A stretch of 64,000 bases of DNA. Origin: an uncultured Paraprevotella sp. (GTDB taxonomy: Bacteria > Bacteroidota > Bacteroidia > Bacteroidales > Bacteroidaceae). The translations under genes and the position numbers were made by a program. Below the pieces are notes generated by a model. It made no database searches. It was given only the letters and a program-made list of their open reading frames with translations, and was not told the origin of the DNA. The stretch covers positions 1 through 64,000 of the forward strand of contig CALUIV010000012.1 in NCBI GenBank assembly GCA_944320775.1. Direction: 5' to 3'. This document shows, one piece after another, positions 1 through 64,000 of the stretch. Position 1 is the stretch's first letter; each line of letters opens with the position of its first letter.

Positions 1-2
1 TC

Positions 3-373
3 AAGGCTTACGACATGCGGCGTAACCGTTTCCTGCTCGACTTTCCGAACAACGAGGTGAAGGGCGGTTTCCTGACGATGTTGTCCGCCTCCTACCTGCA
101 ACCGAAGGAAGAGACGGGCGCCTGGTGAGCGTCTACACGGTGTATGTGGAGAAGGCGCAGAGCCAGGGACGCGTGGACTGCGTGCTGGAGACGGCGGACT
201 ATGTTTACGTCTTCGAGTTCAAGCTGGATGGTACAGCAGCGGAGGCTTTACAACAGATTGAGGAGAAAGGTTATGCCCGGGAATATGCCGCCGACAGCCG
301 GAAACTTTATAAAATCGGCGCAGGTTTCTCATCGGAAACCGGTACGATCTGTGACTGGACCGTAGAGGAATGA
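3..373 (+). pseudogene. Remnant of AAA-ATPase / PD-(D/E)XK nuclease-like (DUF1703) protein
   Basis: Two reading frames together resemble the C-terminal part of the common Bacteroidetes AAA-ATPase with a DUF1703 PD-(D/E)XK nuclease-like domain. The first frame (from base 3) reads through a DFPNNEVKGGF motif and stops at TGA 126-128. The second (frame of 125, before the TGA at 371-373) carries QSQGRVDC, a YVFEFKLDGTA core with the D and E-x-K residues, and the EEKGYA helix. In intact family members about 60-70 residues, from memory, separate these blocks. Here they abut at about 113-125 with a frame change, so an internal deletion is likely. The 5' part lies outside the window. A very short intact gene is a less likely reading. 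Confidence 0.7.
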
Positions 374-379
374 ATGAAA

Positions 380-410
380 AAATCCCCGGATGAATTGCAT
401 CCGAGGATTT
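380..410. terminator. Hairpin terminator between the converging pseudogene and rng
   Basis: An inverted repeat pairs AAATCCCCGGATG with CATCCGAGGATTT around a 5-base loop, with one G-T wobble. A-rich sequence lies on the left and T-rich sequence on the right, so it could serve both converging transcripts. It lies directly after the 373 stop and before the rng stop. Confidence 0.75.
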
Positions 411-421
411 ATAGTCTTTTG

Positions 422-1996
422 CTATTTGATTTCGTATTCTTCCTTCATGTCTATTTCCTGCTTATTCTGGTCATAGAATTCATACTGCAGGAAAGCTAAT
501 TTCTGGCTTGGAATGATTTTGACTCCGAAGCCATATTTCATCTGCCATTTTCGTTTCAATGAAACGAATCCCTGATTGATATAGGCAGCCACATAAGGAT
601 GTACGTGCAGGCTGAACTGTTTGATGCCTATTTTGTTTACCAGTATGTTGATTTTGCTTTCCAAAACATCGGTAAACAGATAGCTGGATTTGATGGTTCC
701 TTTGCCAAAACAAGTGGGGCAAGTTTCCTCAACATTGACATCCATCACCGGACGCACCCGCTGGCGCGTGATTTGCATCAGGCCGAATTTGCTTAATGGC
801 AGAATGTTGTGGCGGGCACGGTCTTTTTTCATGTTCTCGCACATTCGTTCATAAAGTTTCTGTCGGTCTTCGGCCTGAGTCATGTCGATGAAGTCTACGA
901 CGATAATACCTCCCATATCCCGAAGTCGGAGCTGGCGTGCCAGTTCGTCGGCTGCGCCTAAATTCACATCCAGGGCATTGGCTTCCTGTCCGTCTTTGGA
1001 CTTGGCCCGGTTACCACTGTTGACATCGACTACATGGAGCGCTTCGGTGTGTTCGATAATCAGGTAAGCACCATGTTTATAGGATACGGTTTTTCCAAAC
1101 GAAGCTTTGATTTGCTTGGTTATATCAAAATTGTCGAAGATGGGCAATTTTCCGCTATAACGCTTGACAATTTGCGCCCGGTCGGGGGCAATGAGGGTGA
1201 CATAATCTTTCACCTCATTGTAAATTGCTTCATCATTAATATAGATATTCTCATAAGAGGGATTGAACAAGTCGCGCAACATGGCTACCGTACGGCTGGT
1301 TTCTTCGTAGACCAGTTCGGGCAGCTTGGTGGCCTTTTGAGCTTTAATGATTGCTTCCTCCCATTTTTTGAGTAATATCTTTAATTCGGTATCGAGCTCG
1401 GCAACCCGTTTTCCTTCTGCAACTGTCCGTACAATAACTCCGAAATTCTTGGGCTTGATGCTTTGAATGAGTTGTTTCAGGCGGGCACGCTCTTCTGATG
1501 ATTTGATTTTTGAAGAAACAGAAACCTTGTCGTTGAAAGGAATCAGAACCAGATAACGGCCCGGAAAAGACAATTCACAGGTCAGACGGGGGCCTTTGGT
1601 TGAAATCGGTTCCTTGACGATCTGCACCAGAATTTCCTGGCCTGGCTGAAGGATATTCTGCACACTTCCTTCTTTGTCCAGATTTGGCTGTATGGTAGCC
1701 TTCGACATGGGATAAAGTTTCTTCTTGTCGCTGGTGACTTGTTTGAGGTATTTGGCGTAGGAATTGAATTGAGGTCCCAAATCCAGATAATGCAAGAAGG
1801 CATCGCGTTCGTAGCCTACGTTGACGAAACAGGCATTCAGGCCAGGCATCAGTTTCTTGACTTTGGCCAGATAGACGTTTCCGACAGCAAAAGACGCTGA
1901 TTGCCCTTCTTTTTGGAATTCCACCAGTTTCTTGTCTTCAAGCAAGGCTATGGAAATCTCTTCGGGCTGAACATCTACTACTACTTCGCTTGTCAT
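422..1996 (-). CDS. rng: Ribonuclease G (RNase E/G family)
   Basis: A 524-residue RNase E/G family endoribonuclease for rRNA 5' processing and mRNA turnover in the cytoplasm. An S1-like RNA-binding domain lies near residues 35-120. The catalytic Mg-binding aspartates sit in the HVVDVNSGNR and VVDFIDM segments, and a zinc-link-like CPTCFGKG follows near residue 435. The length matches RNase G and lacks the long C-terminal scaffold of RNase E. The chosen start gives the usual TSEVVVDVQPEE N-terminus. It lies downstream of HU and the small basic protein on the same strand, but a stem-loop at 2044-2090 separates them. Confidence 0.95.
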   Translation of the reverse strand: MTSEVVVDVQPEEISIALLEDKKLVEFQKEGQSASFAVGNVYLAKVKKLMPGLNACFVNVGYERDAFLHYLDLGPQFNSYAKYLKQVTSDKKKLYPMSKATIQPNLDKEGSVQNILQPGQEILVQIVKEPISTKGPRLTCELSFPGRYLVLIPFNDKVSVSSKIKSSEERARLKQLIQSIKPKNFGVIVRTVAEGKRVAELDTELKILLKKWEEAIIKAQKATKLPELVYEETSRTVAMLRDLFNPSYENIYINDEAIYNEVKDYVTLIAPDRAQIVKRYSGKLPIFDNFDITKQIKASFGKTVSYKHGAYLIIEHTEALHVVDVNSGNRAKSKDGQEANALDVNLGAADELARQLRLRDMGGIIVVDFIDMTQAEDRQKLYERMCENMKKDRARHNILPLSKFGLMQITRQRVRPVMDVNVEETCPTCFGKGTIKSSYLFTDVLESKINILVNKIGIKQFSLHVHPYVAAYINQGFVSLKRKWQMKYGFGVKIIPSQKLAFLQYEFYDQNKQEIDMKEEYEIK

Positions 1997-2043
1997 TCTT
2001 CAATAACTGTTTAATTGTTTATACAACCTCTGTCGCATACGAA

Positions 2044-2090
2044 AAACAAACTTGAGCAATATAAATGGCTATACCGCATCAAGTTTGTTT
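2044..2090 (-). terminator. Stem-loop upstream of rng
   Basis: AAACAAACTTGA pairs perfectly with TCAAGTTTGTTT across a 23-base loop. On the minus strand the second arm runs into a short T tract, so it can end the transcript of the small basic gene or act as a leader structure for rng. Confidence 0.55.
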
Positions 2091-2125
2091 CTTGCTTATT
2101 TATCCATTTCTCTACAAGCTACAGA

Positions 2126-2215
2126 CTATTTGCTTTTATGTCTGTTCTTTCTTAGTCTTTTCTTACGCTTGTGAGTGGCCATTTTGTGTCTTTTTTTCTT
2201 CTTTCCGCTTGGCAT
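2126..2215 (-). CDS. 29-residue basic AURKAIP1/COX24-like small protein (probable ribosome-associated)
   Basis: A 30-codon frame, ATG at 2215 and TAG at 2126, encodes a highly basic peptide beginning MPSGKKKKRHKMATHKRKKR. Nearly identical tiny proteins are conserved in Bacteroidetes and are annotated as AURKAIP1/COX24-domain proteins. This domain resembles the mitochondrial small-subunit protein mS38, so a ribosome-associated role is inferred by analogy. It sits 53 bases downstream of HU on the same strand, consistent with co-transcription. The conserved protein sequence is the evidence that this short frame is real; function is not shown here. Confidence 0.8.
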   Translation of the reverse strand: MPSGKKKKRHKMATHKRKKRLRKNRHKSK

Positions 2216-2268
2216 AGCTCTTAATTTTATATGGTTAATACTATTTGTTAGAAACTCATTCGTAATAT

Positions 2269-2547
2269 TTATTTCTTAACGGCATCAACAAAAACCTTGG
2301 CCGGTTTAAAAGCAGGAATATTGTGCTCGTCGATAATGATTGTCGTATTCTTGGATATGTTTCTTGCTGTTTTCTTAGCACGTTTCTTCAAGATGAAACT
2401 ACCAAAACCACGAAGATAAACATTTTCTTCTTTTGTGGTTAAAGATTCCTTGACTGAGTCCATGAACGCTTCAACTGTAGTCAGCACAGTATATTTGTCA
2501 ATTCCAGTCTTTTGAGAAATCTCATTTACGATATCTGCTTTAGTCAT
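2269..2547 (-). CDS. HU/IHF family DNA-binding protein
   Basis: A 92-residue nucleoid protein. The N-terminal helices (MTKADIVNEISQKTGI) and the beta-arm region with RGFGSF and AFKPAKVF are standard HU/IHF features. HU dimers bend DNA and shape the nucleoid; whether this copy is HU-like or IHF-like cannot be told from sequence alone. A TATATTTG -7 element lies at 2607-2600 on the minus strand, but no clear -33 element. Divergent from mutY. Confidence 0.95.
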   Translation of the reverse strand: MTKADIVNEISQKTGIDKYTVLTTVEAFMDSVKESLTTKEENVYLRGFGSFILKKRAKKTARNISKNTTIIIDEHNIPAFKPAKVFVDAVKK

Positions 2548-2720
2548 TTTGTGTAAAATTATTGTTTATGAATTTCTTGTATTTACATTTTTCGGATTGC
2601 AAATATATAGCTTTTTGATGAGCTTATGAAATTTATTTGGAGATTTTTCGCTAAAAAAGCTGATTATTATGCTTTTGGATGCTAACTTTGTCTGTGTAGA
2701 ATCAATAAAAGACGATTTTT

Positions 2721-3770
2721 ATGGCTGATTTTGCCCGTATATTACATGACTGGTATCAGGTACACAAACGAGTTTTACCCTGGAGAGAAACAAAGGATCC
2801 TTATCGGATTTGGGTTTCTGAAATTATTCTGCAGCAAACCAGAGTAGATCAGGGTTTGGATTATTATTTGCGTTTTATCGCCCGGTTCCCTGATGTTTGG
2901 ACTTTGGCGGAAACAGATGAAAGCGAAGTCTTGAAATATTGGGAAGGTCTGGGGTATTATTCCAGAGCCAGAAATCTGTTGCAGGCTGCCCGTCAGGTAT
3001 GTGCGTTGGGAAAATTTCCGGATTCGTATTCAGAAATACGGAAGTTACGCGGGGTGGGAGATTATACGGCGGCAGCCATAGCATCGTTTGCATTCGGACT
3101 GCCTTATGCTGCAGTCGACGGTAATGTTTATCGGGTCTTGTCACGTTATTATGGCGTTGAACTACCGATTGATACGGGTGCTGGAAAAAAATATTTTGCA
3201 GCTTTGGCCACGGAAACACTTGACCGGAAACATCCGGCAAATTATAATCAGGCTATCATGGATTTTGGAGCATTGCAATGTGTGCCCAAAAATCCGGATT
3301 GTTCTGCTTGTCCTTTTTGTGCTTCCTGTGTTGCTTTCCGGGATGGTCTCGTAGCACAATTACCGATAAAAATCGGAAAACAGACTTTACGTTCCCGTTT
3401 CTTTACCTTTATTTATATAGAATATTCTGATTTAGTGGCTTTATGGCGTCGCGGAACCGGAGATATTTGGGAAGGGTTGTATCAACCTCTTCAATTTGAG
3501 TGGGAAGAGGCATTACCAGATGAAATACAGCTGTATAAACGTTTGTCGGATTTGTTCGTCGGTCAGGGTAATATAACCTTTTTGCCTTTGAAAATTTGTG
3601 AACGACAAAGGCTTAGCCATCAATTGTTGCATGTTTCTTTTTATAGATTATCTTTGTCATTCCCTCCGGATGAATCGGCATTGCCTCAAGGGATAATCTG
3701 GGTCGAAAAAAATAAATTGGCCCAATATGCATTTCCGAAAATGCTGGCAGAAATGACAGAAAAGTTGTAA
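2721..3770 (+). CDS. mutY: A/G-specific adenine glycosylase
   Basis: A 349-residue base-excision repair enzyme that removes adenine mispaired with 8-oxoguanine. It has the EIILQQTRV helix, a helix-hairpin-helix (LRGVGDYTAAAIASFAFG) followed by the AAVDGNVYRVLSR catalytic-Asp segment, and a 4Fe-4S cluster with canonical C-x6-C-x2-C-x5-C spacing near residues 193-209. The C-terminal NUDIX-like domain is present, so the gene is full length. A TAACTTTG -7 element at 2683-2690 lies just upstream. It precedes ssb, as in many Bacteroidetes. Confidence 0.96.
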   Translation: MADFARILHDWYQVHKRVLPWRETKDPYRIWVSEIILQQTRVDQGLDYYLRFIARFPDVWTLAETDESEVLKYWEGLGYYSRARNLLQAARQVCALGKFPDSYSEIRKLRGVGDYTAAAIASFAFGLPYAAVDGNVYRVLSRYYGVELPIDTGAGKKYFAALATETLDRKHPANYNQAIMDFGALQCVPKNPDCSACPFCASCVAFRDGLVAQLPIKIGKQTLRSRFFTFIYIEYSDLVALWRRGTGDIWEGLYQPLQFEWEEALPDEIQLYKRLSDLFVGQGNITFLPLKICERQRLSHQLLHVSFYRLSLSFPPDESALPQGIIWVEKNKLAQYAFPKMLAEMTEKL

Positions 3771-3872
3771 GAGAGGATAGAAACTGTTGGATGATAAAAT
3801 GAAAAAGAACAAGAGCGTTTCGGTTGCAAATGAATCTTTTTTGCTCTCTGAAAAAGAAAAATATACGCTAAT

Positions 3873-3905
3873 ATTGGGTTAAATCATGAATTGGTGCTAT
3901 CTTTG
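3873..3905 (+). promoter_or_regulatory. Bacteroidetes-type promoter for ssb
   Basis: ATTG at 3873-3876, 21 bases, then TATCTTTG at 3898-3905. The -7 box is a perfect TAnnTTTG; the -33 differs at one base from TTTG. Confidence 0.6.
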
Positions 3906-3939
3906 AACCGTAAAATTAAAATAGAGGAGGAATTTAGTT

Positions 3940-4380
3940 ATGTCTCTGAATAAAGTCATGTTGATTGGTAACGTAGGAAAAGACCCGGATGTGCGTTATC
4001 TGGATAATGGAGTAGCTGTGGCAAGTTTTCCGTTGGCAACGACAGAACGTGGTTATAAGTTGCAGAATGGTACGGAAGTACCTGAACGTACGGATTGGCA
4101 CAATATCGTCTTGTGGCGCGGCTTGGCTGAAATCGCTGAAAAATATGTTCATAAAGGAGACAAACTGTATATTGAAGGAAAAATCAAAACTCGTTCTTAC
4201 GATGATCAGAATGGGATGAAGCGATATATCACGGAGATTTTTGCAGATAATATGGAGATGTTGACCTCGCGATCGGTCACTAACCAGCAGCAGACTGCAG
4301 TGGGAACAGCTGGCTCCGGTATGCAGCAAATGGCTCCTGAGGCAGGTGCCGTGAATCCTTCTGAGGATCTGCCTTTCTAA
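3940..4380 (+). CDS. ssb: Single-stranded DNA-binding protein
   Basis: A 146-residue OB-fold protein that coats single-stranded DNA in replication and repair. The N-terminus MSLNKVMLIGNVGKDPDV is the classic SSB strand. The acidic tail ends EDLPF, the tip that recruits partner proteins. An unusually strong purine-rich ribosome site (GAGGAGG) precedes the ATG, and a promoter lies at 3873-3905. Placed between mutY and gldE, a conserved order in this phylum. Confidence 0.96.
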   Translation: MSLNKVMLIGNVGKDPDVRYLDNGVAVASFPLATTERGYKLQNGTEVPERTDWHNIVLWRGLAEIAEKYVHKGDKLYIEGKIKTRSYDDQNGMKRYITEIFADNMEMLTSRSVTNQQQTAVGTAGSGMQQMAPEAGAVNPSEDLPF

Positions 4381-4402
4381 TGTTTAATTTAAATTTTTTG
4401 TT

Positions 4403-5764
4403 TTGGACTCAGACACGTTTTTATCTGGTTTTTTAGACCTTTTTGATGAAGTTGTCATTATGTCTCCCAGTGTGGGGGCTATTATAGCCTTGTTGATGGC
4501 TATGGTTTTGTTATTGTGTTCAGGATTTGCATCGGCTTCTGAAATTGCCTTCTTTTCTTTGTCGCCAACAGATATCAGCGCAGTTGAGGAAGGAAAACAT
4601 GCTTCCGATGACCGTATTTTGGCCTTGCGGGCTGATTCAGAACGTTTGTTGGCTACGATACTGATTACGAATAATTTTGTGAATGTCGGTATCATTATGT
4701 TGCTCAATTATTTTTTTGCAGAAGTCATTGATTTTGGAGGAAGTGATTTGCTGGAATTCCTGTTTATGACCGTTCTGCTCACGTTCCTGCTTTTGCTTTT
4801 TGGTGAAATCATGCCTAAAATCTATTCAGCACAGCATACATTGAGCTTTTGCCGTATGGTGGCTCCTGTCCTGCAAATTGTGGAGCGGATATTTTGGCCG
4901 GTTTCTTCGTTGTTGATGCGTTCTAAAAAAATTGCTTCCAAGGTGGTTCAAAAAGAAAACCGGACTCTTTCCGTGGATGAACTGGAACAGGCGTTGGAAC
5001 TGACGGACAAAAAGGAGATTGCTGAAGAACAGAATATGTTGGAAGGCATTATTCGGTTTGGAGGAGAGATGGCCCGCGAAGTAATGACACCGCGAGTGGA
5101 TATCGTAGATCTGGATATTAAGACGCCATATTCTGAAGTGCTTAAATGTATCGTTGAAAATAATTATTCGCGTATTCCGGTGTACTCCGGTTCAAAAGAC
5201 AATATAAAAGGAGTACTTTATATTAAGGATTTGTTGCCTCATCTGAACAAACCGGCAAATTTCCGTTGGCAATCCTTGATGAGGCCGCCTTTTTTTGTTC
5301 CGGAAACAAAAATGATTGATGACCTGTTGCGCGATTTTCAGACCAATAAGGTGCATATAGCCATCGTTGTTGATGAATTCGGAGGAACTTCGGGTATCGT
5401 TACGATGGAGGATATCATCGAAGAGATAGTCGGTGAGATTAATGATGAATACGATGAAGAAGAGATGCCGTATGTTAAAGTCAGTGCCAATTCCTTTGTT
5501 TTTGAAGCCAAAGTGTTGCTTTCTGATTTCTACAAGATCATGAAGCTGGATGATGAAACATTTGATGATGTTGCTGGAGAAGCAGATACTTTGGCCGGAT
5601 TGTTACTGGAAATCAAAGGGGAATTTCCAAAATTGCATGAAGTGATTACCTATCGGAATTTCCGTTTTGAGATCGTTGAGATGGACGAGCGTCGGATTGT
5701 AAAAGTGCAAGTTACAGTAGAACCGGAGCATGCGGCAGATGCTCAAGAAATGTCTCAGTCATAA
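4403..5764 (+). CDS. gldE: GldE-like CNNM/CorC-family membrane protein (hemolysin-type, CBS pair)
   Basis: A 453-residue integral membrane protein. The N-terminal CNNM/DUF21 domain has about four hydrophobic segments (residues about 20-150), then a CBS pair with RIPVYSG and VDEFGGTSGIVTMED, and a C-terminal CorC/HlyC domain. Position after mutY-ssb and sequence match GldE, named for Flavobacterium gliding but widespread in non-gliding Bacteroidales, where ion transport is the family-based guess. The start used is a TTG giving MDSDTFLSG, which resembles GldE N-termini; the alternative ATG at 4460 would still precede the first membrane segment. Confidence 0.88.
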   Translation: MDSDTFLSGFLDLFDEVVIMSPSVGAIIALLMAMVLLLCSGFASASEIAFFSLSPTDISAVEEGKHASDDRILALRADSERLLATILITNNFVNVGIIMLLNYFFAEVIDFGGSDLLEFLFMTVLLTFLLLLFGEIMPKIYSAQHTLSFCRMVAPVLQIVERIFWPVSSLLMRSKKIASKVVQKENRTLSVDELEQALELTDKKEIAEEQNMLEGIIRFGGEMAREVMTPRVDIVDLDIKTPYSEVLKCIVENNYSRIPVYSGSKDNIKGVLYIKDLLPHLNKPANFRWQSLMRPPFFVPETKMIDDLLRDFQTNKVHIAIVVDEFGGTSGIVTMEDIIEEIVGEINDEYDEEEMPYVKVSANSFVFEAKVLLSDFYKIMKLDDETFDDVAGEADTLAGLLLEIKGEFPKLHEVITYRNFRFEIVEMDERRIVKVQVTVEPEHAADAQEMSQS

Positions 5765-5775
5765 TTTGATATTAT

Positions 5776-6471
5776 ATGCCTTTATATAAGAAAATACAGA
5801 CAGATTCTTACGCGGTTTTTGTCTGGAAAGTTACAGAAACTTATGATGAACTGATCGCTGTTCTGCCTCATTCTGATATATTCCGGAATGAGGCAGAACG
5901 CCGTTTTACCAGTATGAAACGAAGACTGGAATTTGCCGCAGTACGTGTTGCATTGTATGTAGCGGCAGGAATCGATTATCCTGAAATAGGATATATGGCT
6001 TCGGGAAAACCTTTTCTTTTGCACGATTCTCGTGAATTATCTGTTTCGCACACGCAAAATTATGTTGCCGTGATGTTGACAGAAGATAAGATGCCCGGAG
6101 TGGATATAGAACGGCGTTCGGATCGGATTGTCAATTTGAAAAGCCGGATTATCGGACCAGAAGAGCTGGCTGATTCTCCGGAATGTCTGTTATTGCATTG
6201 GTCTGCTAAAGAGACTGCATATAAAATTATGCAATGTAGGGATGTAGATTTTGTTCGCCATTTGAAATTATCAGTATTGCCGGAATATATCATTTCTGAT
6301 GGGATAAAAAAATCGGGTGAAGCGGTTATGAAAACTGTTCACCCGGATTATGTGGCATCGTTTATGATAAATTATGTATTGGATGATGAGTTTATCTTAA
6401 CTTATTCCGTTACTTCAAAGAAAACACATCAGGACAACTTGTGCAATGATGACGCGGCTAAACATGGCTAA
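5776..6471 (+). CDS. 4'-phosphopantetheinyl transferase superfamily protein
   Basis: A 231-residue Sfp/AcpS-type enzyme expected to transfer 4'-phosphopantetheine from CoA to a carrier-protein serine. Diagnostic motifs are SVSHTQNYVAV, the Mg-binding GVDIE near residue 108, and WSAKETAYK near residue 150. It starts 11 bases after gldE and is probably in the same transcript, an order conserved in the phylum. Its last 57 bases overlap in antisense the end of the convergent transporter gene. The acceptor carrier protein is not in the window. Confidence 0.92.
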   Translation: MPLYKKIQTDSYAVFVWKVTETYDELIAVLPHSDIFRNEAERRFTSMKRRLEFAAVRVALYVAAGIDYPEIGYMASGKPFLLHDSRELSVSHTQNYVAVMLTEDKMPGVDIERRSDRIVNLKSRIIGPEELADSPECLLLHWSAKETAYKIMQCRDVDFVRHLKLSVLPEYIISDGIKKSGEAVMKTVHPDYVASFMINYVLDDEFILTYSVTSKKTHQDNLCNDDAAKHG

Positions 6472-8076
6472 CGGATAAACAGTTGCATAGCTGACCGGTG
6501 CTTCTTCGCCAGGAATGGAATCGTTTACGTAATTTAATGCCATTGGGTTGGCCATACTACCGCATAACATACCACAAGTAGTGCCAAAGTCTGTCTTATA
6601 AATGCGCAGAGCAATCCATCCCATGATCGTTACGGGAATCAGAGTAATCAGAAAACCGGTTGCAATCCAGATTGCTCCTTCCGGACGGACAACGGTCTCA
6701 AAGAAGTGAGCACCTGCATCAATTCCCAGACAGGCCAGATATAGTGACAGTCCGATACCTCGAAGCATCAAATTGGCGCTTCGGGTGGTGTAGATGCGCA
6801 TATGCAGACGAGGTCCGAAACATCCGACGAGGATGCCGACAATGATCGGGCCTCCGGCTAGTCCCAGTTTGACAGGAGTGGTGATACCAGGAATGGCTAT
6901 TGGTATAGATCCTAAAACCAATCCAAGAACTATGCCGACGAAAATAGCTGCCAGATTGGGTTCTTTAAGTGACATGACCGTATTACCCAAGATTTTTTCT
7001 ACTTGTTTGATGGCAGCTGCTTCGCCAACAACCGTCAACCGGTCGCCCAATTGAAGGATTAGGTCTGGAGTGGCCAATAGCTTGACACCACTACGCAATA
7101 CACGGCTGACATTAATGTCGTAAGCATTGCGGAGTTTCAGGGAGCCTAACCGGCGTCCGTTTATTTCCGGACGAGTCACGACGATATAACTGGATACCAG
7201 TTCACGGTCGATGGCATTCCAGTCGATATCCTCTTTGTTCCAGTCTCTATTTTCCTGTTCGCCGAAAATCATGGTCAACATGGGCATATCCTTTTCTATG
7301 GTAACAACCAGAATACGGTCGTTTTCTTTCAGGATTGTATCCCGTGAAGGTATGGATACCTTTCCATTACGCCACAATCGGGAAATGACAAATTTGGAAT
7401 GACTGTCATGAGCCAGATCGCCAATTTTTTTGTTGTATATACCCGGATTATGAACCTGAAAAGCTGCAATATAAGTATGATTCGGATCTTCTGTCTTTTT
7501 AACTTCCAAATCGGATGGACGGACGAAAACTTTCCGGATAAAAAGCATGGCCAGAATAACGCCGACAACACCTAACGGATAGGTGACAGCACAGCTTAAA
7601 GCCGCACCACTGGCATCAAAGCCAAGTTGTTTTAAGGTTTGTTGTGCGGCACCGAGCGCCGGTGTGTTTGTCGTGGCACCACACAGAATGCCAATCATAT
7701 CTTGTAAAGGGACGTTCAGACCATAACTTAGTGCGATGGTCATGACAGTTCCTAGTAAAATTACTCCTAAGCTGAGCATGTTCAGACGGACACCTCCCTT
7801 ACGGAAAGAACTGAAGAAACCCGGACCGACCTGAAGTCCCAGTGAATAGACAAAAAGAACTAATCCGAAACTTTCCGCATAATTCAGCATGTTCGGGTCA
7901 AGAGATATGCCCAAATGGCCGGCAATAATTCCCATGAAAAAAACAAAGGTAACCCCTAAGGATACCCCCAGGATGCGTACACGTCCCAATGATATTCCGA
8001 TGGCCGTGACAAGCGAAAGAACGATGATGGCTTGCAGGGCCGAATGTTCAAATAGCAAACTGTTAATCCATTCCAT
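6415..8076 (-). CDS. Putative AAE-family (AspT/YidE/YbjL) transporter with two TrkA_C domains
   Basis: A 553-residue inner-membrane protein with the internal duplication of the aspartate:alanine exchanger family. Five or more hydrophobic segments lie in each half (residues about 1-175 and 375-553), and both contain the family's G-rich signature (TTNTPALGAAQQTL and GSMANPMALNYV). Between them lie two TrkA_C-like regulatory domains (about 200-370). The substrate is unknown. It lies 74 bases after trpA on the same strand, so readthrough is possible. TAACTTTG at 8088-8081 offers its own -7 element very close to the ATG. The 3' end overlaps the transferase gene. Confidence 0.9.
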   Translation of the reverse strand: MEWINSLLFEHSALQAIIVLSLVTAIGISLGRVRILGVSLGVTFVFFMGIIAGHLGISLDPNMLNYAESFGLVLFVYSLGLQVGPGFFSSFRKGGVRLNMLSLGVILLGTVMTIALSYGLNVPLQDMIGILCGATTNTPALGAAQQTLKQLGFDASGAALSCAVTYPLGVVGVILAMLFIRKVFVRPSDLEVKKTEDPNHTYIAAFQVHNPGIYNKKIGDLAHDSHSKFVISRLWRNGKVSIPSRDTILKENDRILVVTIEKDMPMLTMIFGEQENRDWNKEDIDWNAIDRELVSSYIVVTRPEINGRRLGSLKLRNAYDINVSRVLRSGVKLLATPDLILQLGDRLTVVGEAAAIKQVEKILGNTVMSLKEPNLAAIFVGIVLGLVLGSIPIAIPGITTPVKLGLAGGPIIVGILVGCFGPRLHMRIYTTRSANLMLRGIGLSLYLACLGIDAGAHFFETVVRPEGAIWIATGFLITLIPVTIMGWIALRIYKTDFGTTCGMLCGSMANPMALNYVNDSIPGEEAPVSYATVYPLAMFSRVIIAQVVLMCFL

Positions 8077-8150
8077 GCTGCAAAGTTATACCTTTTACTC
8101 GGCATAGCGATGGATTTCGGCAAAAATATTTGCTTTTTGTCACTTCTGCC

Positions 8151-8924
8151 TTATTCGGATAAGGTTTGTAGAAGAATTTCGACTGCCTTCATCGGATCTT
8201 TTTCCTGGTCGAGAATCGAGATGAATTTGCTGCCAATAATGATTCCCGAGGCATATTGTCGGGCAGCGTCGGCTGTAGCTTTATTACTGATACCAAATCC
8301 GATCATCCGGGGGTTACGGAGTTGCATTTTATGGATACGGTTAAAATACTCCAGATGTTGTTTTTCGAACATTTGTCGGGCTCCGGTTGTTGCAGCAGCA
8401 GATACCATGTAGATAAAGCCGTCCGTGTGACTATCAATGAAGCGAATACGTTCTTCGCTGGTGGCAGGGGTGATCAGCATGATTATTTTCAGGTCGAAAC
8501 GGTCGGCTATTGGTTTGTAATAGTCCAGATATTCCTGAAATGGCAGATCGGGTATGATTAGTCCGTCAATACCGCATTGTTGGCAGGTCTGGCAGAAACG
8601 TTCAAATCCATATTGCATGATCGGGTTTAGATAGCCCATCAGAATCAGTGGAATTTCTATTTGGTTACGAATCGTTTTTAATTGATCGAACAGAACTTTT
8701 ATCTTCATGCCATTGTGTAAAGCCTGTTGGGCTGCTTGCTGTATGACTGGGCCGTCGGCTACCGGATCACTGAAAGGGATACCTATTTCAATCATATCCA
8801 CACCTTTTTTTGCAAGTGCTTGTATTACAGGTACTGTACTGTTGCAGTCCGGATGACCGGCGCAGAAATATACGGAAAGCAGATTTTCTTGTTTTTTCTC
8901 AAATAATGCTGTTATTCTATTCAT
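8151..8924 (-). CDS. trpA: Tryptophan synthase alpha chain
   Basis: A 257-residue TIM-barrel subunit that cleaves indole-3-glycerol phosphate to indole and glyceraldehyde-3-phosphate. Markers include GVDMIEIGIPFSDPVADGP with the catalytic Glu, and GLIIPDLPFQE with the catalytic Asp. It is the last gene of trpBEGDCFA, 15 bases after trpF. Its partner trpB is at the opposite end of the operon, which is unlike the adjacent trpBA of many bacteria. Confidence 0.97.
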   Translation of the reverse strand: MNRITALFEKKQENLLSVYFCAGHPDCNSTVPVIQALAKKGVDMIEIGIPFSDPVADGPVIQQAAQQALHNGMKIKVLFDQLKTIRNQIEIPLILMGYLNPIMQYGFERFCQTCQQCGIDGLIIPDLPFQEYLDYYKPIADRFDLKIIMLITPATSEERIRFIDSHTDGFIYMVSAAATTGARQMFEKQHLEYFNRIHKMQLRNPRMIGFGISNKATADAARQYASGIIIGSKFISILDQEKDPMKAVEILLQTLSE

Positions 8925-8939
8925 TGTTCTGTTTCTTAA

Positions 8940-9638
8940 TTATATAATAGGTAATTTGTTTGATTTTACCGAACGTAAGGATTGGATGAATTTTTTGATT
9001 TTTTCTGTGTCTTTTTCGCCCGGATAAATTTCGAACTGAGAATTTATATCTATACCAATGCATGCCGGATGTTGAAAAGAAAGAATCTTTTCAATATCAG
9101 TTGGCCGGATACCACCGCTGATTAAAAAGGGAATATTACCGGTATAATCGTTTAAGATATTCCAGTCAAAAGAGATTCCATTTCCACCGGGTAAAGAACT
9201 TTTTGTGTCGAACAGAAAATAGTCGCAACATGTTTCAAAGTTTTTTGTTTCGGTTAAATCTTTAGGAGTAGCTATAGCGAATGCTTTGATAATCGGAATT
9301 GTCTTTTGTTGTTCTTTTTGGATTTGTTCTTGAAGTCGGAAACAGAAATCTGAGGATTCTTTTCCGTGCAGTTGGATGATATCGAATAGTTTTTTTTCTG
9401 TCCAACGAAGAATTTCATCTTGTGCTTCATTGACAAAGACACCAACAAAAGCCGTATTTTTCGTATTGCTTTGCAGCCTCTGACGATATGTTATTATTTT
9501 TTCGGCAACTTCCGGTGAGATATAACGGACAGAACCGTTCCATAGAATCAGACCAATCCAGTCGGCACCGATATTTTCTATTTTCTGGATATTGCTTGTA
9601 TGTGTTAATCCACATACTTTAATGACTTTCGGAATCAT
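8940..9638 (-). CDS. trpF: Phosphoribosylanthranilate isomerase
   Basis: A 232-residue enzyme for the Amadori rearrangement of phosphoribosylanthranilate to CdRP. KVCGLTH carries the catalytic Cys near residue 9. The FVGVFVN, IIQLHGKE and LFDTKSSLPGGNG segments are the usual barrel strands. It overlaps the end of trpC by 20 bases, suggesting translational coupling. A run of A/T-rich lysine codons gives it a slightly lower GC look than its neighbours. Confidence 0.96.
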   Translation of the reverse strand: MIPKVIKVCGLTHTSNIQKIENIGADWIGLILWNGSVRYISPEVAEKIITYRQRLQSNTKNTAFVGVFVNEAQDEILRWTEKKLFDIIQLHGKESSDFCFRLQEQIQKEQQKTIPIIKAFAIATPKDLTETKNFETCCDYFLFDTKSSLPGGNGISFDWNILNDYTGNIPFLISGGIRPTDIEKILSFQHPACIGIDINSQFEIYPGEKDTEKIKKFIQSLRSVKSNKLPII

Positions 9639-10446
9639 ACGCGTTTGTTTTTTGTAATAGAGTCAGTTCGGAAAGAAAGTGTCGTAAGGTTTGTTCCGGA
9701 TATTCCGTGCGCATGAATGTTTCTCCGATAAGGAATCCCTGGAATCCGGCACGGCGTAGTTCGTAAACGGTTTGTGGCGACGAAATGCCACTTTCGGATA
9801 TTTTAATGGCTTCTTTGGGCAGACGTTCTCCCAAACGGAAAGAATGATCAACACAAGTCTGAAAGGAACCAAGATTCCGATTATTTATGCCGATCATAGA
9901 AATATCAGGACTGATATAATCCAGTTCTTTCTCTTCGTGAATTTCAAGCAGTACTTCCAAATTCAAATCTATAGCCCGACTAACCAGCTTTTTGCAGTTT
10001 TCCAGATCTAATGCTGCTGCAATCAGGAGAACAGCATCAGCTCCAAGCAGGCGAGACTCAAAAAGTTGATATTCATCAATGATAAATTCTTTCCTAAGTA
10101 TAGGAAGTCTGGTCTGTGATCGTGCTTGTTGGAAATCATTTTCCCTTGCTCCGAAAAAAGACTCATCGGTGAGTACGGATATTGCTGCTGCGCCGACTGC
10201 TTCATAACCGGGAATGATTTTCGTCGGATCGGCCGAACGGTTTATCCAGCCTTTTGATGGTGAACGTCGCTTGAATTCACTGATAATACCCGTTTCAGAC
10301 TTTTGTAATTGTTTGCTCATTTTGTTTCCAGATGCAGGTGTTGCACAGGCCATCTGGCAAAGTCGTGTCAATGGGAGTCTTTCCTTTTTATTCTTGATTT
10401 CTTTGTATTTATGGCTGATTATTTCTTTTAGAATGTCGTCTTTCAT
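9619..10446 (-). CDS. trpC: Indole-3-glycerol phosphate synthase
   Basis: A 275-residue enzyme that converts CdRP to indole-3-glycerol phosphate with CO2 release. It shows EFKRRSPSKGWI, LRKEFIIDEYQ with the catalytic Lys, IGINNRNL and the ISESGI phosphate loop. It is a stand-alone gene here, not fused to trpF as in Escherichia. It lies 11 bases after trpD. Confidence 0.97.
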   Translation of the reverse strand: MKDDILKEIISHKYKEIKNKKERLPLTRLCQMACATPASGNKMSKQLQKSETGIISEFKRRSPSKGWINRSADPTKIIPGYEAVGAAAISVLTDESFFGARENDFQQARSQTRLPILRKEFIIDEYQLFESRLLGADAVLLIAAALDLENCKKLVSRAIDLNLEVLLEIHEEKELDYISPDISMIGINNRNLGSFQTCVDHSFRLGERLPKEAIKISESGISSPQTVYELRRAGFQGFLIGETFMRTEYPEQTLRHFLSELTLLQKTNAYDSESH

Positions 10447-10457
10447 TGTGGGAATTG

Positions 10458-11456
10458 TTAAGAATTGATTTCAATAAATTGTTGTAAGGCAGTCCATGCG
10501 CGTCCGGATTTCAATGAGGTTCTGGCCAGGTCCAGGCATTCCATCAGGTTTTTTTGTGGTTCCAGAACTTTGATTGCAAAAGCTGCATTGGCCAAGACTA
10601 CATTAATTTGAGCTTCTGTTGCCTGATTTTTCAGAACACGGATAAAAATATCCAGTGCTTCACGAACCTGTTTGCCGCCATATAGTTCTTCGGGCCGGAC
10701 AGTCTTCATACCCAAATCTTCGGGCTGATATACAGATTCTTTTCCACCGGATTCTTTCACTTTAAAGCAACCTGTTAATGCAATTTCATCATATCCGTCC
10801 ATACTGTGGACAATACTATAGTTGATTCCCAAGAGTCTGTTGACTTCTCCATAAAGACGCATTTGATTCAGACTGGCTACTCCAAGGAGTTGATTTTGGG
10901 GATGGCATGGGTTGACAAGAGGACCAAGCAGATTAAAACAAGTTGGGATTTGCATGGCTTTTCGTACTGGGCCTACGAATTTCATACCTTTAGCAAAAAG
11001 CGGAGCATGAAGATATGCAAATCCACTTTTCTCCAAACTTTTGCGCAGAAGGTTTTCATCGTTGGTAAAATGTATACCGCAGGCTTCTATTACATTACTG
11101 GCGCCAGAAGTAGATGTGGCTGCATAGTTGCCATGCTTAGCCACTTTATAACCAGCACCGGCAAGAATGAAGCTACTGCAGGTTGATATATTGAATGTGT
11201 TTTTATTGTCGCCCCCTGTTCCTACGATGTCGATTACAGGATAATCCGATAAATTAATCGATAATCCGGTTTCAAGCAATCCGTCACGCAGTCCGAGCAA
11301 TTCTTCCGGTTGAATGCCGCGCATGATCATTGAGGTCAGAAAAGCTGAGATTTGTATGTCTGTGTATTTTTCCCGGGTAATATCAAGCATAATCGTTCGA
11401 GTTTCTTCCCGGGTAAGTATTTCGTTGTTGACGAGTCGTGTCAGTATTGTTTTCAT
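10458..11456 (-). CDS. trpD: Anthranilate phosphoribosyltransferase
   Basis: A 332-residue transferase joining anthranilate and PRPP. The GTGGDNKNTFNIST loop and KHGNYAATSTSGASNV are the PRPP-binding signatures, and LLGPLVNPCHPQNQLLG is also typical. It is separate from trpG, unlike the enterobacterial fusion. Confidence 0.97.
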   Translation of the reverse strand: MKTILTRLVNNEILTREETRTIMLDITREKYTDIQISAFLTSMIMRGIQPEELLGLRDGLLETGLSINLSDYPVIDIVGTGGDNKNTFNISTCSSFILAGAGYKVAKHGNYAATSTSGASNVIEACGIHFTNDENLLRKSLEKSGFAYLHAPLFAKGMKFVGPVRKAMQIPTCFNLLGPLVNPCHPQNQLLGVASLNQMRLYGEVNRLLGINYSIVHSMDGYDEIALTGCFKVKESGGKESVYQPEDLGMKTVRPEELYGGKQVREALDIFIRVLKNQATEAQINVVLANAAFAIKVLEPQKNLMECLDLARTSLKSGRAWTALQQFIEINS

Positions 11457-11498
11457 GTTTGTGTCTTTGTTTTATGTTATTAGATGTTTTTCAGATTG

Positions 11499-12065
11499 TT
11501 ATCGATGTTGTAACCATTTCTTGATGATTGTTTTACCGTCGGGAGTGAGTACTGATTCCGGATGAAACTGAATACCGCGGATGTCCCATGTTTTGTGTCT
11601 GATGGCCATGATGTCTTCTTCATCGCTTGTTGCTGTAATTTCCAGACAGTCAGGGAAGTTCTCTTTGCTGACAATCCAGGAATGATAACGTCCTACATTT
11701 ATGTTTTCGGGTAATTCCGAGAATAAATAATCATTTTTAATGAGATGACAGGGACTTTGAATGCCATGATATACAGATGACAGATTAATCAGATGGGCAC
11801 CGAAGACTTCTGCGATAGCCTGATGTCCCAGACAGACGCCCAGAATGGGACGTTTTCCGGCATAGTATCGAATTACGTCGAGCAGCAATCCTGCTTCTTC
11901 CGGTATACCCGGTCCGGGACTTAGAATAATCTTATCGTAACTTTCCAGTTCGGATAATTGAAACTGGTCATTTCGCAGCACGGTGACTTTCGCTCCTGTT
12001 TCTTTAACCATATGGCTCAGGTTATAAGTGAACGAATCGTAGTTGTCAATGATAGCTATATTCAT
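11499..12065 (-). CDS. trpG: Anthranilate synthase glutaminase component
   Basis: A 188-residue class I glutamine amidotransferase that supplies ammonia to TrpE. The triad is visible as Cys78 (GVCLGHQ), His168 and Glu170 (FHPES). LSPGPGIPEEAG is the oxyanion strand. It lies 33 bases after trpE. The position inside the trp operon favours tryptophan over folate use (pabA), although some organisms use one subunit for both. Confidence 0.96.
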   Translation of the reverse strand: MNIAIIDNYDSFTYNLSHMVKETGAKVTVLRNDQFQLSELESYDKIILSPGPGIPEEAGLLLDVIRYYAGKRPILGVCLGHQAIAEVFGAHLINLSSVYHGIQSPCHLIKNDYLFSELPENINVGRYHSWIVSKENFPDCLEITATSDEEDIMAIRHKTWDIRGIQFHPESVLTPDGKTIIKKWLQHR

Positions 12066-12098
12066 AGAACTTAAAGATTATGTTTCTGGATTTTGATT

Positions 12099-13499
12099 TT
12101 AAAGGGTTTCTGCAAAGTCGAGTGCATGACGTAATGCTCCTAGTTTATTGTTGATTTCCTGCAATTCATTGTCTTCGTTGCTTTTGGCTACAATACCTCC
12201 ACCAGCTTGAAACCAAAGTTCATTGTTCCGGCTGACAAATGTGCGGATGGTAATCGCTTGGTTTAAACTGCCGTCCAACCCGATGAAACCAATACATCCG
12301 CCATAGGCTCCGCGGTTGTGCGGTTCCAGTTCGGATATGATTTGCATGGCTTTGACTTTAGGTGCTCCGGAGAGCGTACCGGCAGGGAAGGTATCGGCAA
12401 AGGTTTTGATATGATTGGTCTTTGAATTAAGCCGTCCGCTTACCCGGCTTACAAGATGAATGACATGGCTGTAATATTGTAGTTCTTTGTAAAATTCGAC
12501 GTGTACATCTTCGCAGTTTCTGCTTAAATCATTCCGTGCCAAGTCTACCAGCATGACATGTTCAGCGTTTTCTTTCGGATCATTACGCAGGAATTCGGCT
12601 TGCCGTTTGTCTTCGTCCGGATTTCCTGTTCTTTTGGCTGTACCGGCTATGGGATCTATGTAAGCAATACCTTGACTAATCCGACAATGTGTTTCGGGCG
12701 ATGAACCGAAAATCCGGAAACCGCCGAAATCGAAATAAAATAAATACGGGCTGGGATTGATATGACGCAGGGCACGGTAGAGTTGAAAATCATCGCCTTC
12801 ATATTTTTGAATAAAACGTCGGCTTAACACGATTTGAAAAACATCTCCGCGCAGACAATGGGCAATGCCTTGACGGATGTTGGCTTTGTGTTCTTCGTCG
12901 GTCAGGGTACTGGTAAGTTGTCCGTTTCGTGAGAATGGGTAGCAGTGTGCCTGCCCGTTTCTGATCTGTTTTTCCAATTCATCCAGATGACAGTTTTCCT
13001 GTTCCGACAGTAATTCAACTAATGTGAGTGAATTGTTGAAATGGTCGAATACAACTATATTTTTAAATAAGATATAGATCAGATCCGGTGCATCATTTTT
13101 TACTTGTGTATCATCTTTGATGGTAACAGGTTCAAAATATTGGATTGCATTAAACGATGTGAATCCGTAAAGACCGCCATATTCTTTTGCATCTCCCTTT
13201 ATTTCTATTCTTTGGATGAATTCAGATAATGCTTTTATGGCATTAAAAGATTCCGAAAGTGGTGTTCTTTTACAAATTCCGTCCGGATATTTTTCCTGAA
13301 CGATTCCATGTTTTATTTCGATACTCGCAATCGGGTTTATGGCGATGAAGGAATGGCTGTTTTCCCGACTGTGGTAATCTGAACTTTCCATTAATACACT
13401 TTGGGGATACAGGTCGCGCAGTTTCAGATAAGTACTGGCTGGAGTATACATATCGCCAAGAATGGATTTGCTTGCTGTTTGATAGATAAATCTGTTCAT
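12099..13499 (-). CDS. trpE: Anthranilate synthase component I
   Basis: A 466-residue chorismate-binding enzyme that makes anthranilate. It has the N-terminal LLESSDYHSRENSHSF region that forms the Trp feedback site in this family, FQIVLSRRF, the GTAKRTGNPDED loop, and TLSGAPKVKAM near the C-terminus. It is second in the operon, 35 bases after trpB. Confidence 0.97.
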   Translation of the reverse strand: MNRFIYQTASKSILGDMYTPASTYLKLRDLYPQSVLMESSDYHSRENSHSFIAINPIASIEIKHGIVQEKYPDGICKRTPLSESFNAIKALSEFIQRIEIKGDAKEYGGLYGFTSFNAIQYFEPVTIKDDTQVKNDAPDLIYILFKNIVVFDHFNNSLTLVELLSEQENCHLDELEKQIRNGQAHCYPFSRNGQLTSTLTDEEHKANIRQGIAHCLRGDVFQIVLSRRFIQKYEGDDFQLYRALRHINPSPYLFYFDFGGFRIFGSSPETHCRISQGIAYIDPIAGTAKRTGNPDEDKRQAEFLRNDPKENAEHVMLVDLARNDLSRNCEDVHVEFYKELQYYSHVIHLVSRVSGRLNSKTNHIKTFADTFPAGTLSGAPKVKAMQIISELEPHNRGAYGGCIGFIGLDGSLNQAITIRTFVSRNNELWFQAGGGIVAKSNEDNELQEINNKLGALRHALDFAETL

Positions 13500-13534
13500 T
13501 TTGTCGTGTTTTATCTGTGTTTGTCTTATGTTGT

Positions 13535-14737
13535 TCAGAAAGAATTTATTTGCGGATCGTCTTTGTATTTCAGATAAGTATCCAGGTCCTTGTCACCTCT
13601 TCCGCTTACGGTAAGAACAACAACATCGTCTGGTTGGAATCTCATTTTGGGAAGCATACCCAGAGCATGTGCAGATTCTAGAGCGGGAATAATACCTTCG
13701 GTTCGCGTCAGTTCGAAGGCAGCCCGAAGTGCCTCGTCGTCGTTGATGGCCATTACTGTTGCCCGACGTTCTTGTGCCAGATGAGCGTGAAGTGGTCCTA
13801 TTCCTGGATAATCCAAGCCGGCCGAAATGGAATAGGGTTCGGTTACTTGACCGTCTTCGTCTTGCATGACCAGTGTCCGGAAACCGTGGATAATGCCAAT
13901 TTTACCACAATGAATGGTTGCGGCTGTTTCGCCGCTTTCTATACCGTGACCTCCAGCTTCGCCCAAAAATAGTTTGACCCGCAGATCATCAATATAGTGA
14001 TAAATGGTCCCTGCAGCGTTAGATCCTCCGCCAATGCAGGCCATCAGATAGTCGGGATAGTCGCGGCCTTCTTTTTCGAGCAGTTGTTGTTTGATTTCTT
14101 TACTGATGATACTTTGCAGCCGGGCTACCAGGTCGGGGTAGGGATGAGGCCCGACTGTGGAACCGATAATGTAGAATGTATCGTCGGGGTGAGAGCACCA
14201 GTCGCGTATTGCTTCATTTGTGGCATCTTTCAGAGTCTTGTTTCCGCTATGTACGGCATAAACTTCTGCTCCCAACATTTTCATACGTTCCACGTTGACA
14301 TGTTGGCGTTCTACATCGGTTGCTCCCATATAAACGCGGCAAGGCATGTTCATCAGAGCACAGACCGTGGCTGCTGCTACACCATGCTGTCCTGCGCCGG
14401 TTTCTGCAATAATACGTTTGCAGCCCATTTTTTTAGCCAATAGAATTTGTCCGATGGCATTGTTTATTTTATGGGCACCAGTATGATTCAGGTCTTCGCG
14501 TTTCAGATAGAGCCGACAGCCATACTTTTCGCTCATCCGACGAGCAAAATAGAGTGGTGAAGGACGTCCGACGTAGTCATGTAATAATTGATGGAATTCT
14601 TTTTGGAAATCTTTTGATTCGAGGATCGTCAGATAATTGTTACGTAGTTTTTCTACGGCCTGATAAAGAATTTCGGGAATATAGGCGCCGCCGAATTCAC
14701 CATAATATCCGTTTGTGTCAATGTTGTAGGTTTTCAT
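13535..14737 (-). CDS. trpB: Tryptophan synthase beta chain
   Basis: A 400-residue PLP enzyme that condenses indole with serine. The PLP lysine is in [13 protein letters not shown], followed by [11 protein letters not shown] and the phosphate-binding [18 protein letters not shown]-like text at the N-terminus ([13 protein letters not shown]) is standard for TrpB1. It is the first structural gene of the operon, just downstream of the attenuator at 14777-14825. Confidence 0.98.
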
Positions 14738-14776
14738 ATTTATTTTGTTTTTTGATTATCTGATTGTGTTTGGTAT

Positions 14777-14825
14777 CGGAAAAATAAAAAAGCAGAGACC
14801 TGTCGCAAGTACGACAGGTCTCTGC
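14777..14825 (-). terminator. trp operon attenuator terminator
   Basis: GCAGAGACCTGTCG (14825-14812 on the minus strand) pairs perfectly over 14 bp with its complement at 14805-14792 across a 6-base loop. A TTTTTTATTTTTC tail follows to about 14777. It lies 40 bases before trpB and after the leader peptide, which is the layout of a Rho-independent attenuator. Confidence 0.9.
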
Positions 14826-14866
14826 TTATTCTATTATTCTGCTTGTTTTAAAATGAATACACGAGA
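14818..14866 (-). promoter_or_regulatory. trp leader antiterminator pairing
   Basis: On the minus strand GTCTCGTGTATTC (14866-14854) can pair with GAATAAGCAGAGAC (14831-14818) as 5+2+5 bp with small bulges. The second strand includes part of the terminator's first arm, so this fold excludes the terminator. The same TGTATTCAT (14861-14853) can instead pair with ATGAATACA inside the leader ORF (14922-14914), which would free the terminator. This gives the classic 1:2 / 2:3 / 3:4 competition. Confidence 0.7.
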
Positions 14867-14874
14867 CGGGCTCC

Positions 14875-14934
14875 TCACGACTTGTTAGGTTCTGAGTAGC
14901 GCCACCACCAATATGTATTCATGTTTGACATCAT
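14875..14934 (-). CDS. trpL: trp leader peptide with Trp-Trp-Trp
   Basis: A 19-residue frame from ATG 14934 to TGA 14875 reads MMSNMNTYWWWRYSEPNKS. Three consecutive TGG codons occupy 14910-14902. It lies between a good promoter and the attenuator upstream of trpB. ATGs at 14931 and 14922 are in frame. The first is preferred because it aligns exactly with the pheA-operon leader (M-x4-N-T-Y). Ribosome stalling at the TGG run under Trp starvation would release the antiterminator; this is inference from the architecture. Confidence 0.88.
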   Translation of the reverse strand: MMSNMNTYWWWRYSEPNKS

Positions 14935-14968
14935 TTGCTTTTATTCTTTTATTGCTTTTTGTTTGCGG

Positions 14969-14999
14969 CAAAAGTACGGATTAATTTTAAATATCCAAA
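14969..14999 (-). promoter_or_regulatory. trp operon promoter
   Basis: On the minus strand TTTG (14999-14996), 19 bases, then TACTTTTG (14976-14969). This is a full match to the Bacteroidetes -33/-7 pattern and places transcription start about 28 bases before the leader ATG. Confidence 0.8.
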
Positions 15000-15148
15000 T
15001 TATCTTGTTGATTTTTTCCTTTTAGTTTGTGTTTTTTTATTTTTGGTTGACCAGATACCTCTTTATAATAAAGCTTTAGTATAATTTTGCTATGAAAAAA
15101 ATGAGTTTCTGTTTATTTTGTCACAATCAGGTTGATCGTTTCTGATTA

Positions 15149-15679
15149 CTATTCAGGTACGGTGAAATCATAGGCTATTACGTCGCCTTCTTCGTTTACC
15201 GGCTTCTGTTCCAGATTGATTAAAATATATTCGCCCGGAAATAGAGGAGTTTTCGGAGTTACGGAAAATCCCATATCCGGCAGGTTTTCTATGACGAAGG
15301 CATTCAGGTCGATTCTTACATAATCACATTCTTTTAGTTCGGCATCAGGTAACCGTCGATAAGATTTTCTTTCGTTCAGACGTATGATGGCATAGTCGTT
15401 CAGATTGTATTCTTTCGGGAAAATGGCAAATTTCGGCTGGCTGTCGGTTAGTTGTTTTGACTTTTTTCCCCAGAAATAACGTTGGAATTTACCTCCAACA
15501 CTGATTCCCTGAATGTCCCAGCCTTTTTTCTTTTCAGTTTGACTGGTAATGGATTTCATCGGGTATTGGTTTCCTTCTACGTAAATGAATACGTTGGGGG
15601 CAACTTCCGGTCTTTGTGCCCATGCACCACTCCAAGTGAGCAGGCAAAGACAAATCATAATAAAATATCTCTTTTTCAT
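15149..15679 (-). CDS. Secreted hypothetical protein
   Basis: A 176-residue protein whose first 21 residues (MKKRYFIMICLCLLTWSGAWA) form a signal peptide with an AWA cleavage site. The mature part is strand-rich and includes VFIYVEGNQYPM and PLFPGEYILINL. I do not recognise a family. It is the last gene of a four-gene minus-strand operon, 20 bases after the B3/B4 gene. The region downstream to the trp promoter holds no gene I can support. Confidence 0.8.
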   Translation of the reverse strand: MKKRYFIMICLCLLTWSGAWAQRPEVAPNVFIYVEGNQYPMKSITSQTEKKKGWDIQGISVGGKFQRYFWGKKSKQLTDSQPKFAIFPKEYNLNDYAIIRLNERKSYRRLPDAELKECDYVRIDLNAFVIENLPDMGFSVTPKTPLFPGEYILINLEQKPVNEEGDVIAYDFTVPE

Positions 15680-15699
15680 TTTCTTATGGATTTTAGTTG

Positions 15700-16365
15700 T
15701 TAGAATAAAATGATTTCAGTGTCATGTGCATCGGTGTATTTCTGAAATAATTCTTGCATGAACTGGGCACAGGCCAGCACTTGTTCTTTGTTTCCATCGT
15801 AACCGTTGACCAGTGCCAGAATATTTTCCGTTGTTGTCGATAATTTTGTTCGTTCATGATCACTTGTCGGTGTGCCGATACCTCCTTCCCGATCTCGGTA
15901 TACGGGCAGTCCTTCTATGTTTAAGGGACCTCTTCCGATGCCTTCATAAGGCTCTTCTGCTTTGCCGATTCCTAATATCAGCTGATTCCCCTGAATTTTG
16001 TCTGCGTCAAAGCCTCCAATCGAGTATCCGAAACGGATTGAGGCCAAATTGATCAGATCGACAGCTGTATTGATCTGATAAAGTTCGTGTCCTTTAAGCA
16101 TTCTGCGGATAAGGGCTTCACTCGAGGGACGATAACGGCTGGGATCTTTTCCACAACGCTTGTATATTTGTCGAGTGGCCAAAATTGCAGGATGTTCTTT
16201 CAAACTGTCTGTAGTATAGGTTTGCCGATATTCCTTTTCGAAACGGGCTATTTCCAGCCAAAGAGCAGGTGAATATTCTGTGTTGGTTATTTGGGTGCTT
16301 AGGGCGGCACCGATGAATTGTGGACACACATCCCGAATTTCCTTACTGACTTCTATGTTTATCAT
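15700..16365 (-). CDS. B3/B4 tRNA-binding domain-containing protein
   Basis: A 221-residue stand-alone protein with the B3/B4 fold of the phenylalanyl-tRNA synthetase beta chain. Diagnostic stretches are RQIYKRCGKDPSRYRPSSEAL, INTAVDLINLASIRFGYSIGG and the TSDHERTKLS segment. In PheT this domain belongs to the tRNA-charging/editing machinery; the stand-alone proteins are suggested to act on amino acids or mischarged tRNA, unproven here. It starts 14 bases after the NUC1 nuclease gene. Confidence 0.87.
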   Translation of the reverse strand: MINIEVSKEIRDVCPQFIGAALSTQITNTEYSPALWLEIARFEKEYRQTYTTDSLKEHPAILATRQIYKRCGKDPSRYRPSSEALIRRMLKGHELYQINTAVDLINLASIRFGYSIGGFDADKIQGNQLILGIGKAEEPYEGIGRGPLNIEGLPVYRDREGGIGTPTSDHERTKLSTTTENILALVNGYDGNKEQVLACAQFMQELFQKYTDAHDTEIILF

Positions 16366-16379
16366 TTCGTTTTTATTGA

Positions 16380-17291
16380 TTAGTTCCAGTCTTGCAAATT
16401 ATATGTAGATTCTGCTTTTCTTTCTTCATTTTTAGGGAGCTTGCTGAAAAAGTTGATGCCGGTAATTTCTTCTACTTCGTCTACTGTTACAGCATAATCC
16501 CATATGTCCCGGTTTTGTTTTTTATGAGGGAAAATAAAACCAACGGCTTTGGTTTCTTTGTTTGAATGGCGCATGATAACTTTGAAGAAGGCTTCCGGAA
16601 CAGTTATTTTGTTTGCACCTATCGTTTTGGGTTTTTTACTGTTTATAATGGGGCCGCAAACAATGTAAATACATTGGTATCGTTTGGCCCATTTCCGGCA
16701 TTTCTCTTCCAGATCGTTCCAGTCACCGCCGTTCAAAGATTGGAGTTGCGGACAAATATTACTGAAATAAAAGCTTTCTTCCATTGCTTTCTGAGAATGC
16801 TTGTTATCTGCAGCCGGGCACATGTGTCCTCGGCTGTAACCAGAACGGCGGTAGTCACTGTCGTTGGCCGTCGGTCCATTTTTAATATCCGGATCAGGTT
16901 GGAAATTGTCTGATCGAACTACTTTTCCAGTGATGCGTTCCGGAGTAAGTTGCCAAGCTACCCAGTTGGGAATTTTATGTTTGCGGTTAAAAGAAACGGT
17001 ATAGGCTGTATGCCGGACAATTTCTTCCGGTCTGTCCGTCAGATAAGCCGGTATTTCCAAGTTTTTGGTTGGAGTATTTTTTCCTGTTTTATTTCTCTCT
17101 TTGGAATTTGTCTTGCTTGTTGCAATATTGTTGTCTTGTTCCAGCTGGGAGAGGTATTCGTCAGTTTCTTTTATGAAATTTTCGAGATAGGGTATTTTTT
17201 GAGTCCATTCGCGTATGTTCCAGGAGCATGACACATGTCCTGTGACAAAAACGATACCCAAAAAAATGAGGATTCTTCCTGCTTTTTTCAT
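16380..17291 (-). CDS. DNA/RNA non-specific endonuclease (NUC1 family) lipoprotein
   Basis: A 303-residue protein with an N-terminal hydrophobic segment and a lipobox-like HVSC around residue 22, suggesting an exported lipoprotein. The His-Me nuclease core is SRGHMCPAADN near residue 155, where the DRGH motif reads SRGH, followed by FYFSNICPQ and NGGDWNDLE. Such enzymes cut DNA and RNA without sequence preference and need Mg. A linker rich in Lys/Asn/Thr (about 55-80) separates the anchor from the domain. A housekeeping nutrient role and toxin use are both possible. Confidence 0.9.
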   Translation of the reverse strand: MKKAGRILIFLGIVFVTGHVSCSWNIREWTQKIPYLENFIKETDEYLSQLEQDNNIATSKTNSKERNKTGKNTPTKNLEIPAYLTDRPEEIVRHTAYTVSFNRKHKIPNWVAWQLTPERITGKVVRSDNFQPDPDIKNGPTANDSDYRRSGYSRGHMCPAADNKHSQKAMEESFYFSNICPQLQSLNGGDWNDLEEKCRKWAKRYQCIYIVCGPIINSKKPKTIGANKITVPEAFFKVIMRHSNKETKAVGFIFPHKKQNRDIWDYAVTVDEVEEITGINFFSKLPKNEERKAESTYNLQDWN

Positions 17292-17312
17292 TTCATTTAA
17301 TCAGGTTTGATT

Positions 17313-17720
17313 TTAGCAGATTCGGGCAACAGATTTAGAATTCAGATCGACTTCGGATTCAGAAAGAAGAGAACGGAAATAAACACTTGGAATGCCATGG
17401 CAATTGAAATCCAGAGTAATGTAGTAGGGCTTCTCTTGTCTGATACCTTCCCGGTTTGCCCAAATGACTTCTCCGTTTCGGATGATGAATGCTTTTATTA
17501 TGCGAAGCAGTGTATGACCGAACAGTATCTGTCCTGGGTCGTAGCTGTTTTCATCGAAATAATTTTGGGCTTCTTCTTCCTCGAAAGCCGTAAATGGTGG
17601 AACGGTGATAGCTCCGGAGTCGTTTTTGCATACGAGTAAATAGACTGGGATTTCTTCTGAGTTCAGAGGAAATGATGGGGTTGAACTGGATTCCTGATAC
17701 TTTGGGGTCATGGTCTGCAA
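17313..17720 (-). CDS. Hypothetical protein, first gene of nuclease operon
   Basis: A 135-residue protein of unknown family with no signal peptide or membrane segment. Acidic EEEEAQ and a strand-rich C-terminal half are visible. In-frame starts are at 17720 or 17711. It starts about 54 bases after the likely transcription start set by a TATCTTTG -7 box at 17788-17781 on the minus strand (the -33 is poor, TTCG). It ends 21 bases before the NUC1 gene, so it probably leads that operon. Confidence 0.65.
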   Translation of the reverse strand: MQTMTPKYQESSSTPSFPLNSEEIPVYLLVCKNDSGAITVPPFTAFEEEEAQNYFDENSYDPGQILFGHTLLRIIKAFIIRNGEVIWANREGIRQEKPYYITLDFNCHGIPSVYFRSLLSESEVDLNSKSVARIC

Positions 17721-17892
17721 GGTTATTGTGTTGTTGAAATATTCTTCCGACTAACTTATCTATCTTAGTCGATTTCAAGACAAAGATATAGTAAATAACA
17801 GGAAAAAACGAAAAATGACGGGCATTTTTTGTTTATCCGAAAACAATTGAATTTTTCTTTTTCTTATCTTTGTCCGAATAATAAATGTGTGT

Positions 17893-19878
17893 ATGAAAAG
17901 GTTTTATGTGTTTTTGTCTTGTCTGCTTGTTGTCTTATTGGTATGGGCTGTTCCGGCGGAAAAGAAACGTATGTTTGTTCCTTTGATTCAGGGAGGAACT
18001 GTTGAAGTAACTTTTTTCGGAGATGAAAATGGGTATTATTATATTACGGATGACGGTTTTTTAGTGCGTCCTGTTTCCGGAACAGATTGTTTTGAGTTGA
18101 CAGATAAAACCTTGTCGGATGTGTATATGCAGTTTAAGCAAACTCGGATGAAGATTTCGGAACAAAGGGAGACCGGACTTCCAGTTGCCATACCTCGGAC
18201 AGGTTCACCGAAAGTTCCTGTGATTTTAGTAGGGTTTGCAGATGCTCCGTTTGTGGTTCCTGATTCTGATGTTTCTGTTGCTGAATATTATGATAAATAT
18301 TGTAATGGAACCCGTGATGGAGTGAATTATACCGGAGCCGGAAGTTACGGTTCTGTTCGGGATTATTTTATCGCTCAGAGTGACAGTCTGTTGCAGCTGG
18401 ATTTTCAGATTATCGGTCCGATACAATTACCTCATGATGCGGCTTATTACGGGGCGGATAGTCTGTATGCAGATGGCAAGCAGGATATTGATGTGAACCG
18501 GAAGCAGTTTCTGGAAGATGCAGTAGCAGAAGCTCTCAAAAAACAAGACGACTGGAGTACATTTGACAACAATGGAGATGGAAAAGTAGATATGGCTTTT
18601 CTGATATATGCAGGTCTGGGGCAGGCCAATGGCGGAGCAAGCCAAACGATCTGGCCTAGGGAAATGGTTTCGGAAACGGAAGTTAACGGCATAGTCTTTT
18701 CGGTTATGGCTTATTGTAACCAGTTGCGTCCGATGAGCGGTTCTGATGAGACTGCCCGTGTACAGACTGATGGTATAGGTATTATGTGTCATGAATTATC
18801 GCATGCGTTGGGACTACCGGATTTTTATAATCAGCAACATTTAACGTTTGGAATGGATTATTGGTCGGTCATGGATTATGGTTATTTTGCCAAGAATGGC
18901 TATGCTCCGGGAAGCTACCATGCTTATGAACGTGATTTTATGGGATGGCGCCGGTTGCGGGTATTGGATAAGCCGCAGACGGTCCGGATTTATCCGACAG
19001 AACAGGGCGGTTGCGGGTATAAAATAATGAATGAGGCGAATCCGAATGAATATTATGTGCTTCATAATCTTCAGAAAGCCGGATGGGATACCATGTTGGC
19101 TACTTTGGGGCATGGCATGTTGGTGACGCATGTAGATTATGATTCTCTGATATGGTGTCGCAATCTGGTGAATGCTGATCCGGAGCATCAGCGTATGACA
19201 ATTATTCCGGCCAATAATTCGTTGAAAGGAAATTTCAATTCATCGACGGCTCAAGAGATGTTGCGTTCGTTGGCAGGAAATCCGTATCCCGGTATTACGG
19301 GAAATCGGGCGTTGACGGACAATACTGTTCCGGCTTCAGTTGTATTTTCAGGAAATTATATGGGTAAGCCAATTACACAAATAGAAGAAAAAGATGGTGT
19401 GATTTCCTTCAAGTTTATGCCTTTAGGGCAGTTGCAATCAGTTGATGTTCATAGTATGACCTATGATTTTACACATAGAAAATTGACATGGGATGCAGTG
19501 CCTCATGCAACCTGTTATGCATTGGAAGCAGGTATCGGGGCAGATAATGTTGAAGTGATTTGGCGTGCAGATTCTGTTTTTGATGAAAATCTAATTCTTG
19601 ATACGCTTCCGGAAACAGATGGGATGTATCGTGTTCGGGTTAAAGCCATGGCCGATGCATATGAGGATGCTGCATTTTCAGAATGGTTTGATATAACTGG
19701 AACAGGAATTACAGATCTTTCTTCGAATGAACAGGCTGTTCGGGTGAATGTGTATTCCTTGCAGGGAATTTGTTTGTTCCGGCAAGTTGTCTTGTCTGAA
19801 ATCATTGGTCAGTTGCCCGCGGGTGTCTACCTGATTCGGGGAACGCAAATGCAAAAAAAAATATATATACAGGAATAA
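17893..19878 (+). CDS. M6 family metalloprotease with C-terminal sorting-like domain
   Basis: A 661-residue secreted zinc protease. A signal peptide spans about residues 1-21. The zinc site HELSHALGLPDFY has its first His at residue 300, followed by FGMDYWSVMDYG, the Met-turn-like segment of M6 (immune inhibitor A-like) peptidases. A Ca-binding-like DNNGDGKVD precedes it. The C-terminus (LPAGVYLIRG...KKIYIQE) resembles a type IX secretion sorting domain. A GTG at 17887 gives two more residues; the ATG at 17893 is preferred. A TATCTTTG box lies at 17865-17872. A paralogue follows 12 bases downstream. Confidence 0.9.
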   Translation: MKRFYVFLSCLLVVLLVWAVPAEKKRMFVPLIQGGTVEVTFFGDENGYYYITDDGFLVRPVSGTDCFELTDKTLSDVYMQFKQTRMKISEQRETGLPVAIPRTGSPKVPVILVGFADAPFVVPDSDVSVAEYYDKYCNGTRDGVNYTGAGSYGSVRDYFIAQSDSLLQLDFQIIGPIQLPHDAAYYGADSLYADGKQDIDVNRKQFLEDAVAEALKKQDDWSTFDNNGDGKVDMAFLIYAGLGQANGGASQTIWPREMVSETEVNGIVFSVMAYCNQLRPMSGSDETARVQTDGIGIMCHELSHALGLPDFYNQQHLTFGMDYWSVMDYGYFAKNGYAPGSYHAYERDFMGWRRLRVLDKPQTVRIYPTEQGGCGYKIMNEANPNEYYVLHNLQKAGWDTMLATLGHGMLVTHVDYDSLIWCRNLVNADPEHQRMTIIPANNSLKGNFNSSTAQEMLRSLAGNPYPGITGNRALTDNTVPASVVFSGNYMGKPITQIEEKDGVISFKFMPLGQLQSVDVHSMTYDFTHRKLTWDAVPHATCYALEAGIGADNVEVIWRADSVFDENLILDTLPETDGMYRVRVKAMADAYEDAAFSEWFDITGTGITDLSSNEQAVRVNVYSLQGICLFRQVVLSEIIGQLPAGVYLIRGTQMQKKIYIQE

Positions 19879-19890
19879 TAGCGTGTTTAT

Positions 19891-21687
19891 ATGAAAAAAA
19901 ATAAGTATTTGACCCTGATGTTTATGACTGGTCTTACTGTAAGCGTTCTGGCTGTTCCGGCGCGTAGAATAACCAAAACCGTATGTCAGCGAGACGGTAC
20001 AACTTTGCAGATTGTTTTGGGAGGTGATGAACATTTCCGCTATTATACGACGACCGACGGTGTTCCGTTGGTTTGTCTGCCAGACAGCAATTATTATTAT
20101 GGACGTTTGGTGGCTGATTCGTTGCAGGCGGATCGGAGCCGGTTGGCTCATGAACTGGCTATGCGTACAGCGGATGAAGCTAATTATGCCGTTTCTTTGA
20201 AAGAAGAGTTTCTTGAATATACAGAAAGCGTGCGTACAAACAGAATTGCAAAACGGTTTGCACAAGTGGGAAATCCGACCGTAAAAACGCGTGCTTTGTC
20301 TTCTTTTGGCGGCCAGGTTTTGCAGACACCGATGACGGGCAGTAAAAAAGGATTGGTAATTCTGGTGAATTTTCAGGATGTTGCCATGAAAATATTAGCT
20401 CCGCAGCAAACTTTTTATTCCTTGATGAATGAAAAAGGATATAAGGGATATGGTATGTATGGAAGTGTACGCGATTATTTTCTGGCTCAGTCGTACGGTG
20501 CGTTTGATTTTAGTTTTGATGTTGTGGGGCCAGTTACGGTAAGTCAGAAAATGGCTTATTATGGAGCCAATTCGGGAGAGGCTGATGTACGTCCGGAGGT
20601 GATGGTCCGTGAAGCGTGTAAGCTGGTTGATGCGGAAGTGAATTTTGCAGATTATGATTGGGATGGTGATGGTGAAGCGGAGCAGATTTTTGTCATTTAT
20701 GCCGGTTATGCAGAGAGCAACGGAGCTTCGTCGGAAACAATCTGGCCGCATCAGTTCCAAGTGACGGATTCCAATGGGGGAGCATTGATCCTCGATCATA
20801 CTGTCGTGAAAAAATATGCTTGTAGTAGCGAACTGGCAGGAGTGAGTGGAGCGACTGTAACGGGTATTGGTACAATCTGCCACGAATTTTCACATTGTTT
20901 CGGGTTACCGGATTTTTATGACACGCGTGGAAGTAATTTTGGCATGGATGTATGGAGCCTGATGGATTACGGATGTTATAATAACAATGGTTATACACCA
21001 GTAGGTTATACGGCATATGAAAGAATGTTCTGTGGCTGGCTGGAGCCAGAGGTTCTTTATATGCAGCAACCGGTAAAAAACATGCCGGCATTGTCGGACG
21101 AACCTGTTGCTTATGTTATCCAAAACGAGGCCAACAAGAGTGAATATTATATGTTGGAAAACCGTCAGAAAAAAGGTTGGGATTCAGCTATGCCCGGACA
21201 TGGTCTTATGGTGGTCCATGTGGATTATAACGAGAGCTTGTGGAACAATAACTCGGTGAATACTTCTGCTTCGAGACAACGTATGACGATTATTCCTGCC
21301 GATAATTCTCTGAAGCGGGATGATGCCCATGAATATGCTGGTGATCTTTATCCGGGAACAGCCAATAATCAGCATCTGACCAACGAGACAGTACCGGCTG
21401 CAACGTTGAATTCTTATAATGTGGATGGTAGTCGGCTGATGAACAAACCTATTTATAATATTCAGGAAGAAGAGGGACTGATTTCATTTGACTATATGCG
21501 TTCGTATTCTACGGGTATTGACAAATTAGAAGGAAAGGAATCGTTGTTAGATTATCCTTTTACCGTTTATCGGACGGATGGATCCTATCTGGGCCGTTTT
21601 TGGGACGACAGTTGGAAGAAGCATGTCAAATCCGGTATATATTTATTGAAGTCGGGACAAAAGACACGAAAAGTTGTGGTTGAATGA
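19891..21687 (+). CDS. Second M6 family metalloprotease, tandem paralogue
   Basis: A 598-residue paralogue of the preceding gene, 12 bases downstream and surely co-transcribed. It has a signal peptide (about residues 1-22) and a long N-terminal propeptide-like region. The zinc site HEFSHCFGLPDFYD starts at residue 331 and is followed by FGMDVWSLMDYG. The Ca-loop-like DWDGDGEAE is conserved in both copies. It ends GIYLLKSGQKTRKVVVE, again like a type IX sorting signal. A strong 22-bp hairpin terminator closes the pair. Confidence 0.9.
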   Translation: MKKNKYLTLMFMTGLTVSVLAVPARRITKTVCQRDGTTLQIVLGGDEHFRYYTTTDGVPLVCLPDSNYYYGRLVADSLQADRSRLAHELAMRTADEANYAVSLKEEFLEYTESVRTNRIAKRFAQVGNPTVKTRALSSFGGQVLQTPMTGSKKGLVILVNFQDVAMKILAPQQTFYSLMNEKGYKGYGMYGSVRDYFLAQSYGAFDFSFDVVGPVTVSQKMAYYGANSGEADVRPEVMVREACKLVDAEVNFADYDWDGDGEAEQIFVIYAGYAESNGASSETIWPHQFQVTDSNGGALILDHTVVKKYACSSELAGVSGATVTGIGTICHEFSHCFGLPDFYDTRGSNFGMDVWSLMDYGCYNNNGYTPVGYTAYERMFCGWLEPEVLYMQQPVKNMPALSDEPVAYVIQNEANKSEYYMLENRQKKGWDSAMPGHGLMVVHVDYNESLWNNNSVNTSASRQRMTIIPADNSLKRDDAHEYAGDLYPGTANNQHLTNETVPAATLNSYNVDGSRLMNKPIYNIQEEEGLISFDYMRSYSTGIDKLEGKESLLDYPFTVYRTDGSYLGRFWDDSWKKHVKSGIYLLKSGQKTRKVVVE

Positions 21688-21710
21688 TTCTTATGTTTTG
21701 TATTCGTTCT

Positions 21711-21758
21711 AAAAACCATAAAAAGCGTGACGAAACCGTCACGCTTTTTATGGTTTTT
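21711..21758. terminator. Strong bidirectional terminator between M6 protease and gdhA
   Basis: A perfect 22-bp stem with a 4-base AAAC loop has A-rich 5' and T-rich 3' flanks, so it can terminate the protease transcript and the converging gdhA transcript. Confidence 0.92.
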
Positions 21759-21789
21759 ATCGTATAATTTATTGTGTTCGTTTGCTTTA

Positions 21790-23124
21790 TTAAAGAACTC
21801 CTTGTTCCATCATAGCCTTAGCCACCTTCATGAAACCGGCAACGTTGGCGCCTTTTACATAGTTGATGTAACCGTCAGCCTGTGTTCCGTATTTAACGCA
21901 TGCTTCATGAATGCTCTTCATGATGCCATGCAGACGTGCATCTACTTCTTCGCGGGTCCAGCTCAGTTTCAATGAGTTCTGAGACATTTCCAAACCAGAT
22001 ACAGAAACACCTCCTGCATTTGAAGCTTTTCCTGGAGCATAAAGCAACTTAGCTTCCTGGAATACGTGGATAGCTTCCGGTGTTGAAGGCATGTTTGCAC
22101 CCTCAGATACTGCAATACAACCGTTGGCTACCAACTTCTTGGCATCTTCGCCATTGATTTCATTCTGTGTTGCGCTAGGTAATGCAATATCGCATTTTAC
22201 GCCCCAAGGACGTTCGCCCTCAAAGTATTGACAGCCATATTTTTCTGCATATTCCTTAATACGTCCGTGACGTACGTTTTTCAATTCGAAGATGAATTGC
22301 AATTTTTCAGTCGTAATGCCATCCGGATCGTAAACATAACCGTTACTGTCTGAGCAGGTAACTACCTTTGCTCCTAATTCGATGGCCTTTTCGATAGTGT
22401 ACTGAGCCACATTTCCAGAACCAGAAACAACACAAACTTTATCTTTCATGTCGAGACCGCGTGTAGCCAACATTTCCTGCAAGAAGTAAATGTTACCGTA
22501 TCCCGTAGCTTCCGGACGAATCAACGAACCTCCGAATTCCATGGCTTTACCAGTCAATGTACCTGTGAATTCTTTAGCCAGTTTCTTATACATACCGAAC
22601 AAATAACCAACTTCGCGGCCGCCAACACCGATATCACCGGCAGGTACATCAGTTTCCGGACCAATATGACGCCAAAGTTCAGTCATGAATGCCTGACAGA
22701 AACGCATGATTTCATTGTCAGATTTTCCGGCTGGATTGAAATCAGATCCTCCTTTACCGCCACCCATTGGCAAAGTAGTGAGTGAATTCTTGAATGTCTG
22801 CTCAAATGCAAGGAATTTCAGAATGGAAAGGTTTACAGACGGGTGAAAACGCAATCCGCCTTTGTACGGGCCAATAGCATTATTATGTTGTACGCGGTAT
22901 CCCATGTTTGTCTGTACGTTACCTTTGTCGTCAACCCAAGTTACGCGGAAAGAAAAAATACGATCGGGGATGCAAAGACGTTCGATTAAGTTGTATTTGT
23001 CGAATTCAGGATGTTTGTTGTATTCCTCTTCAATCGTGCTTAATACTTCCTCTACTGCCTGGTGATATTCATTCTCACCTGGAAATCTCTTCTTGAGATC
23101 TTCTAATACTTTGCTTGCGTTCAT
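21790..23124 (-). CDS. gdhA: NADP-type glutamate dehydrogenase
   Basis: A 444-residue hexameric-type enzyme for 2-oxoglutarate + ammonia to glutamate. It shows IGPYKGGLRFHPSVN, the catalytic-Lys PMGGGKGGSDFNP and the Rossmann-type SGSGNVAQ. The frame is open for 67 more codons upstream, but the MNASKVL start at 23124 gives the family length. A full promoter at 23191-23161 lies inside the extension, which rules the longer start out. The NADP preference is assigned from the family and not proven. Confidence 0.96.
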   Translation of the reverse strand: MNASKVLEDLKKRFPGENEYHQAVEEVLSTIEEEYNKHPEFDKYNLIERLCIPDRIFSFRVTWVDDKGNVQTNMGYRVQHNNAIGPYKGGLRFHPSVNLSILKFLAFEQTFKNSLTTLPMGGGKGGSDFNPAGKSDNEIMRFCQAFMTELWRHIGPETDVPAGDIGVGGREVGYLFGMYKKLAKEFTGTLTGKAMEFGGSLIRPEATGYGNIYFLQEMLATRGLDMKDKVCVVSGSGNVAQYTIEKAIELGAKVVTCSDSNGYVYDPDGITTEKLQFIFELKNVRHGRIKEYAEKYGCQYFEGERPWGVKCDIALPSATQNEINGEDAKKLVANGCIAVSEGANMPSTPEAIHVFQEAKLLYAPGKASNAGGVSVSGLEMSQNSLKLSWTREEVDARLHGIMKSIHEACVKYGTQADGYINYVKGANVAGFMKVAKAMMEQGVL

Positions 23125-23160
23125 GTTCGTATAATATTGATTGTGATTTTGATTTCGCGT

Positions 23161-23191
23161 CAAAGTTACAAAAAAGAAATAAACTTGCAAA
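23161..23191 (-). promoter_or_regulatory. gdhA promoter
   Basis: On the minus strand TTTG (23191-23188), 19 bases, TAACTTTG (23168-23161): a perfect -33/-7 match about 37 bases before the gdhA ATG. Confidence 0.8.
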
Positions 23192-23304
23192 ATAATGTGG
23201 CAAAAAGTTGAAAAAAAACTGTTTTTATCGCTATAATTTTCTTTTTTCATGGTTTTGATTGCAAAATGATATTTCAATATTGCAATCTTGATAATCTGTT
23301 TTTT

Positions 23305-23370
23305 CAGTTGCCCAACTGGTTGCATTGAGTTGCCCGTCTCATAATGCGGAGTTGCCCATCTGAGAATGTT
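23305..23370. repeat. Three tandem 22-bp repeat units, array 1
   Basis: Units at 23305-23326, 23327-23348 and 23349-23370 share the core [C/G]AGTTGCCC[A/G]NCT followed by a variable tail. The same 22-bp module occurs three times at 42227-42292. Both arrays lie just downstream of a minus-strand gene. Function unknown. Confidence 0.75.
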
Positions 23371-23390
23371 GGAATGTGAAGCATAAAAAA

Positions 23391-23415
23391 CAGGTACCCT
23401 GATTGGGGGTACCTG
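23391..23415 (-). terminator. Terminator of the TPR gene
   Basis: CAGGTACCC pairs with GGGTACCTG over 9 bp with a 7-base loop; the minus strand continues into TTTTTT (23390-23385). Confidence 0.85.
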
Positions 23416-23447
23416 TCCATATGAGTGTCGCTTTACAAATAGATAGA

Positions 23448-24836
23448 TTATTGTCCGGCTTTCCAGAAATCTTCTTCTTTTTTCCGTTTAGCTTTTTCTG
23501 CTTCATATGCAGCATTGGCCTTTTCGTATTCTGCATTCTTACGCTGAACGTCTACAATGGTTGCTTTCAGACGGTTGGCTGCTCCTGAAATACTGATATC
23601 GGTTTCTGCTGCTTTGTCGCAGTAGGTTATTGCTTCATCGAACTTCTTTTGGCGTGCCAGGAATTGTGCACGTATCAGATGACATTTTCCGGTTGCCTGA
23701 TCGCTATATTGTGTTGCTTTATCAAGATAAGTAAATGCCTTTTCAATGTCATTGGCCTTAGCCAAGGCGTTGGCAATCTTCATAGAAATATTTGCTCGGG
23801 CGATATCTGTTGAGCAAAGTTCCAATGCTTTGTCATAATATTGTATAGATTCTGCTGTCTGTCCGGCTTTATTCAGCTTTTGAGCCATACCGATTGCAGA
23901 TTCATATGTAGGTTCGATATTATAAGCATATTCTGCTGCTTTGTAGTAGACGTCAGTATCGTCGCAGTCATTTGCAGCCAAAAGGATGAGTGCAGACTTC
24001 AAGTAGTTCAGATTATCTTTGTTTGTTTCAATTTTGGGACCGAAAATGGCGATAATCTGATCACGGTCTGCTGCTTTTGACTGAGCAAAAATGGTTTCGA
24101 TACGATTTAATGTCGGGTCGTATTGTTCAACGATTTTTTTTGCAGCTTCCGGACTGCTGGCTTCATTCGCCAGACTCAACATCTTTTCGCAAACTTCCCG
24201 GCTTTCCAGATAGTCCTGAAGAAATTGTTCGCGGAATCCGTCGTTGTCGGCTAAATATTTTTGGTATGACACATCGAAAAATTTGTCCAAAACGAAACCG
24301 GCAACTTCTTTAGCACCGTCCTGGTTGATTAAATCAATACCTTCGCGGAACATGGTATATGCTTTGTCAACAGAAAATTCCGGATCAATACCTTGGCCAT
24401 AATAAGCATAGTCAAAGGCTTTGCGTGAAATGACATCACCTTTGGTTGCACGGGCACTAGGACGTGTAAATGAATTCAAACCATCCAGATTTTTCAGACG
24501 TGTGTCGTACAAATTCATTAATTCGTCAAAATAAGCCTTTTTTTCTGTTGCATCGGTTGATTGAAGTATCAGATTTGCAAGAATTGCTGCGCCGTATGCA
24601 TAAATACCTACTTGCGAGAAAGGAGCTTTTGTATAGACTGCTTTCCAAGGTTCATATGCACTTTTCCAATCTCCGGCTTTGTAATAGTCAATGTAAAGGC
24701 TAAGGTTGTTCAGGGCGTCAATACTGTCTTGACCATGGCCGATACGGTCATGGACAGAAGTTCCTTCGTATTGTGCCAGAGCAGGTAAACTAGCGGCAGC
24801 AAAAGCTACTGCCATTGAAAATCTTGTAAACTTCAT
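23448..24836 (-). CDS. Exported tetratricopeptide-repeat protein
   Basis: A 462-residue protein with a signal peptide ending LPALAQ near residue 22. Helical repeats follow across the rest, the clearest TPR units lying in the C-terminal half (for example AESIQYYDKALELCS, EKAFTYLDKATQYS and DEAITYCDKAAE). The C-terminal 35 residues are a charged Ala/Lys/Glu helix. Envelope scaffolding is the likely role, but no partner is visible. It has its own promoter (24924-24894) and terminator, so it is probably monocistronic. Confidence 0.88.
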   Translation of the reverse strand: MKFTRFSMAVAFAAASLPALAQYEGTSVHDRIGHGQDSIDALNNLSLYIDYYKAGDWKSAYEPWKAVYTKAPFSQVGIYAYGAAILANLILQSTDATEKKAYFDELMNLYDTRLKNLDGLNSFTRPSARATKGDVISRKAFDYAYYGQGIDPEFSVDKAYTMFREGIDLINQDGAKEVAGFVLDKFFDVSYQKYLADNDGFREQFLQDYLESREVCEKMLSLANEASSPEAAKKIVEQYDPTLNRIETIFAQSKAADRDQIIAIFGPKIETNKDNLNYLKSALILLAANDCDDTDVYYKAAEYAYNIEPTYESAIGMAQKLNKAGQTAESIQYYDKALELCSTDIARANISMKIANALAKANDIEKAFTYLDKATQYSDQATGKCHLIRAQFLARQKKFDEAITYCDKAAETDISISGAANRLKATIVDVQRKNAEYEKANAAYEAEKAKRKKEEDFWKAGQ

Positions 24837-24893
24837 GCTAATATATCTTAATGTGTTTAATACCTAAATATTTCTAGACCACTTAACTAGCCA

Positions 24894-24924
24894 CAAAGGT
24901 ACAAAAAAATATATTCTGAACAAT
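24894..24924 (-). promoter_or_regulatory. Promoter of the TPR gene
   Basis: On the minus strand ATTG (24924-24921), 19 bases, TACCTTTG (24901-24894). The -7 is a perfect match and the -33 differs at one base. Confidence 0.65.
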
Positions 24925-25033
24925 AAAAAAAGGTATGGAAAATGTTTATTTTCTTTGTTTGTAGAATTTTAGTGACTTGCTTGTTTCTAAAGAAATACAA
25001 TTAGAGCGTCGCGGATGTAAAACATGGAATATT

Positions 25034-25066
25034 TTTGTGATATCTCATTTTTTTTTTGCACTTTTG
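25034..25066 (+). promoter_or_regulatory. ilvA promoter
   Basis: TTTG (25034-25037), 21 bases, CACTTTTG (25059-25066), which differs from TAnnTTTG only at the first base. It favours the ilvA start at 25093 over the upstream in-frame ATG at 25024. Confidence 0.6.
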
Positions 25067-25092
25067 CATTCCGTAAAATAGAGCATAATGTG

Positions 25093-26286
25093 ATGTTGAA
25101 TTTAGATAATTTTTATCGTGCCCGTTATGTCTTGTCTCGGATTATTCGCCGGACGGATTTGATTCACGCACCAAAAATCAATGAAGAAAGTGACATCTAT
25201 CTGAAACCGGAAAACTTACAGACAACGGGATCATTCAAGCTTAGAGGGGCATGTTATAAGATTTCACAACTCAGTGAAGAAGAGAAAGCACGGGGCGTAA
25301 TTGCCTGCTCGGCTGGAAATCATGCGCAGGGGGTTGCTTTGGGAGCAACGTCGCATGGAATCAAGTCGTTAATTTGTTTGCCCGAAGGGGCACCGATCAG
25401 TAAGGTTGAGGCTACCCGCCGTTATGGTGCTGAGATTTGTCTGGTACCGGGGGTCTACGATGATGCTTATCAACGTGCCATACAATTACGCGATGAACAT
25501 GGGTATACGTTTATTCATCCGTTTGACGACGAGCATGTGATTGCCGGTCAGGGAACGATTGGATTGGAGTTGCTTGAACAGTTGCCTGAAGTGGAAGCAA
25601 TAGTAGTACCAATCGGTGGTGGAGGACTGATCAGTGGTATTGCTTATACTGTTAAATCGCTGAATCCAAAAGTGAAAATATATGGTGTTCAGGCTTTGGG
25701 TGCTCCCAGTATGTTGCAGAGTATCGAGTCACATGCCAAGGAACGTTTGTTGTCGGTTTCGACCATTGCAGATGGAATTGCTGTTAAAGAGCCGGGAGAT
25801 TTAACTTATGAGATTTGTTGCAAATATGTTGATGCTGTGGTCACAGTGACCGAAGATGAAATCTGTGCAGCAATCCTGGCTTTGATGGAACAGCAGAAAC
25901 TTGTTGCTGAAGGAGCTGGAGCTGTCAGTGTTGCTGCGGCAATGTTCAATAAGATTCCTATAAAAGGGAAAAAGACTATTTGTGTTGTCAGTGGCGGAAA
26001 TATTGACGTCAACATCTTGAGCCGGGTGATTAATCGCGGATTGGCCAAAAGCGGACGTACTTACAATTTCACAGTCGAGCTTGAGGATAAACCGGGACAG
26101 ATGGTTGAGGTCAGCAAGATTGTTGCTGAACTGGGCGGAAATGTTATTCATGTGTTGCATGAACGTAATGATGATAGTGCCAGTGTCAATTCTTGTCAGT
26201 TACGTCTGAAGGTAGAAACAAGAAATGCAGAACATATACAAGCTATAGAGAAACGCTTGTTGGAAAAAGGATTCAAACTTATTTAA
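25093..26286 (+). CDS. ilvA: Threonine ammonia-lyase (threonine dehydratase)
   Basis: A 397-residue PLP enzyme that deaminates threonine to 2-oxobutanoate. The PLP lysine is in TTGSFKLRGA near residue 52, the phosphate loop is PIGGGGLISG, and a single ACT domain (about 325-397) ends the protein. This length fits the shorter form with one ACT domain, so catabolic and isoleucine roles are both possible. The frame extends 23 codons upstream to 25024, but the promoter at 25034-25066 favours 25093. ridA follows 17 bases later. Confidence 0.94.
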   Translation: MLNLDNFYRARYVLSRIIRRTDLIHAPKINEESDIYLKPENLQTTGSFKLRGACYKISQLSEEEKARGVIACSAGNHAQGVALGATSHGIKSLICLPEGAPISKVEATRRYGAEICLVPGVYDDAYQRAIQLRDEHGYTFIHPFDDEHVIAGQGTIGLELLEQLPEVEAIVVPIGGGGLISGIAYTVKSLNPKVKIYGVQALGAPSMLQSIESHAKERLLSVSTIADGIAVKEPGDLTYEICCKYVDAVVTVTEDEICAAILALMEQQKLVAEGAGAVSVAAAMFNKIPIKGKKTICVVSGGNIDVNILSRVINRGLAKSGRTYNFTVELEDKPGQMVEVSKIVAELGGNVIHVLHERNDDSASVNSCQLRLKVETRNAEHIQAIEKRLLEKGFKLI

Positions 26287-26303
26287 TTAAATATAAGATT
26301 CTT

Positions 26304-26678
26304 ATGAAAGTATTGCACACTGAAAAAGCGCCTGCTGCAATCGGACCTTACAGCCAGGCAATCGAAGTGAATGGTTTTGTGTTTGCATCAGGACAGATTC
26401 CAATTAATCCGGAAACCGGTGCTATGGTTGAAGCGGATATTAAGGCTCAGACTCGTCAGGCTCTGACAAATGCAAACGAGGTAATGAAAGCTGCTGGTAT
26501 CGATTTGACCCATGTTGTTAAAACGACAGTGTTTCTTTCTGATATGGCTAATTTTGCGGCAATGAATGAAGTTTATTCAACATTCTTCAAAGAACCGTTT
26601 CCGGCTCGTTCTGCTGTTGCCGTAAAGGAGTTGCCGAAGGGAGCCTTGGTCGAAGTGGAGTGTATCGCCGTGAAGTAA
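26304..26678 (+). CDS. ridA: RidA family reactive enamine/imine deaminase
   Basis: A 124-residue YjgF/YER057c/UK114 protein that hydrolyses 2-aminoacrylate-type imines released by PLP dehydratases. It has APAAIGPYSQA, the VFASGQIPINP strand, and VVKTTVFLSDM with PARSAVAVKELPKGALVEVE containing the substrate-binding Arg and Glu. Placement directly after ilvA, whose product is such an imine, makes a functional pair. The start at 26304 gives the family N-terminus. Confidence 0.96.
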   Translation: MKVLHTEKAPAAIGPYSQAIEVNGFVFASGQIPINPETGAMVEADIKAQTRQALTNANEVMKAAGIDLTHVVKTTVFLSDMANFAAMNEVYSTFFKEPFPARSAVAVKELPKGALVEVECIAVK

Positions 26679-26765
26679 ACGAATATGAACATGAAAAAGT
26701 TTTGCTGATTGTCTGGATGGCAATTGGCAAAACTTTTTCGATTTAATTTGAATGTTGTTTTATTG

Positions 26766-26957
26766 TTAATAGTGGTCGTAATGAGTTATTTCCGGTTTGG
26801 TCTGGTTGGATTGTTCGAAGGTTGGGCAAAGGCGTTTGGCTTCTGCCACGAAGCGCTCTTTTAGAATGTCGCATTCGCAGATGACCGGATTTTTCATCCA
26901 TTGCATGAATTTTCCATGTTTACAATGAATGCATTGTATCATTTTGTTGTTTGCCAT
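26766..26957 (-). CDS. Small Cys-rich hypothetical protein
   Basis: A 63-residue protein with four to five cysteines (CIHC near residue 9, CEC near 27, one near 44), consistent with a small zinc-binding fold. No function is known to me. A TAGATTTG -7 box lies at 27014-27007 on the minus strand. The Cys pairs and a plausible promoter support it as real. Confidence 0.65.
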   Translation of the reverse strand: MANNKMIQCIHCKHGKFMQWMKNPVICECDILKERFVAEAKRLCPTFEQSNQTKPEITHYDHY

Positions 26958-27142
26958 TTTTGATTCTCTTTATATAGATTATCTTGTTTCTGATATTTCT
27001 TGATTGCAAATCTACTAAAAAATACAAATTAAACGGAGAATTTCTTATTAAATGCTGTTTCCTTGCTGATTTTACTTTAAATGGAGGGATTTGGCATATT
27101 ATTTGAAGGATTGTTATTGACTAACATTTATATATTTAAAAT

Positions 27143-27817
27143 ATGGGATGGATTATTTTTATTGGTTTTGCTTTAATCAGTTATCTGATTCAGGCAAACT
27201 TGAAAAACAAATTTGAACGTTATTCAAAAATACCGGTCGACCGGGGAATGACGGGCCGCGATGTTGCACTGAAAATGTTGCATGACAATGGTATTTATGA
27301 TGTTGATGTGATCAGTACGCAAGGATCGCTCACAGATCATTATAACCCGACAAATAAGACGGTCAATTTGAGTGAGGATGTATATAATACATGTAGCGTT
27401 GCTGCGGCAGCGGTTGCCGCTCATGAATGTGGTCATGCCGTACAGCATGCACGGGCTTATGCTCCGCTGAAGTTAAGAAGTGGTCTGGTGCCTATTGTAT
27501 CATTCGCGTCAAGTTGGATGCAATGGGTTCTATTGATCGGTATGTTTACGATCAACAGCTTTCCGCAGATTATGTTGTTCGGAATAGCTCTTTTTGCCAT
27601 GACAACTCTGTTTAGTTTGGTCACTTTGCCTGTAGAAATCGATGCCAGTCGTCGTGCTTTGGCATGGTTGAGCAGTGCCGGTATTACCAATTACAGCAAT
27701 CATAAGGCTGCAGAGTCAGCATTACGTTCGGCTGCCTATACTTATGTTGTTGCTGCTTTGGGATCATTGGCTACGTTAGTTTATTATATATTGATCTATA
27801 CAAGCCGTCGTGAATAA
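27143..27817 (+). CDS. YugP-type membrane zinc metallopeptidase
   Basis: A 224-residue membrane protein. HECGHAVQH with the first zinc His at residue 94 and a downstream Glu-containing segment (LPVEIDASRRAL) are the marks of the neutral zinc metallopeptidase 2 family. Hydrophobic segments lie at residues 1-17, about 125-160 and 195-215. The substrate is unknown. The exchanger gene follows 33 bases later. Confidence 0.92.
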   Translation: MGWIIFIGFALISYLIQANLKNKFERYSKIPVDRGMTGRDVALKMLHDNGIYDVDVISTQGSLTDHYNPTNKTVNLSEDVYNTCSVAAAAVAAHECGHAVQHARAYAPLKLRSGLVPIVSFASSWMQWVLLIGMFTINSFPQIMLFGIALFAMTTLFSLVTLPVEIDASRRALAWLSSAGITNYSNHKAAESALRSAAYTYVVAALGSLATLVYYILIYTSRRE

Positions 27818-27850
27818 GCGACGGCCATTTTGTTTCTTAGTCTTATATAT

Positions 27851-28816
27851 ATGGATTTATTTTTTTTGATACTTGGGGTTGTTCTGGTATTGTGGGGTGC
27901 TGACAAACTGACTGATGGAGCTACTGGGCTTGCACGTCGTTTTCAGGTAAATGATTTGGTCATCGGGCTGACTGTTGTTGCTTTTGGTACTTCTTTACCG
28001 GAATTCGTGACGAGTCTTTTTGCTGCCATAAAGGGTAGTTCTGCCATTTCTTTGGGTAATGTGATCGGAAGCAATATCTTTAATACATTAGTTATAGTCG
28101 GAATGACTGCTTTGACCCGACCAATATGGGTGAGCAAGTCGACATTGGCAAAAGATATTCCTTTTGCATTGTTGTCTTCACTTGTGTTTGGTGTTCTATG
28201 TCTCGATCTTTGGTTTAATGCAACGGATGAGAATTATATAAGTCGGGGCGATGGTTTGATTTTGCTGTTCTTTTTTGTCATTTTTATGTATTATACTTTT
28301 TCTATTGCTCGTAATAAAAATGAAGGAGAACAAGTTACTGAGGCTTCGTTGGTTCAGGAAGCATCAATGCCGTATTGGAAAATAGGTTTATATATCGTAT
28401 TAGGATTAGTCGGTTTGGTACTTGGAGGAAATCTTTTTGTTTCCGGAGCAAGTGGTATTGCAGCCGATTTGGGAGTCAGCGAGGCGGTGATCGGATTGAC
28501 TTTGGTTGCAGGAGGTACGTCTTTGCCTGAATTGGCAACTTCGATTGTTGCTGCAAAGAAAGGCAATTCAGCTATTGCTATCGGAAATGTGATCGGAAGC
28601 AATATTTTTAATGTCTTTTTTGTATTAGGAATTTGTTCCTTCATTTCTCCGATGAATGCAACTTCTGTCTCATTGACAGATATTTTTATTCTGATTTTCA
28701 GTATGCTGCTAATGTGGGGCTTTGCTTCAACCAGTCGAAAAATTTCCAGATGGGAAGGTTTGGTTATGGTTGTTCTTTATTGCTCTTATGTTACTTATCT
28801 TATTTTAAATTTATAA
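27851..28816 (+). CDS. Calcium/sodium antiporter (CaCA family, YrbG-like)
   Basis: A 321-residue inner-membrane exchanger with the duplicated alpha repeats of the family: GTSLPEFVTS...GNVIGSNIFNT (about residues 50-90) and GTSLPELATS...GNVIGSNIFNV (about 220-257). About ten hydrophobic segments are visible. The ATG at 27851 is preferred over the upstream TTG at 27830. Ion preference is a family inference. Confidence 0.93.
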   Translation: MDLFFLILGVVLVLWGADKLTDGATGLARRFQVNDLVIGLTVVAFGTSLPEFVTSLFAAIKGSSAISLGNVIGSNIFNTLVIVGMTALTRPIWVSKSTLAKDIPFALLSSLVFGVLCLDLWFNATDENYISRGDGLILLFFFVIFMYYTFSIARNKNEGEQVTEASLVQEASMPYWKIGLYIVLGLVGLVLGGNLFVSGASGIAADLGVSEAVIGLTLVAGGTSLPELATSIVAAKKGNSAIAIGNVIGSNIFNVFFVLGICSFISPMNATSVSLTDIFILIFSMLLMWGFASTSRKISRWEGLVMVVLYCSYVTYLILNL

Positions 28817-28831
28817 AAGGTGATGATATAA

Positions 28832-28911
28832 AAAATGTGTCAAAATAGAACTATATGAATCGGTTTATGAATTGATTCTGATCTGTGTAAAGTTCTATTT
28901 TGACACATTTT
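28832..28911. repeat. 21-bp inverted repeat with structured 38-base loop
   Basis: Perfect 21-bp arms (28832-28852 and 28891-28911) flank a loop holding a smaller GAATC/GATTC pair. It lies between converging genes and probably terminates both, but the long loop is not typical. Confidence 0.75.
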
Positions 28912-28923
28912 GTTTCTTTCTTG

Positions 28924-29337
28924 TTACTCTTTACGTTCAAAAGTCAGGCTTTTAGGAATTTTTTCAAGTTTTCTGCCGACTATTTTTTTTATGGCAACAC
29001 CACCAACCTGTTCAAAGTTATATTTGCCATTGCTTTGAATGGTTAATTCTACTTCTTGGGTTTCTGATCCCTGATCGTTTGACAAACGGATTACAGCACT
29101 TTGTTCATTAATTATTTTGGCAGAAGTAATACTCCAGATGCCGTAAATGTTGCCTTTTAAAAAACCATGCATGGGGCCAAACATTTCCATTCCCGGTACA
29201 TTGATACTTTCTTCATATAAATCAATAACCAGACTTAGTTCTGCTTCTTTGCAATAAAGTGAAGCTTTGAATGGTTTTTGTGCCATTAATTTTACAGACA
29301 ACAATGCTATTGTCAAGCACATTAGAATTTTTCTCAT
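28924..29337 (-). CDS. Secreted hypothetical protein
   Basis: A 137-residue protein with a signal peptide (residues 1-19, cleavage near LMAQ). The mature part is strand-rich (SLVIDLYEESINVPGM, AVIRLSNDQ), suggesting a small beta fold in the periplasm. No family recognised. A TATCTTTG -7 box lies at 29369-29362 on the minus strand. Confidence 0.78.
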   Translation of the reverse strand: MRKILMCLTIALLSVKLMAQKPFKASLYCKEAELSLVIDLYEESINVPGMEMFGPMHGFLKGNIYGIWSITSAKIINEQSAVIRLSNDQGSETQEVELTIQSNGKYNFEQVGGVAIKKIVGRKLEKIPKSLTFERKE

Positions 29338-29568
29338 AGTTTTTCCGATAATAATTTATTGCAAAGATATGCTTTTCTTTTCTTCAACAATAGAAAATAG
29401 AAAAAAATATATTAAAAACTGTCTTTTTTGCATCTTTTATTATAGATAAATAATATTTCTATAAAAATGATATTCTCTGACAGTCGACTTATTATGCTTA
29501 AAAACAAGTTTTTTTATTTTAGGATAATATTTTTTTTTGTATTTTTGCGACAAATTAAAATGTTAATA

Positions 29569-31251
29569 ATGAATAAAGAAGTATTGACTCCGGATTTTAT
29601 CTTTGAATCCAGTTGGGAAGTTTGCAATAAGGTAGGCGGTATTTATACGGTGTTGTCTACACGTGCAAAGACTTTGCAGGATGCCATGACGGATAAAATT
29701 GTTTTTATTGGCCCTGATTTTTGGAAGGATAAGGAAAATCCTTTGTTTCTTGAGGATCTTTCCTTATTTAAAACATGGCAGGAACATGCCGTGAAAGATG
29801 AAAATCTGAAAATTCGCACCGGACGGTGGAATATCCCTGGAAAACCATTGGTAATATTAGTCGATTTCACACCATATTTTGAAATCAAAAATGATATTTA
29901 TGCCAAATTGTGGGCTGATTTTCAGGTCGACTCTTTGCATGCATATGGGGATTATGACGAAGCTTCAATGTTTTCTTATGCCGCAGGACTTGTTGTGGAA
30001 AGCTTTTATCGCTATCATTTTGATGAATCTAAAAATGTTATTTATCAGGCACATGAATGGATGACAGGTTTAGGTGCTTTATATATTCAGAAGAATGTAC
30101 CGGAGATTGCTACGATTTTTACTACGCATGCAACAAGTATCGGACGTTCAATCGCGGGAAATAACAAGCCACTGTATGATTATCTGTTTGCCTATAATGG
30201 TAATCAGATGGCAGAAGAATTAAATATGCAATCAAAGCATTCTATAGAACGCCAGACAGCACATAATGTAGATTGTTTCACGACGGTTAGTAGTGTGACA
30301 GATCGTGAATGTGCAGAATTATTGGATAAGAAAGCAGATGTAATTCTGAGAAATGGCTTTGAAAGCAATTTTGTACCTAAAGGTGTTTCCTTTACTAATA
30401 AACGGAAAAAGGCTCGGGCTAAAATTTTTCAGGTTGCAAATGCTTTGTTGGGAATGCAGTTTACGGATGATACCATGATTGTTGCCACCAGCGGACGTTA
30501 CGAATTTAAGAACAAAGGAATTGATGTATATCTTGAAGCTTTGAACCGTTCGTTGCGTAACAAGGATTTGACAAAACAGGTGCTGGCTTTGGTGCAGGTT
30601 CCCGGTTGGGTGGCTTGTCCGCGTGAAGATCTTCAGAAGCGGTTACAGAAAAATCAAATCTATGATACGCCATTGGAATTTCCTATATTGACGCATTGGT
30701 TGCATAATATGACACATGATCAGGTCATTGACATGTTGAAACATTTTAATATGTGGAACAGACCGGAGGACAAGGTTAAAGTTATGTTTGTACCTTGTTA
30801 TTTAGATGGTTCGGACGGTATCTTTAACATGGTTTATTATGATTTGCTTATTGGTAATGACTTGAGTGTTTATGCTTCATATTATGAGCCATGGGGATAT
30901 ACACCGCTTGAAAGTGTTGCTTTTAAAGTTCCATGTATTACAACCAATTTATCCGGTTTTGGCGTTTGGGTTAACCAATTGATGGGACATGATGGAACTC
31001 TGCAGGATGGCGTTAAGGTTATTCAGCGTACGGATTATAATTATTCGGAAGTTGCAGACGATATTAAAGATGCAATAGCTGAATTCTCAAATTATAGTGA
31101 GAAAGAAATAAAGAATTCAAGAACCAATGCTTCTGCAATTGCTCAGCAGGCATTATGGAAGAATTTTATCAAGGCTTATTATGAGGCATACGATTTTGCT
31201 TTGCAGAAAGCTCGGAAGCGTATAAAAAATATGGAAAAAGAGGAGAATTAA
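29569..31251 (+). CDS. GT3-type glycogen synthase
   Basis: A 560-residue glycosyltransferase resembling the eukaryotic-type (GT3) glycogen synthases of Bacteroidetes rather than bacterial GlgA (GT5). It begins with [20 protein letters not shown], the KVGG donor loop, and has [24 protein letters not shown] and the acceptor/donor Glu region [13 protein letters not shown]. ATGs at 29569 (used) and 29560 follow a TATTTTTG box at 29540-29547; a frame extension to 29467 lies upstream of that box and is unlikely. The glucan phosphorylase gene follows 31 bases later. Confidence 0.92.
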
Positions 31252-31282
31252 CAACACAATAAATTTTTTAATTAAAGAGTTT

Positions 31283-33850
31283 ATGAAAATTAAAGCAAGT
31301 AACTCTAATGGAATCAGCTGGAAAGAAGTGACAGTAAAATCACATATTCCAGAAGAATTGAAAAAGTTAGAAGAATTGGCCCGGAATATGTGGTGGGCTT
31401 GGAATCATGAAGCTCGTGATTTGTTCAGATCTTTGGATAAAGAATTATTTGAAGAGGTTGGTTCAAATCCGGTATTATTGTTGGAACGTTTGAGCTACGA
31501 ACGTTTGGAAGAGCTGTCTCAGGATAAAAAGATCCTGGCGAAAATGGATTCCGTTTATAAATTATTCCGTGATTATATTGACGTAGAACCTGATAAGAAA
31601 CGGGCGTCAGTCGCTTATTTCTGTATGGAATATGGTTTGAATCAGGTCTTGAAGATTTATTCTGGTGGTCTTGGCGTTTTAGCCGGTGATTATTTAAAGG
31701 AGGCTTCTGACAGTAATGTGGATATGTGTGCAGTAGGCTTCTTGTACCGTTATGGTTATTTCACTCAGACTTTGTCTATGGACGGTCAGCAGATAGCTAA
31801 TTACGAGGCTCAAAATTTTGGTAGTCTGCCAATTGAACGTCAGCTTGATGAGCAAGGTAATCCATTGGTTGTAGATGTACCTTATATGGATTATTTTGTG
31901 CATGCTTATGTATGGCGTGTTAATGTTGGCCGTATCAAATTATATCTGTTGGATACTGACAATGAAATGAATTCAGAATTTGACCGCCCGATTACACATT
32001 CACTTTATGGAGGTGATTGGGAGAATCGTCTGAAGCAGGAAATTTTGCTTGGTATCGGTGGCGTATTGACATTGAAGAAATTAGGTATTACTAAAGATAT
32101 TTACCACTGTAATGAAGGACATGCTGCACTTTGCAATGTTCAAAGATTACTTGATTATGTAAATAGTGGTCTTACCTTTAATCAAGCATTGGAACTGGTT
32201 CGTGCTTCGTCTCTTTATACTGTGCACACTCCAGTGCCGGCTGGTCACGACTATTTTGATGAAGGACTCTTTGGAAAGTATATGGGCGGTTATCCGGCCA
32301 TGTTGGGCATTACATGGGATGAGTTCATCGGTATGGGACGTCAGAACCCAGATGATCATTCAGAACGTTTCTGTATGTCTACTTTTGCATGTAACACATG
32401 TCAGGAGGTTAATGGTGTAAGCTGGTTGCATGGAAAGGTTTCTCAGGAAATGTTTGCCAATATCTGGAAAGGATATTTTCCAGAGGAAAGTCATGTCGGT
32501 TATGTAACCAATGGTGTACATTTCCCGACTTGGGCAGCTACTGAGTGGAAACGTTTCTATATTGAGCATTTCAATGAGAAATTTATGGAAGACCAAAGCA
32601 ATGAAAAAATTTGGGAAGCAATTTACCAGGTTCCTGATGAGTTGGTTTGGCAGACAAGAGTTCAGTTGAAGAATAAATTGATTGACTATATTCGTGAACA
32701 GTTCCGTGATAGCTGGTTGAAAAACCAGGGTGATCCTTCACGTGTTGTTTCTTTGATGGACAAGATCAATCCGAATGCATTGCTTATTGGATTTGGACGT
32801 CGCTTTGCAACATATAAGCGTGCTCATCTTCTTTTCACGGATTTGGAGCGTCTTTCTAAGATTGTTAACAATCCCAATTATCCTGTACAATTCCTTTATA
32901 CTGGTAAGGCACACCCTGCTGATGGTGCCGGTCAGGGCTTGATTAAGAAGATTTATGAGATTTCTCAACGTCCGGAGTTCTTAGGTAAGATTATCTTCCT
33001 GGAGAATTATGATATGCAATTGGCACGTCGTTTGGTCAGTGGTGTTGATATCTGGATGAATACGCCGACTCGTCCGCTTGAAGCATCTGGTACATCTGGC
33101 GAAAAGGCTTTGATGAACGGTGTTTTGAACTTGTCTGTATTGGATGGTTGGTGGCTTGAAGGTTACCGTGAAGGTGCTGGTTGGGCTTTGACAGAGAAAC
33201 GTACTTATCAGAATCAGGCTCATCAGGATCAGTTGGATGCTGCTACAATTTATAGCCTTCTTGAAAATGAAATCTTGCCATTGTATTATGCACGCAACAA
33301 GAAAGGATATTCTGAAGGTTGGGTAAGAACAATCAAGAACTCTATTGCTCAGATTGCACCGCATTATACCATGAAACGTCAGTTGGATGATTATTATAGC
33401 AAGTTCTATAATCGTCAGGCTGCACGTTTTAAGGATTTAGCTGCTGATGACAATAAGAAAGCTAAAGAGATTGCTGCATGGAAGGAAAGTGTTGCTGAAC
33501 GTTGGGATGCAATCAATGTAGTCGCTTCTGAAAAAGCAGAATCAATGCAGGCAGGAAGCCTGGAGACCGGTAAATCATATGATGTAATGGTACAGATTGA
33601 CGAGCAAGGCTTAAACGATGCGATAGGTGTAGAAATTGTAACTTTACATACAGATAAAGACGGAAAGGATCATATTTATTCTGTTGTTCCGCTTGAAGTT
33701 ACTGGCCATGAAGGAAATGTATATACTTTCAAAGGAACTTATGCATTGAACAATTCTGGTAGCTTTAAGGCTGCATGCAGAATGTACCCGAAAAATGCTG
33801 AGTTGCCACATCGTCAGGACTTCTGTTATGTAAAATGGTTTTTGATTTAA
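31283..33850 (+). CDS. glgP: Alpha-glucan (glycogen/maltodextrin) phosphorylase with DUF3417 domain
   Basis: An 855-residue GT35 enzyme that releases glucose-1-phosphate from glucans. It has an N-terminal DUF3417 domain (about 15-130) with the [11 protein letters not shown] motif. The PLP-lysine region is [13 protein letters not shown] near residue 610, the short type found in bacteria and archaea. CNEGHAAL and [13 protein letters not shown] are also typical. Adjacent to the GT3 synthase, so synthesis and breakdown of storage glucan are linked. Branching and debranching enzymes are not in the window. Confidence 0.95.
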
Positions 33851-33874
33851 ACTAGATATAAATAGTTCTGATAT

Positions 33875-33907
33875 AACGAAACAGTTTTTTAAAAAAACTG
33901 TTTCGTT
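33875..33907 (+). terminator. Terminator after glgP
   Basis: AACGAAACAGTTTTTT pairs with its complement around a 1-base loop and is followed by TTTTTT. A/T pairs fill the top of the stem, so the effective loop is larger. Confidence 0.85.
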
Positions 33908-34049
33908 TTTTTGTGCTTATATGCATTAGTGTCTTTAAGACTCATATATGTATTCATTTATAAGAGCTGTATGACAAAATGTTATTAAACTTGGGTTTGT
34001 TCTTGTTAAACAAGATGGATATTTTATTATATTTATTTAGTATATTATG

Positions 34050-34081
34050 TTTGTACTTGCATTATGATATTTGTATTTTTG
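34050..34081 (+). promoter_or_regulatory. aspA promoter
   Basis: TTTG (34050-34053), 20 bases, TATTTTTG (34074-34081), a perfect match, 27 bases before the aspA ATG. Confidence 0.8.
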
Positions 34082-34108
34082 TTTAAGCAAATCTTAAAAA
34101 TATAATCT

Positions 34109-35515
34109 ATGAATACAAAAATGACAAGAGTTGAGAAGGATCTTATAGGTAGTCGTGAATTGCCAGCTGATGCACTATATGGCATACAGACATTACGTGG
34201 CATGGAGAATTTTCCGATAAGTGGGTCTCGTCTGTACGACTATCCTTTGTTTATAAAAGGTATTGCGATGACTAAAGAAGCTGCGGCCGAAGCCAATGCG
34301 CAGCTTGGTCTGATTCCGGAGTCAATAAAAGAAGCCATAGTAAAGGTCTGTCGGGAAATTGTGGAAGGAAGTTGGCATCAGGAATTTTGCATTGATATGA
34401 TTCAGGGTGGTGCTGGAACCAGTACTAATATGAACGCAAATGAGGTAATTGCCAATCGGGCTTTGGTTTTGATGGGGCATCATCCCGGGGAATATGAATA
34501 TTGTTCTCCACATGATCATGTAAATTGTTCTCAGTCCACCAATGATGTGTATCCTACAGCAATACATCTTGGGCTTTATGCCAGTCATTTGGAACTTTTG
34601 CCTGTTTTGAAAGCATTGATTGCTGCATGTGAACAAAAAAGTGTGGAGTTTGCTGATATCTTGAAGATGGGACGTACGCAACTTGAAGATGCCGTGCCTA
34701 TGACTTTAGGACAGACATTTGGTGCTTATGCCAGCATTTTAAGACATGAAGTTGACTTACTGAACAAGGCAGCAGAAGATTTTCTGACAGTTAATATGGG
34801 AGCTACTGCAATTGGAACAGGAGTTTGTTCGGTTGATGGGTATTCAGAAGCTTGTATAGCAGCTTTACGTCAGATTACAGGATGGGAGGTTCGTCTTGCA
34901 GATGATCTGGTAGGTGCAACGTCTGACACATCTTGTATGGTAGGTTATTCCGCTGCATTAAAACGACTGTCTGTCAAATTAAGTAAGATATGTAATGATT
35001 TGCGTTTGCTTGCCAGCGGACCGCGATGCGGATTGGCTGAAATTAATTTACCGGCTATGCAGCCCGGTTCATCTATAATGCCGGGAAAGGTAAATCCTGT
35101 CATTCCTGAAGTAATGAATCAGATTTGTTTTAAAGTTATCGGTAATGAGTTGTGTGTGACCATGGCTGGTGAAGCTGCGCAAATGGAATTAAATGCAATG
35201 GAACCTGTTATGGCTCAATGCTGTTTTGAATCAATCAAATTGCTGATGCATGGTATGGAAACATTACGTCTGCGTTGTATTGAGGGAATTACCGCCAATG
35301 CAGATCATTGTCGTGATGAAGTGCGCCATAGTATCGGTACGGTAACAGCTTTGAATCCATTTATCGGATACGACAAAGCGACAGAAATTGCACAAGAAGC
35401 TTTAGCTACGGGAAAGAGTGTCTACCAGCTTGTCCTGGAAAAAGGTATTATGGATCAAAAAGAATTGGATCGTGTGTTACAACCTGAAAATATGATTCAT
35501 CCGCAAAAAAAATAA
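34109..35515 (+). CDS. aspA: Aspartate ammonia-lyase
   Basis: A 468-residue fumarase/aspartase-superfamily enzyme that converts aspartate to fumarate and ammonia. It shows GAGTSTNMNANEV, SQSTNDVYPTA and the signature loop GSSIMPGKVNPVIPEV with the catalytic Ser. The length and N-terminal RVEKDLIGSRELPADALYGIQT fit AspA rather than FumC. In Bacteroidales fumarate produced this way can feed fumarate respiration. Monocistronic between its own promoter and terminator. Confidence 0.95.
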   Translation: MNTKMTRVEKDLIGSRELPADALYGIQTLRGMENFPISGSRLYDYPLFIKGIAMTKEAAAEANAQLGLIPESIKEAIVKVCREIVEGSWHQEFCIDMIQGGAGTSTNMNANEVIANRALVLMGHHPGEYEYCSPHDHVNCSQSTNDVYPTAIHLGLYASHLELLPVLKALIAACEQKSVEFADILKMGRTQLEDAVPMTLGQTFGAYASILRHEVDLLNKAAEDFLTVNMGATAIGTGVCSVDGYSEACIAALRQITGWEVRLADDLVGATSDTSCMVGYSAALKRLSVKLSKICNDLRLLASGPRCGLAEINLPAMQPGSSIMPGKVNPVIPEVMNQICFKVIGNELCVTMAGEAAQMELNAMEPVMAQCCFESIKLLMHGMETLRLRCIEGITANADHCRDEVRHSIGTVTALNPFIGYDKATEIAQEALATGKSVYQLVLEKGIMDQKELDRVLQPENMIHPQKK

Positions 35516-35566
35516 TCAGTCAACCTGATGATGAAGATAAACAAATCATAAATTCAATTATTGATT

Positions 35567-35619
35567 AAAAAAGCTCTTTTATTTTCGCTTAGAATCAACG
35601 AAAATAAAAGAGCTTTTTT
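35567..35619. terminator. Bidirectional terminator between aspA and the carboxylase operon
   Basis: A perfect 21-bp stem with an 11-base loop, A-rich on the left and T-rich on the right, between converging genes. Confidence 0.92.
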
Positions 35620-35656
35620 TGAGGAATTACCTATTTGGGGCAATTATGATTCGTTT

Positions 35657-37189
35657 TTACAATGGTATGTTTCCATGTTTTTTAGGAGGCAATGTCTTCA
35701 TCTTATTGCGTGTCATTTCAAGTGCCTGGATTAACTTGCGACGTGTTTGTTTTGGCTCGATGATCTCATCGATATAGCCCAACTCTGCTACGCGATAAGG
35801 GTTGGCAAAGTTCTCCTTGTATTCCTGGATTGCTTTTTTCTTTGTCTCTTCGTCAGCCTTTCTGTAGAGGATATTTACAGCGCCTTCTGCTCCCATAACA
35901 GCAACTTCTGCTGTAGGGTATGCAAAATTGACATCAGAACCAGTCTGTTTGCTTGACATAACGATATAGGCACCACCATAAGCCTTACGTGTAATGACAG
36001 TCAGTTTTGGAACTGTTGCTTCTGCGTAGGCATAAACGATCTTGGCACCATGACGGATAATTCCATTATGTTCCTGATTGGTACCGCACAAGAATCCCGG
36101 AACGTCCTCAAATGTGACGATAGGAATATTGAAACAGTCGCAGAATCGGATAAAACGGGAAATCTTGTCGGAAGAATCAATATCCAGAACACCTGCAAGG
36201 AAAGCTGGCTGATTGGCTACAATACCGACAGAACGTCCGCCCAAGCGACCGAATCCGACAATTGCATTCTTTGCGAAATGCGGCATTACTTCGAAGAAAT
36301 AATGGTCATCCAAAACAGGTTCGATGATGTCCTTCATGTCATAAGGAATATTTGGATCTACTGGCACGACTGTTTGCAGACTTTCTTCTTCTCGGTTGAG
36401 ATCATCATTACAAGGATTGTTTGGAGCGTCGTCCATATTGTTTTGAGGCAAGAAAGTAAGCAATTCGCGAATACCCATCAGAACTTCTTCTTCCGTGTTG
36501 CTCAGGAAATGAGCTACGCCACTTTTGCTGCTGTGTGTATAGGCACCGCCTAATTCCTCTTTGTTTACCTCTTCATGAGTTACAGTCTTGACAACATCCG
36601 GTCCGGTAACAAACATGTGGCTGTTCTCTTTAACCATAAAGATGAAGTCGGTCAATGCTGGAGAATAGCAGGCACCACCGGCGCAAGGACCGAGAATTGC
36701 TGAAATCTGCGGAATTACACCTGAAGAAATCGTATTCTGGTAGAAAATAGAAGCATAGCCGGTCAGACTTTCAACACCTTCTTGGATACGTGCGCCTCCA
36801 GAGTCGTTCAGAGCAATGATCGGTGCACCATTTTTCAGAGCCAGTTCCTGTACCTTAACGATTTTCTGAGAATTTACAGCACTTAGTGTTCCACCGTAAA
36901 CTGTAAAGTCATAGGCATAGACAAAAACCTGACGTCCGTTGATTTTTCCATAACCCGAAACAACTCCGTCTCCTGGTATATGCGATTTATCCATACCAAA
37001 ATTGGTACATTTATGTACGGCTAATTTGTCCATTTCGACAAATGTTCCTTTATCAAGCAACATGTCGATACGTTCACGTGCCGTCATTTTTCCGCTTTCA
37101 TGCTGTTTCTGAATACGTTCAAGACCTCCACCGAGTTCGGCAGCTTTGTTTTTTTCTTGAAACAGCTTATATTGTTCGTCTCTTTCCAT
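35657..37189 (-). CDS. Acyl-CoA carboxylase carboxyltransferase subunit (propionyl-CoA type)
   Basis: A 510-residue carboxyltransferase (crotonase fold duplicated) of the PccB/MmdA type that moves CO2 from biotin to an acyl-CoA. It has ALNDSGGARIQEGVESL and GPCAGGACYSPA for acyl-CoA/biotin binding, then FEDVPGFLCG and RKAYGGAY in the second half. It is the last gene of the accC-bccP-pccB operon. Propionyl-CoA is the likely substrate from family resemblance; acetyl-CoA or others cannot be excluded. No decarboxylase membrane pump subunit is next to it. Confidence 0.92.
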   Translation of the reverse strand: MERDEQYKLFQEKNKAAELGGGLERIQKQHESGKMTARERIDMLLDKGTFVEMDKLAVHKCTNFGMDKSHIPGDGVVSGYGKINGRQVFVYAYDFTVYGGTLSAVNSQKIVKVQELALKNGAPIIALNDSGGARIQEGVESLTGYASIFYQNTISSGVIPQISAILGPCAGGACYSPALTDFIFMVKENSHMFVTGPDVVKTVTHEEVNKEELGGAYTHSSKSGVAHFLSNTEEEVLMGIRELLTFLPQNNMDDAPNNPCNDDLNREEESLQTVVPVDPNIPYDMKDIIEPVLDDHYFFEVMPHFAKNAIVGFGRLGGRSVGIVANQPAFLAGVLDIDSSDKISRFIRFCDCFNIPIVTFEDVPGFLCGTNQEHNGIIRHGAKIVYAYAEATVPKLTVITRKAYGGAYIVMSSKQTGSDVNFAYPTAEVAVMGAEGAVNILYRKADEETKKKAIQEYKENFANPYRVAELGYIDEIIEPKQTRRKLIQALEMTRNKMKTLPPKKHGNIPL

Positions 37190-37239
37190 AACTAATTATC
37201 GGTTAATACATTTTTAATAATGAGGAGTTTGTCATCGGC

Positions 37240-37755
37240 TTATTCCGCCTTGTCCAGATCCAAAAGAATAAGCACTTGGTCAGCGCTGACAGCATCACCT
37301 TCCTGTACCAGGATTTCCTTGATGGTACAGTCGGCATTTACTTTATAGTTGCTTTGCATCTTCATTGCTTCGATGACGATTGCCGTATCTCCTGCATTCA
37401 GATGATCACCTGTTTTTACAGGGATGCTGACAACTTTACCCGGCATAGGCGAAACAATCTTGTTGTCTTGCTGTTCGTCATTACCTTTTTTCAGACGCAG
37501 ATATTTCGCACTGGAATCAACGATGTCTACGTCGTAAGTTGAGAAGTTGGTATTCACGCGATAGTGCTTGCCATTATCGGAACGTACGAATTCTGCATTG
37601 TATGATTTTCCTGCATAGAGAATAGAACATCCTCCACGTTCAACCATGGCTACATCAACTTCATATTCAACACCGTCGATGCTGATATGCACATTGTTGC
37701 CTTCTTTGCTGAGCAATTCAACCTCAGCTACTCTGTCTCCGATACGTATTTCCAT
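37240..37755 (-). CDS. Biotin carboxyl carrier protein subunit
   Basis: A 171-residue protein whose C-terminal 70 residues form a biotinyl domain with VSPMPGKVVS and the biotinylated Lys132 in EAMKMQ. The N-terminal 90 residues are a linker/assembly domain. It starts 2 bases after the biotin carboxylase and ends 50 bases before the carboxyltransferase, so it is the carrier for that complex. Confidence 0.94.
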   Translation of the reverse strand: MEIRIGDRVAEVELLSKEGNNVHISIDGVEYEVDVAMVERGGCSILYAGKSYNAEFVRSDNGKHYRVNTNFSTYDVDIVDSSAKYLRLKKGNDEQQDNKIVSPMPGKVVSIPVKTGDHLNAGDTAIVIEAMKMQSNYKVNADCTIKEILVQEGDAVSADQVLILLDLDKAE

Positions 37756-37757
37756 AA

Positions 37758-39302
37758 TTATATTCTTAAGACGCCTTTATGCAGTCCGAATGCTCTCCAT
37801 TTGCTGATCGGGCTGTTGTCGTTTAATCCTGTTGTTGCATTTTCCTCAAGGTTCATCAGATAGTCGATGTAAGAGGCAATGATTGCAATGTTTTCAGCAG
37901 TTCCTTTCGAACCGTTGTGACGTTTCAGGAATTCTGCGTTTTTATTGATGAATCCCGTATCGTAGTGACCTTCTACGAAATCAGGAGTAGACATAATACG
38001 ACGTAAATAACTGATATTGTTTTTCACGCCTGTAATCTTGAATTCATAAAGCACACGGCGCATACGCTCGATGGCATATTCACGGGTTACAGCCCAGACA
38101 ATCAGTTTGCCGATCATAGGGTCATAATGTACTGGAATCTCATAACCTTCGTAAACATAGCTGTCGAAACGCACTCCGATTCCGTTCGGTTCTACGAGCT
38201 GGCGGATCATACCTGGAGAAGGCATAAAATTAAATTCTGTGTCTTCCGCACAGATTCGGCATTCGATTGCATGTCCCCGTTGTTTGATATCTTCTTGTTT
38301 CAGGCGCAATGGAAGTCCGCTGGCTATGTTGATTTGCTCTTTTACCAAGTCAACACCTACGACTTCTTCTGTGATTGGGTGTTCTACCTGCAGACGGGTA
38401 TTCATTTCCAAGAAATAGAAATTTCTGTGTTTGTCTACAAGGAATTCAATTGTTCCTGCACCTACATAGTTCACCGCTTTTGCTGCTGCAACTGCAGCTT
38501 CACCCATTTTCTGACGTAGTTCCGGAGTAACGAAAGCTGAAGGACTTTCTTCGACAATCTTCTGGTTGCGTCGTTGTACGGAACATTCACGTTCACAAAG
38601 GTGAATCACATTGCCATATTGGTCGCCCAGAATCTGGAACTCAATGTGATGAGGTTCTTCTACAAATTTCTCTATGTATACGGTGTCGTCGCCAAATGAA
38701 GATAAAGATTCTGATTTGGCCGAAGTATATGCTTCTTTAACTTCTTCTTCAGTACGGATCAGACGGATACCTTTTCCACCACCGCCCATAGATGCTTTCA
38801 TCATGACCGGAAATCCGATTTCACGGGCTACGGCGAGCGCTTCTTCTGCACTTTGTAATCCCTGCTCGGTTCCAGGTACGACGGGAACCTGAGCACCTTT
38901 CATACATTTACGGGCAGAGATTTTGTCGCCCATCATATCCATGGTCTCTGCTGACGGACCGATGAAAATGATGCCTTCTTCCTGGCATCGGCGTGCAAAT
39001 TCAGAATTTTCCGACAAAAAACCATATCCGGGATGAATTGCATCCACACGATGTTTTTTAGCTGCAGCAATAATTTTGTCGATGTTCAAATAACTTTCTT
39101 TGGATGCCGCCGGGCCTATGCAACAGGCTTCATCGGCATACAATACGTGTTTGGCTGTTCTGTCTGCTTCAGAGAAGACAGCAACCGAACGTATGTCCAT
39201 TTCTCGGCACGAACGCATAACGCGTACGGCGATTTCACCGCGGTTGGCTACCAATATCTTGCGTATTGTAGTGCGGTGTGGGGTGTTGTTTGATACAACC
39301 AT
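37758..39302 (-). CDS. accC: Biotin carboxylase subunit
   Basis: A 514-residue ATP-grasp enzyme that carboxylates biotin. ILVANRGEIAVRVMR begins the family-typical part near residue 16, followed by KASMGGGGKGIRL (ATP loop), EMNTRLQVEHPITEEV (catalytic segment) and a C-terminal cap. The N-terminal 15 residues are an extension. It is the first gene of the carboxylase operon and starts about 68 bases after the cobalamin riboswitch. Whether it also serves a fatty-acid acetyl-CoA carboxylase is not visible. Confidence 0.94.
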   Translation of the reverse strand: MVVSNNTPHRTTIRKILVANRGEIAVRVMRSCREMDIRSVAVFSEADRTAKHVLYADEACCIGPAASKESYLNIDKIIAAAKKHRVDAIHPGYGFLSENSEFARRCQEEGIIFIGPSAETMDMMGDKISARKCMKGAQVPVVPGTEQGLQSAEEALAVAREIGFPVMMKASMGGGGKGIRLIRTEEEVKEAYTSAKSESLSSFGDDTVYIEKFVEEPHHIEFQILGDQYGNVIHLCERECSVQRRNQKIVEESPSAFVTPELRQKMGEAAVAAAKAVNYVGAGTIEFLVDKHRNFYFLEMNTRLQVEHPITEEVVGVDLVKEQINIASGLPLRLKQEDIKQRGHAIECRICAEDTEFNFMPSPGMIRQLVEPNGIGVRFDSYVYEGYEIPVHYDPMIGKLIVWAVTREYAIERMRRVLYEFKITGVKNNISYLRRIMSTPDFVEGHYDTGFINKNAEFLKRHNGSKGTAENIAIIASYIDYLMNLEENATTGLNDNSPISKWRAFGLHKGVLRI

Positions 39303-39369
39303 TACAATTAATTTTTAGTTATCTATCTTTATGTTTTCACACTAATCCGCGAGTGTTCAACAGTACTGG

Positions 39370-39547
39370 AATTATGGCAGGTATTCTGACTTACTCCAAT
39401 TCTGCTGCCTTCCCAATGCTGGGCATCAGTGGCGGGGGTATTGCAGAATCAAATAAATGAGCTCACAGCAGCGGGCCTGTTCAGGACTTTCACCTGATTC
39501 CCTTTTAATAACTCCTCCCGAAGGTGGGAACTGTTCACCAAAATCGC
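39370..39547 (-). ncRNA. Cobalamin (B12) riboswitch upstream of the carboxylase operon
   Basis: Read on the minus strand, the conserved blocks come in the correct order: GGGAATCAGGTGAAAGTCC, then CAGGCCCGCTGCTGTGA, then the B12-box GCCACTG (39433-39427) with GGGAAGGC (39414-39407), then AGTAAGTCAGAATACCTGCC (39396-39377). An upstream P2-like pair GTTCCCACC/GGGAGGAG is also present. Its start coincides with the transcription start expected from the -7 box at 39557-39550. An ACACT/AGTGT hairpin follows, with no U tract, so translational control is the simpler guess. Boundaries are approximate. Confidence 0.92.
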
Positions 39548-39549
39548 CG

Positions 39550-39557
39550 CAAAATTA
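39550..39557 (-). promoter_or_regulatory. -7 box for the riboswitch-carboxylase transcript
   Basis: TAATTTTG on the minus strand (39557-39550). No good TTTG lies 19-21 bases upstream, so only the -7 element is supported. Confidence 0.45.
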
Positions 39558-39893
39558 ATGGTTTTTTTTGAAACTATCTGCCTTTTTTTCTGATTTTTTA
39601 GCTTTTGATTTGAAAAAGCTATCCATGAAGGGCTGTAAAATTGTAAGCGTCTGGTTCGATTTCGCTTTTTATTGTTCGTTCTTAAAGCTGAATCGACGTT
39701 ATATTCTGTCGTAAATCAGTTTCTTGATAAAAAATGAAAGTAGCTGTAAATAACTTATAATAAACCTGATATGATAGTTTTCGAATTCTAGTTATAAAAA
39801 AGTGATTATAGATTTGTTTGTTTCAGATTGATTCCATAAATTTAACCCCGTTAATAACCATAAATCAACTAATGTTTAAAATCTAATCACACT
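39558..39893. other. Intergenic region between riboswitch and hppA
   Basis: A/T-rich, no convincing reading frame. A plus-strand TAGATTTG at 39809-39816 is a candidate hppA -7 element without a clear -33. Nothing else is seen. Confidence 0.6.
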
Positions 39894-42095
39894 ATGGATC
39901 AATTTCTTTTTTGGCTTGTGCCGGCCGCTTCCGTACTGGCGCTGTGTTTTGCCTGGTTTTTTCATCGCCAGATGATGAAAGAGAGTGAGGGTACACCTCA
40001 AATGGTTAAAATTGCTGCGGCTGTACGCAAGGGAGCGATGTCTTATTTAAAGCAGCAGTATAAAATTGTCGGTTGGGTATTTCTGGGACTTGTTGTTTTG
40101 TTTTCCATCATGGCTTACGGCTTTGGTGTCCAGAATTCCTGGGTTCCGGTTGCCTTTCTGACGGGAGGTTTCTTTTCCGGACTTTCCGGTTTTTTGGGAA
40201 TGAAAACGGCTACTTATGCATCAGCCCGTACGGCAAATGCAGCCCGGAATTCATTGAATGCCGGTTTACGTGTAGCTTTTCGTAGTGGTGCAGTCATGGG
40301 ACTTGTTGTTGTCGGACTGGGATTATTGGACATTTCTTTTTGGTATCTCTTGTTGAATGCCGTTATTCCCGAAGACGTACTTACACCCACGCATAAATTA
40401 TGTGTCATAACGACCACGATGCTGACGTTTGGTATGGGAGCCAGCACACAGGCGTTGTTTGCCCGTGTAGGTGGTGGTATTTATACGAAGGCTGCCGATG
40501 TCGGTGCGGACTTGGTCGGAAAGGTCGAAGCGGGTATTCCCGAAGATGATCCGAGAAATCCGGCTACGATTGCCGATAATGTTGGTGATAATGTCGGTGA
40601 TGTTGCCGGTATGGGTGCGGATTTATATGAAAGTTATTGTGGTTCGATCCTGGCGACAGCAGCATTGGGAGCTGCAGCCTTTATTCATACGGGCGATGTT
40701 GCCATGCAGTTCAAGGCTGTTGTGGCACCGATGTTGATTGCTGCTGTAGGTATTTTGCTTTCAATTATCGGTATATTTTCTGTGCGTACCAAGGAAGATG
40801 CAACCATGAAGGATTTGCTCGGTTCGCTGGCATTTGGAACCAATTTGAGTTCAGTGCTGATTGTTGTGGCTACGTTCTTTATCTTGTGGTTATTGCAATT
40901 GGATAACTGGATTTGGGTTTCTTGTTCTGTTGTTGTTGGTTTGCTGGTCGGCATTGTTATCGGCCGTTCAACGGAATATTATACTTCACAGTCGTATCGC
41001 CCGACTCAGAAATTAAGTGAAAGCGGCAAGACGGGGCCGGCGACTGTAATTATTTCGGGTATCGGTCTGGGTATGCTTTCCACGGCTGTTCCTGTAATTG
41101 CGGTTGTTGTGGGCATTATTGCATCTTATTTGTTTGCTTCCGGATTTGATTTTGCCAATGTCGGTATGGGATTGTATGGCATCGGTATTGCTGCTGTCGG
41201 CATGTTGTCTACCTTGGGTATTACTCTGGCGACGGATGCTTACGGACCGATTGCTGATAATGCCGGTGGAAATGCTGAAATGTCAGGTCTGGGTGCCGAA
41301 GTCCGTAAACGTACCGATGCTCTGGATTCTTTAGGAAATACGACGGCTGCAACCGGAAAAGGTTTTGCTATCGGTTCGGCTGCTTTGACTGGTTTGGCTC
41401 TGTTGGCATCTTATGTGGAAGAATTGCGTATCGGCCTTGGTCGTCTTGACGTATCAGAATTGGTTGTAGCTGGAAATTCCATACCGCTTCAGGATGCTAC
41501 TTTCTTTGATTTCATGCATTATTATGATGTCACGTTGATGAATCCTAAAGTGCTTTCCGGTATGTTTATTGGTTCAATGATGGCATTTCTTTTCTGTGGT
41601 CTGACGATGAATGCCGTGGGTCGTGCTGCTGCACATATGGTGGATGAAGTTCGGCGTCAGTTCCGTGAAATCAAAGGAATCCTGACCGGTGAGACAGAAC
41701 CCGATTATGCTCGTTGTGTGGAAATCTCTACGAAAGGAGCCCAGCGTGAAATGGTGGTACCGTCTTTGATTGCTATTATTGCTCCGATTCTTACCGGTAT
41801 TGTATTTGGCGTTTCCGGTGTGTTGGGACTACTTATCGGAGGTCTGAGCAGTGGATTTGTTTTGGCTATTTTTATGGCTAATTCCGGAGGTGCCTGGGAT
41901 AATGCGAAAAAATATGTAGAAGAAGGCAATTTCGGTGGTAAAGGAAGTGAAGTACATAAAGCAACTGTCGTGGGTGATACGGTAGGTGATCCGTTTAAAG
42001 ATACTTCCGGTCCGAGTCTGAATATTCTGATCAAGTTGATGAGTATGGTCGCTATTGTAATGGCTGGTCTGACTGTAGCCTGGAGTATTTTTTAA
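39894..42095 (+). CDS. hppA: Membrane-bound ion-translocating pyrophosphatase
   Basis: A 733-residue integral membrane enzyme with about 16 hydrophobic segments that couples PPi hydrolysis to H+ and/or Na+ export. The catalytic loops [32 protein letters not shown] and a C-terminal [14 protein letters not shown] are complete. [10 protein letters not shown] has Ala where K+-independent enzymes have Lys, so it should be the K+-dependent type. Some Bacteroides enzymes of this type move both Na+ and H+; the ion here is not determined by this reading. Confidence 0.96.
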
Positions 42096-42129
42096 TTGAA
42101 CGTCATTATTCTTTAAATAAGATACAAAT

Positions 42130-42157
42130 AAAAAGAGCCCTGTATAGGGCTCTTTTT
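42130..42157 (+). terminator. hppA terminator
   Basis: AAAAAGAGCCCT pairs with AGGGCTCTTTTT around GTAT: a compact 12-bp stem with a T-rich 3' arm. Confidence 0.92.
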
Positions 42158-42226
42158 ATTTGTGTTGCTGTTTGTTTTGTTTGAACTGATATTCGTTTTT
42201 TAAAAAGTAAACTAAGGCTTTAAAAC

Positions 42227-42292
42227 GAGTTGGCCGTCTCGTTCAATTCAGTTGGCCATCTCGTCCAGATCAGATGCCCGACTCGTTTTTGC
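42227..42292. repeat. Three tandem 22-bp repeat units, array 2
   Basis: Units at 42227-42248, 42249-42270 and 42271-42292 share [C/G]AGTTGGCC[A/G]TCTCGT; the third is divergent (CAGATGCCCGACTCGT). The third unit overlaps the last codons of the ABC ATPase gene, whose stop is at 42270-42272. It matches the array at 23305-23370 at the same 22-base period. Confidence 0.75.
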
Positions 42293-43331
42293 CTTCTGAG
42301 TTAATAACTGCTGCTGTCAGAGTTTCGATGCTTGAATATACCTGTTTCGTTTGGTTGTCTGGATGCCAGAAATATTCAAAACAGAATTCTTTTTCTTTGT
42401 CTGGTCGGATGATTATTTGTGGAAAGACATCTGGATTGTTTCCTTTTTCAACAGGGACAATGCGGATGCCGTGACGTGCAAAAGACTTGCTGACCAGGCG
42501 TACGATATGTTCGGGGCCGGTTGCAGGAATGTCTTTTTCTGTCTGTTCTTTTACCTGAAAAAGCCCGGTTTCGATAGAAAAGAAAATTCCGTCGCGTTCA
42601 AAATATTTGCTGAGCAGACCGTTTAGTGCGAGATCCTCAGGAATACCTGTGGTCAGTCCTTTTTCTTTGTCTATAAGCCATATTCTGTCGGCGACCTGTA
42701 AGGCCAGTTCAAGATCATGTGTAGAAAGAAAAATTGTTTTCCGGGTTTTACGAGCCAGATTTCGGAGCAGATGCATGAGTTCTACTTTGCTGGGATAGTC
42801 CAGAAATGCAGTTGGCTCGTCGAGCAGTATGATTGGTGTCTGTTGTGCCAATGTTTTGGCTATTAAAACTTTCTGACGTTCTCCGTCGCTCAAGGTATGT
42901 ACCATACGGTCGGCTAAAGCAACAGTTCCGGTCATCATTAATGCTTCTTGGACTATTTCTCGGTCTTTATGATTTAATTTTCCGAAAAAACCGGTATATG
43001 GACTACGTCCTAGAGCCACAAGATCACTTACGGGCATGTCTCTGACGTCTAATCGGTCGGTAAGGACCACACCAATCAGTCGGGACAATTCATTTGTGGT
43101 ATAGTCGGATAGGGGGCGGCCGTAGAACTGTATTTCTCCGCTGATGGGAGGAAGGAAGGCAGACAGCGTACGCAAGAGTGTTGATTTTCCTGCTCCGTTA
43201 GGTCCCAGAAGGCAAGTCAGTTCTCCTTCTATCAGATTGGCATTCAGATTTTCTCCGATGATGCTTGTCTTGTCTTTTTTCCGATAGCCCGTGTTCACGT
43301 TGATCAGAAATACAGATGTATCCGGTTTCAT
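42270..43331 (-). CDS. ABC transporter ATP-binding protein, iron-siderophore/cobalamin type, with C-terminal extension
   Basis: A 353-residue ATPase. Walker A is GPNGAGKST near residue 48, the signature is LSDGERQKVLIAKTLAQ, and Walker B is PIILLDEPTAFLDYP. A 100-residue C-terminal extension beyond the usual domain contains HGIRIVPVEKG and FCFEYFWHP. The frame is open to 43406, but the ATG at 43331 gives a normal N-terminus. No permease is adjacent; the only matching permease and binding protein in the window lie 5 kb away at 48.5-50.8 kb on the same strand. Its 3' end is covered by a 22-bp repeat unit. Confidence 0.9.
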   Translation of the reverse strand: MKPDTSVFLINVNTGYRKKDKTSIIGENLNANLIEGELTCLLGPNGAGKSTLLRTLSAFLPPISGEIQFYGRPLSDYTTNELSRLIGVVLTDRLDVRDMPVSDLVALGRSPYTGFFGKLNHKDREIVQEALMMTGTVALADRMVHTLSDGERQKVLIAKTLAQQTPIILLDEPTAFLDYPSKVELMHLLRNLARKTRKTIFLSTHDLELALQVADRIWLIDKEKGLTTGIPEDLALNGLLSKYFERDGIFFSIETGLFQVKEQTEKDIPATGPEHIVRLVSKSFARHGIRIVPVEKGNNPDVFPQIIIRPDKEKEFCFEYFWHPDNQTKQVYSSIETLTAAVINSEGKNESGI

Positions 43332-43429
43332 GAGATAAATGATATCAGTGTATACCTGTGATAAAAGAAAAACGATAGATTTTGAAAGCAAGCTACCAAA
43401 ATCCATCGTTTTTTACTATCATGCTATTC

Positions 43430-44203
43430 TTACTTGTTTCGTTTCTCAAAGCGTACCAAGGTATGTCCTTCGTCGTTCTGCAGGGTGAAGTAGGTATAAC
43501 CTAATTCGATTTTGGTCGCTTCCGCAAGGGCACCGAGGAATTTGGTTTCATATTTGTCGTCGGCACATGCCATACGGGTTGTACCCATTTTGCTGAAATC
43601 CGCGATTCCATTTGCCATTTGGTCAAAATCAGCAGTACCCGTGATTCTGTTGCATCCGGTAAATCCGTATACTTGTTTCTCGTTGACATTGAAACCGATA
43701 AACGGAGTGCTGTCGTCAGGAGTTACAGATGCACCACGCAGAGAAACGACATCCCATTCTCCCTGGAAAGCTTCTGCTGTAAAAACACGTTTGGCTAATT
43801 CCAGAACCGTTTTTCCATTTTCATCTTGCAGGTAGATTTTGTCTGCCTTCATTTCTATTTTTTTTGCCTTGTTGATGGCTTCCATAAAACTTTGTTCATA
43901 TTTGTTGTCCGGACAAGCCATCATGGTAGATCCCACTTTGCTGAAGTCTACCTTGCCTTTAGCCAGTGATTTGAGATCGATACTTCCCATAAGCCGGTTA
44001 CATCCGTTGAAACCATAGATGCGTCCGTCGGCTGTTTCGATACCCAAATAAGGTGTCTGGTCAGATGGAGTGATTGATTCTCCATTAATAGAAACAGCAT
44101 TCCATGTTCCATTCAGTTCTTCTGTCTCAATTCCGTTACATGCCGTAAAGGCCATTCCTGCCCATGCGGCAGTAAGGATCATAGTTGTCAGTTTTGTTTT
44201 CAT
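43430..44203 (-). CDS. Lipoprotein with two META (HslJ-like) domains
   Basis: A 257-residue protein whose signal peptide ends in a lipobox-like FTAC near residue 21. Two copies of the META domain follow (about 25-135 and 140-257). Each has a TW/EWDVVS start, a TPY/FIG strand, FNGCNRLMGS / FTGCNRITGT, and an MMACPDNKYE / RMACADDKYE segment. HslJ-type domains are linked to novobiocin resistance and envelope stress in Escherichia; that role is not shown here. The start at 44203 fits the signal peptide; the frame is open to 44245. Confidence 0.9.
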   Translation of the reverse strand: MKTKLTTMILTAAWAGMAFTACNGIETEELNGTWNAVSINGESITPSDQTPYLGIETADGRIYGFNGCNRLMGSIDLKSLAKGKVDFSKVGSTMMACPDNKYEQSFMEAINKAKKIEMKADKIYLQDENGKTVLELAKRVFTAEAFQGEWDVVSLRGASVTPDDSTPFIGFNVNEKQVYGFTGCNRITGTADFDQMANGIADFSKMGTTRMACADDKYETKFLGALAEATKIELGYTYFTLQNDEGHTLVRFEKRNK

Positions 44204-44316
44204 TTCTAGTTCTGTCTTGTCGTTTTCGAAGTAAAGATAAGTCATTCTTTTTAAAACACAGAAGGGCAGAGGGCGTGATTGTGTGATTTTTAATTGATTT
44301 TAGCAAACGGAAAATT

Positions 44317-45156
44317 TTAAGTATTGAATTCGTCATTTATAGCCGGACATTTTGATGGGGCATATCCGTAATGTTCTTTAAATTTGCGTGAAAAGTGAGC
44401 CAAAGTTTCGAAACCCAGTTCCCAAAAGATGTCCGATGGCTTTTCTCTATATTCGACAATACGTTTATAGGCTGTTTCCAGACGTTTTTGCAGAATCCAT
44501 TTATGAGGTTGCATACCGAAAATGTTCTGAAAATCCCGGCGAAAAGTGGACAAACTTCTTCCAGACAATTCCGCAAAACGTTCCAAAGGCGCGTTGTGCA
44601 TATAATTTTTGGTCATGAATGTTTGTAAATCGGTTTTATTTCCGATACTGTGTTGCAGGATGCCCTGGTAGAGTTCATGATATTTACACTTGAGTACATA
44701 AAGACATTCTGTCAGTTTCATGTGAATAAGTTGTTCGTCCGGCAGGTTTCCTTCTTGGGTGTAGTAGTTCAGTGATGCAAATACAGCGTCTAGCCAAGGA
44801 TCTGTTTTGATGGTTTCAAAGCAGGGTAAGTGGCTGGTACATTGTATTTTCCTGATCGTATTCTTGCGTCGGTACTCTTCCAGGAACAGATCGTTGAAAT
44901 TGAGGCACATCAGGCGAAACGGCTTGTGCCGTTCCGGATACATTTTAATTTTTGAAAAACCGCCAGGAGTCACAAAGGCATATGTGTTGGTTTCCAGGTA
45001 CAGTTGCCGGTCGTAGGCCGAAAGTAGCGTATGTCCTGAAAGGATTTTGATCAGTTTAAAGTTTCTTTCGAACAGTTCACGTTGAGTGCGTTTTCCGTAG
45101 TTGGCTGTATAAAGTGGCAATTCGGAACGTAGTATTGTTTTCTTCTCTGTTTTCAT
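44317..45156 (-). CDS. AraC family transcriptional regulator
   Basis: A 279-residue regulator with an unidentified N-terminal sensing domain and a C-terminal double helix-turn-helix (about 180-275: FAELSGRSLSTFRRDF and PSDIFWELGFETLAHFSRKFKEHYG). It is divergent from the membrane/kinase fusion gene across 112 bases that carry AGACAAGT repeats, so it probably regulates that gene and itself. A TATCTTTG -7 box lies at 45168-45161 on the minus strand, with CTTG as an imperfect -33. Confidence 0.92.
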   Translation of the reverse strand: MKTEKKTILRSELPLYTANYGKRTQRELFERNFKLIKILSGHTLLSAYDRQLYLETNTYAFVTPGGFSKIKMYPERHKPFRLMCLNFNDLFLEEYRRKNTIRKIQCTSHLPCFETIKTDPWLDAVFASLNYYTQEGNLPDEQLIHMKLTECLYVLKCKYHELYQGILQHSIGNKTDLQTFMTKNYMHNAPLERFAELSGRSLSTFRRDFQNIFGMQPHKWILQKRLETAYKRIVEYREKPSDIFWELGFETLAHFSRKFKEHYGYAPSKCPAINDEFNT

Positions 45157-45185
45157 GATGCAAAGATAGATGGTTTGACTTTTTT

Positions 45186-45228
45186 AGACAAGTGTTTTTG
45201 ACATTGAAAGACAAGTTAATGTTTGTCT
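45186..45228. promoter_or_regulatory. Candidate AraC-family operator repeats
   Basis: AGACAAGT occurs at 45186-45193 and 45209-45216, 23 bases apart, and TTGTCT at 45223-45228 is an inverted partial copy. They sit in the divergent promoter region between the AraC gene and the fusion gene, upstream of a TAATTTTG box at 45236-45243. Confidence 0.5.
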
Positions 45229-45268
45229 GATATTGTAATTTTGCATGAATTTTTGAATAATAGCTTAC

Positions 45269-46600
45269 ATGGATACAAAAGAATTAATCAAGCGTTACAT
45301 TTTGTTTATTATTGGGTTGTTTGTCAATTCGTTGGGTATTTGTTTGATCATCAAGGCCGATTTGGGCTCGTCGCCCATTTCCAGTTTGCCTTATACGTTG
45401 AGTTTGCGGTTTCCGATTTCATTGGGAACTCTCACGTTTTGTTTGAATTTGTTTTTGATTGCAGGACAGATGGCAATTTTGAAGAAAGACTTTAAACCAA
45501 GAGAATGGTTACAGTTGCCTGTGTCGGTCTTGTTTGGTGTATTTATAGACTGTTCTATGTGGATGCTGGCTTGGATTTCCCCCGAACAGTATGTTATGAA
45601 ACTGGTTTTTCTTGTTATAGGGTGTTCTGTTTTGGGATTAGGAGTCAGTCTGGAAGTAATTGCCAATGTAGTCATGCTTTCCGGCGAGGCTTTCGTTCAG
45701 GCAATCAGTATCAAGAAGAAAAAAGAATTTGGTCTTGTTAAAATATTATTTGATACATCGTTGATGCTTTTGGCTGTTTTGGCTTCTCTGATTCTGTTCC
45801 GGTCGGTTATCGGTGTACGCGAAGGAACGATTGTAGCAGCATTTCTGGTCGGTATGTTTGCCCGTTATTTCAACAAGCATTTGGGTTTCTTAAATCATTA
45901 CTTACAATCAGGTCCGGAAAATACTGTTGCCGGAATCCCAGAACTGGATCAGGCCGGCCATCGTCATTTTGTTATTACTATTGCTCGTGAATATGGCAGT
46001 GGAGGCAGGGAAATCGGACAGCGTTTGTCTCAATCTCTTGGTATTCCTTTTTATGATAAAGAATTGATTGATCTGGCTGCTAAAGAGAATGGTATGAAAA
46101 CTGATTATGTGGCGGCTCATGAACAGAATATTCCAAGTAATTTACTTTATGAGATGATTATGCAGGATTTTACGGCTCCTGTAGAACGGAGTTTGTCGTT
46201 CGACGATGCTCTTTTCGTGACTCAGAGCAAAATTATCCGTAAACTGGCAACCGAACAGTCTTGTATCATCGTGGGTCGTTGTGCCGATTATGTGTTGCGT
46301 GATTTCAGTTCCTGTCTGAAGGTTTTTGTTCATGCTGATTATGAAGACAAATTGCAGCGTATTGTTCAGGAATACGGCGAACAGGCTGATGCTGCACGCG
46401 AAAAACTGAAATACACGGACCGTGGACGTGCAAACCATTATAAGACTTATACCGGTCAGGTTTGGAATGAAGCGACGCATTATGATTTATGTTTGAACAG
46501 TACGCGGCTGGGAATTTCCGGATGTTGTGATTTGATTCTTAAGATGCTTGGAAAAGAACAGAACATAAACGGACAGACAGACGGGCAGAAGGTCGGGTAA
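45269..46600 (+). CDS. YczE/YitT-like membrane domain fused to cytidylate-kinase-like domain
   Basis: A 443-residue two-part protein. Residues about 1-210 hold five to six hydrophobic segments of the DUF6198/YczE type (IIGLFVNSLGICLIIKADLG, then LFGVFIDCSMW). Residues about 228-435 form a cytidylate-kinase-like domain: VITIAREYGSGGREIGQRL is the P-loop region (GSGGREIG), followed by FYDKELIDLAA, CIIVGRCADYVL and the lid-like YTDRGRANHYKTYTG. The kinase lies on the same polypeptide as a membrane sensor/transporter-like domain, so it is probably tethered. Substrate unknown. AraC regulator divergent. Confidence 0.88.
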   Translation: MDTKELIKRYILFIIGLFVNSLGICLIIKADLGSSPISSLPYTLSLRFPISLGTLTFCLNLFLIAGQMAILKKDFKPREWLQLPVSVLFGVFIDCSMWMLAWISPEQYVMKLVFLVIGCSVLGLGVSLEVIANVVMLSGEAFVQAISIKKKKEFGLVKILFDTSLMLLAVLASLILFRSVIGVREGTIVAAFLVGMFARYFNKHLGFLNHYLQSGPENTVAGIPELDQAGHRHFVITIAREYGSGGREIGQRLSQSLGIPFYDKELIDLAAKENGMKTDYVAAHEQNIPSNLLYEMIMQDFTAPVERSLSFDDALFVTQSKIIRKLATEQSCIIVGRCADYVLRDFSSCLKVFVHADYEDKLQRIVQEYGEQADAAREKLKYTDRGRANHYKTYTGQVWNEATHYDLCLNSTRLGISGCCDLILKMLGKEQNINGQTDGQKVG

Positions 46601-46699
46601 GTGGATGTTTTTGCTGCATTTTAAATTGTAGGTGTGGGATTAAATATGTACTTTTGGGTCGGTGAAAGTATTTTATTTGATTCTAATTCTATTAAATTT

Positions 46700-48046
46700 A
46701 TGAGGTGTTTGAAAAATAAGGCGGTCATTTTGGTAATATTTCTAGTAATGACCATTATTGGTCGGGCACAGGATTTTTCGGGTGTCTGGTATGGTTACCC
46801 ACGCGTTTTCGAGATTTCCCGTACGGCTGATGGATATACTGGTATTTCTTATCCGATAGACCATCAGGATCAGGCTCGTTCTTTGGTGCGTGTGAAAATC
46901 ATGAAGCAGGTGTTGACATGTGAGACTGATACTGGTATAAATGGATGGCGCGTTATGTTGCAGATGCAGAAAGGAGGGGTGATTAGCGCGACTTTGGCAG
47001 ATAAGAACAGTCAACAGGTTTTATATAGTGATTTGAGTCAGGAACCGTTTAGTCTGGTTCGGCCGCAAACGCCCAAGGCGCCATTTTCATATCAAGTGGA
47101 AGATGTTTCATTTCAGAATGCTGTCGACGGAGTACGTCTTTCCGGAACACTGACTTTACCTAAATCAGGTCCTAATAAAACATGTAAGGCTGTCGTTTTG
47201 CTTAGTGGTAGCGGACCTAATGATCGTAATTCGGAAGGAGGAGCTCATGAGCCTTTTCACGTTATTGCCGATTATTTGGCACGGCAGGGAATTGCAACAT
47301 TGCGTTATGATGATCGTGGTGTCGGAAAATCCGAAGGTATTTATCAGCAGGCTACGTTAAATGAATTTTATACGGACGCTGAAGCTGCACTGGATTATTT
47401 GCGTGGCAGAAGTGAAATTGACGGTAAACAGGTCGGTGTCATCGGGCATAGTGAGGGAGGTTATATTGCATTGACGCTCGCAGCTCAGCAAAAAGTTGAT
47501 TTTCTTGTTACTTTGGCTGGAGGCGGATTGCCGGGGACCGAGGTAATGTTGCAGCAGCGTGCTGCATTGATGAAAGCTTCGGGTATTCCCGATCAGGTCG
47601 TTGCTGACTTTAACCGGTATATGGCCAAGGCACAGGAAATTGCTCTGAGTTCGTCGGATATGAAAACTTGTCAGGAACGGTTAAATGAACTTCTGGCCGG
47701 TTCTTCACTTGCAGGACAGGCTGCATTTTTTGCTTCTCAACTGTATAATCCGGAAATGTTGAGTTTACTTCAGGCTGATCCTACGTATGATTATCCGGAT
47801 ATACATTGTCCGGTGCTTGTCTTGTCGGGAGGAAAGGATCTTCAGGTCTCACCGGAAAACGCAGATGCGATTTGTTCCGGGATTATGGCCAACGGAAATA
47901 AAAAAGTGAAAAAACTGTTTTACCCAGAGTTGAATCATATGTTTCAGACTGCAAAAACGGGATTGCCGTTTGAATATGTTCGCATTCAGGAAACATTTGC
48001 TCCGCAAGTACTTAAAGATTTGAGTGGTTGGATCAAGAAATTGTAA
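46700..48046 (+). CDS. Exported alpha/beta hydrolase
   Basis: A 448-residue protein with an N-terminal signal segment (about 1-22, ending GRAQ). An N-terminal strand-rich domain (about 25-130) is followed by an alpha/beta hydrolase domain. GSGPNDRN is the oxyanion/entry loop, the nucleophile Ser251 is in GHSEGG, and the late acid and His are likely in SGGKDLQVSP and ELNHMFQ. It resembles the peptidase/esterase-like hydrolases of Bacteroidetes; substrate unknown. The ATG at 46700 is preferred over the upstream 46634 frame. Confidence 0.88.
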   Translation: MRCLKNKAVILVIFLVMTIIGRAQDFSGVWYGYPRVFEISRTADGYTGISYPIDHQDQARSLVRVKIMKQVLTCETDTGINGWRVMLQMQKGGVISATLADKNSQQVLYSDLSQEPFSLVRPQTPKAPFSYQVEDVSFQNAVDGVRLSGTLTLPKSGPNKTCKAVVLLSGSGPNDRNSEGGAHEPFHVIADYLARQGIATLRYDDRGVGKSEGIYQQATLNEFYTDAEAALDYLRGRSEIDGKQVGVIGHSEGGYIALTLAAQQKVDFLVTLAGGGLPGTEVMLQQRAALMKASGIPDQVVADFNRYMAKAQEIALSSSDMKTCQERLNELLAGSSLAGQAAFFASQLYNPEMLSLLQADPTYDYPDIHCPVLVLSGGKDLQVSPENADAICSGIMANGNKKVKKLFYPELNHMFQTAKTGLPFEYVRIQETFAPQVLKDLSGWIKKL

Positions 48047-48051
48047 TTTTT

Positions 48052-48100
48052 AAAAAGAAGAGCGTCGTTTCAGAATAATCAGAACGACGCTCTTCTTTTT
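48052..48100. terminator. Bidirectional terminator after the hydrolase gene
   Basis: A perfect 18-bp stem (AAAAAGAAGAGCGTCGTT and complement) with a 13-base loop between converging genes. Confidence 0.9.
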
Positions 48101-48136
48101 AGTGCAATTCATTATTAAGAAAAATGATCTGTTCGT

Positions 48137-48358
48137 TTAATAATACATAGTCAAAGCCAGAAACAAATATTCCTTGTTGTCTGAACATGCTGTTTCAAAA
48201 TCAATCTTATCTTCGCGGGCCAACCATCCGATAGCGGCATTCAGTTCCCGGTCAGACAATCCTGAAGCAGCTTTCAATTCTCCATATTCCCAACGTTTGT
48301 TGTTGCTCAGCAGACGCCATACCAGACCTGCATGCGTTCCAATAGTGTTTTTATCCAT
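48137..48358 (-). CDS. Small winged helix-turn-helix protein (DUF2582-like)
   Basis: A 73-residue protein with the winged-helix pattern AGLVWRLLSNNKRWEYGELKA ... LSDRELNAAIGWLAREDKI seen in a conserved Bacteroidetes family. DNA binding is a family inference. It lies downstream of the ABC permease gene on the same strand after a 166-base gap. Confidence 0.82.
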   Translation of the reverse strand: MDKNTIGTHAGLVWRLLSNNKRWEYGELKAASGLSDRELNAAIGWLAREDKIDFETACSDNKEYLFLALTMYY

Positions 48359-48524
48359 AGTCTTTCACTTTTTTAGTAAAACATTTTTTGTCCGACTGAC
48401 GCAAAGGTAATTATTTTCTTGATTTTTTGTTCTTATGTTTCTGCTTTTTGTTTTAAAATTACTTAATTGCTTTGTAAACAGGATGAAGGTTATACTGATA
48501 TCATACGTTCGTTTCACTGATGTT

Positions 48525-49556
48525 TCAAGTCCGTTGTTTGAGAATAATATAGATAACAATTGGAGCGCCGATCAGGGGGGTGATGACGTTGAGTGGAATC
48601 ATTCCTGATTCTCCGGGCAGTGTGCTGATTAAGTTACAGATCAGAGCCAATGAAGCTCCACCGAGCAGTGTTGACGGGAGCAGAATCTGATGATTTGAGG
48701 TATTCAGGAACATACGGACCAAATGAGGAACAGCCAGTCCGATAAATGATACAGGTCCGCAGAATGCTGTTGATGAGGCTGTAAGCAAGCCTGTTGTCCA
48801 TAACAGTAAATTTCGTGTCAGTCGGATGTTGATACCCAAGTTGCTGGCATAGCGGTCACCAAGCAGTAATGCATTGAGCGGTTTAATCAGCAATATGGCA
48901 AGAAAAAGTCCAATTAAAATGAGTATGGAAAAAGCCGGTAATTGGCTTGATGAAACACCACTGTAGTTACCGAGTCCCCATATCATATAGGAGAAAACAC
49001 CTTCGGCCGATGCATTGTAGTTAAGAAGGGATATGGCCGAAGAGGTTAGATAGCTGATCATAATTCCGGTGATGAGCAACATCATATTTTGTCGTAATAC
49101 GTTTGAAAAAAACAGGAGTAATGTCATGATTGCTACAGCTCCTGCCAAGGCGGCGAAAATGGTGAGTAGAAAGCCGCTGAGGCTAAAACTGCCAGCTGTC
49201 ACAGTTCCGCCAAAAAACAGCATGGACAGGGCTACACCGAAACTGGCACCGCTGTCAATGCCTAAAATGGAAGGATCGGCCAATGGGTTTCTAAATATGG
49301 TTTGCAGCATCAATCCGGAAACAGCAAGTGCTGATCCGCTTAACATGGCTGTCACGGCTTGTGGAAGTCGGTTTTCCAAAACAATATATTGCCAACTGGC
49401 TTTTTCAACAGAACCGCCCCATAGAGAATTCCATACGGATTGAGCAGGTATGTCGATAGACCCCCAGAATAGATTGGCTCCAAAAAGCAGGAGAGTCATT
49501 ACAGACAAACCAATTAATACCAGGCAGTTTCCTGAAATCGGATTTCGTTTCATCAA
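48525..49556 (-). CDS. FecCD/BtuC-type ABC transporter permease
   Basis: A 343-residue permease with about ten hydrophobic segments. FRNPLADPSILGIDSGASFG, TGIMISYLTSSAISLL and GPVSFIGLAVPHLVRM are family signatures. It overlaps the binding-protein gene by 4 bases (ATGA), so they are translationally coupled. Iron-siderophore, haem or cobalamin could be the cargo. No ATPase gene follows; the candidate is 5 kb downstream at 42270-43331. Confidence 0.94.
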   Translation of the reverse strand: MMKRNPISGNCLVLIGLSVMTLLLFGANLFWGSIDIPAQSVWNSLWGGSVEKASWQYIVLENRLPQAVTAMLSGSALAVSGLMLQTIFRNPLADPSILGIDSGASFGVALSMLFFGGTVTAGSFSLSGFLLTIFAALAGAVAIMTLLLFFSNVLRQNMMLLITGIMISYLTSSAISLLNYNASAEGVFSYMIWGLGNYSGVSSSQLPAFSILILIGLFLAILLIKPLNALLLGDRYASNLGINIRLTRNLLLWTTGLLTASSTAFCGPVSFIGLAVPHLVRMFLNTSNHQILLPSTLLGGASLALICNLISTLPGESGMIPLNVITPLIGAPIVIYIILKQRT

Positions 49557-50728
49557 TTCAGCTTTTTAAAATATCTTAATGGAGCCTGAGGCAACAATTC
49601 CGGATGAAAGATCCGGATCAGATCTTCAAGAAGCAGATGAGGTTGGAAGGGTGTTTCTTCATAGAAGGGGATATAACGCGTATTACAGCCATATATGTTT
49701 TTTTCTTTCCAGGCCTTGAAATTGGCGTATGGAGCGTAGTCCTGCTTCATCTGCTCATAGCTGAGATCCTGAGCCAGATTATATTTGATCAGCCAGATGT
49801 CGGCATCTTGTGCTTTTTCGAAGACACTTTCAAAAGTTAATGCCGTTGCGTTTTTTGTATAATCGCTGAACAGATAATCAGCACCTGCATCCTGATACAT
49901 TTTTCCGCTGGCTGTATTTCCCCCAGAAACAAACCAAGTGGCTCCAGTACGCATCTCGCAGAGTAATGTTGGGCGTTTAGTGGCTTGTTGAACTTTCTGG
50001 GTCAGCTCTTTGTAAGCAGTTTCTACCGCGAAGAATAAACTGTCAGCTTTTTGAGAACAACCTAAAAGACGGCCATAGAAACGCATCCATTCTGCACGGG
50101 CCAGTGCCGAAACTTCCAAATAATCGGCACATTCAATAATGGGAATATTCAGACTGCTCAAACGACCATAACCACCGCTGTTTTCAAACGGCGACGGCAT
50201 CAGCACGTCCGGATGTTCGTCTATGATACGTTCTAAATTAGGATTCTGGCCATCTCCCATGTTCTGGATTTTGCCTTGTTCTAATTGTTTGCGGATATTT
50301 GGAAGCATGACAAATTCCGGATTGCAGATTCCGGTGATGGCATTTGTTTTTCCCAGTTGTTCAAACAGGCTGCAATGCACTGATGAATAAATTACGGCCC
50401 GTTCTACTGGTATTTTTACAATAGTTCCCTGAGGTAAATTAGGGGGGAGTTCACGGTTTCGTTCCACTAATATGTAAGTATGGAGCAGTCGGGCAGAGTC
50501 CCAGGGATTATGGATCTGAACGATACTGAAACTGTCGTATTCGATAATATCCAGCAAACGGGCATAATTCAGTTGTATTGTATCTCCACATCTGGAACTA
50601 TCTGTGACTTTGTTTGTATGACATCCGAACAAGAATATGAGGGTGAATTGCAATCCAATAAAAAAAGAAATAAGAGATAGTGTCTTATTTGTTTTTGTAT
50701 TCTTGCCGGTATTCTTGGAAATGGTCAT
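49553..50728 (-). CDS. ABC transporter substrate-binding lipoprotein (BtuF/FepB type)
   Basis: A 391-residue class III binding protein. A signal peptide ending FLFGC (lipobox, Cys near residue 36) anchors it in the envelope. The mature part has AVIYSSVHCSLFEQL, the GDGQNPNLERIIDEHPDVL helix and PTLLCEMRTGATWFVSGG. The frame is open to 50830, but a promoter (50825-50795) falls inside the extension. ATGs at 50752 and 50728 are usable, the latter giving the shorter signal n-region. Confidence 0.9.
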   Translation of the reverse strand: MTISKNTGKNTKTNKTLSLISFFIGLQFTLIFLFGCHTNKVTDSSRCGDTIQLNYARLLDIIEYDSFSIVQIHNPWDSARLLHTYILVERNRELPPNLPQGTIVKIPVERAVIYSSVHCSLFEQLGKTNAITGICNPEFVMLPNIRKQLEQGKIQNMGDGQNPNLERIIDEHPDVLMPSPFENSGGYGRLSSLNIPIIECADYLEVSALARAEWMRFYGRLLGCSQKADSLFFAVETAYKELTQKVQQATKRPTLLCEMRTGATWFVSGGNTASGKMYQDAGADYLFSDYTKNATALTFESVFEKAQDADIWLIKYNLAQDLSYEQMKQDYAPYANFKAWKEKNIYGCNTRYIPFYEETPFQPHLLLEDLIRIFHPELLPQAPLRYFKKLN

Positions 50729-50794
50729 AAAGGGATATTCTTTTTTAAACATTATGATGGTTTTAATCCGGATAAATAAATTTTCTTTGAATTG

Positions 50795-50825
50795 CAAAAA
50801 TAGAGATATTTTATTGAATGGCAAA
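50795..50825 (-). promoter_or_regulatory. Promoter of the binding-protein/permease operon
   Basis: On the minus strand TTTG (50825-50822), 19 bases, TATTTTTG (50802-50795): a perfect match. No riboswitch is seen between it and the gene. Confidence 0.75.
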
Positions 50826-51007
50826 CTCAAATCTGAAATTTGGTATTCCGGTTATGAGAATCCGTTCTGATATGCTTTTTACAGTATAAGGCCTTAAAAA
50901 CCTTTTTTACTGTTTGTGGTTGGGATTCATTGTTTTTATTTATTTTTGTATCTGCCTTTTAAGGTGTAGGGATTTTTAAAAGTACAAGTTTAGTAGATTC
51001 TATTCAG

Positions 51008-52105
51008 ATGGGAACATTATATTTATCGGTTGAACTGACTGTCGATATATTGACATGTATAGTCGGATTGATATTGGTCTTAAAGGCAAAAGATAACAGG
51101 CCTAAATTTTATTGGGGATGTATCACTTTCTTGATTGGACTGGTCTTTTCCTGGGAGAATATTGAATGGTTGATAATTGTAGCCAAAGAACCGGAATATC
51201 GTTTTACGGAAATATTAAATGTAGAGAAAATGTTAAAGTGGTATCCATTAGCCAGTATTGTGGCACTATTCCCTTTGGCCTCGTTATTTCCCGGTTATCT
51301 GAATCCATTTAAAACGTTGGCTTTTTTGTTGCCTATGCTCCTATTAACCACTGTTGGTATATGTTATATCTGTTTTAACGGATATATGACTCCTTTAGCA
51401 TCTTATGAGGATGTGTTGAATAGTCTCGATCATACCGATGTTGTTCTTCGTTGTGTGATTTTTATTTGTTCTATTGTAACATCACTTTTTTTCTTTTTAT
51501 ATCCCTTTTTGCGTCATCGGGTTTATCGGAAAATGAATAAGATGATGTTTCTTTTTATGGGTTTCATGTTATTGTTCGTATGTATTTATATCTTGTTTAC
51601 CTTGGATATCAGTTATTTTATTTTTAATTTATTTGGAGCTACAGCTGTTGTTTTTGCATTATTTTTTTCCATACAGTATTTATTTCGTGAGAATCCTTTT
51701 TCCGTATATGTGGTTCCCGATCCTTCTGTAAATACAATATCTGGGCAACTTGAGGAAGCCGTTCCGGAACCATTATTTTTGCGAATATCCGATTTTTTTC
51801 AATCGGATCATTGTTATGCCAACCATGATTATTCCTTGAAACAATTGGCTGCATCATTACACGAAACGGAATTGCATATTTCAGCTGCAATAAAATCGGC
51901 AGGATTCAGTAGCTTTCGGGAATATATTAACGACATGAGGTTGCAGTATTTCAGGCAGCTGGCATTGTCGGCTCCAGAAAAAAATATCAAGGAACTGATC
52001 TTTTTAAGTGGATTTAATTCCCGTGCTACGTTTTATAGAAACTTTTCAGATAAATTTGGCATGTCTCCAACGCAATTTATTGATCAATTGCGTCGTACAG
52101 AATAA
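51008..52105 (+). CDS. Membrane-anchored AraC family regulator
   Basis: A 365-residue protein with about seven hydrophobic segments (residues 1-225), then a linker and a C-terminal AraC helix-turn-helix domain (about 260-363: SLKQLAASLHETELHIS and KELIFLSGFNSRATFYRNF). The membrane part probably senses an envelope or extracellular signal directly. The target is unknown; the neighbours are the binding-protein operon and an outer-membrane barrel gene. A TATTTTTG box at 50941-50948 with TTG 18 bases before is a weak promoter candidate. Confidence 0.9.
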   Translation: MGTLYLSVELTVDILTCIVGLILVLKAKDNRPKFYWGCITFLIGLVFSWENIEWLIIVAKEPEYRFTEILNVEKMLKWYPLASIVALFPLASLFPGYLNPFKTLAFLLPMLLLTTVGICYICFNGYMTPLASYEDVLNSLDHTDVVLRCVIFICSIVTSLFFFLYPFLRHRVYRKMNKMMFLFMGFMLLFVCIYILFTLDISYFIFNLFGATAVVFALFFSIQYLFRENPFSVYVVPDPSVNTISGQLEEAVPEPLFLRISDFFQSDHCYANHDYSLKQLAASLHETELHISAAIKSAGFSSFREYINDMRLQYFRQLALSAPEKNIKELIFLSGFNSRATFYRNFSDKFGMSPTQFIDQLRRTE

Positions 52106-52127
52106 AGTTGATGATGATAGAATCAAT

Positions 52128-52161
52128 AAAGATGTCTCATTGCCCAAAATGAGACATCTTT
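52128..52161 (+). terminator. Terminator of the membrane AraC gene
   Basis: AAAGATGTCTCATT pairs with its complement over 14 bp with a GCCCAA loop, followed by ATTTTTAT. Confidence 0.9.
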
Positions 52162-52309
52162 ATTTTTATATATACAGATAAAATGCATATTTTTGAGAAG
52201 TCGTTTAAGTCGATGGAGAAATGTTTTTAGACATTAGAGAAAATATAATTTTTATTTGTTGTTCACATTAGTGATTGTTTAGGGACATTTGATTGTTGGC
52301 AGAAACAAA

Positions 52310-52348
52310 AAAATCCACCTCTTCTTCTATAAAAGAGAGGTGGATTTT
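52310..52348 (-). terminator. Terminator of the outer-membrane barrel gene
   Basis: AAAATCCACCTCT pairs with AGAGGTGGATTTT over 13 bp with a 13-base loop; the minus strand runs into a T tract at 52311-52306. Confidence 0.88.
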
Positions 52349-52385
52349 CAGTTTTATTTTTAGAATATTATTCAGTCGAATGTGT

Positions 52386-53018
52386 TTAGAAGGCGTATCC
52401 CAAACGAATCAGGAAATTGCTGGCGCCACCTTCCATACCATCAATACGTTCTGCAAATCCTCTTTGATAAGCGAAATCTAAGTTGATGTTATTTATCCAT
52501 AGTCCGATACCAACCAACAGACCACCGTCGCAACGGTTATAGTGATCCCAATCTGTGATTTTTTCTTTTTTAGTATTTTCTTCACCCATAACCTCTACTG
52601 TATTTTTATAATTGGCTGCCAAATCGGTGCTGAAGAATCCACCAATACGTCCGTCAAGCGCTAATCCATCTCCTAAGTCAAAACGATAACCAATGGTCAA
52701 TGGTATTTGAAAATTGTGCGCACGAAAACGTGTTGTTGTTTTGTTGTTCTTGTTGAGTTCTACTTCATACTTGTAGCCTCGGCTGCCAAAAAGCAGACCG
52801 GTATTCCAATATACGCTTTTGTAGAAAAAGTTGTTTAATTCCAGACCGACGTTATATCCAGGATTCATGCCGAATCCGTCAGCATCATAATCATCTCCGA
52901 TAAATTGGTTTGTGGCGAATCCACCGCGAATCATCAACTCTGTTGTTTTAGTTTGAGCATTTGTTGCAACTGTGCCTAGCATCAGTATTGCTGCAATCGT
53001 TAATAATAATTTCTTCAT
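52386..53018 (-). CDS. Outer-membrane beta-barrel protein
   Basis: A 210-residue protein with a signal peptide (cleavage near TNAQ, residue 21) and alternating strands typical of the PorT/OmpA-like barrels of Bacteroidetes (for example NVGLELNNFFYKSVYWNTGL and LTIGYRFDLGDGL). It ends RLGYAF with the C-terminal Phe favoured by BAM substrates. Function unknown. It has its own promoter (53099-53069) and terminator. Confidence 0.88.
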   Translation of the reverse strand: MKKLLLTIAAILMLGTVATNAQTKTTELMIRGGFATNQFIGDDYDADGFGMNPGYNVGLELNNFFYKSVYWNTGLLFGSRGYKYEVELNKNNKTTTRFRAHNFQIPLTIGYRFDLGDGLALDGRIGGFFSTDLAANYKNTVEVMGEENTKKEKITDWDHYNRCDGGLLVGIGLWINNINLDFAYQRGFAERIDGMEGGASNFLIRLGYAF

Positions 53019-53068
53019 AGTTTTCTGCTTTAAAAATGAATGAATCTTTTTCTTAATTTTGAATATGA

Positions 53069-53099
53069 CAAAGATAAAGGAGAAAGTTGTTTTAGCAAA
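53069..53099 (-). promoter_or_regulatory. Promoter of the outer-membrane barrel gene
   Basis: On the minus strand TTTG (53099-53096), 19 bases, TATCTTTG (53076-53069): a perfect match. Confidence 0.78.
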
Positions 53100-53102
53100 T
53101 AT

Positions 53103-53128
53103 TTTTTCCCTATTTTTTTAGGGAAAAA
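53103..53128. repeat. Inverted repeat just upstream of the barrel-gene promoter
   Basis: TTTTTCCCTA and TAGGGAAAAA flank a 6-base T run. Its edge is 3 bases upstream of the -33 element, where an activator could sit. Confidence 0.6.
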
Positions 53129-53331
53129 TCCTTTCGAATAGCCTGTATTCCTAATAAGACTTATTTTTGATTTTTTTATCTTATGCTTGGAAGCTTTCTA
53201 TTCAGTTTTATTTTTTTTATTGTTTTGATCTGTATTTGTGTTTTGCTTGTTATCTTTGTCTGAGTTTTACCGGTTAATCAGTATTCCGGTAATTTGTTTG
53301 AGTTTTAATGTCATTTTAAGGTAAAAAGCAG

Positions 53332-54000
53332 ATGGAAAGAAAGATTTCTACGATTGTTTTTGATTTGGATGGTACGTTGTTGAATACCTTGGAGGATTTG
53401 GCGGACAGTACAAATTATGCTCTGCGTCAGTATGGATTTGCTGAGCGGACTTTGGAAGAGATACGTGCATTTGTCGGTAATGGTGTACGAAAACTGATCG
53501 AGCGTGCGCTACCCGAAGGAGCAGAAAATCCTTTGTTCAATTCCGTCTTTTCCTGTTTTAAATCTTATTATGTGGATCATTGCATGGAGAAAACCGGTTT
53601 ATATGCCGGAATACCGGAAATGTTACATGAATTGAAGTCAGCCGGTTATCATTTGGCAATTGTATCGAATAAATTGCAAAGTGGGGTAGATGAGCTGTAT
53701 GAACATTATTTTTCAGATACAGTAGAGGTTGCCGTTGGAGAACGCCCGGAACTGAACAGAAAGCCCGCTCCCGATATGGTTTTACTGGCTTTGGAAAAAT
53801 TGGGCGTTTCTACAGATGAGGCGGTGTATGTTGGAGATTCTGATGTGGATGTTGCTACGGCTCGTAATTCCGGATTGCCCTGCATTTCTGTTTTATGGGG
53901 TTTTCGTGATAAGGAATTTTTAGTACAACATGGTGCACATTGTTTTGCCCAAACCCCTGAAGAAATTTGCCGGATTATAAAATCAATGCTTGTAGAATAG
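53332..54000 (+). CDS. HAD-family phosphatase (phosphoglycolate phosphatase-like)
   Basis: A 222-residue haloacid-dehalogenase hydrolase. Motif I is VFDLDGTLLNT (Asp11, Asp13), motif II is IVSNK, motif III Lys is in RKPAPDMV, and motif IV is YVGDSDVDVATA. A helical cap lies between about 15 and 85. It resembles Gph, which removes phosphate from 2-phosphoglycolate; related enzymes have other substrates, so I give no symbol. Confidence 0.93.
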   Translation: MERKISTIVFDLDGTLLNTLEDLADSTNYALRQYGFAERTLEEIRAFVGNGVRKLIERALPEGAENPLFNSVFSCFKSYYVDHCMEKTGLYAGIPEMLHELKSAGYHLAIVSNKLQSGVDELYEHYFSDTVEVAVGERPELNRKPAPDMVLLALEKLGVSTDEAVYVGDSDVDVATARNSGLPCISVLWGFRDKEFLVQHGAHCFAQTPEEICRIIKSMLVE

Positions 54001-54011
54001 CTTGTATAAAT

Positions 54012-54059
54012 AAATTCCGGAAATTGATTTCATTATGTGATAATCAGTTTCCGGAATTT
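54012..54059. terminator. Terminator after the HAD gene
   Basis: AAATTCCGGAAATTGA pairs with TCAGTTTCCGGAATTT over 16 bp with one wobble and a 16-base loop. Confidence 0.85.
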
Positions 54060-54110
54060 GTTCTTTATATACCACCAAAGGATGATGTATGTATCTTTTT
54101 TAGTTGTTTG

Positions 54111-54806
54111 TTAGTCTTCAAGTGAGTAGTCTATGGTTGTCACTACGCGGATGCGTTTGATATGTGGGGTATTCATATCCCGATCGTTGATTGTGAACTG
54201 TCCCTGATAGGCATGCTTGATCTTACCCAGTTCGCTTTCTGAATCTTTAGCAAATTTCTCGGCAGCCAGTCGTGCGTTTTTTGTTGCTTCCTCAATCATT
54301 TGCGGTTTGATATCATTCAATTTGGTGTAGTCATACTGGACGTTGTAATTGCTGGTTGTTACGGCTATTCCCTGTTTGAGCAGTTCTCCTTGTTCGTTCA
54401 GTAGTTTGCGCACTAAATCTACCTGTTCCGAAGTTACTGTTATTTTTGAAGTTACATTGTAACGGTAACGTTGGTTGTTATTGCCATATCGTTCTGCCTG
54501 ATTGTCGTAAACTTCCGGAGCACTGATGCTGATTTCTTCATCCTTGATGCCTTTACTTTTCAGAAAGCTGATGATGGAAGCATTATTCTTTTTTATATCG
54601 TTATAGAGTGTCGGCAGATCGTCGCCCAAAGCATTGTATGTCATTGGCCATGTCACTTTGTTGGCTTGAACTTCCATTTCGGCCAGTCCTTTGACGTTGA
54701 CCACTCTGTCTTTCGCTGCAAAAGAATCCAGTCCGCTTTTTACAAAATAGCCTCCCAATGCCACACCGACAGTCAGGATTAAGGCTTCCATTTTTAAGTT
54801 TGCCAT
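54111..54806 (-). CDS. SIMPL domain (DUF541) protein
   Basis: A 231-residue protein with an N-terminal hydrophobic anchor (about residues 6-22) and the SIMPL/DUF541 pattern: RVVNVKGLAEMEVQANKV, the central ITVTSEQVDLVRKLL, and NARLAAEKFAKDSESELGKI. It probably faces the periplasm. Family roles are unclear (oxidative or signalling stress is reported in some relatives). It carries a weak TATCTTTA -7-like box upstream. Confidence 0.9.
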   Translation of the reverse strand: MANLKMEALILTVGVALGGYFVKSGLDSFAAKDRVVNVKGLAEMEVQANKVTWPMTYNALGDDLPTLYNDIKKNNASIISFLKSKGIKDEEISISAPEVYDNQAERYGNNNQRYRYNVTSKITVTSEQVDLVRKLLNEQGELLKQGIAVTTSNYNVQYDYTKLNDIKPQMIEEATKNARLAAEKFAKDSESELGKIKHAYQGQFTINDRDMNTPHIKRIRVVTTIDYSLED

Positions 54807-54899
54807 AGTCGTTTTAGTTTAAAGATTTCCGGCTAAAGATAAGGAATCTTTTATACTAAGGCAAGTTTCTATCTGAAAATATCTTGATCTTGTCAATTA

Positions 54900-55583
54900 T
54901 TAAAAACCGGACAGATGTTTTAACAAAAAGAAAACCGGAGGAATGATCAATGCTGGCAGTAGGTTTAGTGTTTTGCAGTCTTTGATTTTTAAAATACTCA
55001 GTCCGGAACATAGGATCAGGATTCCTCCGACAATGGATACCTCTGTCATCAGTTCGTCAGAAATGATTCGCCCGCATGTAATCGTCAGCAGATAGATGGA
55101 GCCTTGCCAAAGGAAAAGCACCGGAGCAGCCAGTGTCATACCGATACCGTATGTACCGGCCAGGACTGTTGATGTAACCAGGTCGAGCATGGCGTTGGTG
55201 TATAAATAGGTATGATCACCATAGAGTGCGCTCATCATAGGACCTACAATCGAAAGCGTTCCGATACAATAAAGCAGAAGTCCGGTGGTCAGTCCCTGTG
55301 CAAGATTAGATTGGGAAAAATGTCCGACAAGCCGGTTGAAGCGTCCTTCAAGATCAAGAACTGTTCCAATCAGTCCGCCTATGGCCAGACTGGCAATGAA
55401 CAGAACCGGATAATTACTTTCCGGCATGTGTGTGGCAATGGCATTAATGCCAAGAGCCGTAGCAGCAAGTCCCATGGCCGTGAAAAGTCCGTTTTGGTAT
55501 TTTTCCTTGATGCCACGTTTCAGTATGCTTCCCAGCGTACTGCCGACGAGTATGGTTATCGTGTTGACGATGGTTCCAATCAT
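54900..55583 (-). CDS. DUF554 family membrane protein
   Basis: A 227-residue inner-membrane protein with about seven hydrophobic segments. It begins with IGTIVNTITILVGSTLGSIL and contains GLAATALGINAI and GPMMSALYGDHTYLYTNAML, all typical of DUF554 (YdfK-like). Function unknown. It starts 8 bases after tyrA and is the last gene of the Phe/Tyr operon, so it may be co-expressed with aromatic synthesis. Confidence 0.9.
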   Translation of the reverse strand: MIGTIVNTITILVGSTLGSILKRGIKEKYQNGLFTAMGLAATALGINAIATHMPESNYPVLFIASLAIGGLIGTVLDLEGRFNRLVGHFSQSNLAQGLTTGLLLYCIGTLSIVGPMMSALYGDHTYLYTNAMLDLVTSTVLAGTYGIGMTLAAPVLFLWQGSIYLLTITCGRIISDELMTEVSIVGGILILCSGLSILKIKDCKTLNLLPALIIPPVFFLLKHLSGF

Positions 55584-55591
55584 AGTTTTTC

Positions 55592-56365
55592 CTATTTGAT
55601 ATTTTCACGGATTCTGGTCAGATAATGTTTCATGCCGTTTTCATCATGATTTTCGATGATGTTCATCAATTCTTTCAATTGTTCGCGAATGTGCTGTACC
55701 TGATTTTTTGTTCGTGGATTGAACAGGATTTCACGTAGCAGGCAGTCGTCTTCGCTCAACACTCCACGGGCAATTTGCAAATGGCGTTTAAACGTGGTCC
55801 CCGGAGCATCCTGATGTTTCATAACTGCCGAGAAAACGAAAGTCGAGACAAACGGAATACTCAATGAATAGGCCATGGTTTCGTCGTGTTCTTCAAATGA
55901 GTATTCACACAGGTGCAGTCCCAGCCGGTTATAGAGGTCGCGAAAAAAGATGCGGCCCATATAGTCGCCTTCATTGATGATAATGGCATTTTCCTGACTC
56001 AGGGCACCTAAATTGGCAAAGGTCGGTCCGAACATGGGATGCGTGCTGACATAACGCATGCCGGTAGATTCATAGAATTCCTTAAATCCGGTTTTCACGG
56101 AAGAAATATCGCTGATGATGCAGTCTTTAGACAGATGAGGGATAACTTGCCGGAAAACGTCCAGTGTGTATTTCAGAGTTACGGCATTGATGACCAGTTC
56201 CGGATTGAATGCATCTATTTCGTCGAGCGATGTAAAACGTTGCGTATTGTAGAGGAACCGCAGTCTTTTCGGGTCGATTTCATAGACTGCCGTTTCGTGT
56301 TCGAAACTGAGCAGGTCTACGAAAAACGATCCCATTTTTCCGGCTCCCAAGACCAGAATTCTCAT
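55592..56365 (-). CDS. tyrA: Prephenate dehydrogenase
   Basis: A 257-residue enzyme that oxidises and decarboxylates prephenate to 4-hydroxyphenylpyruvate. The NAD-binding loop is VLGAGKMGSF, followed by SDISSVKTGF and the substrate-binding STHPMFGPT. There is no ACT or chorismate-mutase domain; the mutase is fused to the upstream DAHP synthase instead. It lies 27 bases after that gene. Confidence 0.93.
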   Translation of the reverse strand: MRILVLGAGKMGSFFVDLLSFEHETAVYEIDPKRLRFLYNTQRFTSLDEIDAFNPELVINAVTLKYTLDVFRQVIPHLSKDCIISDISSVKTGFKEFYESTGMRYVSTHPMFGPTFANLGALSQENAIIINEGDYMGRIFFRDLYNRLGLHLCEYSFEEHDETMAYSLSIPFVSTFVFSAVMKHQDAPGTTFKRHLQIARGVLSEDDCLLREILFNPRTKNQVQHIREQLKELMNIIENHDENGMKHYLTRIRENIK

Positions 56366-56392
56366 TTTTATGTATGTTTTATTTTGTGTGTA

Positions 56393-57457
56393 TTACTTGT
56401 TCATTTCTTCCATTTGCTGTCTTACGCTTTCTTCGTGGATGTGTTCGTAGATGTTCTTTACAAAGTCGGCATCCATTCCGCACAGAACTCCTTGTGCTCC
56501 GCGTTTATCCAGAATTTCACTGTAGCGTGCAGTCTGTACTACAGCCATGTTATGCTGTTTTTTGTATTCGGCAATTTCGCGGCTGATACGCATGCGTTTG
56601 GTGAGCAGTTCCATCAGGTTATTGTCCAGTTCGTCGATTTGCTGGCGCAGGGCATTTAGGCTTTCCGTTGCCTCCTTAGTATTGCGGATTACGAGCCGGT
56701 CTAAAATAAAGTTCAGCACATCCGGTAAAACTTGTTGTTTGGCGTCGCTCCAGGCACAGTCCGGATTACAGTGACTCTCGATCATCAACCCTTCAAAGCC
56801 CATATCCATAGCCTGTTGGCAAAGGGGAGCGATGAGGTCACGGCGTCCGCCGATATGGCTCGGATCGCAGATAATCGGCAGGTTAGGATAGCGGCGATGC
56901 AGTTCAATGGGGAGATGCCACATGGGGGCATTGCGATAGAGTTTCTGGTCGATGCTTGAGAAACCGCGGTGGATAGCAGCCAGACGGGTAATTCCGGCTC
57001 CGTTGATGCGCTCGAGTGCGCCGACCCAAAGTTCGATATCCGGATTTACCGGGTTTTTTACAAAAACCGGAACATCAACACCTTTCAGCGAGTCTGCCAA
57101 TTCCTGAACGGCAAACGGGTTTGCCGAAGTACGGGCACCGATCCAAAGAATATCCATACCGGCATTCAAGGCAGCTTCCACGTGTTTTGGGGTGGCTACT
57201 TCCGTACCGATCAGCATGCCGGTTTCCGCTTTAACCTGTTGCATCCAAGGCAGTGCCTCTTCGCCTTTTCCTTCAAATCCGCCTGGCTTTGTACGTGGCT
57301 TCCATACACCGGCACGGAATATTTTTATCCCCTTGCTGGCCAGTTCCAAAGCGGTTTGCAATACTTGTTCTTCTGTTTCGGCGCTACATGGACCGGCGAT
57401 AATCATCGGCCGGTTTTCCGAACCCGGGAGGTTCAATGGTTGCAATGTTAAGTCCAT
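56393..57457 (-). CDS. Bifunctional DAHP synthase / chorismate mutase (type II)
   Basis: A 354-residue fusion. Residues 1-265 are a type I-beta DAHP synthase with AGPCSAETEEQV, GVWKPRTKPGGFEG and PIICDPSHIGGRRD, which condenses PEP and erythrose-4-phosphate. Residues about 270-354 are an AroQ chorismate mutase helix bundle (ALRQQIDELDNNLMELL, RMRISREIAEYKK). It unites the first shikimate step with the branch step to prephenate. In this family the mutase domain often serves as the feedback sensor; inferred here. Confidence 0.95.
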   Translation of the reverse strand: MDLTLQPLNLPGSENRPMIIAGPCSAETEEQVLQTALELASKGIKIFRAGVWKPRTKPGGFEGKGEEALPWMQQVKAETGMLIGTEVATPKHVEAALNAGMDILWIGARTSANPFAVQELADSLKGVDVPVFVKNPVNPDIELWVGALERINGAGITRLAAIHRGFSSIDQKLYRNAPMWHLPIELHRRYPNLPIICDPSHIGGRRDLIAPLCQQAMDMGFEGLMIESHCNPDCAWSDAKQQVLPDVLNFILDRLVIRNTKEATESLNALRQQIDELDNNLMELLTKRMRISREIAEYKKQHNMAVVQTARYSEILDKRGAQGVLCGMDADFVKNIYEHIHEESVRQQMEEMNK

Positions 57458-57523
57458 AGTCGTTTTATTTTTATGATGTGATACTTCTGTTTATTAAATG
57501 GTCATACCTATTTATATATATAC

Positions 57524-58717
57524 TTATGCTTTGTGGAAAATTCTTTTTATCCGTTCCAGAGCTTCAGCTATTTTTTCTTCTTTGGCACAAAGTGAAATGC
57601 GGATATAGCGTTTTCCGTTGCTTCCGAAGATGAATCCCGGAGTGATGAATACATGGGCTTCCTGCAGGACTTTTTCCGTCAGTTCTTCGACATCGGCATA
57701 ATGGTCGGGGATTCGTCCCCACAGGAACATACCGACCTGATTGGGGTCGAACGAACAGTCAAGTGCTGTCATGATTTGTTCTGCCAGATTGCGCCGGCGG
57801 CGGTAAGTTTCGTAATTGGCTTCTTCATGCCAGGACCGTTCGTTCCGATAAGCTTCTGCCGCAGCCAGTTGCATGGGACGGAATGTGCCCGAATCAATAT
57901 TGCTTTTCACTTTCAATATCCATTTGACAAATTCTGCATTGGTGGCCAGCATCCCAACGCGCCATCCTGGCATATTGTGGCTTTTACTCATGGAGTTGAA
58001 TTCGATGCAGCATTCCTTGGCTCCCGGCACCTGAAGCAGACTCATCGGTTTGCGATTGAGAATGAAGCTGTATGGATTGTCGTTCACTACAATAATGTTC
58101 TTTCTGCGAGCAAAATCAACCAGTTTTTCATAAGTTTCCATCTGTGCATTGGCGCCGGTCGGCATGTTCGGATAATTGGTCCACATGATTTTTACCCGAC
58201 TCAGATCCATCGCTTCGAGTGCTTCAAAATCCGGTTGCCAATTGTTTTCGGGTTTCAGGTCGTAGTTAATGATTTCGCTTCCCAGGATTCGGTTGAGTGA
58301 CGTATACGTCGGATAACCCGGATTGGGAACCAATACCTGATCGCCCGGATTGACGAAGGCCAATGTAACGTGCAGGATACCTTCTTTGGATCCGATAAGC
58401 GGTTGGATTTCTGATTTCGGATCGAGATCTACGTTATACCAGCGTTTGTAGAAGTCGGCCATTGCTTCGCGCAGTTCCGGAATACCCACTGTTGGCTGAT
58501 AACCGTGAACATCGTCACGTTGGGCCTGTTCGCATAAAGTCTGTATGGTTCTTGCCGATGGAGGCATATCGGGACTACCGATCGCCAGACTGATGACGTT
58601 CTTTCCTTCGGCATTCATACGCGCCACTTCTTTTCCCTTGGTTGAGAAATAATATTCGTTGACGCAGGACAGTCGTTCTGCCGGTTTAATATTTGTGTTA
58701 TATACTTTGTTTTCCAT
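57524..58717 (-). CDS. Class I/II PLP aminotransferase, probably aromatic
   Basis: A 397-residue fold-type I aminotransferase. The PLP lysine is in SMSKSHNMPGWRVG near residue 245, the aspartate pair region is VVNDNPYS, and the C-terminal substrate Arg is in RYIRISLC. Its place between pheA and DAHPS-CM suggests it transaminates phenylpyruvate/4-hydroxyphenylpyruvate or prephenate. The fold family also includes aspartate and LL-diaminopimelate enzymes. It overlaps the end of pheA by 20 bases. Confidence 0.88.
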   Translation of the reverse strand: MENKVYNTNIKPAERLSCVNEYYFSTKGKEVARMNAEGKNVISLAIGSPDMPPSARTIQTLCEQAQRDDVHGYQPTVGIPELREAMADFYKRWYNVDLDPKSEIQPLIGSKEGILHVTLAFVNPGDQVLVPNPGYPTYTSLNRILGSEIINYDLKPENNWQPDFEALEAMDLSRVKIMWTNYPNMPTGANAQMETYEKLVDFARRKNIIVVNDNPYSFILNRKPMSLLQVPGAKECCIEFNSMSKSHNMPGWRVGMLATNAEFVKWILKVKSNIDSGTFRPMQLAAAEAYRNERSWHEEANYETYRRRRNLAEQIMTALDCSFDPNQVGMFLWGRIPDHYADVEELTEKVLQEAHVFITPGFIFGSNGKRYIRISLCAKEEKIAEALERIKRIFHKA

Positions 58718-59540
58718 CTTGATATTCTCCTAAAATTTTAAGTTCTTGTGTTAGTGGGGTTATTGCGTCAATGCTTTGCGAATAGCGGGTATAGTCACTG
58801 AAAGCCAAGTCGATGTAGAACAGATACTGCCATTCTTTTCCGATAATCGGGAGTGATTGGATTTTGGTCAGATTCAGCTTGTAGAACGACAGGATAGACA
58901 ATACCTGTGAGAGTGATCCTTCCTCGTGTGGAAGTGAGAACACCAGGCTGGCTTTGTTTGCCTTTCGGATATCACGGAGCAGGTTGGCCCGTTGTGGATT
59001 GCAGAATACAAGGAATCGGGTGAAATTGTGTTTGTTGGTTTCTATACCTTCCTGCAGGATTTTCATTCCATAAAGCGGAGCGGCAAATTTGGAACAGATA
59101 GCAGCGTGTCCGCGTAAATGTTTACGACTGATAGCTTCTGCAGATCCGGCTGTATCATCTGTTTCAACAACCTTGATATCGGGATGCTGATGCAGGAATT
59201 CGCGGCATTGCATGAGGGCTACCGGATGGGAATTGACTTCTTTGATGTCGTTCCAGTTGTCTTCGGGCAGACACATGATGCTGTGCGAGATTCTGAGTTT
59301 GTGTTCGCCGATGATCGTGGCACCACTTTCACGCAACAACTCGTAATTGTGCAACAGGCTTCCGGCAATCGTGTTTTCGATAGCAGTCATGCCGATGACA
59401 GAGCTGTCGTTTTTCATTTCTTCGAATACCTGTTCGAATGTATCGCAACAGATGAGTTCGATGTCTTCTCCTTCGAAATATTTATGAGCTGCGATGTCGT
59501 GATACGATCCTTTGATTCCTTGTATAGCTATCCGTTTCAT
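58698..59540 (-). CDS. pheA: Prephenate dehydratase
   Basis: A 280-residue enzyme that converts prephenate to phenylpyruvate. The catalytic domain (about 1-185) has IQGIKGSYHDIAA, GMTAIENTIAGS and NFTRFLV with the catalytic Thr-Arg. An ACT domain (about 195-275, SLVFSLPHEEGSLSQVL) gives the usual Phe feedback. There is no fused chorismate mutase. It is the first structural gene after the pheL attenuator. Confidence 0.95.
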   Translation of the reverse strand: MKRIAIQGIKGSYHDIAAHKYFEGEDIELICCDTFEQVFEEMKNDSSVIGMTAIENTIAGSLLHNYELLRESGATIIGEHKLRISHSIMCLPEDNWNDIKEVNSHPVALMQCREFLHQHPDIKVVETDDTAGSAEAISRKHLRGHAAICSKFAAPLYGMKILQEGIETNKHNFTRFLVFCNPQRANLLRDIRKANKASLVFSLPHEEGSLSQVLSILSFYKLNLTKIQSLPIIGKEWQYLFYIDLAFSDYTRYSQSIDAITPLTQELKILGEYQDGKQSI

Positions 59541-59601
59541 TGATTTTAAATTTATGTTTTGTTTCTTTTTATCTGTGTTGTTTTCATGAGAACTATAAAA
59601 A

Positions 59602-59628
59602 AATCCCGCTTGGTACTCAAGCGGGATT
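59602..59628 (-). terminator. Phe/Tyr operon attenuator terminator
   Basis: On the minus strand AATCCCGCTTG (59628-59618) pairs with CAAGCGGGATT (59612-59602) and runs into TTTTTT. The first arm's TCCCGCTT can instead pair with AAGCGGGA inside the leader ORF (59684-59677), an 8-bp antiterminator. It lies about 60 bases before pheA. Confidence 0.92.
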
Positions 59629-59645
59629 CATTTGTTCATTTGACC

Positions 59646-59747
59646 TTATCTGTACATCGGACTGATACATACGACTTCCCGCTTCACTTTATTGCTAAAG
59701 TAAAAGTAAAAGAAGAAGTAAAAATATGTATTCACCAATGTTGTCAT
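59646..59747 (-). CDS. pheL: Phe/Tyr leader peptide
   Basis: A 33-residue frame from ATG 59747 to TAA 59646. It begins MTTLVNTY and continues so that ten consecutive codons (59726-59697) read Tyr or Phe (YFYFFFYFYF), followed by SNKVKREV. A GGAAATG ribosome site and a perfect promoter precede it, and a terminator follows. The AAGCGGGA antiterminator segment lies in the ORF just after the aromatic codons. Stalling at those codons would free it; full translation would cover it and let the terminator form. Function inferred from layout. Confidence 0.9.
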   Translation of the reverse strand: MTTLVNTYFYFFFYFYFSNKVKREVVCISPMYR

Positions 59748-59771
59748 TTCCTTTTTGTTTTTATTTCATTG

Positions 59772-59802
59772 CAAATGTAAGTAAAAAAATAGTTTCTGCA
59801 AA
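59772..59802 (-). promoter_or_regulatory. Phe/Tyr operon promoter
   Basis: On the minus strand TTTG (59802-59799), 19 bases, TACATTTG (59779-59772): a perfect match, with transcription start about 18 bases before the leader ATG. Confidence 0.82.
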
Positions 59803-59853
59803 TGTTTGACTACTTTTTTTGAGAAAAAAGTTATTCTGTCTTACGTTCTGTTA

Positions 59854-61974
59854 TTATAATAAGGTAAAATGAAGACAGGTATCGACCATTTCATAAAGAT
59901 TGGCTTCCGGAATTAGGGATTGTTCGTGACTTTCAGTCCAGCCTTTTTCCAAAGAAGAGAAGTTGGGAGCTCCAATGTGTTGTCCTGCGGCTCTACGGTT
60001 CAACCAATTGAAAAACAGTTGCCAGCGTGGATAATAATAGTCGCGTATCAGACCGCTCCATTCCCGATGTCCCAAGTCGTTGCATTCGCTGTTCTGATTA
60101 TCCCATGTTGTCAGAATCATACGGGCGTTTCGTTCCATCTGTTCTTTTGCTTCAGGGTCTTTCACAGAATTACGGGCTTTCCCAATCCATTCAGATAGGC
60201 AAAACTCCTTGCGGCACGACAATAGCTTGTCTTGCAACAGCAACAATTCCAGAAACTGGTTGGTACGGAGTTGCAGAGAATCTTTGTCCCCGTTGTCGAA
60301 ACTGTTTCGGATGCGTGCATAGAGCGTATTGGCTTTGTTGCTCATCATCTGACGGACAAGGTCGGTCAGATCGTGTTCATACGCATCGCAACCCTGCAGA
60401 CTGTCACGGGCTGAGGCGAACAGGCGGACACCTTCTTCAAATTTCTCCATATCGTAGTTGATCTGTGTGCTGCCATTTGGAGTGACCCGGTCCGTGTCAA
60501 GTCCCGGACGCGCACAGATATAGCTTTGAGGCGGTCGGCAAGTTCCGTTTTGGCGGCTATAGACGGTCTGATAGAAAAGAGACCAGGCCTTTTGCAGACG
60601 TTCGTCGTTTTTTCCGTAACGATAGCTGATATAGTCGTTAAGCCATTTAGAGATGTTCGGACTTTCTTCGTGCCAGCGCATTTCCCATGCCAGGTCGAAT
60701 GCTACGGAATTACTGCCTAATCCGGATGGTACGGCACCGATTCCTTTAATGTGTGATGACGAGGCAGCTTCCTGTCGGGCCCGTATTGTTTCGGTGGCGA
60801 TGGCATCGAGTTGTCCGTAAAGTCCCGTATTACCGTTCCAGTTTGTGGTATGCGCCCAAAGCCAGGGAAAGTTATTGAACGAATGTGTTTTTTCCCACTC
60901 TGCTGCACAATCGGCATTCGGGTCGATGATCAGCGTGTTTTGTTTTTTCAGGCCGGCAAGTGTCTCCAGTTGGGGATAGTCTGTTTTTGCCTGAAAAATC
61001 CATACGTTGAGTTGGTCATATTCCATCAAGGCCTTTTGGATATTTTCTGCCGTTTCTGCCGGATTCAGACTTTCCGGACGGATAAAATCGCCGTAGAAAT
61101 AACAGGTCTTTCCATAAAGCTTTTCGTATTCTTTATACCATACTTGGGCCATCTCTTTAAACAACGGATCTGTAGAGTCGAGTATAGCCGGACGTGTTTT
61201 ACTTTCAGAGTCTTTTTGCAAACAGATCTTTGCATTAGGATATTTTTCTTTCAGACTGGCCGGCACGATTCCTGTGAAGACCTGAAACACAGGGGTCATG
61301 CCATATGCCCGCATCTGACGGACGATACGTCGTTGCAGCCTTTTCTGGCGTTCGGTCCATTCTTTAGGCATCGTTCCTCCCAACTGACTGATATGTCCGC
61401 TCCAGGTCCAGCTGGTAAAGGGCGGTGCCGCCAGTGTGGCGCGGGCTTCCTCTTCCGTATAATTAAAATGTTTCAGCGTGTTGATCCAGACACATTCCGT
61501 ACCGACGAGTGCTAAAGGCATCGTAATTCCGTTCAGGGCCATACGGTCGATTTCCGCTTCCCAGTCTGTCCAGTCCCAAAATGCAGTCGTATAGCCAAAA
61601 GCACGTTGGTCCAGGTAGAAACTGTGTGGCAGCGGTGTCTCTTTTCGGATCAGGTTTTGAGGCATGGGAAGTTTTCCGGTCAACTGGATTTGTTTGCCTT
61701 TCCATGTGATAACGGGCTGTCCGTAGTGTTTCAGATACCAGTTTAGTCCGCAGGCCATATTTACCGGACTGTTTCCGCGGATACGTATTTTACCACTGCT
61801 TTCCGAAATCTCAAAATAATTCCGCTTACTGGGTGATATTTCCTGTACAAACAGGATTTGTTGTCGTGCTTGGGGAATCAGGCGTTCGACCATCCGTTCC
61901 AACGGACCGGCCGACAGGTTTGACGGGAGTAATGTCAGAACCAGAAGCATGATGGCGACAATTTTGTGTTTCAT
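59854..61974 (-). CDS. Alpha-N-acetylglucosaminidase (GH89, NAGLU-like)
   Basis: A 706-residue exported glycosidase with a signal peptide (about 1-22). An N-terminal NAGLU domain (about 30-115) leads into the barrel with RQRAFGYTTAFWDWTDWEAEIDRMALNG style text, QLGGTMPKEW and WIFQAKTDYP, then the helical C-terminal domain with ending TCLHFTLL. GH89 enzymes remove terminal alpha-GlcNAc, for example from gastric-type mucin or heparan fragments. It follows a TPR gene by 37 bases. No SusCD pair is near, so it is not in a visible utilisation locus. Confidence 0.93.
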   Translation of the reverse strand: MKHKIVAIMLLVLTLLPSNLSAGPLERMVERLIPQARQQILFVQEISPSKRNYFEISESSGKIRIRGNSPVNMACGLNWYLKHYGQPVITWKGKQIQLTGKLPMPQNLIRKETPLPHSFYLDQRAFGYTTAFWDWTDWEAEIDRMALNGITMPLALVGTECVWINTLKHFNYTEEEARATLAAPPFTSWTWSGHISQLGGTMPKEWTERQKRLQRRIVRQMRAYGMTPVFQVFTGIVPASLKEKYPNAKICLQKDSESKTRPAILDSTDPLFKEMAQVWYKEYEKLYGKTCYFYGDFIRPESLNPAETAENIQKALMEYDQLNVWIFQAKTDYPQLETLAGLKKQNTLIIDPNADCAAEWEKTHSFNNFPWLWAHTTNWNGNTGLYGQLDAIATETIRARQEAASSSHIKGIGAVPSGLGSNSVAFDLAWEMRWHEESPNISKWLNDYISYRYGKNDERLQKAWSLFYQTVYSRQNGTCRPPQSYICARPGLDTDRVTPNGSTQINYDMEKFEEGVRLFASARDSLQGCDAYEHDLTDLVRQMMSNKANTLYARIRNSFDNGDKDSLQLRTNQFLELLLLQDKLLSCRKEFCLSEWIGKARNSVKDPEAKEQMERNARMILTTWDNQNSECNDLGHREWSGLIRDYYYPRWQLFFNWLNRRAAGQHIGAPNFSSLEKGWTESHEQSLIPEANLYEMVDTCLHFTLL

Positions 61975-62011
61975 GCTGTTGTTGTTTAGGCATTTGGAGA
62001 TCCAAACGGGA

Positions 62012-62965
62012 TTATTCTTTATTTTCAGCGTTGTATTGGTCCAGATTGCTGAAAAGTCCTTCCAGTTCGCGCCCTTCGTGTGGATCGAGAGCCAGTGCGC
62101 GTTTCAAGTCTTTCAGCGCTCCTTCTTTGTCGTTAAGCAACATTTTGATTCGTCCACGCTCTTTGTATCCGGCTGCAAAATCCTGGATCAGGTCAATGGC
62201 TTCGTTGTCTGTTTCGAGCGCTTTGTCCAACTGGTGGTTTTCGCTGTAAGCCTGGCTTAGTCCCAAATAAGCTTCCCGATTGAACGGATTCGCTTCCTTG
62301 ACTTTGATAAAATAAGCGATCGCCTGTTCCAGATCGCCCCGCATGTGTCTGATTTCGGCCTTACGCAGCAGATAGTCTTCTTTGATTTCAAAATGTTCTA
62401 ATAAGTAGTCGATATCTTCTTCCGCATTTTGTAATTGTCCCATTAACACGAGCGTTCCGGCACGAAGCAGGTAGGCTGCTTCCAGATTCGGATCGTTCAT
62501 GGTTGCTTGGGTAAGCAAGGCTATGGTATTGAGCAGATCTCCGTTTTCGCGGCGTGCTTCTGCTTTCAGGCACAATGCCTCTGCGTTTTTGGCTTCGATT
62601 TTCAAAGCTTGATCGGCAGCAGCTTCCATAGTCGGATAGTCTTTGATTCGTCCGGCAATCCGGCTTACATTCAGATGAGCCTGTACGTTTTCGGGCATCA
62701 GTTCGGCAATTCGGCTGAGAATGCCGAGTGCTTCTTCGTTTTCATGCAAATGCAGGAGAGCCTGTGCCAGAAATCCCAGTGCTTCGGGATCTTCTTTGAT
62801 TTCCAAAGCATGTTCCAGGCACGTACGGGCGTATTCCGGTTGTCCGTTTTGCAGGGCCCGCAAGCCGTCATATTTCAAAATGTCGAAATCTTTGTCTTTG
62901 TTCTTTTGGCTCTTTTCATTGTTTTTTTCCGGTTCTCCTCCGAAAAGTTTTTTCAGGAAATCCAT
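62012..62965 (-). CDS. Cytoplasmic tetratricopeptide-repeat protein
   Basis: A 317-residue protein without a signal peptide. A charged N-terminal linker (about 8-28) is followed by about seven TPR units from residue 30, such as NGQPEYARTCLEHALEI and NREAYLGLSQAYSENHQLDKALETDNEAI, ending in an acidic tail. It starts after a TAACTTTG -7 box (63004-62997, minus strand). The GH89 gene follows, possibly by co-transcription. Partner unknown. Confidence 0.85.
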   Translation of the reverse strand: MDFLKKLFGGEPEKNNEKSQKNKDKDFDILKYDGLRALQNGQPEYARTCLEHALEIKEDPEALGFLAQALLHLHENEEALGILSRIAELMPENVQAHLNVSRIAGRIKDYPTMEAAADQALKIEAKNAEALCLKAEARRENGDLLNTIALLTQATMNDPNLEAAYLLRAGTLVLMGQLQNAEEDIDYLLEHFEIKEDYLLRKAEIRHMRGDLEQAIAYFIKVKEANPFNREAYLGLSQAYSENHQLDKALETDNEAIDLIQDFAAGYKERGRIKMLLNDKEGALKDLKRALALDPHEGRELEGLFSNLDQYNAENKE

Positions 62966-63116
62966 GTCATTATGTTTTAGAATTTTTGTAGTGAGGCAAA
63001 GTTAATAAAAATGTGCGAATATGATGATTGCTTTTTCCTGTTTTCCGGATGATTTAAAAAGATGAAATAGCTTTTTTAGTTAGTTTAGAATCGGTTGGCA
63101 GAAGCGGTATTGAAAC

Positions 63117-63160
63117 TTTTGTATCGGCCGATGCAATTTCTTGCATTGCCGGATACAAAA
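63117..63160. repeat. 44-bp imperfect palindrome upstream of umuD
   Basis: Two 20-base arms (63117-63136 and 63141-63160) match at 17 of 20 positions around TTTC, with perfect TTTTGTATC/GATACAAAA ends and ATGCAA/TTGCAT centres. It could be an operator or a hairpin. Confidence 0.7.
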
Positions 63161-63162
63161 TA

Positions 63163-63180
63163 TTGCATGGCTCAATGCAA
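63163..63180. repeat. Second TTGCAT/ATGCAA inverted repeat
   Basis: TTGCAT (63163-63168), 6 bases, ATGCAA (63175-63180). It repeats the half-sites of the neighbouring palindrome in opposite order, with centres 33 bases apart. Confidence 0.6.
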
Positions 63181-63291
63181 AACGTTGTTGTGCTTTTGGT
63201 CCGATTGTGTGGTAGTTTCCAGAGATAATTTTAATTTTGCGGTGAAAGAATCGATTTCCGGATGATAGGTTCGGATGAATGACATAGAATT

Positions 63292-63741
63292 ATGACGACA
63301 AAACTGAATGTATATGTGGCCGACTGCCAGACGCAACAGGCTATTCCTTGTGCCGACGAAGGTATAAAGGCCGGATTTCCGAGTCCGGCTCAAGGGTACA
63401 TGGCCGAAAGTATCGATTTGAACAAGGAACTGGTGCGCCATCCGGCCACGACCTTTTATGCCCGTGTCGTAGGTGATTCCATGCGCGATGCCGGGATTGG
63501 CGATGGCGACTTGTTGGTGGTGGATAAAGGACTGGAACCGCATGACGGCGATGTGGTCGTAGCTTTTCTTGATGGGGAATTTACATTGAAACGTATCCGG
63601 ATGGATGCCGGCAGCCAGGTACTTTGGCTGGTTCCAGAAAATGAGGCGTATACTCCGATTCGGGTAGATGCTTCGAACGAGTTTGTCATTTGGGGCGTTG
63701 TGACTTACAGTATCCGGCGCCAGTCACGGCGTACGAAATAG
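63292..63741 (+). CDS. umuD: UmuD-like S24 peptidase, DNA polymerase V subunit
   Basis: A 149-residue self-cleaving protein of the LexA/UmuD fold. GFPSPAQGY follows the probable cleavage site Ala27-Gly28. The catalytic Ser63 is in GDSM and Lys100 in GEFTLKRI. After cleavage the family product partners UmuC in translesion synthesis. It starts 6 bases before umuC begins downstream. Upstream palindromes (63117-63180) may be its damage-response operator. Confidence 0.94.
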   Translation: MTTKLNVYVADCQTQQAIPCADEGIKAGFPSPAQGYMAESIDLNKELVRHPATTFYARVVGDSMRDAGIGDGDLLVVDKGLEPHDGDVVVAFLDGEFTLKRIRMDAGSQVLWLVPENEAYTPIRVDASNEFVIWGVVTYSIRRQSRRTK

Positions 63742-63747
63742 ATAAAG

Positions 63748-64000
63748 ATGTACGGACTGATCGACTGCAATAATTTTTTCGCTTCGTGCGAACGGGTTTT
63801 TGATCCGTCGCTGTGCGGGCGGCCTGTCGTGGTGCTGAGCAACAACGACGGGTGCATCATTGCGCGCAGTAACGAAGCCAAGGCGCTCGGGCTGAAGATG
63901 GGGATGCCCTATTTTCAGGTGCGCGATTTACTGGAACGGAACAGGGTGGCCGTGTTCAGCAGTAATTATACACTGTATGGCGATATGAGCCGGCGCGTGA
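63748..64000 (+). CDS. umuC: UmuC, error-prone DNA polymerase V catalytic subunit (partial)
   Basis: The first 84 codons, cut by the window end. [20 protein letters not shown] is the Y-family polymerase start with the metal-binding Asp6, and [22 protein letters not shown] is the next conserved block. It starts 6 bases after umuD, the usual operon order. Confidence 0.95.

Follow-up and report, generated by a model that had tools for sequence, protein, structure and literature searches.

A predicted transcription attenuator with interleaved phenylalanine and tyrosine codons ahead of pheA in Bacteroidia

What is the role of a short open reading frame, ten consecutive codons of which specify tyrosine or phenylalanine, placed between a promoter and a terminator upstream of a gene for prephenate dehydratase? 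The question is raised by a locus in a 64 kb stretch of DNA from an uncultured Paraprevotella sp. (the whole stretch analysed, 64,000 nucleotides, is referred to here as the window). An initial annotation of positions 59602-59802, strand unstated, had described these parts as a complete ribosome-sensing attenuator. The explanation that best accounts for the locus, to which we assign a probability of about 0.9, is indeed a ribosome-mediated transcription attenuator, in which charged tRNA-Phe and tRNA-Tyr would be sensed together. Below we set out the parts, their conservation and their capacity to pair, and weigh three other readings where the evidence bears on them.

Organization of the pheA leader

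All parts of the attenuator, and the pheA operon itself, lie on the minus strand (Table 1). The ORF of 33 codons with its uninterrupted aromatic run, and the antiterminator segment proposed to lie inside it, were both found where the initial annotation had placed them: the run is the longest in the six frames of the window (the runner-up has 6 codons), and AAGCGGGA is complementary to TCCCGCTT, the first arm of the terminator, over 8 bp. The terminator is located between the leader ORF and pheA. The arrangement of promoter boxes fits the Bacteroidetes -33/-7 consensus.

Table 1. Features of the leader and of the operon that follows it (window coordinates)
Feature	Position	Strand	Detail
Bacteroidetes-type promoter	59772..59802	-	-33 TTTG, 19-nt spacer, -7 TACATTTG; sequence reading and pattern match
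Promoter boxes	TTTG 59802-59799; TACATTTG 59779-59772	-	19 nt between boxes
Leader peptide ORF	59646..59747	-	33 codons; MTTLVNTYFYFFFYFYFSNKVKREVVCISPMYR
Control codons YFYFFFYFYF	59697..59726	-	ten aromatic codons in a row
Region 2, antiterminator segment AAGCGGGA	59677..59684	-	within leader ORF
Region 3, terminator first arm TCCCGCTT	59619..59626	-	complementary to region 2
Intrinsic terminator	59601..59629	-	12-pair stem, then U tract; terminator scan
pheA, prephenate dehydratase	58698..59540	-	Pfam PDT 1.6e-55
Class I/II aminotransferase	57524..58717	-	
DAHP synthase / chorismate mutase fusion	56393..57457	-	
tyrA-like prephenate dehydrogenase	55592..56365	-	

The fold of the whole leader RNA has an energy of -47.1 kcal/mol, against a mean of -28.4 for shuffled sequences (z -5.5), and consists of two main hairpins: in one (1:2) part of the control-codon run is paired with the downstream half of the ORF, and the other (3:4) is the terminator. 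Region 2 is able to pair either with the control-codon region, as in the 1:2 hairpin of this fold, or with the first arm of the terminator (2:3).

The operon 3' of the leader runs in the order pheA, aminotransferase, DAHP synthase/chorismate mutase and tyrA-like gene (59540-55592) and makes both Phe and Tyr; this content, which had been noted as matching a leader that reads both amino acids, counts in favour of Phe/Tyr-sensing attenuation. Among the matches listed, the closest named PheA is that of Candidatus Paraprevotella stercoravium (89% identity). Directly upstream of the leader promoter, on the same strand, is a gene of the alpha-N-acetylglucosaminidase (NAGLU) family (59854-61974, minus strand).

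The leader in relatives

Conservation was assessed in two samples. The near set consists of 80 regions, the window plus 79 loci from a PheA search (the best 80 loci were kept; one of them, L027, is without upstream DNA). The wider set was taken from the pheA upstream regions of 100 further genomes, hand-picked among the matches listed; after one region of 18 bases had been dropped, 99 remained, mostly from the class Bacteroidia, with five from other classes (G014, G283, G275, G156 and G133). Because the sequences are related, the counts of conservation that follow are of non-independent events.

Leaders were scored as ORFs in which 7 or more of 12 codons are aromatic and which lie no more than 300 bases upstream of pheA. 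Such a leader is present in all 80 near regions, among them that of Phocaeicola vulgatus ATCC 8482 (L068), compared to 1 of 80 reverse strands and 8 of 1600 shuffles; when at least 8 of 12 are demanded the near regions still number 80 of 80, and the reverse strands and dinucleotide shuffles fall to 0/80 and 0/1600. Within the wider set 85 of 99 regions reach 7 of 12 (reverse strand 1/99, shuffles 16/1980); the other 14 do not, and seven of the 99 are without a leader even at 6 of 12. Extending the distance to 400 bases gives the 87 wider leaders used in all later counts. The choice of ORF matters: picking by length overlooked four near leaders (L015, L060, L061 and L079), which are recovered by taking the nearest ATG. 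Matching of an exact-DNA pattern, by which 16 of 61 family genomes were hit once each (reversed control, 0), is too strict for counting leaders; for these matches the location before pheA was established in the window, G230 and G238.

Promoter and terminator are conserved along with the ORF. The claim of a promoter is borne out by the TTTG-N19-TACATTTG of the window and by a -7 box (TAnnTTTG) that all 80 near regions carry in the 90 nt ahead of the leader ORF, compared to 118 of 1600 shuffles; if a TTG at a distance of 17-23 nt before the box is required as well, the counts are 75/80 and 13/1600, and the strict form TTTG-N18-21-TAnnTTTG is found in only 26 of the 80. A strict terminator follows 68 of 80 near leaders (shuffles 2/800) and 76 of 87 wider leaders (shuffles 5/870). 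A few near leaders (L009, L031 and L035) have a weak U tract, and a mismatch-free scan missed 12 of the 76 near leaders examined, whose hairpins, on inspection by eye, contain a mismatch or a wide loop or are followed by a weak U tract. A looser scan detects terminators after 78 of 80 near leaders (shuffles 74/800) and all 87 wider ones (shuffles 108/870); its two near-set misses, L067 and L074, have a wide loop by eye.

The occurrence of the leader in relatives marks it as a real and conserved example of a classic type of switch. As to its range, four of the five members of the wider set from outside the class reach 7 of 12 within 700 bases; among 20 further pheA upstream regions from outside the class, a leader is present in one, and the element is thus not phylum-wide. 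Its main home is the class Bacteroidia. Outside the class, leaders accompany PheA proteins 43-48% identical to that of the window in five of six sampled genomes (L084, L086, L098, L100 and L196; the sixth, L090, has 6 of 12 aromatic codons), and none was found in 19 genomes with PheA at 34-39% identity. The pheA operon and its leader may have been transferred together between classes.

The initial annotation had suggested that the operon reads both Phe and Tyr. Both amino acids are encoded in all 80 near leaders and in 86 of the 87 wider ones, which supports this reading; Trp is encoded in 5 of the near and 34 of the wider leaders, and in some lineages "all three" may be the better description. 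Across the wider set the order and number of Phe, Tyr and Trp codons vary. The run ends, in the near set, in five nearly invariant codons (TTT-TAC-TTT-TAC-TTT), synonymous third positions included, the loosest being the first of the five (TTT in 53 and TAT in 24 of 80). Closer to the start of the run, Phe and Tyr codons replace one another and synonymous codons are exchanged, and the positions stay mostly aromatic. This is the pattern expected if the end of the run were held by both codon meaning and RNA pairing.

The same codons bear on a different reading, according to which the leader gauges general translation speed or global stress, its aromatic codons being present because U-rich codons make a good region 1. 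That the last five codons of the near set are nearly fixed at synonymous positions, and so are probably constrained by RNA pairing, agrees with this reading, as does the full fold, where the run pairs with the downstream half of the ORF; yet the upstream codons of the run change in both identity and synonymous position and nevertheless stay mostly aromatic, and the wider leaders, whose RNA is different, are still rich in aromatic codons, including, in the 34 leaders noted above, that for Trp, which is not pyrimidine-rich. We consider this reading very unlikely, and the two that follow slightly less probable still.

Pairing, spacing and the modelled ribosome

Statistics for the 2:3 duplex cover the leaders with a called terminator (78 near and 87 wider). 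At p <= 0.05 the duplex outperforms dinucleotide shuffles in 77 of the 78 near leaders and in 78 of the 87 wider ones, the pairing in the remaining nine wider leaders being non-significant against shuffles; the 78 significant wider duplexes comprise 75 distinct sequences. Conservation of the aromatic codons and of the pairing across related genomes, proposed at the outset as a check on the attenuator, is therefore evident in both samples. When region 2 in the wider set is paired with its own arm the mean energy is -12.9 kcal/mol, compared to -8.4 for an arm swapped from another leader and -6.3 for a shuffled one. The corresponding values for the near set are -14.9, -13.9 and -7.1 kcal/mol: here swapping of arms between species costs little because the core of the pairing shows little variation.

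In the near alignment (79 distinct rows) standard pairs occupy 593 of the 632 cells of the 8-bp core, compared to a mean of 567 and a maximum of 579 in 500 row shuffles. Changes on both sides of a pair affect 33 cells, 30 of them at one end pair (A-U in 42 rows, G-C in 30); L057 and L064 carry a two-sided change within the core. Of the 39 cells with non-standard pairs, 32 are at the other end pair, and 4 cells carry a break in one of the six inner pairs.

Pairing and promoter also address the suggestion that the ORF encodes a functional small protein and that the hairpin is merely the terminator of the upstream NAGLU gene. That gene does lie just upstream, and a scan of the minus strand from 59200 to 60300 gave no other terminator-like site; but a promoter sits between it and the leader, in most of the relatives tested the end of the leader is complementary to the first arm of the hairpin, and both the length of the ORF and its C terminus vary with the position of the stop codon. 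This suggestion we regard as very improbable.

For the attenuator to work, region 2 would have to be exposed by a ribosome on the run and hidden by one that has left it. The behaviour of the ribosome was modelled with a simple footprint, RNA being counted as accessible once it lies 14 nt or more beyond the first base of the A-site codon, with only RNA downstream of the ribosome being considered. Region 2 starts 7-13 nt past the last aromatic codon in all 78 near leaders and in 73 of 87 wider leaders; given this spacing, a modelled ribosome on the run leaves region 2 free and soon afterwards covers it. The modelled hold on region 3, followed codon by codon in 25 leaders, is high while the ribosome is on the run; once the run has been left, it takes 1-4 codons to drop below half in 77 of 78 near leaders and 79 of 87 wider ones. 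Demanding a hold of at least 0.5 at the last aromatic codon together with one below 0.5 at the stop codon leaves 76 of 78 near leaders and only 66 of 87 wider ones. In the window, the probability of 2:3 before region 4 has emerged is 0.97-0.98 when codons 13 and 17 occupy the A site (0.98 for the last Phe codon), and three codons later, at codon 20, it is 0.00.

Among the near leaders 47 of 78, and among the wider ones 63 of 87, have a region 2 that begins within the ORF; in the remainder it begins at the stop codon or beyond. There are thus two layouts: either a ribosome at the stop codon covers or abuts region 2, or, as in the window, it has already passed it. In the latter layout region 2 would need to be recaptured by the 1:2 hairpin.

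The stop codon of these leaders may come before or after region 2, and this, together with the conservation of aromatic content and RNA pairing rather than of an order or number of Phe, Tyr and Trp residues (which differ in the wider set), leaves little in favour of the least probable of the alternatives, in which a leader peptide binds free Phe or Tyr in the exit tunnel and stalls the ribosome as TnaC does with Trp: peptides of near relatives are alike, but read-through upon amino acid abundance would be the wrong direction for a biosynthetic operon.

Returning to ribosome-mediated attenuation, we infer from parts and spacing the following course of events. The leader ORF would be translated while it is transcribed. 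If Phe or Tyr were scarce, the ribosome would slow on the ten Tyr/Phe codons and leave region 2 (AAGCGGGA) free to pair with region 3 as it emerges; formation of the 3:4 terminator would be delayed, and polymerase would read through into pheA and the aminotransferase, DAHP synthase/chorismate mutase and tyrA-like genes behind it. If both were ample, the ribosome would leave the run and cover region 2 within about three codons; it would then proceed to the stop codon beside the terminator, region 2 could re-pair behind it with the control codons, and once 1:2 had re-formed 3:4 would form and transcription would stop.

At equilibrium, 3:4 prevails in every modelled state of the ribosome as soon as region 4 has emerged (0.96-1.00): the finished terminator is always favoured, and antitermination would therefore have to be kinetic, as is accepted for classical attenuators. 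The attenuator is complete, as had been claimed, in its parts; the word does not extend to the relative timing of ribosome and polymerase, which is not visible in sequence. In the model 2:3 still forms before region 4 when no ribosome is present (0.91). The idea that an untranslated leader favours termination from the start is unsupported, since 2:3 precedes region 4 there as well; by this model the untranslated leader is not obviously in the off state.

Relation to known leaders

The enteric pheA attenuator (pheL) consists of a leader ORF rich in Phe codons, alternative hairpins and an intrinsic terminator. The element described here resembles pheL (Rfam RF01859, Phe_leader) in having a Phe-rich leader ORF before the prephenate dehydratase gene, alternative hairpins and a terminator, and by analogy it should work in a similar manner. 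It differs from pheL in that Tyr codons are interleaved with those for Phe, and Trp codons are added in some lineages; in that the operon also makes Tyr; and, in the window, in the placement of region 2 within the ORF. We know of no Tyr codons in an enteric Phe leader. Mixed-codon leaders are found in the attenuators of the ilvGMEDA and thr operons, which respond to branched-chain amino acids or to Thr and Ile: as there, a single leader here would read several amino acids, although these are aromatic. Amino-acid attenuators of this phylum may already have been predicted by Lopatovskaya et al. in 2010 (Mol Biol).

Scored against RF01859, the leader of the window gives 26.3 bits (E 0.031), and the highest score among 12 relatives scanned is 31.3 bits; both are under the gathering cut-off of 55, and by the family's own rule the element is thus no member of Phe_leader. 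At gathering thresholds the only Rfam match in the whole window is a cobalamin riboswitch (39359-39557, minus strand; 99.9 bits). All matches around the leader (59400-59900, E <= 1) are below cut-off, and none of them is Bacteroid-trp.

Bacteroid-trp (RF01692) is an RNA element of the same phylum (listed in a table of PMC2864571); compared to the pheA leader, it has Trp codons and belongs to a different operon. When 150 of 274 first-look candidates from the window's own genome were scored against it at E <= 10, two matches were listed, neither of them at 59601-59747. The window contains a second leader, MMSNMNTYWWWRYSEPNKS (14875-14934, minus strand), with three consecutive Trp codons and a terminator consisting of a strong hairpin and U tract (14791-14826, minus strand); its score against Bacteroid-trp is 38.9 bits, below the cut-off of 49. 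Behind it come a trpB-like gene (13535-14737, Pfam PALP) and a gene for anthranilate synthase I, and the presence of such a Trp-rich leader before a trpB-like gene in the same window is counted in favour of attenuation.

Among earlier accounts, one passage lists pheA among attenuated operons (PMC1183508). The closest precedent comes from a 2021 transcriptome study of Flavobacterium psychrophilum (PMC9723704), passages of which report a structured 5' element before pheA, without Rfam hits and shared with further Flavobacteriaceae genera, and speak of strong clues that amino-acid operons are preceded by leader-peptide attenuators. Going by this description, that element is probably the same as the one in the window, observed there as a transcribed region; those passages give no peptide, Phe/Tyr mix, pairing or range beyond the family. 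A map of Bacteroides thetaiotaomicron mentions sORFs resembling leader peptides (PMC7366714), and neither "pheA" nor "phenylalanine" occurs in its main text. In the literature searched, which took in few subscription papers, neither the mixing of Phe and Tyr codons nor the pairing nor the range of the element was found to be described.

We give about even odds to a broader proposition: that this is an old, class-wide attenuator of Bacteroidia which integrates Phe, Tyr and often Trp at a single operon and takes the place of separate regulators for Phe and for Tyr, with an antiterminator locked to the footprint of the ribosome just behind the control codons and a stop codon that has moved between two solutions, before and after that segment. 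From the set of leaders a covariance model could be built, which would cover an element missed at the cut-offs of the Rfam version used. The prediction that follows for the biology is of one RNA element reading two or three amino acids simultaneously, and of classical ribosome-mediated attenuation as a likely old control of Phe and Tyr synthesis in a class that is dominant in the gut and in the environment.
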